Positions 1 through 21,606 of a DNA stretch of 21,606 bases are shown piece after piece. The notes beneath the pieces are model-generated. The model was not told the DNA's origin. It ran no database searches and worked only from the letters and a program-made list of their open reading frames with translations. Made by a program: the position numbers and the translations under genes. The stretch spans positions 1-21,606 of the forward strand of contig JAHLWJ010000039.1 in NCBI GenBank assembly GCA_019057975.1, in the 5' to 3' direction. Each line of letters starts with the position of its first letter. Position 1 is the stretch's first letter. The DNA comes from Promethearchaeota archaeon. GTDB lineage: Archaea; Asgardarchaeota; Lokiarchaeia; Sigynarchaeales; SOKP01.

Positions 1-12
1 GACAGTAATGTC
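1..12. promoter_or_regulatory. GACA-N4-TGTC palindrome, possible operator (site 1)
   Basis: The window opens with GACAGTAATGTC, a palindrome with 4-bp arms and a 4-bp centre. It matches the reverse strand of the site at 125-136 at 11 of 12 positions. Both sites lie upstream of the secreted-protein gene that starts near 174. A dimeric regulator binding here is an inference. The left flank is cut by the window edge. Confidence 0.25.
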
Positions 13-124
13 ATTTAATAGTTGAAAAATAATAATAAAATAATCCATTTTTTTTATTTTATTTAAGATAAATTAATATGTGGAGAAGGATTTTTTTTCC
101 ATAGGAAAGTTATCCTATATTTCC

Positions 125-136
125 TGACATTATTGT
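125..136. promoter_or_regulatory. GACA-N4-TGTC palindrome, possible operator (site 2)
   Basis: GACATTATTGTC is palindromic and nearly the same as site 1 when read on the other strand. It sits 4 nt before the ATG at 141 and about 37 nt before the preferred start at 174, so a protein bound here would cover the transcription start or leader. Function is inferred from symmetry and position only. Confidence 0.28.
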
Positions 137-173
137 CTAAATGCACAAAACTAATGTAAGAGAAAAAAATAAT

Positions 174-998
174 ATGAAAAATTTAAAAAAATACACATAT
201 GCTATTGTTTCATGTATTCTCATTCAAATAATATTCCTCTCTTCAGCTCAACTAGTAGAAGCAGATACGAGTATCCCCGATAAATTCAACAAAAATTTGA
301 ATTTAGATCAAGTTTATATTTATAATGTAACTGGGTTCAATACAACCGAACCTCTCGCATGGTTAGACGTTTACTGGTCAACGAAAGCATTTGTAAATAT
401 TACACCTGGTGGTCAGCTTAAAGTAAATTTTACTGGTTTTTATGAAAAAGATCCTTTTGATTTCAATAGCTTTGACAATCCGGTACCATACATGAATATT
501 GAATTCATAGAAAATAGAGCAGGCATTTTCGTTTCAAATACTACACTCTTTAATGTTTCAAATGGAGAAGCAGATCTGAATTTACTCCTTGGATATAATT
601 CATTTAAATCAGGATTTTTAATTCCAATTTCCAATTTCAACAACTTAACGCAACTAGCATATGCCCAAGACGTCCCACCATTCATGAATGCTACAGTATC
701 TGTTCAAGAAACTTCAACAACTATTTCATTTGATTTCAAACAGAAAACCTCCCTGCAACAAGAAACCAAGAGTATATATGATAAAGCTTCTGGATTGCTT
801 ATTTATACGAATACTAGTTTTGGGAATTATGCTCTTGAGATGACTTTAATAAATCTTCCAAGTTTTCCTTCTGATTCGTTCTCAATACCATCATTCCATT
901 TATTAATAGTAATAACTATCCTAGGTACAACAACATTAATCAATATATGTTTAAAAAAAATGAAACTTACTAAGAAGTATTCTAAATTTAGAAATTAA
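174..998 (+). CDS. Secreted, C-terminally membrane-anchored surface protein
   Basis: No recognised enzymatic family. Starting at the ATG at 174 gives a classical signal peptide: a short Lys-rich head (MKNLKK), then a hydrophobic core ending near SSAQLVEA. An upstream in-frame ATG at 141 would add 11 charged residues and is less likely. The middle is rich in beta-type sequence with many N-x-T/S sequons, as expected for an extracellular archaeal glycoprotein. A stretch of the form YDKxSGLLIY is followed by a single hydrophobic C-terminal segment that starts after a SIP motif and ends in a Lys-rich tail, so the protein is probably anchored outside the membrane. The minus-strand gene at 19732-20379 has the same plan (signal peptide, a YNTEGxL-type stretch, an IPFGN hydrophobic tail), so the two may belong to one surface-protein family. 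Confidence 0.75.
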   Translation: MKNLKKYTYAIVSCILIQIIFLSSAQLVEADTSIPDKFNKNLNLDQVYIYNVTGFNTTEPLAWLDVYWSTKAFVNITPGGQLKVNFTGFYEKDPFDFNSFDNPVPYMNIEFIENRAGIFVSNTTLFNVSNGEADLNLLLGYNSFKSGFLIPISNFNNLTQLAYAQDVPPFMNATVSVQETSTTISFDFKQKTSLQQETKSIYDKASGLLIYTNTSFGNYALEMTLINLPSFPSDSFSIPSFHLLIVITILGTTTLINICLKKMKLTKKYSKFRN

Positions 999-1030
999 AT
1001 TAAATTTTATTTTTTTATTTATTATATACA

Positions 1031-1450
1031 ATGAGAAAAACACACAGATTTATACTTATAAGCTTTATAGCAATTTTTTCATTTAGTTTTTTATTAATTT
1101 TTAGTTTTATTATAGCTCCTCAAATGCAATCATCTATTAATCAAGATATTGGGAATGAAAGAGAAGAACAATTTGAAGTAACAAATGTGACTGTAATAAT
1201 CGATTATACTGGTGTTAAAAATAATGAATTATTTGAAAATATTAACCTAACTAACTACAAAACAACAGCATATCATGCTCTAATTAACTGTTGTTCTGTT
1301 GTTGTCCAATATTATGGTTCTGGGATATATGTTGAAAAAATTAACGGAGTTGGAGTTTGGATGTATACAGTAAATGAAGAGTATCCAAATATACCTTCTA
1401 ATTATTTCTATTTAATGGATAATGATACAATTAAATGGATACATGTATAA
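1031..1450 (+). CDS. DUF4430-like secreted protein
   Basis: A 139-residue protein with an N-terminal hydrophobic segment (about residues 7-30) acting as signal peptide or anchor. The rest reads like a DUF4430 (transcobalamin C-terminal-like) domain: VTVIIDYTG near residue 53, a helix region LTNYKTTAYHALINCC, then a G-V-W-M-Y-TVN strand and a final DNDTIKWIHV matching the family's closing D-x-I-x-W signature. Family members are extracellular, and some bind cobalamin or similar ligands. Ligand binding here is not shown. It follows the preceding secreted protein by 32 nt and may be co-expressed. A CysCys pair near residues 87-88 is notable. Confidence 0.6.
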   Translation: MRKTHRFILISFIAIFSFSFLLIFSFIIAPQMQSSINQDIGNEREEQFEVTNVTVIIDYTGVKNNELFENINLTNYKTTAYHALINCCSVVVQYYGSGIYVEKINGVGVWMYTVNEEYPNIPSNYFYLMDNDTIKWIHV

Positions 1451-1474
1451 AAATACAAAGAATATTAGAAGAAA

Positions 1475-1909
1475 TTAATAACTCACATCCTTGGTTTGGA
1501 TTTTCTTTAACAAAGGTTCTATTTCTCTGAAAGATTTTCTAATTTTATGAAAATAATATCCTAATTTATATCCTTTTTTACATCGTGTAAATAACATAAA
1601 ATCATTATCGGCATCACCTACTAATATAATTGTATAACCCTTAGCACCTCTGATAACTACATCTCTTAGCTCACCTTGTTGTAAACTTTGGCTAATTTTT
1701 TCCCCAAGAGAAATCAATGTTGCTGGACTTGCACTGGAGATATCCCAAAAAACATCAGCAGTTTCCGAACTAGCAATTCGTAATCCTGTTTTTGAAACAA
1801 TAGCAGTTCCTTCTAAATCAGAAGAACTTTCTAATTGTTCTAAGGCTCTCATTAACTCATCTTTAATTTGTTGGCTGATTTCAAATTTAGATTCTTCTAC
1901 TTTTTCCAA
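1475..1909 (-). CDS. Roadblock/LC7 domain protein
   Basis: About 144 residues. After a helical N-terminus, the sequence LEGTAIVSKTGLRIAS, the alternation around ISLGEKISQSL, and RDVVIRGAKGYTIILVG followed by FMLFT fit the Roadblock/LC7 fold (strand-helix-strand-strand). Members act as dimeric scaffolds or regulators of small GTPases of the MglA/Rag/Gtr type and are abundant in Asgard genomes. The start is chosen at TTG 1909: a Shine-Dalgarno-like GAGGTG lies 6 nt upstream, and the alternative GTG at 1918 lies inside that motif. It follows selB on the same strand after roughly 30-40 nt, so co-transcription is likely. Nothing in the sequence shows a direct role in Sec insertion. Confidence 0.8.
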   Translation of the reverse strand: MEKVEESKFEISQQIKDELMRALEQLESSSDLEGTAIVSKTGLRIASSETADVFWDISSASPATLISLGEKISQSLQQGELRDVVIRGAKGYTIILVGDADNDFMLFTRCKKGYKLGYYFHKIRKSFREIEPLLKKIQTKDVSY

Positions 1910-1947
1910 TTTTAACACCTCTAATATAATTATAATGATTTTTAAAT

Positions 1948-3366
1948 TTAAATATTTTTTAGATGAAAACTTCTTAACTCTTTTAGATAAACGGGATCTC
2001 CCTTTTTTATTTCCATTTCATTAGTTTCTATCCCCACAATAACATTTCCTTTAGTACCAAACGTATTTAAAACTCTTGTAAAAGGATATTCCAATTTTTT
2101 GCCTACAATCTTTTTAGCACCTATAGCACTTTGAGCTAATCCTGTACAGATTATACCTTGAGAATGTTCTGCGTTCTTAATAGTTCCCTTTTTAACTTTA
2201 TATTTATAAAAAAGTGGAGGATCTTTATGAGTTTTTAATATTTTTGCTGATCCTAAGATTCTAAGAGTTGTAGGGGGTAAATCTAATCGACTTATAAGCA
2301 TTACCATTCTTTCTTTTCTTATTAAAACCTTTTCTTTCAATATCATTAACGCATTAAATCCTTTTTCTTTATTCGAAACAGTAAATTGAATTTTTTTACG
2401 ATCTTCCTCATAATAAGGATAAATATTGCCTACAGTAGTCAACATACCAATCGTAATATGAACTTGAGTTCCAAAATGAGTTTTTGGTTTGAAGAGTTTA
2501 TTATTATTTACATTTATTTCAATAACATCACAATATTCAAAAGCATCTGGGTTGTTTGTTGCATAACAACCACGATAGATCTTATTCACATCTACCCCTT
2601 TTACATTAATTCCTATTCGATCACCTGCTTTCGCAGAGTCAACATTTTGATGGAAAATCTGAATACTTTTAACGCGACCTGAAGATTTTATAGGTAAAAT
2701 ATCTAAGTTTTGATTTAATTCTAAATTGCCACTTAGTAATGTTCCTGTCAATACTGCTCCTATACCTTTAATTGGAAAATGATGATCTATAGGAATTACA
2801 ACATCTCCTCCAGTATCCCTTTTTAATTCTATAGAATTTATTATGTCTAAAATTCCATCTTTTAATTCCTTAAAACCGGTGTTAGTTTTTGCAGAAACTG
2901 GATAGACTGGTATATTTGAACCATATGAGGTTGTGTTAAAAAAATTCTTTGTCTTTTCTATTTCATCATTAATGTTTCCAGAGAATAGATCAATTTTATT
3001 AAGGATTACAATTATTTTACTAATTCCAAGTGATTCAACCATAATAATATGCTCTCCAGTTTGCACTTGAGGTCCTTTATTTATATCAATAACTATTAAA
3101 GCACAATCAATGATTTCCACAGATGAGGCGCTAATTTTGATTAGATCAGCATGTCCAGGACCATCCACGAGTGTAATAAGGTAATCGTTAAGTATAAAAC
3201 TAGTAAAACCTATATCTATTGTAATCCCTCTTTCTTTACTTTGAGGATGACCATCAATACCTGCTGTACCAACAATGGAACTAAGAACTTCAGCAATTGC
3301 CGTTTTCCCAGAATCTATATGGCCAAATAATCCAATATGTACAGGAATTTTCTTAGTAATATCCAT
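1948..3366 (-). CDS. selB: Selenocysteine-specific elongation factor SelB (EEFSEC type)
   Basis: A translational GTPase that brings Sec-tRNA-Sec to the ribosome at recoded UGA codons. All G motifs are visible: GHIDSGKT (15-22), RGIT (46-49), DGPGH (68-72), NKID (123-126) and SAK (158-160). The stretch HPQSKERGITIDIGF is characteristic of archaeal and eukaryotic SelB rather than EF-1A or aIF2-gamma, where the equivalent loop differs. Beta-barrel domains II and III follow, then a short C-terminal domain IV. The length of 472 residues is normal for archaeal SelB, and the long winged-helix tail of bacterial SelB is absent. The Sec assignment is supported by tRNA-Sec and SepSecS less than 6 kb away. 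The roadblock gene follows on the same strand. Confidence 0.93.
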   Translation of the reverse strand: MDITKKIPVHIGLFGHIDSGKTAIAEVLSSIVGTAGIDGHPQSKERGITIDIGFTSFILNDYLITLVDGPGHADLIKISASSVEIIDCALIVIDINKGPQVQTGEHIIMVESLGISKIIVILNKIDLFSGNINDEIEKTKNFFNTTSYGSNIPVYPVSAKTNTGFKELKDGILDIINSIELKRDTGGDVVIPIDHHFPIKGIGAVLTGTLLSGNLELNQNLDILPIKSSGRVKSIQIFHQNVDSAKAGDRIGINVKGVDVNKIYRGCYATNNPDAFEYCDVIEINVNNNKLFKPKTHFGTQVHITIGMLTTVGNIYPYYEEDRKKIQFTVSNKEKGFNALMILKEKVLIRKERMVMLISRLDLPPTTLRILGSAKILKTHKDPPLFYKYKVKKGTIKNAEHSQGIICTGLAQSAIGAKKIVGKKLEYPFTRVLNTFGTKGNVIVGIETNEMEIKKGDPVYLKELRSFHLKNI

Positions 3367-3549
3367 CTTTTTCTAATTAAGAAAATGATGTAGGATATAA
3401 ATTCCTTTTTTTTAATAAAACAACCTCATTTAAATTTGAGAATCCTAAAAGAAAAGAGAATTAATTTTCAATAAATCTAAATTTCTTATAGCCTTTCTTA
3501 TACTATCCTTTAATTTTAAAAATAATCGCACAATAAAGATGATTGACTT

Positions 3550-4350
3550 ATGAATTATAAAAAAAATTTTATGAGATGGGAAGATCCAGGAATAGCATTA
3601 ATTACAGGTGCTTCTGCCGGAATAGGGGCTGAATTCGCTCGTCAATTAGCTTCACAGGGTTTTGGTTTAATTTTAATCGCAAGAAGAAAAAATAAGCTTG
3701 AAAAATTGAGTAAAGAATTACATGAAGAATATTCTGTCTCTGTTGAGATATTTGTTGGAGATTTATCAAAGCTAGATGATAATCATAAAATTATTTCAAA
3801 AATCAAAGAAATCGACAACCTTGATGTGCTTATAAACAATGCAGGCTATGGAATTAATAAAACTTTCCTACAAACAGATATAACGCAACATATTAATATG
3901 ATTAATGTCCATTTTACAAGCGCAGTAATGTTTTGTCACGCTACTATTCCCGGTATGACGAAAAGAAATCGAGGAGTTATTATAAATACGTCATCTACAG
4001 CTGCGGTAAATAAAAGTCAAATGGGTGTAATGTATACAAGCACTAAGACAGCGCTCACAGTTTTCAGTGAATTATTACAAGATAAAATTAAAGATACTAA
4101 TATTTGTATTCAAAGTTTGTGTCCAGGGTTCACATATTCTGAGTTCCATGACACAGAATCAATGCGAGGTTTTCAACGAAATTGGTTTCCTAAAGAAGCA
4201 TGGATGGCTGCCGAGGATGTAGTTCATCTATCTTTAGAAGCTGTAAAGAATAAAGAGGTTATTTTCATTCCAGGAAAATATAACCAAAAAAACTCAAGAA
4301 AGATCCGTGAAGCTAAAATTGAGCAATATTTAACTGCAAAAAGGCTGTAA
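3550..4350 (+). CDS. Short-chain dehydrogenase/reductase (SDR)
   Basis: A classical NAD(P)-dependent SDR of 266 residues. The dinucleotide-binding motif TGASAGIG is at 19-26, preceded by IALI. A basic stretch ARRKNKL after beta-2 suggests NADP preference. The structural NNAG motif is at 96-99. The catalytic Ser (148 or 149), Tyr162 and Lys166 occur in the usual S-x12/13-Y-x3-K arrangement, followed by a PG motif at 192-193. The overall pattern resembles the DltE/YqjQ-like group of broad-range reductases. The substrate cannot be deduced. The gene is divergent from selB and separated by 183 nt of AT-rich sequence that can hold both promoters. Confidence 0.88.
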   Translation: MNYKKNFMRWEDPGIALITGASAGIGAEFARQLASQGFGLILIARRKNKLEKLSKELHEEYSVSVEIFVGDLSKLDDNHKIISKIKEIDNLDVLINNAGYGINKTFLQTDITQHINMINVHFTSAVMFCHATIPGMTKRNRGVIINTSSTAAVNKSQMGVMYTSTKTALTVFSELLQDKIKDTNICIQSLCPGFTYSEFHDTESMRGFQRNWFPKEAWMAAEDVVHLSLEAVKNKEVIFIPGKYNQKNSRKIREAKIEQYLTAKRL

Positions 4351-4514
4351 AAATACAATTTCAATAAACTCATATAACATACAATAGAAGAATGCAATAT
4401 TTTTTTTAATTTAAAAAGTTAAAGAATGTTTAAAAATCGGACTCGATTACTTTTATTTATTAATTTCATTTTAAATATAATATATTTAATAACTAAAATT
4501 TATAAGATGAATAT

Positions 4515-5396
4515 ATGAGCCCAAAATTTTGTCCTTATTGCGGAAATTCAGTAAAAGGATCTGATAAATTTTGTATCATATGTGGGAAACCACTTCTTGC
4601 GGATATCCCAAAAAGAGAGAAGAAGCCTGAGATCAAAGATACTAAGAAAAAAGAGGAAAAAGAGGAACCTGAAACAAAACCAAAAGAAGAGGCACCAATA
4701 GCAGAAGAAGAAGATAAAGAAACATTAGAATTGGAAGAAAATGATAAAAGTAAAAAGAAATCAAAGAAATCAAAAGAAAAGAAAGACATAAAACCCCTTC
4801 CCGAAGATGTAAAAGAACAAATGGTATATTATATTGAATACAATGATATCCAATTAAATAAAAAGGTTTTAATCGATAAGCTAAATGAAATTCCGAAATT
4901 AACAAAAGACTCTAAATATGAATATGATATCGCTTTTAAGAACGAAGTTAATATAAAACTCGAAGCAGTAAAAACACTGATAAACGAATTGAAACAAAAG
5001 GAAACTATAATTAAACAAAATTTAGAAGAGCCTTTCATTGTCCAACGAATTAACAATGATATAGATACCAAAGTGTTTCAGCTTGAGAATTTAAGCCGTG
5101 AACATAAATTACATAAAGTAGATAAAGAAACCTTTGAGAAATTAAAGGAAAAATATAGACAAGAAAAATTAGATTTGGAGACACAAAGAGAAGATTTAAC
5201 TATAGGTATGAAATTATGGATTCAAGACTTAAAACTAGAAAAAGCAGAGTTATCTAGTGAGCGCAAACTTAACAAAGGTCAATTCCACGCAAAAGAGATT
5301 TCAGAAGAGCAATATCAAGGAAACGATAAACGTTTTGATTTGAGGTTAAAAAAAATTGACGCTAAAATCAAAACATTAGAAGAATTGACAAAGTAA
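4515..5396 (+). CDS. Zinc-ribbon protein with charged linker and long coiled coil
   Basis: A 293-residue protein of unknown function. The N-terminus is a compact zinc ribbon with Cys pairs at 6/9 and 20/23 (CPYCG and CIICG). Residues about 33-95 are a highly charged, low-complexity Lys/Glu region, probably disordered. Residues about 130-293 are strongly helical with heptad-like spacing and no transmembrane segment, so a cytoplasmic coiled coil is likely. The layout suggests a scaffold or tether. Such zinc-ribbon plus helical proteins are common in Asgard genomes, but no family can be named. Confidence 0.75.
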   Translation: MSPKFCPYCGNSVKGSDKFCIICGKPLLADIPKREKKPEIKDTKKKEEKEEPETKPKEEAPIAEEEDKETLELEENDKSKKKSKKSKEKKDIKPLPEDVKEQMVYYIEYNDIQLNKKVLIDKLNEIPKLTKDSKYEYDIAFKNEVNIKLEAVKTLINELKQKETIIKQNLEEPFIVQRINNDIDTKVFQLENLSREHKLHKVDKETFEKLKEKYRQEKLDLETQREDLTIGMKLWIQDLKLEKAELSSERKLNKGQFHAKEISEEQYQGNDKRFDLRLKKIDAKIKTLEELTK

Positions 5397-5420
5397 AGTT
5401 TTAGTAAAACTATTTTTATT
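5397..5420 (+). terminator. Possible hairpin and T-rich terminator
   Basis: Directly after the zinc-ribbon gene, AGTTTT and AAAACT form a 6-bp hairpin with a 3-nt loop (5397-5411), followed by ATTTTTATT. Archaeal termination mainly needs the T-run. The hairpin may be incidental. Confidence 0.3.
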
Positions 5421-5446
5421 AGGTAATATTTTTAAATTCGATAAAC

Positions 5447-5572
5447 ATGAGAAACAAGATAATTGGTATTATTATTCTAATTATAGCACTTTCTTTATTA
5501 ACAATAGGGATAGCGCAAGGACAACATAATTTGATAAATATTTTTTATGATAAAATGGCAGGAAATCCTTAA
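5447..5572 (+). CDS. Putative 41-residue secreted or membrane peptide
   Basis: A short ORF from ATG 5447 to TAA. Residues 1-4 are MRNK, residues 5-22 are almost entirely Ile/Leu/Ala/Thr, and a small-residue GIAQGQ stretch looks like a signal-peptidase site, leaving about 17 residues (QHNLINIF...AGNP). The order of charged head, hydrophobic core and cleavage-like site is unlikely in random AT-rich DNA but not impossible. Its stop overlaps the stop of the convergent zinc-finger gene by a few bases. A truncated remnant of a larger secreted protein is an alternative. Confidence 0.35.
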   Translation: MRNKIIGIIILIIALSLLTIGIAQGQHNLINIFYDKMAGNP

Positions 5573-5868
5573 ATCTCCCACTTTCCTTTTTTAAGAGAAG
5601 CTGAATTATCTAGAAAACCTTTCTTCTGGAAACTCTTTTCTTGTATTTTTCGAAATTTATTAGATTGACTATAGTGTGGTTTACACAAATAAATTTTACG
5701 ACTGGAACTATCTTTAATTTTTAACCCTGCTTTTTCCACATATTTCTTCCATGCATTTTCTGAGAGAGAACGGATCGCATTCTCATTACAGTCAAGTACT
5801 GAACATTTTCTTTTTTTAGCCGTTACTCCTATATCTCTTTTATCTCTAAGTTCCTTGGGAATCTTCAT
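5569..5868 (-). CDS. Small zinc-finger protein (C-x4-C / C-x2-H)
   Basis: A 99-residue basic protein starting at MKIPKELRDK (ATG at 5868). An in-frame extension upstream to 5919 is hydrophobic, ends in CKIM and is less likely. Potential zinc ligands are Cys22 and Cys27 (KCSVLDC) and Cys62 and His65 (LCKPH), separated by a helical stretch AIRSLSENAWKKYVEKAG. The rest is Lys/Arg-rich, consistent with nucleic-acid or ribosome binding. No named family is recognised. It converges with the short ORF at 5447-5572 and diverges from the Nudix gene at 5934, so the 65 bp between must contain both promoters. Confidence 0.65.
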   Translation of the reverse strand: MKIPKELRDKRDIGVTAKKRKCSVLDCNENAIRSLSENAWKKYVEKAGLKIKDSSSRKIYLCKPHYSQSNKFRKIQEKSFQKKGFLDNSASLKKGKWEI

Positions 5869-5933
5869 GATTTTACACTTGCTAAAAACTTTTTTAGGAA
5901 TAAATATTATGATTTTCAAATAATTTTAAATTT

Positions 5934-6620
5934 TTGCTAATATCGAAAAACTTGAATTTCAACGAAAATTTAATAAAGAAGAAAATTTATCCCTGCGATT
6001 CTCCTTCAAGGGCTTCTCTTAATGATAGTTTCTTTACAAAAGCAGCAGTTCTTTTCTCAATAATCCCCCACGTAAATAAACCTTATGAGCTTATTTTAAT
6101 TCACCGTTCAAATATGGGTACAAGACATAGGGGTGAAATGTCTTTTCCCGGTGGGAAATTTGAACCTGAAGTGGACAAATCTTTAAAAGATACAGCTTTG
6201 AGAGAAACTGAGGAGGAAATAGGTGTACCTAGGAATAATGTTAGAATTATAGGGTGTTTAGATGATTTTCCTACTATTTCGAAATTTATTGTTACCCCAT
6301 TTCTCGGACTTATAAGTAACAACCAAAAACTCAAAAGAGATGAGAGAGAAGTTCAAAAAATCTTGAAAGTCCCGATTGATTTTTTTATAAATAAAATTAG
6401 CTTCACGGAGCAAGAGTTTAGTGTAGCTGATGAAAAATTCCCTGTTTTTTATTTTAACTATTTTAACGAAGAAAATGGGCAAACTTATACTATCTGGGGA
6501 GCTACTGCCTATTTAATCACACATTTCCTTGAGCTAGTCTACAATGTTCAAATCGGGTCAAGAAAAGCAAGGAGACCCACGTTGGATGATATAATAAGAA
6601 GGCATCAATATTTAAAATAA
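5934..6620 (+). CDS. Nudix hydrolase, CoA pyrophosphatase type
   Basis: Hydrolyses a pyrophosphate bond, most likely in coenzyme A or acyl-CoA, giving phosphopantetheine and 3',5'-ADP. The CoA-specific signature (LIHRS...RHRGEMSFPGG, residues 55-74) lies immediately before the Nudix box, which ends in RETEEEIGV (90-98) and supplies the metal-binding glutamates. The order AAVLFSI, signature, Nudix box, then DDFPTISKFIVTPFLG matches NUDT7/NUDT8/YeaB-like enzymes. The length of 228 residues is typical. Only a TTG start at 5934 (or a second TTG at 5952) is available before the conserved core, and no Shine-Dalgarno is visible. The substrate is a family inference. Confidence 0.82.
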   Translation: MLISKNLNFNENLIKKKIYPCDSPSRASLNDSFFTKAAVLFSIIPHVNKPYELILIHRSNMGTRHRGEMSFPGGKFEPEVDKSLKDTALRETEEEIGVPRNNVRIIGCLDDFPTISKFIVTPFLGLISNNQKLKRDEREVQKILKVPIDFFINKISFTEQEFSVADEKFPVFYFNYFNEENGQTYTIWGATAYLITHFLELVYNVQIGSRKARRPTLDDIIRRHQYLK

Positions 6621-6626
6621 TAATTT

Positions 6627-6779
6627 TTATTTTATTTTATCTAATTTAATAATGTATTCTGAACAGTTTTTACATTCTGGAATTTTACATAAGAAATTAA
6701 TTTTTGGAAGAGAACAAGCTGAATGAAAGGGACATTCAAGTAAATTTAAAGCGATTGTGAGATCTACATTACTACTCAT
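6627..6779 (-). CDS. Small Cys-rich protein, 50 residues
   Basis: An ORF from ATG (6777-6779) to TAA at 6627-6629. Five cysteines and a histidine are spaced C16-x5-C22-x8-C31-x4-C36-x2-C39, with a His at 19. This suggests a metal-binding knuckle (zinc or Fe-S). The rest is neutral, with a Lys-rich end. An archaeal TATA-like element (TTTATAAATA on the minus strand, about 6823-6832) lies about 45 bp upstream of the start. It converges with the Nudix gene, stop to stop, with only a few bases between. No named family. Confidence 0.5.
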   Translation of the reverse strand: MSSNVDLTIALNLLECPFHSACSLPKINFLCKIPECKNCSEYIIKLDKIK

Positions 6780-6822
6780 ATCATTTTCCCATATTATTTG
6801 TTTTTTTAAGAAAATAGCAGTT

Positions 6823-6832
6823 ATTTATTTAT
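6823..6832 (-). promoter_or_regulatory. TATA-like box for the small Cys-rich gene
   Basis: On the minus strand the sequence reads CTTTATAAATAAATAA, a good archaeal TATA-type element. It sits 45-55 bp upstream of the ATG at 6779, allowing a leader of about 20-25 nt. Confidence 0.35.
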
Positions 6833-7016
6833 AAAGAGAAAAACAGTTCAAATTTAGTAAATCATTATTTAAATTAGATCTAATTAAAAAAGAATATATT
6901 ATAAGACAATATAATATCTATACAATAATTTTTTCTGATAGAAATAAAGAATAAACTTCAATTAGAATTGTATATTTTTTGCATTAATTATATTAAAAAC
7001 AATAATAGAGATTAAT

Positions 7017-8234
7017 ATGAAGTATAGAAAAATGGGTTCGCTTAATTGGGAAGTCTCTGCTCTTGGTTTTGGGGCGATGCGATTACCGGTATATAATCCA
7101 TTAAAAGTAAATGAAGAAGAAGCAATCAAGATGATTCGATATGCAATTGACAATGGTGTGAATTATGTTGATACAGCTTATCCTTATCATAATGGTCAAA
7201 GTGAAGTTGTTGTGGGAAAAGCTTTAAAGGATGGATATCGTGAAAAAGTCCATCTGGCTACTAAATCACCCCTCTGGATGGTAAAAAAAGCAGAAGATTT
7301 TGATAAATTTCTCAATGAACAAATTGAACGATTACAAACTAATCCTGATATTTATCTTTTTCATGGATTAAATAGGAGTAGACTTGAGAAGATTAAAAAC
7401 CTGAATTTAATCGAAAAAATAGAAGAGGCTAAAGCTAAAGGACTAATTAAATACATCGGCTTTTCTTTTCATGATAATTATGAAGTGTTTAAAGAAATTA
7501 TTGACTATTATAATTGGGATTGCTGTCAGATCCAATATAACTACCTTGATGTTGAATATCAAGCTGGTACAAAGGGAGTGCAATACGCTGGTAGTAAGGG
7601 TATTGCTTTAATAATTATGGAACCAATTCGTGGAGGAAAGCTAGCCATTCCTGACAATGTTTTGGATAGAAAACCTGAAATAAAAGAAGTACTTCATAAA
7701 TCAGAAGTGAAAAGAAGTATGCCTGACTGGGCCTTACAATTTGTATGGAACCATCCAGAAGTTTCAGTGGTATTAAGTGGGATGAGTTCTATGCAGCAAG
7801 TTGTAGAAAATGTTGAATCCGCCAGCAAATCAGTAATTAATACCCTCACTAAAGAAGAATTGCAAACGATTTCTGAATTACGTGAAGCATATAGTAAATA
7901 TATTATGGTCCCTTGTACGAGTTGCGGTTATTGCTTACCATGCCCAAATGGGGTCGCTATACCTGGAGTTCTTAGAATGATAAATGACCTCTACTATTGG
8001 GGTGACCGTGGTAGACCCAGAATTGCTTTTTTCTATAATAGGATGGCAAAATCAGAGGAAGACTTTGAAAAAAGGAAAGCTGCTGGCGAAGAAGCTGAAG
8101 GAGCAGCTACATTATGTATACAATGTGGAGATTGTCTCGATAAATGTCCTCAACAGATTGATATTCCCTCCTGTATGGAGCAGGCTAATGCATTATTTGA
8201 AGAAAATAAAAAAGTTTCAGAAGTATTTAAATAA
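7017..8234 (+). CDS. Aldo/keto reductase with C-terminal Fe-S cysteines
   Basis: A 405-residue oxidoreductase. The N-terminal part is an AKR barrel with the tetrad Asp52, Tyr57, Lys83 and His116 (VDTAYPYHNG, ATKSPLW, LFHGL). The C-terminal 105 residues carry two cysteine groups, C300/303/306/309 (CTSCGYCLPCPNG) and C367/370/373/377 (CIQCGDCLDKC), typical of the ferredoxin-fused AKRs common in anaerobes. One or two 4Fe-4S clusters are expected, and the second motif is a standard 4Fe-4S signature. Electron transfer between the cluster and a flavin or ferredoxin partner is inferred. The substrate is unknown. tRNA-Sec begins 8 nt after the stop, so both may be on one transcript. Confidence 0.9.
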   Translation: MKYRKMGSLNWEVSALGFGAMRLPVYNPLKVNEEEAIKMIRYAIDNGVNYVDTAYPYHNGQSEVVVGKALKDGYREKVHLATKSPLWMVKKAEDFDKFLNEQIERLQTNPDIYLFHGLNRSRLEKIKNLNLIEKIEEAKAKGLIKYIGFSFHDNYEVFKEIIDYYNWDCCQIQYNYLDVEYQAGTKGVQYAGSKGIALIIMEPIRGGKLAIPDNVLDRKPEIKEVLHKSEVKRSMPDWALQFVWNHPEVSVVLSGMSSMQQVVENVESASKSVINTLTKEELQTISELREAYSKYIMVPCTSCGYCLPCPNGVAIPGVLRMINDLYYWGDRGRPRIAFFYNRMAKSEEDFEKRKAAGEEAEGAATLCIQCGDCLDKCPQQIDIPSCMEQANALFEENKKVSEVFK

Positions 8235-8242
8235 AAATTTTT

Positions 8243-8335
8243 GGCCCTTGACGGTTAGAGTGGTCTCTGACACTGGGCTTCAAACCCAGTTATCCTGCGG
8301 AGGGATAGGGGTTCGATTCCCCTCGAGGGCCGCCA
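8243..8335 (+). tRNA. tRNA-Sec (anticodon UCA)
   Basis: A selenocysteine tRNA by structure. The acceptor stem has 9 bp (8243-8251 with 8323-8331, one G-T wobble) and the T stem 4 bp (GGGG 8308-8311 with CCCC 8319-8322), giving the 9/4 arrangement of archaeal and eukaryotic tRNA-Sec. The D stem is long, 7 bp (8254-8260 with 8265-8271), with a 4-nt TGGT loop, a known recognition feature. The anticodon stem CTGGG/CCCAG encloses CTTCAAA, so the anticodon is TCA, which reads UGA. A long variable arm follows (8291-8307). The discriminator is G8332, and CCA is encoded at 8333-8335. No intron. SepSecS lies 330 bp downstream. Confidence 0.96.
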
Positions 8336-8565
8336 ATTTTCTCCCATAAAATTAGTCCATTTTTTTCTATCTTTTTAATTTTTCCTAATTGTTCTAGATG
8401 ATGAAGATAATTCATAGTGTCATATCTCCGAAACAATTGCATTAAAGGATTTTGACTCCAGAATGCTATCTCTCTATCACAATTACGTGTGTTTACTATT
8501 TCGGCGAATTGAAATTGTTTTTCTCCTATAATCAGAACATTTTTATTAATAATTTTTCCAAACAA
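8290..8565 (-). CDS. Putative small winged-helix-like protein, 3' end antisense to tRNA-Sec
   Basis: A 91-residue ORF beginning at TTG 8565. The middle has convincing protein character (CDREIAFWSQNPLMQLFRRYDTMNYL split over two helices, then HHLEQLGKIKKIEKNGLILWEKI). The latter resembles the recognition helix and beta wing of a winged-helix DNA-binding domain. The last 12-14 codons (GGPRGESNPYPSAG) are simply the complement of the tRNA-Sec 3' half, so either the protein truly ends there or an earlier stop was lost. No Shine-Dalgarno is seen before the TTG. It may be a real regulator gene or a decayed one. No named family. Confidence 0.42.
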   Translation of the reverse strand: MFGKIINKNVLIIGEKQFQFAEIVNTRNCDREIAFWSQNPLMQLFRRYDTMNYLHHLEQLGKIKKIEKNGLILWEKIGGPRGESNPYPSAG

Positions 8566-8660
8566 CTTGGAATATTCTTATTAAAAAATAACAAAAGAAT
8601 TATTTGACAAAATGCCTTATTTATTTTATTTACTTTGTATGAATGGATAAGTGATGCTGC

Positions 8661-10028
8661 GTGGTTGATTTTAATAAGATAAGTGAGTTTTTTCAAAATT
8701 CCTCTATTCCTCAAAATATGCTAGATAGAGGGCAAATAGTACTTAATAATTTCATGAAACCAATAAAAACTTTGTTTGAACAAAAGAGTGTTCCAAAAGA
8801 ACCTTGGAACGATGAGCAAATTGAATTTCTCCTTCGGACTCTTTCGAATATGGATACTGATAAAGATAGCAATGCAGCAAGAGTAGGAGAAAGAGAGGCA
8901 AGAATAGCATCAAAATTACATCTACAAACTTCTGCAGGATTTTGTCATGGAGTAGGAAGAAGTGGTTTTCTAACGGCCCCGCAACCTAAAGCACCTGGGG
9001 GATCAATAATGTATGAAATCTCTAATTATTTAGCGCGAGATATATTAAGGAGTTATGGATTGCCAAATATAAAAGAAGCAATTGTAGTTCCATTATGTAC
9101 AGGGATGTCTTTATCCTTAACATTAGGTGCTTTAAGGCCAGATGGGGGTGAAAACTATTCAAGTAGTAAGAAAACTGTATTAATTCCTCAAGTGGATCAC
9201 AAATCATTGTTAAAATCGATAGAATTAATGGGACTTAAATCTAAAATTATAAAAGGTAAAATTTTTGGAGATGCAGTAAGGATCCCAACTGAGGATATAG
9301 AAACTAATATTGATAATGATTGTTATGCAATAATCTCAATTACGAGTTTTTTTCCGCCTCGTGAACCTGATAACATAAAGGAAATTAGCAAATTAGCACG
9401 GGAAAAAGATCTTGTCCATATTATTATCAATGCCTATGGTGTTCAGAGCCCGGAATGGATGAAGTTGATTCGTTCAGCAATAGATGCCGGGAGAGTTGAT
9501 GCGATAATTCAATCAACTGATAAAAATTTTCTCACTCCTGTTGGGGGGTCCCTGATTGCATCTCCTGCTAAAGAAAATATAATTAAAATCAGCCAGGCTT
9601 ATGCTGGACGGGCATCAGCTACTCCAGTTGTTAATTTTTTAATATCTATGCTCTCTTTAGGAATTAATGGTTATCAAAAATTGATTGAAGAACAACAGCA
9701 AAATAGAAAATTACTTGAAGAAAAATTATCAATTGTAGCAAAGAATTTGAACGAGAGAATATTAGAAATTTATAATCCTGTAGCCGTGGCTTTATCTCTG
9801 GACAATTTAAAAGAAGAACATTTATTTGCAATTGGTGGTGCATTATATAATCTAAGAGTTACTGGTCCTCGAGTGTATAGTCCCAAAGAAAATGCATTTG
9901 GCACATGTTGCGAAAATTATCCAACCCCATATATTGTCATGAATGCAGCAATAGGCTCAAAAAAAGAAGATATTGTCTCTGCTGTTGAAAGGTTTGAGAA
10001 GGCTTATAAGCAAATAACTCTGAAGTAA
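8661..10028 (+). CDS. spcS: O-phosphoseryl-tRNA(Sec):selenocysteinyl-tRNA synthase (SepSecS)
   Basis: A PLP enzyme that converts O-phosphoseryl-tRNA-Sec and selenophosphate to Sec-tRNA-Sec, the last step of Sec formation in archaea and eukaryotes. Diagnostic motifs are VGEREARIAS (about 75-84), FCHGVGRSG (94-102, the phosphate-binding loop region), QPKAPGGS, PLCTGMSLSL (144-153), INAYGVQS (256-263) and STDKNF with the PLP lysine Lys288, followed by TPVGGS. GRASATP and SLGINGYQKL follow as in the human enzyme. The length of 455 residues is normal. The start is GTG 8661: an in-frame TGA lies two codons upstream, and GTGAT 5 nt before the start can act as Shine-Dalgarno. tRNA-Sec is directly upstream. 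Confidence 0.95.
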   Translation: MVDFNKISEFFQNSSIPQNMLDRGQIVLNNFMKPIKTLFEQKSVPKEPWNDEQIEFLLRTLSNMDTDKDSNAARVGEREARIASKLHLQTSAGFCHGVGRSGFLTAPQPKAPGGSIMYEISNYLARDILRSYGLPNIKEAIVVPLCTGMSLSLTLGALRPDGGENYSSSKKTVLIPQVDHKSLLKSIELMGLKSKIIKGKIFGDAVRIPTEDIETNIDNDCYAIISITSFFPPREPDNIKEISKLAREKDLVHIIINAYGVQSPEWMKLIRSAIDAGRVDAIIQSTDKNFLTPVGGSLIASPAKENIIKISQAYAGRASATPVVNFLISMLSLGINGYQKLIEEQQQNRKLLEEKLSIVAKNLNERILEIYNPVAVALSLDNLKEEHLFAIGGALYNLRVTGPRVYSPKENAFGTCCENYPTPYIVMNAAIGSKKEDIVSAVERFEKAYKQITLK

Positions 10029-10117
10029 AATTCCCCTACAAATTTAAAATTTCTACTAAATTAGAAATAAAAATAATTAAAAACTAGAAGTACTATATTT
10101 TAATAAAATTTAATCTA

Positions 10118-10130
10118 ACTTTATTTATGC
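10118..10130 (+). promoter_or_regulatory. TATA-like element upstream of the 10150 gene
   Basis: AACTTTATTTATG lies 20-32 bp before the ATG at 10150. At archaeal spacing this would start transcription at or next to the start codon, giving a leaderless mRNA separate from SepSecS. Confidence 0.3.
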
Positions 10131-10149
10131 AAAAATATAGTGGATAGTT

Positions 10150-10830
10150 ATGGAAAACCGACTTTTATCTCAATTTAATGATGTTATTACTTCACAGTGG
10201 CTTTCCAAACATATAGAAGAACCATATGGTTCCTTAATACCTAGAGAGTTGTTTGAAATAGCCTATCATACGTGTAATTCCGTGACTATAAGAAATATAT
10301 ATATGAAATTATCTTCCAGTGAAGATCAACCAGGTTCTAAAGCTGTTCTATATTCAAATACTAAAAAATTTACATCTATAGAGGCTTTAGAAAGTGGATT
10401 AAAAATTACTAAGTATTTCAGTCAAGGGGGTACAGGAGATAAAGTAGTATCTGAAATTCAACCCACTCTTAAAAGAAGGAAAGAGATATTTATGTCAAAC
10501 GATCAAAATTTGAAAGCTCAGATCTTAAAAAGTATTCTAGTTGAACGTAAGCTTGATGAATGTGCTAATTTAGTAATGCTAAAAGGTAATAATCGAAGAA
10601 TATATTTTGCCATTGGCGATGCTAGAGAATCTGCTGCTGTTATTCCGATTTTCATGGAAGCTGAAGGGGCAAGCCTTGTACAACTAGCCTTAAATAAATG
10701 GATGGAGACAGCTCAGAGATTAAACCACGAACAAAACTTTCCTGAGAATCTTATACCTGGTTTTATTAGAAATCTTACCCAAATAAAAAGATGGCTTCTT
10801 GATTTAATTAGTGTTAATCTAGATAAGTAA
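10150..10830 (+). CDS. Hypothetical protein downstream of SepSecS
   Basis: A 226-residue soluble protein that I do not recognise. It has no signal peptide, transmembrane segment or cysteine cluster. The N-terminal third is helical (LLSQFNDVITSQWLSKHIEEPYG). A middle part has short strands and a GGTGDK turn (about residues 93-98). A second predicted alpha/beta stretch, NNRRIYFAIGDARESAAVIPIFMEAEG, is followed by a helical C-terminus. Codon use and base composition match the neighbours. It lies 121 bp after SepSecS on the same strand and directly before the structured RNA region, so a link to Sec metabolism is possible but unproven. Confidence 0.75.
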   Translation: MENRLLSQFNDVITSQWLSKHIEEPYGSLIPRELFEIAYHTCNSVTIRNIYMKLSSSEDQPGSKAVLYSNTKKFTSIEALESGLKITKYFSQGGTGDKVVSEIQPTLKRRKEIFMSNDQNLKAQILKSILVERKLDECANLVMLKGNNRRIYFAIGDARESAAVIPIFMEAEGASLVQLALNKWMETAQRLNHEQNFPENLIPGFIRNLTQIKRWLLDLISVNLDK

Positions 10831-10924
10831 ATTATCTTTTCAATTTTTTTAATACTATATTTTAGAAATCTTAAAATAATATCCTAATACATATAGAGAT
10901 AATACTCTGAGATATATAAAAAAA

Positions 10925-10944
10925 CGTGAAATTGATGTTTCACG
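10925..10944 (-). terminator. Perfect hairpin with T-run on the minus strand
   Basis: CGTGAAA and TTTCACG form a perfect 7-bp stem with a 6-nt loop. On the minus strand it is followed by a run of seven Ts (10918-10924), and on the plus strand by AAAAAG. It could terminate a minus-strand transcript, for example the structured RNA if that is read leftwards. It might instead be an inverted-repeat binding site. Confidence 0.35.
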
Positions 10945-10982
10945 AAAAAGTTTGTATTAAAAATTAATGTGGCGAGAAAAAT

Positions 10983-11198
10983 GGGCCATCGGGGATTTGT
11001 TCTGATGAGGGGAATCCCAATCATCAATTGAACCCCGGATCTCAGGTTTTTACTTTTTACAGACACTTTGCTAATAAATTTTTGTATGTCTGTAGGTCAT
11101 TTATAAGACCTGCGCTTGTTGGCCAAGCGTACTCAAAAACCTTGATAACCAATTTAGAAATGGGAATGATTTTCCAATTTTGGCTAAGCAAATGGCCC
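10983..11198. ncRNA. Candidate multi-helix structured RNA of unknown family
   Basis: A stretch visibly richer in G and C than its surroundings, with no credible ORF. Its ends pair: GGGCCAT (10983-10989) with ATGGCCC (11192-11198). Inside are a CGGGG/CCCCG helix (10990-10994 with 11033-11037) enclosing TGATGA/TCATCA (11003-11008 with 11021-11026) capped by GGGGAATCCC, and then three hairpins that abut without gaps: ACAGACA/TGTCTGT (11059-11093), AGGTC/GACCT (11094-11111) and GCGCTTG/CAAGCGT (11112-11130). This is a closed multi-branch structure of about 216 nt. The strand is unclear. On plus, a TATA-like TATTAAAAA lies 20-30 bp before the first helix. On minus, the closing helix is followed by TTTTT and the 10925 hairpin terminator. 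I found no signatures of RNase P or SRP RNA. Confidence 0.6.
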
Positions 11199-11438
11199 TT
11201 ATTATTATAACTACTAATTTAATTTTCCAAAGTATTTGTTATTGTTTCTCCTTTATATTAATAAATTGATTCGATGGCTTTTAATCTTGCTTGTGTTTAT
11301 ATTCTAATTAAATAAGAAAAAAGATAAATATTTTCTTATTGATAATTTTTTATTGATGTAATCTGTTATATTTATAATTGAAGTAACAAAAAGAGAATTT
11401 AGTAAATTACCAAAAAAAATTTAAAAAGTTGATTATCT
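11199..11438. other. Intergenic, AT-rich promoter region
   Basis: No ORF or RNA is apparent. TATATTTATAATT at about 11366-11378 is a plausible TATA element for the coiled-coil gene at 11439. It would start transcription about 40 nt before the ATG. Confidence 0.4.
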
Positions 11439-11852
11439 ATGGCTGAGATGTTAACTGATCTTCTTCAAAATATCTATAAACGCATAGCTCAATTGGGGCA
11501 GAGCATTCAAAAATTGAACGAAAGTTTAAACTCCCTCAATCAAAACATCGAAGAAAAAATTTCAAACCTAACAGAGAAATTAGAAGAATTTTCTAATGAG
11601 ATTAATGTTACTCAGACTAAACACATTGATGCAGTAAAGGAAATTGGAGGAGAAGCAACCAAAGAATTAAAAGTAATACAAGAAGGCTTAGGATTGGATG
11701 CGCTTCAAAATTTAGTTAAAAAGCTTGAAGATTTTTCTAATCTTTCTGAGGGAATACTTAATCAAGAGACAGTGAATCTTTTATTATCGGAAGCTATCGA
11801 TTCTGTAAAGATTTTAAAAGAATCTCTTAAAGAAGAAGAGGTTATGGAATAA
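11439..11852 (+). CDS. Coiled-coil protein 1 of the 11.4-13.3 kb gene set
   Basis: A 137-residue, almost entirely helical protein. Residues about 10-55 have a regular heptad pattern (IYKRIAQLGQSIQKLNESLNSL...), then a Gly-containing break near EIGGEATKEL and a second helical half. It is acidic and Gln/Asn-rich, with no membrane segment or cysteines. It resembles the next gene in length, the opening MAE and general design, so the pair may be diverged paralogues that form a hetero-coiled-coil. No known function. Confidence 0.7.
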   Translation: MAEMLTDLLQNIYKRIAQLGQSIQKLNESLNSLNQNIEEKISNLTEKLEEFSNEINVTQTKHIDAVKEIGGEATKELKVIQEGLGLDALQNLVKKLEDFSNLSEGILNQETVNLLLSEAIDSVKILKESLKEEEVME

Positions 11853-11888
11853 AAAACTTTTAAAAAAAAATATAGTGGTGAGATAAAA

Positions 11889-12311
11889 TTGGCAGAACAA
11901 TTATTAGAGGAGATGATTCAAAAAATTAACCAGATCATGAACTCCTTAGATGGAACAATAGCTCAAATCAACCAAATGAGTGGCGCCATTACCCAAATGA
12001 GTCAGAGCTTCGCTGAACAAACAGTTGCGATGACTGAAAATATTAGACTAATTGTAGAGGTTTTAAAACAATTCAGAATTCAATCGAGTAATAGTTTAAA
12101 AGAATTGGCTGAAGATTTTAATAATAAAGTAAAAGAACTTTGGGATAAAAAATCGATTGAAGCAATTACAGAGGAAGAAAAGAAAGCTATTGATACAATA
12201 AAACAGGCATCAAAAGCTGTTACTGATAATCTTTATTTTGCTCAATTATTAAATATTATCCAAAGTATTAGAGAAGAAACCAATAGAATAATTAGTACTA
12301 GTCAATCCTAA
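11889..12311 (+). CDS. Coiled-coil protein 2 of the 11.4-13.3 kb gene set
   Basis: A 140-residue helical protein starting at TTG 11889, supported by GGTGAG eight nt or less upstream. Residues 8-60 form repeated hydrophobic heptads with SGAITQMSQSF and TVAMTENIRLI, reminiscent of the helical bundles of methyl-accepting or t-SNARE-like proteins. This is only a resemblance in pattern. The C-terminal half is a second amphipathic helix pair. It follows coiled-coil protein 1 by 36 nt. Confidence 0.7.
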   Translation: MAEQLLEEMIQKINQIMNSLDGTIAQINQMSGAITQMSQSFAEQTVAMTENIRLIVEVLKQFRIQSSNSLKELAEDFNNKVKELWDKKSIEAITEEEKKAIDTIKQASKAVTDNLYFAQLLNIIQSIREETNRIISTSQS

Positions 12312-12376
12312 ACTATAAGAATTTTATTATAATAACTTGTTTTATATTTAAATAATTAAGAGGTGCATAATTTAAG

Positions 12377-13279
12377 ATGCCAACTGGCTGTTTTATAGTA
12401 TTACTCCCAACAGATTCAGATTATAAAATAATGGGGTATTATTTTAAAGGAGGAAAATCGCGATTTGAAATAACCAATGATTTATTTTTAAGGTTAAATC
12501 TTGATCATTCAAAGAACGACTACAATTTGTTAAAATTGAAAGAGGACCGAATTTTTTCTTATATTCATAAATTAAAAGGAAAGTTAGTTAGAAAAGCTTC
12601 TGGAATGATAATAGGTTTGTTAATAACTGAAGAAGATAAACCAGAAAAGTTTCGTTCTTCTCTTAAAGAAGCAGCTGAAACACTAGAGATGCCAAGCCTT
12701 AATATCTTAAACAAAACCAAGGAAGAATTTGAATCAATACTAAAAGATATTTATTTTGAACATTTAGAACCTTTGATTGATATTCTCCAACCTGAAGCGT
12801 TGAAGAATAGTATTATAGATATAACTAAACTCATGTTAAGCGGGGAAAAAAAAGAAAGAAAGATTGCGCAAAACCTTTTGGAAAAAATTGAGAATGGTGA
12901 GCATACCAAAATCTCTGATTTTTATAAAACAGCTGAAGCTGCTATAAAATCTTTAGAGTATGAAAAGGCTGCAAAATCATATCTAAAAGCAGCAGAATTA
13001 GCGGAAGAATTATATCTTATGGATATAGCAGCTTCATTAAATGAAAAAGGAGATTTTTCTCAACAAATCCCAGAATTTTCAAAAGAAAGAGAAAGAATAG
13101 TTCAAGAAGCACGTAATGCTTTGAGAAACGAGGATTTTCATACAGCCTATACTTCTTACAGAAAAGCAAGTGATATATCAAAAAAATTAGTACAATTCGA
13201 TAAAGAAGAGGAATTTAGGTTAAAATCTAAAGCTCTAGAAGATTTTTACAAAATAGATCAGAAATATAAGAAAGAGTAA
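12377..13279 (+). CDS. Possible longin-like domain plus TPR/MIT-like helical repeats
   Basis: A 300-residue cytoplasmic protein. Residues 1-105 alternate strands and helices (GCFIVLLPT, YKIMGYYFKGG, then SGMIIGLLITEE and a closing helix KFRSSLKEAAETL), the order seen in longin/roadblock-like folds. Residues 115-175 are helical. Residues 180-300 contain two similar helix-turn-helix units (SLEYEKAAKSYLKAAELAEEL and NEDFHTAYTSYRKASDISKKL) of TPR or MIT/SNAP character. It begins 66 nt after the second coiled-coil gene, with AGAGGTG as Shine-Dalgarno, so an operon is likely. The longin assignment is inference from pattern and needs structure prediction. Confidence 0.65.
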   Translation: MPTGCFIVLLPTDSDYKIMGYYFKGGKSRFEITNDLFLRLNLDHSKNDYNLLKLKEDRIFSYIHKLKGKLVRKASGMIIGLLITEEDKPEKFRSSLKEAAETLEMPSLNILNKTKEEFESILKDIYFEHLEPLIDILQPEALKNSIIDITKLMLSGEKKERKIAQNLLEKIENGEHTKISDFYKTAEAAIKSLEYEKAAKSYLKAAELAEELYLMDIAASLNEKGDFSQQIPEFSKERERIVQEARNALRNEDFHTAYTSYRKASDISKKLVQFDKEEEFRLKSKALEDFYKIDQKYKKE

Positions 13280-13366
13280 ATTTTTTCTATGAGAATTTCT
13301 TGATGTGTTAATAAAATAGCATTAAAAAATTCTTCCAAGAAGAATTCATCCACCTTTTTTAAAAAA

Positions 13367-14194
13367 ATGGAAAAATTAATTGCATTAATAACTGATTTTG
13401 GACCTAAAGGCCAGCATTACGTAGCTGCTATGAAAGCAATTATTTTGAAAATTAATCCCCTTGTAAAGATAATTGATATCTCCCATGATATTTCTCCTTA
13501 TTCAATAATTGAGGCATCTTATATATTAAAAACTACATATAAACATTTTCCTAAAGGAACTATTTTTATAACTGTGGTTGATCCCGGAGTTGGTGGTTCG
13601 AGAGAGATCTTAGCCTTGAAAACGAATTCAAATTATTTTTTTATTGGACCTAATAATGGGATTTTTTCAAATGTATTTGATATATCTGAAATATCAGAAT
13701 GTATTAGTATTCAAAATGAAGAATATTTTAATCAACCTGTATCAACAACATTCCATGGAAGAGATATCATGGCACCAATAGGAGCTTATATCACGACATA
13801 TCAGAACTTTCCTTTGAGCGATCTTGGTCCAAAATTTAATTTTAATAATATAATAAGAACAATAATAACTAATGAAATAGACTTAGAAAATAAAAGTATT
13901 ATTGGTTCGATCCAATATATAGATTCTTTTGGAAATGGAACAACAACTATTCAAATGGTTGGGAATAAAATTAAAGATTTAGATTTAGCCTTAGAACATG
14001 GTATAAAAATAAATTTAATTATTAATAAGGATAAATATGAAGGGAAATTCACTTCTCATTTTTCAAGTGTACCTATTGATTCAATATTATTTCTTGTTGG
14101 CTCCACAGGATTTCTTGAAATTTCAATTAATCAGGGAAATGCGTCCAAAAAATTTGGTTTTAAATCAGGAGATATTATAACTATACAAATATAA
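13367..14194 (+). CDS. SAM hydroxide adenosyltransferase (SAM hydrolase, former DUF62)
   Basis: Hydrolyses S-adenosylmethionine to adenosine and methionine with water as the nucleophile, as shown for archaeal DUF62 proteins related to fluorinase and chlorinase. The TDFG opening (9-12), VDPGVGG (71-77), GPNNG (94-98) and FHGRD (129-133) are all present. The family triad Asp-Arg-His corresponds to Asp72, Arg79 and His130, with the expected seven-residue spacing of Asp and Arg. The C-terminal domain contains YIDSFGNG (about 185-192), which binds the nucleoside. The length of 275 residues is typical. It is followed after 15 nt by the Nudix-NMNAT gene, so co-transcription is likely. Confidence 0.92.
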   Translation: MEKLIALITDFGPKGQHYVAAMKAIILKINPLVKIIDISHDISPYSIIEASYILKTTYKHFPKGTIFITVVDPGVGGSREILALKTNSNYFFIGPNNGIFSNVFDISEISECISIQNEEYFNQPVSTTFHGRDIMAPIGAYITTYQNFPLSDLGPKFNFNNIIRTIITNEIDLENKSIIGSIQYIDSFGNGTTTIQMVGNKIKDLDLALEHGIKINLIINKDKYEGKFTSHFSSVPIDSILFLVGSTGFLEISINQGNASKKFGFKSGDIITIQI

Positions 14195-14209
14195 AAGGAA
14201 AAATTAAAT

Positions 14210-15355
14210 ATGAATAATGAAATTCTGGCATGTATTGACGACGAAAATATAAAATATTTACAATCAGGCCAAATTTCTAAATATATATATCCTATTGAAA
14301 GAAAAGAAGCACATGAGAAAAAAATCAGTCATCTGATTACTCGATTTTTTATAATATCAAAATCACCTGAAGGAGAAATCAACTATTTAGTTCAAAAAAG
14401 GAGTAAAAATAAAAGTTCTTATCCTGAGTATTTTACAGATTCTTCTTCTGGACATGTCCTATGGACAAGAAATTTAGATCTTTTTAAAATTAAAAAAAAT
14501 GCTCTGAGAGAACTAGAAGAAGAGTTTGGAATTCCATCAAAAGCTATCCAAAAGGTTAGATTTTATGAGTTAGGTGATGAAGAAGATAATAAAACAAAAG
14601 AAATAGCTTACGTTTTTTTTGGATTAGTTGATTTAGGAATACCCTTAAATCCTGATCCTAAAGAGCTAGATATTGAACAAAGTAGATTCTATAACAAAAT
14701 TGAACTGGTTAATTTGTTAAAAAATGAGAAATCAGTTGATCATAGCAGAAAAATCTGGAGAATAATCTTAAATACTGATATTGACTCTCTTTTTGAAAAT
14801 GAAATAGAATTGAAAGTAACTCGTAGTAATGACGTTGCATTATTCATAGGAAGATTTCAACCATTACATCATGGACATATATATGTTCTTCGAAATATTT
14901 TAAAATCATATAAAAAAGTAAAAATTGGAATAGGTAGCTCTCAATTATCAAATACCCCTAATGATCCCTTTACAAACGCAGAAAGAAAAGAATTTTTAAA
15001 CGCTGCTTTCAAGAAACGAAATATCTCCTCTAACAGATACAATATTTATTATATACCAGATATTTTTAATGCGAAGAAATGGGTAGATCATGTTGTTTCT
15101 ATCGTTGGGGAATTCGATGCTGTTTTTTCAAATAGCGATTGGATAAGAGTACTATTTCAAAATAAGGGCTTTAAAGTAGAGAAGAAAATCACAATTTTTA
15201 AAAATAAATTCAATGCTAGCAATATTAGAAGATTAATCATTAAAAATGATAAATCTTGGAAACCATTAGTCCCAAAAGAAGTCGCGGAATTAATAGAAGA
15301 ATGTGACGTAATAAATCGTCTAAAATCTCTCTCTAATACAGCTGATAGTATATGA
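14210..15355 (+). CDS. Nudix - NMN adenylyltransferase fusion
   Basis: A two-domain protein of 381 residues. Residues about 38-185 are a Nudix domain (SGHVLW at 80-85, Nudix box ending ALRELEEEFGI at 98-108), resembling IPP-isomerase-type or ADP-ribose-type Nudix enzymes. Residues about 207-375 are an archaeal NadM-type NMN adenylyltransferase: FIGRFQPLHHGH (212-223) is the HxGH nucleotidyl-transferase motif, followed by GIGSSQ, NDPFTNAERKE and the late NIRRLI segment. The expected activity is NMN + ATP to NAD+, with the Nudix domain perhaps cleaving ADP-ribose or NADH. AAAGGA precedes the ATG. The last four bases overlap the RtcA gene (ATGA). Confidence 0.9.
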   Translation: MNNEILACIDDENIKYLQSGQISKYIYPIERKEAHEKKISHLITRFFIISKSPEGEINYLVQKRSKNKSSYPEYFTDSSSGHVLWTRNLDLFKIKKNALRELEEEFGIPSKAIQKVRFYELGDEEDNKTKEIAYVFFGLVDLGIPLNPDPKELDIEQSRFYNKIELVNLLKNEKSVDHSRKIWRIILNTDIDSLFENEIELKVTRSNDVALFIGRFQPLHHGHIYVLRNILKSYKKVKIGIGSSQLSNTPNDPFTNAERKEFLNAAFKKRNISSNRYNIYYIPDIFNAKKWVDHVVSIVGEFDAVFSNSDWIRVLFQNKGFKVEKKITIFKNKFNASNIRRLIIKNDKSWKPLVPKEVAELIEECDVINRLKSLSNTADSI

Positions 15356-16425
15356 CAGAAGAAAATATCTTAAAAATTGATGGTTCTTTCGGAGAAGGAG
15401 GGGGTGCTATCCTTAGACTATCCGCAGGGTTCTCTTATTTATTTAATCAACCTATTAAAATTAGTAAAATTCGCGCTAATCGTCCTAAACCAGGATTGAG
15501 AACTCAACATTTATTAGGTCTAAAAACAATTTCAGAATTAACAAAAAGCACACTAAGTGATTGTAAGGTCGGAACTGAAGAACTTACTTTTATTCCTAAC
15601 TTAAAAAGAGAAGTTAATACTTATATTCATGTAAATATTAACACTGCAGCAAGCATTGGATTGTTGTTACAACCAATTCAGATTGCAAGTCTTGGAGTTA
15701 AAAAAGTAGAAAAAATTGAGATTGAGATTTTAGGTGGAGGCACATTAGTTAAATGGGCCCCAAGTCTTAATTATCTTCAAGAAGTTACTTATAAGATTTT
15801 CAAGAGATCTGGGCTAAATATTGATATAGAAATCCAAAAACATGGTTTTTACCCTAAAGGTGGAGCTCGAATAATATGTGATATATTACCATTAAAAACA
15901 AACCTAAATCCAATTAATTTAACTGAGTTAGGAAACATCAATTTAATCCAAGGAGAAATTATTATTACTAAACAACTAATGCGAGACAGAGACAATATTG
16001 GAACAAGAATAAGAAAATCTATCCAGCAACAAATAAAAAGAGAATTAAAAGTTGAGACTGATATAAAATTTGTTTGGGTGGATTCAACAAGTCCTGGAGT
16101 AGGCCTTTCTTTATGGGCTCATTCAGATACGGGAGCAATAATTTCTACAGGAACAATATTAGGAGAAAGAAAAATAAGATCTGAAGATTTAGGAAAAATA
16201 GCTGCTAATGAAATAATTAAATATGTTAAAAATGATATCCCCGTTGACAATTATTTAAGTGACCAATTAATTCCATTAATGGCTTATGTTAAGAAACCTT
16301 CAAGAATCAAAGTACACCAAATAACAAGCCACACACAAACTAATCTGGAATTAGTTAAATTATTTACACAACGTGATTATCGTATTACAAAAGATAATAA
16401 TAGTTTTATCTTAGAATACACTTGA
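15352..16425 (+). CDS. rtcA: RNA 3'-terminal phosphate cyclase
   Basis: Converts an RNA 3'-phosphate to a 2',3'-cyclic phosphate through a covalent histidine-AMP intermediate. Family motifs are DGSFGEGGG (10-18, with AILR instead of the usual QILR after it), RANRPKPGLRTQHL (43-56), GGGTLVKWAPS (about 128-138), and KHGFYPKGGA near 163-172. SDQLIPLMAYV is followed near the C-terminus by SHTQTN with His327 as the likely AMP acceptor. The length of 357 residues is slightly above the usual size of about 340. It overlaps the Nudix-NMNAT gene by 4 nt, so translational coupling is expected. Its stop is TGA, and reading beyond it meets TAA after 13 codons. Confidence 0.93.
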   Translation: MTEENILKIDGSFGEGGGAILRLSAGFSYLFNQPIKISKIRANRPKPGLRTQHLLGLKTISELTKSTLSDCKVGTEELTFIPNLKREVNTYIHVNINTAASIGLLLQPIQIASLGVKKVEKIEIEILGGGTLVKWAPSLNYLQEVTYKIFKRSGLNIDIEIQKHGFYPKGGARIICDILPLKTNLNPINLTELGNINLIQGEIIITKQLMRDRDNIGTRIRKSIQQQIKRELKVETDIKFVWVDSTSPGVGLSLWAHSDTGAIISTGTILGERKIRSEDLGKIAANEIIKYVKNDIPVDNYLSDQLIPLMAYVKKPSRIKVHQITSHTQTNLELVKLFTQRDYRITKDNNSFILEYT

Positions 16426-16578
16426 GAAATTTGTATTGTTCAAATTCTTATTATGATAGAGTAATAAATAGATAAGAACCAATAAATATTGAATACGGAT
16501 ACAATAAAAATTTAAAAGAAATTTTTATAAGATTAATTTATTATATTTTTATTAAAAGAATCGATTAATTTTAGAAAA

Positions 16579-17499
16579 ATGCAAATAACTTCGTTCCATC
16601 GTTGTCCTAGATGTGGAAATGAGAATACTGCTGATAGTTATGTTTGTAATTTTTGTGGATTTCGATTAAAAATTGAAAGGCTTGAAAGACTTTCTATCTT
16701 TAAGAGGTTAGAGGAAGAATGGATAGCACCAGCACCATGGTATATTAAAATTTTCTGGCTTTTATTTAGGCCTAATAGAGCTTTTCACGATATCAACCAT
16801 AAAAGAAGTAAGGCCCCAGGTTGGCTGATTTTATTGTTTAGTTCTTTACTCTATGGACTTATGGGCTTAGCGTTTTTTTCTCATTTTAATTTTGCTGGAA
16901 TTGATACTTATTCTTTAACCCGATTGGTATATAATTTGAGCATCTTTGCTACCTTTTTCCTTTTTGGATTCTTAACTCAATTGATTCTCTTTGCCATTTT
17001 GATTTGGATATTTACGAAAGGAGCGAACGTTGCAGTAGGATTCACTCAAAGATTAGAAACACGCTTTGGAGGGTTAAAAGAAACCCAAGAAAAATATAAA
17101 GAAGCAGAGATAAGCCCGTTTAGTATTTATAAGGGTGGCACTATGCTACAAATAGAAGGCTCATATAAATTTCAAATGATGTTATGTGCTTTTACCCCAT
17201 TCTTACTTATTAATGCAATTAAAATTCTTATTGTTCTCGTTGGCTTCCCAAATGTAAATACTTCTACTGCACTTCCAATGGATGACACTATATTTAACCA
17301 AATGTTTGCATCTGGAACTTGGGCAGTTTTAGATGTGATTGATGCTTTAACCATCGCTATTTGGGTACCCATTTTGATGACTTTATCCATTAGAGAACTA
17401 AGTAATTCTTCTACCACTCGTGTATTAATTCCAACTGTTATAATTGGTGTTCTTATAGCAATATTGTACTATTTCTTACGCCCTACGTTATTAGGTTAA
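16579..17499 (+). CDS. Zinc-ribbon plus Yip1-like membrane protein
   Basis: A 306-residue integral membrane protein. The N-terminal zinc ribbon uses Cys9, Cys12, Cys23 and Cys26. After an amphipathic stretch, LLFRPNRAFHDINHKRSKAPGW marks the start of a Yip1-type domain, and about five transmembrane segments follow (roughly residues 82-103, 114-145, 197-222, 252-275 and 284-303). A polar loop lies between segments 2 and 3. In eukaryotes Yip1 proteins bind Rab GTPases on ER and Golgi membranes. Archaeal relatives are of unknown function. A role in membrane traffic is inference only. Confidence 0.75.
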   Translation: MQITSFHRCPRCGNENTADSYVCNFCGFRLKIERLERLSIFKRLEEEWIAPAPWYIKIFWLLFRPNRAFHDINHKRSKAPGWLILLFSSLLYGLMGLAFFSHFNFAGIDTYSLTRLVYNLSIFATFFLFGFLTQLILFAILIWIFTKGANVAVGFTQRLETRFGGLKETQEKYKEAEISPFSIYKGGTMLQIEGSYKFQMMLCAFTPFLLINAIKILIVLVGFPNVNTSTALPMDDTIFNQMFASGTWAVLDVIDALTIAIWVPILMTLSIRELSNSSTTRVLIPTVIIGVLIAILYYFLRPTLLG

Positions 17500-17551
17500 G
17501 GTTTTTAGCTAATATTCAAAAATTTAAAAAACTCCATTCGAAATAATTAAA

Positions 17552-18208
17552 ATGGTAGAAGAAAACAATTTTAGTTCAGAAGAAGAATCTGATATTGAAT
17601 CTGAATTATATGCTTTAGTTAATACTATTCTAAATGCATATGAAAAATATGAAAAAGGAGTTATTAAAGAATACTTTTTCCATAAAAAAGTCAAAAATAC
17701 AATTAACGAATTATTAAAATTTAACATTTATTTAGACGAAAATGATATTATTCTTTCTGTACTCCTTAAGAAAATGAATTTTACTAACCAATACTTTACG
17801 ACAATTGATATCATTAATCAAATATCAGCACTAGAATTCCCTAACACCCTCTCTGAAAGAGATGGAAAAGAACAATCTCGATCTTCCAAAGATTTGAGTG
17901 CAACAGTATTAGAACTCCCAGCGATTACTTTAGAAATAACATCAGCCTTTATTACGTTAATGGATGTTTTGAAGCTAAAAGGCTTTCAAGAGATTGAACT
18001 TGTAGATAATTTATTTATAGATCTAAATAAGAGTTTAAAAAAATTTCCTGGAATGGACAATCTTCTCACAAAAGTTAAAAGAATACACAAACGTACTTTA
18101 ACTAAATCTCATAACATAGATAAAGCTAAAAGATTGATCGAGGAAATTGTAGATGAAATATATCAAATCTTCATAGAATTCCAAAACAAACTAAATCTAA
18201 AAGCCTAA
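17552..18208 (+). CDS. Helical hypothetical protein
   Basis: A 218-residue cytoplasmic protein of unknown function. It opens with an acidic, Ser/Glu-rich stretch (residues 1-20). Amphipathic helices follow: LYALVNTILNAYEKYEKGVIKEYFFHKKVKNTINELLKF is split over residues 22-62, a hinge with LSERDGKEQSRSSKD lies near 100-113, and further helices follow up to the Lys-rich C-terminus. No Cys motifs, signal peptide or membrane segment. It follows the Yip1-like gene by 52 nt on the same strand and precedes the ribosomal cluster. Confidence 0.7.
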   Translation: MVEENNFSSEEESDIESELYALVNTILNAYEKYEKGVIKEYFFHKKVKNTINELLKFNIYLDENDIILSVLLKKMNFTNQYFTTIDIINQISALEFPNTLSERDGKEQSRSSKDLSATVLELPAITLEITSAFITLMDVLKLKGFQEIELVDNLFIDLNKSLKKFPGMDNLLTKVKRIHKRTLTKSHNIDKAKRLIEEIVDEIYQIFIEFQNKLNLKA

Positions 18209-18300
18209 TTAAAACAATAAAATTAATATTCTTTCTATACTTTAAAATTATATTAGCTTTATTAGTATCGCTTTAAAACTAAAGATATAAGGTAATCATT

Positions 18301-18570
18301 ATTCCACGTCCCGGATTAAGATCTAAAGCTCAAGCTAGGAAGAAGGTAAGAACCCCAGGAAATAGAAATGTTTCCCACTATTGGAGAAGAAAACCTAAAA
18401 GAGCACACTGTGCCATTTGTAAAAGACCTATTCAATCTATTCCACGATTACGCCCCTCTGAAATGAGAAAGACTGATAAAACTGCTAGAAGAGCAAATAG
18501 AATTGAAAGTGGAAGGTATTGCGCTAAATGCCTTCAAACAATGATAAAAGAGGCAGTTTGGAACCAATAA
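18301..18570 (+). CDS. rpl34e: Ribosomal protein L34e (eL34), apparent ATT start
   Basis: A large-subunit ribosomal protein of 89 residues. The N-terminus PRPGLRSKAQARKKVRTPG and SHYWRRKPKRAHC match archaeal eL34. Zinc ligands are Cys37, Cys40 (CAIC), Cys74 and Cys77 (CAKC), with LRPSEMRKTDKTARRANRIESG between them. Homologues begin Met-Pro-Arg-Pro, which places the initiator at codon ATT 18301. No ATG, GTG or TTG exists in frame between the upstream TAA (18280) and the conserved region. AAGGT ends 7 nt before the ATT and may serve as Shine-Dalgarno. Either a true AUU start or a single-base error or mutation (ATG to ATT) explains this. Order rpl34e-cmk-rpl14e is conserved in archaea. Confidence 0.92.
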   Translation: MPRPGLRSKAQARKKVRTPGNRNVSHYWRRKPKRAHCAICKRPIQSIPRLRPSEMRKTDKTARRANRIESGRYCAKCLQTMIKEAVWNQ

Positions 18571-18662
18571 TCTTTTTTTCATTTGATCACATTCTTTTAT
18601 TTAATTACTAAAATTTCATTAATTGATTTGAAATATTATCAATCCCTTAATTTAAAATAATA

Positions 18663-19196
18663 ATGATCTTAACAATATCTGGACTTCATGGAACTGGAAA
18701 AAGTACAATAGGAAAACTAGTTGTTGAAAAATTAGTAATCAAGTATTATAGTACAGGACAAGCTTTTAGAGATCTTGCGAAAGACATGAATTTAAACCTA
18801 GAAGAGTTCACAAAATATGTAGAAAACAATCCTGACATCGATAAAAAATTAGATCATAAAATAATTGAAATCGCTCAAAAAGGGGATATAATTATTGACG
18901 GTCAATTAAGTGCTCACTTTCTTGAATTAATTGCGGACTTTAAAATATTATTAATTTGTTCATTAGCGATACGAGTTAAGAGAATGGCTGAAAGGGATAA
19001 TACATCCTATGATAAAAAATTGAAAGAAACGATAATGAGAGAAGATTCTGAATTAAATCGATATAAAAAACTCTACAATATTGATCTAAAAGATGAAGAG
19101 AAAATAGCAAAACTCTATGACTTGATTATTAATACAGAAAACTTGACTATTGATGAAGTTTTAGAACAAATTCTTACTGCAGTAAAGAAATTATAA
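18663..19196 (+). CDS. cmk: Cytidylate kinase, archaeal type
   Basis: Phosphorylates CMP (and dCMP) with ATP. The P-loop GLHGTGKS is at residues 7-14. It is followed by YSTGQAFRDLAKDMN (NMP-binding region), DIIIDGQLSAHF (about 75-86) and a LID-like segment RVKRMAERDN. The length of 177 residues is typical of archaeal Cmk. It sits between the eL34 and eL14 genes, as in many archaea, 92 nt after eL34. No clear Shine-Dalgarno precedes the ATG, so a short leader is likely. Confidence 0.92.
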   Translation: MILTISGLHGTGKSTIGKLVVEKLVIKYYSTGQAFRDLAKDMNLNLEEFTKYVENNPDIDKKLDHKIIEIAQKGDIIIDGQLSAHFLELIADFKILLICSLAIRVKRMAERDNTSYDKKLKETIMREDSELNRYKKLYNIDLKDEEKIAKLYDLIINTENLTIDEVLEQILTAVKKL

Positions 19197-19327
19197 TTTG
19201 GTTTAGATATTCCAAAAATCAAAAATAATTTATTCTTGTATAAATTTACTAACTTACTAAAAAATGTAATAATTTACTGGAAGTACCAAATACCAGTAAT
19301 CATAAAAGTAGTTTGGTGACAAATTAT

Positions 19328-19600
19328 ATGAGTGTTTATGATATAGGACGACTCTGTGTCAAGACTATGGGAAGAGAAACAGGCCACTATTGCATTATTG
19401 TTGATGTCATTGATAAAAATTATTTATTAATTGATGGCTTAAAAATTAGAAGAAGGCAAGTTAATTACAAGCATATAGAACCATTAGCAGAAACAATTGA
19501 AATCAAAAAAGGAGCTAACCATGAAGATGTTGAGGCTGCTATTAAGAAGGCTAAATTAGAGAAGAAGATGAATGAAACTGTTCCCATAGCTACTAAATAA
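19328..19600 (+). CDS. rpl14e: Ribosomal protein L14e (eL14)
   Basis: A large-subunit ribosomal protein with an SH3-like/KOW core: YDIGRLCVKTMGRETGHYCIIVDVIDKNYLLIDG, then RRRQVNYKHIEPL, then a charged helical tail (EIKKGANHEDVEAAIKKAKLEKKM). The ATG at 19328 is preferred because homologues begin a few residues before the x-I-G-R-x-C-V-K motif and GGTGA lies 8 nt upstream. In-frame TTG (19313) and GTG (19316) codons fall on or before that Shine-Dalgarno. The mature size is 90 residues. The last 90 bp or so recur, diverged, at 20511-20600. The truB/cbf5 gene often found next in archaea is not here. Confidence 0.93.
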   Translation: MSVYDIGRLCVKTMGRETGHYCIIVDVIDKNYLLIDGLKIRRRQVNYKHIEPLAETIEIKKGANHEDVEAAIKKAKLEKKMNETVPIATK

Positions 19601-19731
19601 ATTATTTCCTTTTTTTTGATTAATAATTAATTTTATTACTTTTTTTTGGATCAGTAAATTTTTCAAATAGTTTTTTTCAAATTCTTTACCTATAGTTCCA
19701 TAGTTGCTTTAAGGCTTGTTTTAAAAAAAAA

Positions 19732-20379
19732 TTAGTTAATTTTTTGCTTTTTAAGATATACTAATGCTATACCACTGATTACTATGAATATTAAGAAATA
19801 ATTCCCAAAAGGAATTGCATCCTCACCACCAGTAGCTAAGACAAACCTAAAATAGGTTTCGTCCTCAAGGAATTCGTAAGAAGTTAAAATACCCTCAGTA
19901 TTATAGCTATAAGTTTCCGATTCTCCCCCTGTGATTTCAATAATTTTATTATCAACAATAGAATAGTTATAAGCAGCTATAGCTTCAGCTACTAATGCTA
20001 GATTTATGGGTGTAGGTATTATAAATGGGTACCAGATATCTCCAAAGGCAAGATAATTTTGAGTTTGATTAGCAGCCAGATATAATTCATTTTCCCTATA
20101 GGTAGTCCAATCACCAGAAGGGTCACATCCTCGCATTGTACAATTTACAATTAATGCATCTATACTATTATGCACACCTTTATCTATTGATTCAGATTTA
20201 TAAGTAAATCTTGCGCTGGTAGCATCAGGAGGATTAGTAACTTTCCATGTATATGTTTTTCCAACATCAGCGGGAAAGGTTGTATCTTCTATAGTCGTGG
20301 CACTCATCGCATTGTGACTAAAAAACGAGAAAAAGAATATAATAAACAAACCCATAATTACTTTTTTACCCTTTTTCAA
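19732..20379 (-). CDS. Secreted, membrane-anchored surface protein
   Basis: About 215 residues. The N-terminus is a strong signal peptide (KKGKKVIMGLFIIFFFSFF... ending near NAMSA). The exported part begins TTIEDTTFPADVGKTYTWKVTNPP, contains two close cysteines (VNCTMRGC) and sequons, and a late YSYNTEGILTSYEF stretch. IPFGN then leads into one transmembrane segment and a Lys-rich tail, the same layout as the gene at 174-998. The start is set at TTG 20379 because GGGTG lies 6 nt before it. The GTG at 20388 is part of that motif. It converges with rpl14e and lies between that gene and its 3' fragment. Confidence 0.75.
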   Translation of the reverse strand: MKKGKKVIMGLFIIFFFSFFSHNAMSATTIEDTTFPADVGKTYTWKVTNPPDATSARFTYKSESIDKGVHNSIDALIVNCTMRGCDPSGDWTTYRENELYLAANQTQNYLAFGDIWYPFIIPTPINLALVAEAIAAYNYSIVDNKIIEITGGESETYSYNTEGILTSYEFLEDETYFRFVLATGGEDAIPFGNYFLIFIVISGIALVYLKKQKIN

Positions 20380-20510
20380 CTTTGACACCCTAATTTCAAT
20401 TTGAAAAATAAAAATACATTTTTGGATTAGATTAAATATTAAATATAAAATACTTTTTTCTAGTATTTAAAATTATACATATTTGTTTTATATTAAACTG
20501 AAGGTTGAGT

Positions 20511-20600
20511 TTAGCAGAAACTATTGAAATCAAAAAAGGAGCTAAACATGAAGATGTTGAAGCTGCTATTGAAAACGCTAAATTAGAAAAAAAGATGAAA
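20511..20600 (+). pseudogene. Diverged copy of the 3' end of rpl14e
   Basis: About 90 bp match rpl14e positions 19484-19574 with 8 mismatches and no gaps. In the same frame it reads LAETIEIKKGAKHEDVEAAIENAKLEKKMK against the gene's LAETIEIKKGANHEDVEAAIKKAKLEKKMN. Four of the seven altered codons are synonymous. The 5' two-thirds of the gene is absent, and the similarity stops just before the real gene's last nine codons. A 43-residue ORF from TTG 20505 to TAA 20636 includes it, but expression is doubtful. Possible origins are partial duplication, a decayed second eL14 copy, or a recombination scar. Confidence 0.8.
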
Positions 20601-20678
20601 GGAATAAAGAAATTTTGTATACTCTATTTAATTTAATTTAAATATAATATTTATTATTCATATATATAGAGATAAATG

Positions 20679-20691
20679 AACAATACTGTCA
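20679..20691. promoter_or_regulatory. Degenerate copy of the GACA-N4-TGTC motif
   Basis: AACAATACTGTCA matches the reverse strand of site 2 (GACAATAATGTCA) at 11 of 13 positions and lies about 60 bp upstream of the ATG at 20752. Symmetry is reduced, so it may be chance in AT-rich DNA. Confidence 0.15.
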
Positions 20692-20751
20692 TATAATAAA
20701 CAAGTTTTATTAAAATCTTTTAAATGATTATAAATATCCTAACTAATTAAG

Positions 20752-21606
20752 ATGATAGGTTATCAAATCTTTAACAAATATAAAGGATTTATCCAATCCT
20801 TATTAGATTTAAAGAAAATCGAAGAAGGAAACATAAAACAGGATATTCCAAAGAGTATTTTAAAATATGACTTAAAATCTCAAATATTTTTAATCAGAGA
20901 TTTTTCGGTTTTAAATGATATTTTAGAAAATAGTTCAAAATCAACCCAATATTATAAATTTGAATGGAAAATTATTAAAAATTTGAGAGAAAATATATAT
21001 GAATTAAGTCTAAAGATAGAATCACATTTTGGAAGTTATCAAATTAAGAGTTTTTATGCTATAATCTCTAAAGAGGATAGATTTATTTTAGCTATTGGTT
21101 ATTTTAGTTCAGAGAATTTTAAAAGAATTGAAGCATTTTTAGAGAGCTTTTTTCCTAAAATTTCATATACCTTTCTTTCTCAAAATGAAATTAAAAAAAT
21201 GATATTCGCTCTCATTAAAAAAAAGAATTATTCATTAGAATATAAAATGATTATCTATAGAAAAAAAGCTATAGATGATATAAAGCCAAGAAAAGCTGTT
21301 GATTATATAATAGGCGATTTAAAAACTAAAATCTTAGAGTTAGAAAATGAACATAAATTTATTGATGCTATTGAGCTCGTTGTTTCTGTAATTGATGAAA
21401 AAGATAAATTTCACTTTAGTTATAATAGAATGAATAAAATAACGTGGATTAAAGGAAAAATAGATGAATATATTAATATATTAAATTCCATATACAAGAT
21501 AGTCATCGAAAAATTTGATTATTTAGATAAAAGAGAAAGAAAGGATACAATTAATAATGATACTAAACCCTTTATATTAAAATTCAATGAATCAATATTT
21601 TCCACT
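20752..21606 (+). CDS. Hypothetical protein, 3' end beyond the window
   Basis: Open for 285 codons from ATG 20752 to the last base without a stop, so the gene is incomplete at its C-terminus. It begins MIGYQIFNKYKGFIQSLLDLKK. It is rich in Ile, Lys, Phe and Asn. An early alpha/beta part (KSQIFLIRDFSVLNDIL, then SFYAIISKEDRFILAIGYFSSENFKRIEAFL) reads like a profilin/longin-type sensor or regulatory fold. Helical segments follow (RKAVDYIIGDLKTKILELENEHKFIDAIELVVSV is spread over about residues 182-216). No cysteine motif or signal peptide. The family is not recognised. Confidence 0.7.
   Translation, partial: MIGYQIFNKYKGFIQSLLDLKKIEEGNIKQDIPKSILKYDLKSQIFLIRDFSVLNDILENSSKSTQYYKFEWKIIKNLRENIYELSLKIESHFGSYQIKSFYAIISKEDRFILAIGYFSSENFKRIEAFLESFFPKISYTFLSQNEIKKMIFALIKKKNYSLEYKMIIYRKKAIDDIKPRKAVDYIIGDLKTKILELENEHKFIDAIELVVSVIDEKDKFHFSYNRMNKITWIKGKIDEYINILNSIYKIVIEKFDYLDKRERKDTINNDTKPFILKFNESIFST

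Follow-up and report, generated by a model that had tools for sequence, protein, structure and literature searches.

A lokiarchaeal tRNA-Ile(UAU) gene predicted to contain four bulge-helix-bulge introns

Introduction

Cells have to decode the isoleucine codon AUA without also misreading AUG, a problem that bacteria, archaea and eukaryotes solve in different ways. According to the survey in PMC6000648, the archaeal norm is to read AUA with a tRNA-Ile(CAU) modified by TiaS, and a tRNA-Ile(UAU) was recorded in two of 167 archaea; PMC8450103 names the same two species. The closest archaeal precedents are the tRNA-Ile3(UAU) of Nanoarchaeum equitans and Korarchaeum cryptofilum, which are described as missing tRNA-Ile2(CAU), and the Korarchaeum gene has one intron (PMC6000648, PMC8450103). 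In these two organisms, as in eukaryotes, tRNA-Ile(UAU) is taken to be the AUA reader. The tRNA-Ile(UAU) of yeast and of a red alga carries an anticodon-loop intron, which in yeast is reported to be needed to modify U34 and U36 (PMC4090602, PMC9602550). The algal gene, from Cyanidioschyzon merolae, has three introns, placed at 12/13, 37/38 and 53/54 (PMC9602550).

The number of introns in an archaeal tRNA is given as up to three in PMC4390854 and as two or three in PMC8450103. Some Thermoproteales tRNAs, for example the pre-tRNA-Glu(UUC) of Pyrobaculum calidifontis, have several non-canonical introns (PMC4390854). That Asgard tRNAs can be rich in introns is already known: 92-95% of the tRNA genes of Atabeyarchaeia and Freyarchaeia contain introns, more than half have several, and these are often non-canonical, as reported in PMC11291895, the main text of which does not use the word isoleucine. 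No title or abstract that we found in the literature, in a search mainly of openly accessible papers, concerns an Asgard tRNA-Ile(UAU) or an archaeal tRNA with four introns.

Here we describe a locus in the window (the whole 21,606-nt stretch of DNA that was analysed), running from 11198 to 10982 on the minus strand, which by sequence comparison is almost certainly a lokiarchaeal tRNA-Ile(UAU) gene with four bulge-helix-bulge (BHB) introns inside it. It shares its anticodon with the C. merolae gene, but has four introns and places those of the D and T regions at positions unlike the ones described in the alga (PMC9602550). Like the Thermoproteales tRNAs it has several non-canonical introns, although those are described with up to three (PMC4390854). 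Whereas the UAU genes of N. equitans and Korarchaeum are reported as species-specific gains, the lokiarchaeal gene is family-wide and has up to four introns (PMC6000648, PMC8450103), and it belongs to a lineage other than the Atabeyarchaeia and Freyarchaeia (PMC11291895). The gene is of a familiar kind, in a very unusual form.

Results

Identification of the gene

A preliminary description of the window had singled out 10983-11198 as a structured RNA, visibly more GC-rich than its surroundings. Both observations hold and the coordinates were almost exact: the limits are 10982-11198, a precursor length of 217 nt, with a GC content of 40%, where the 500 bases on either side have 29% and 25%, and the fold energy beats all 200 dinucleotide shuffles on both strands (z of -4.9 for the plus and -5.7 for the minus strand). 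Rfam, a check that the description had proposed, gives no match at the locus at its thresholds, and a permissive scan returns four weak matches, far under the gathering scores; the introns probably break the tRNA model, which would account for this silence. RNase P RNA and SRP RNA were considered and rejected, since neither has an Rfam match at the locus and both models match elsewhere in relatives, RNase P RNA in 17 of 18 (over the cut-off in 14) and SRP RNA in 15 of 18 (over the cut-off in 4). In one of the genomes two RNase P RNA matches lie in tandem, 3 nt apart (G008:C66:15325-15647 and 15651-15981). ARAGORN calls tRNA-Sec alone in the window and misses the tRNA-Ile(UAU) locus.

When the stretch was compared by BLAST with 58 related genomes, matches were obtained in 30, all of one family. 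The alignment of these relatives consists of well-kept pieces separated by blocks that are present in some sequences and cleanly gone in others. On the minus strand the kept pieces can be read as a T-arm and as an anticodon arm that contains UAU. The outer 7-bp pairing, already recognised in the preliminary description as joining the two ends, corresponds to the acceptor stem and is maintained through compensatory changes. Five exons, once joined, would give a normal 75-nt cloverleaf with the anticodon UAU. The alternatives offered earlier had been a new RNA class, which finds no support in this product, and a diverged housekeeping RNA, which was a sound guess: removal of the four introns leaves tRNA-Ile(UAU).

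Exons and introns

All parts of the gene lie on the minus strand. Exon 1 (11182..11198) provides the 5' acceptor strand GGGCCAU, the linker UU, the 5' strand of the D-stem, GCUU, and the start of the D-loop. Intron D1 (11152..11181), 30 nt long and situated in the D-loop, has a 4-bp BHB core UUAG/CUAA with one placement. Exon 2 (11146..11151) is the 6-nt D-loop segment UGGUUA, and is followed by intron D2 (11118..11145), 28 nt long, which occupies the part of the D-loop adjoining the D-stem and again has one placement, with the core UGGU/GCCA. Exon 3 (11101..11117) contains the 3' strand of the D-stem, AAGC, a G, the anticodon stem strand CAGGU and the loop CUUAUAA, in which the anticodon UAU lies at 11103-11105; this loop has 7 nt, U33 and a purine at 37. 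The anticodon-loop intron (11048..11100) measures 53 nt, and its core UUAU/GUAA is the best of four equivalent placements, the cut being ambiguous between 37/38 and 38/39 in a run of A.

Exon 4 (11028..11047) comprises the 3' strand of the anticodon stem, ACCUG, the variable loop AGAUC, the T-stem strand CGGGG and UUCAA. The T-loop is interrupted by intron T (10997..11027), 31 nt, whose core GUUC/GAAC, the best of four equivalent placements, has 3 outer and 6 inner pairs beside it. Exon 5 (10982..10996) completes the T-loop and supplies the T-stem strand CCCCG, the acceptor strand AUGGCCC and the discriminator A73; CCA is not encoded. Two further helices drawn in the preliminary description can be placed on this map. 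The helix at 11059/11087 is a hairpin inside the anticodon intron. The one at 11112/11124 pairs a piece of an exon with a piece of intron D2, an intron that is missing in some relatives.

Splicing fits and controls

Each precursor was fitted, with introns free, to seven tRNA references, five of them from the family of the window. All seven derive from these loci, which leaves room for circularity; shuffles and further references served as controls. After the low-scoring pattern matches L053, L054, L066 and L133 had been removed as chance, there were 56 distinct precursors: that of the window, 53 others of its family and two of family f2. For all 56, ARAGORN calls the spliced product a tRNA and gives its anticodon as tat. 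The precursors score at least 103, against at most 26 (mean 8.5) for 150 shuffles of the window precursor fitted to the best of the same seven references, and none of the 150 shuffles is called a tRNA. References with acceptor-stem types C, D and E again give window introns of 30, 28, 53 and 31 nt, and products called tRNA-Ile(tat). A 77-nt mature form, in which the D introns were merged, was replaced by the 75-nt form with reference to relatives that have fewer D introns (L018, L132, L193); with the 77-nt reference 30 of 31 sequences had been called TAT tRNAs, and the exception, L028, splices properly once given a fitting reference.

Two references come from another family and have single introns placed by ARAGORN itself (L132 from G051 and L193 from G043). 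The window precursor scores 42 with L132, where the maximum of 150 shuffles is 24, and 40 with L193, where it is 36; none of these 300 shuffles is called a tRNA. The preliminary description had read the RNA on the plus strand, which is wrong: with these two references that strand reaches scores of 6 and 18, inside the shuffle range, and it is the minus strand that encodes the evolved RNA. Fitted freely, L132 returns D1 and D2 at the reported lengths with an anticodon intron of 47 nt, and L193 merges D1 and D2. Once the intron sites are restricted, both yield 30 nt for D1 and 28 nt for D2, and L132 yields 53 nt for the anticodon intron; ARAGORN then calls the L132 product tRNA-Ile(tat) but makes no tRNA call for that of L193. 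The T-half is misfitted with both references even under this restriction, and intron T is placed on the basis of two close relatives that are without it (L002 and L003), together with its strong BHB.

Bulge-helix-bulge borders

At the fitted borders all four window introns have a full 4/4 BHB core, that is, a 4-bp helix between two 3-nt bulges. Over all precursors, some of which have an additional type of intron (V), complete cores without extra slide are found in 9 of 22 D1 introns, 37 of 45 D2, 45 of 56 anticodon, 4 of 9 V and 19 of 23 T introns; displaced borders reach 4/4 in 0, 8, 12, 9 and 16% of cases, respectively. With a slide of 1 nt the counts become 15 of 22, 37 of 45, 55 of 56, 6 of 9 and 19 of 23, against 5, 13, 14, 26 and 23% at displaced borders. 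The D1 core covaries, taking the forms UUAG/CUAA, UUAG/CUGA and UCAG/CUGA. Strict hBHBh' geometry is clear at the T intron, and the outer helices are weak at the D1, D2 and anticodon introns, which are therefore relaxed BHBs.

Conservation of the cloverleaf and variation of the introns

Covariation among relatives had also been proposed as a check, and it bears out a minus-strand tRNA. Pairs were counted over 37 distinct mature sequences, with L021, L028 and L057 omitted for a gap or an extra base. In these, 753 of 777 pair cells pair (0.969), and 12 of the 21 cloverleaf pairs vary, 11 of them with changes on both sides. When the 3' letters are dealt out among sequences the pairing falls to a mean of 0.850 (maximum 0.870), and a slide of one column reduces it to 0.55 or 0.44. 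The acceptor stem pairs at all 7 positions in 37 of 37 sequences; the one poor pair is D-stem 13-22, which is C/A in 23 of 37. CTTATA is invariant in 31 of 31 BLAST-found rows; the 56 precursors had been selected with it.

Three of the four window introns come and go among the relatives, and the fourth, the anticodon intron, occurs in every one of the 56 precursors. D1 is found in 22 and D2 in 45 (it is missing, for example, in L055 of G051, L193 of G043, L018, L019 and L023), and intron T in 23, L002 and L003 being close relatives that lack it. The commonest set consists of two D introns and the anticodon intron (15/56), followed by one D and anticodon (12/56), two D, anticodon and T (7/56), D, anticodon and T (6/56) and anticodon and T (5/56). 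Less frequent are D, anticodon and V (3/56), anticodon, V and T (3/56), D, anticodon, V and T (2/56), the anticodon intron alone (2/56) and anticodon and V (1/56). Four introns occur in nine of the 56, namely that of the window, L001, L013, L015, L016, L017, L027, L115 and L118. One bin, G157, contains two tRNA-Ile(UAU) genes with different intron sets (L135 and L136), and may be mixed.

Distribution

The exact pattern RAGCGCNNGNCTTATAA, not every match of which was spliced, matches 56 of the 65 family genomes. BLAST adds the gene in two more, G021 (L026) and G022 (L021), which brings the number to 58 of 65. In the other seven, one of which (G025) is rated 100% complete, the gene was not found by a looser pattern either; this pattern was run in 19 genomes and 27 pieces were checked. 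A longer pattern matched 45 stretches in the named collection, all of them titled Lokiarchaeota or Lokiarchaeia, and from these names we take the phylum of the genomes to be the Asgard group. Asgard archaea are regarded as relatives of the ancestors of eukaryotes.

Beyond the family, a tRNA-Ile(tat) with an anticodon intron is called by ARAGORN in G051, G043, G041 and G049. By reading of the sequences, such a gene is also carried by G047, G046, G040, G054 and G057; ARAGORN names the G047 copy Ser and the G046 copy Ala, and leaves uncalled the copies of G040, G054 and G057, which have D-arm inserts. Six further genomes without a TiaS match (families f5, f6, f11, f21, f27) gave no recognisable UAU tRNA in 54 pieces, which were chosen mainly by intron-like length out of 122 tRNA matches, RF00005 recovering 12 to 27 per genome. 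The pattern also matches in three TiaS-bearing genomes, G058, G194 and G195, and the match in G195 alone is a tRNA; the G194 match (L128) was rejected by reading as not tRNA-Ile(UAU). The G195 gene (L129, on G195:C26) is an intron-less tRNA-Ile(tat) with an encoded CCA, perhaps viral, a contaminant or otherwise foreign. On the lokiarchaeal chromosome of G005 (L159-L178, L205-L210), several tRNAs seem by eye to be interrupted at non-canonical sites, and their ARAGORN names look wrong.

AUA decoding and processing genes

The TiaS model (PF08489) matches in 113 of 227 genomes of the phylum and, as a control, in all 4 archaea among 14 control genomes. It matches in none of the 65 family genomes and in 1 of the 83 genomes of the class, that one being G048 of family f4, where contamination, or else a late loss in the others, may be the reason. 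The TilS model has no match above the cut-off in 10 genomes and weaker ones below it in nine of the ten. RF00005 recovered only part of the tRNA set, and a tRNA-Ile(CAU) may exist beside the UAU gene. AUA is common in the window: in 22 of its open reading frames, 213 of the 596 codons for isoleucine are AUA.

Genes for the expected processing steps were counted in relatives of the window genome. Two PF01974 (tRNA_int_endo) genes, whose open frames span 184-234 aa, are present in 10 of 10 genomes, six of them of the family of the window. Splicing endonucleases of the two-subunit type are known for cutting non-canonical introns. RtcB is present once per genome in 10 of 10 genomes, a set partly different from that used for the endonuclease.

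Surroundings of the gene

A terminator-like hairpin, CGTGAAA...TTTCACG followed by T7, lies at 10925..10944 on the minus strand, with its start 38 nt beyond the 3' end of the tRNA; several relatives of the same genus have a similar one. Terminator-like sites number two in 10830-11440 on both strands, where 0.2 are expected, and the second (plus strand, 11182-11197) is inside the tRNA. Upstream of the gene, at about 11315-11365, is an AT-rich motif like AAAAAGATAAAAATTTTTTTATTGG, which recurs upstream of the tRNA in many relatives and is possibly a promoter region. The window also contains a selenocysteine set, consisting of a SelB-type elongation factor (1948-3366, minus), tRNA-Sec (8243-8331, plus) and SepSecS (8661-10028, plus), the nearness of which to the tRNA-Ile gene seems incidental; no link between the two came to light.

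Several neighbouring reading frames lie on the plus strand. A 226-aa protein without a Pfam match is encoded at 10150-10830, and by eye a similar coding end stands beside the tRNA in L009, L022 and L026. Divergent from the tRNA gene are two adjacent genes for small coiled-coil-like proteins (11439-11852 and 11889-12311), the former with a single match, below the cut-off, to an apolipoprotein model. At 15352-16425, near the interrupted tRNA gene, is an RtcA-like RNA 3'-terminal phosphate cyclase, an RNA end-processing enzyme.

Discussion

We considered how else the locus might be read. Several properties would suit a new class of structured ncRNA on the plus strand: its fold energy there (z -4.9), the lack of an Rfam match at threshold and conservation across a family. 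The plus-strand fold, however, largely mirrors that of the minus strand, which is where a full tRNA with compensatory changes is encoded, and on the plus strand the fit to tRNA references stays within what shuffles reach; we therefore hold a new class to be extremely unlikely. The four insertions within one small gene, and the silence of ARAGORN both here and at the G005 orthologue (L177), might instead suggest a tRNA pseudogene that is decaying and has filled with insertions, while a different tRNA reads AUA. Decay is difficult to reconcile with stems that compensatory changes have preserved across the 37 distinct mature sequences, with an invariant CTTATA in all 31 BLAST-found rows and with BHB cores that are commoner at the insertion borders than in displaced controls, and TiaS was found in 0 of 65 genomes of the family; a pseudogene is thus very unlikely.

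Several introns and a shortest exon of 6 nt could also call to mind a permuted or split tRNA, or some other RNA that borrows a tRNA-like fold. Yet all exons follow one another in the normal, collinear order on a single strand, the whole spanning 217 nt, and the acceptor ends sit at the outer borders, so that the probability left for such an arrangement is close to negligible.

For the intron-containing tRNA-Ile(UAU) gene, we propose a maturation pathway in which the 217-nt minus-strand transcript would be cut by the two-gene splicing endonuclease and the exons would be joined by RtcB. Because D1 and D2 are so close to each other, they would likely be removed in a set order. After addition of CCA, the tRNA would be charged by IleRS and would read AUA. 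Charging with isoleucine and reading of AUA are suggested indirectly, by the anticodon, by the lack of a TiaS match and by the frequency of AUA. Since no TiaS was found in the family, tRNA-Ile(UAU) probably replaces the TiaS route as the AUA reader of the cell, much as in eukaryotes.

A broader scenario can be outlined, in which Lokiarchaeia and some other Asgard archaea dropped TiaS and agmatidine in favour of an intron-bearing tRNA-Ile(UAU), the eukaryotic tRNA-Ile(UAU) was inherited from there instead of arising afresh, and the four-intron form is an extreme within the lineage. Taken as a whole we regard it as speculative and rather unlikely.

An anticodon that is nearly absent from reported archaea, with two of 167 in PMC6000648, is carried by 58 of 65 genomes in a lokiarchaeal family without a detected TiaS, and genes of the same kind are present in several more genomes of the phylum in which TiaS was not found. 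Standard tRNA finders can evidently overlook a tRNA in these genomes even when it is presumably essential. With a family-wide UAU tRNA, it becomes possible to test where eukaryotic AUA decoding came from.
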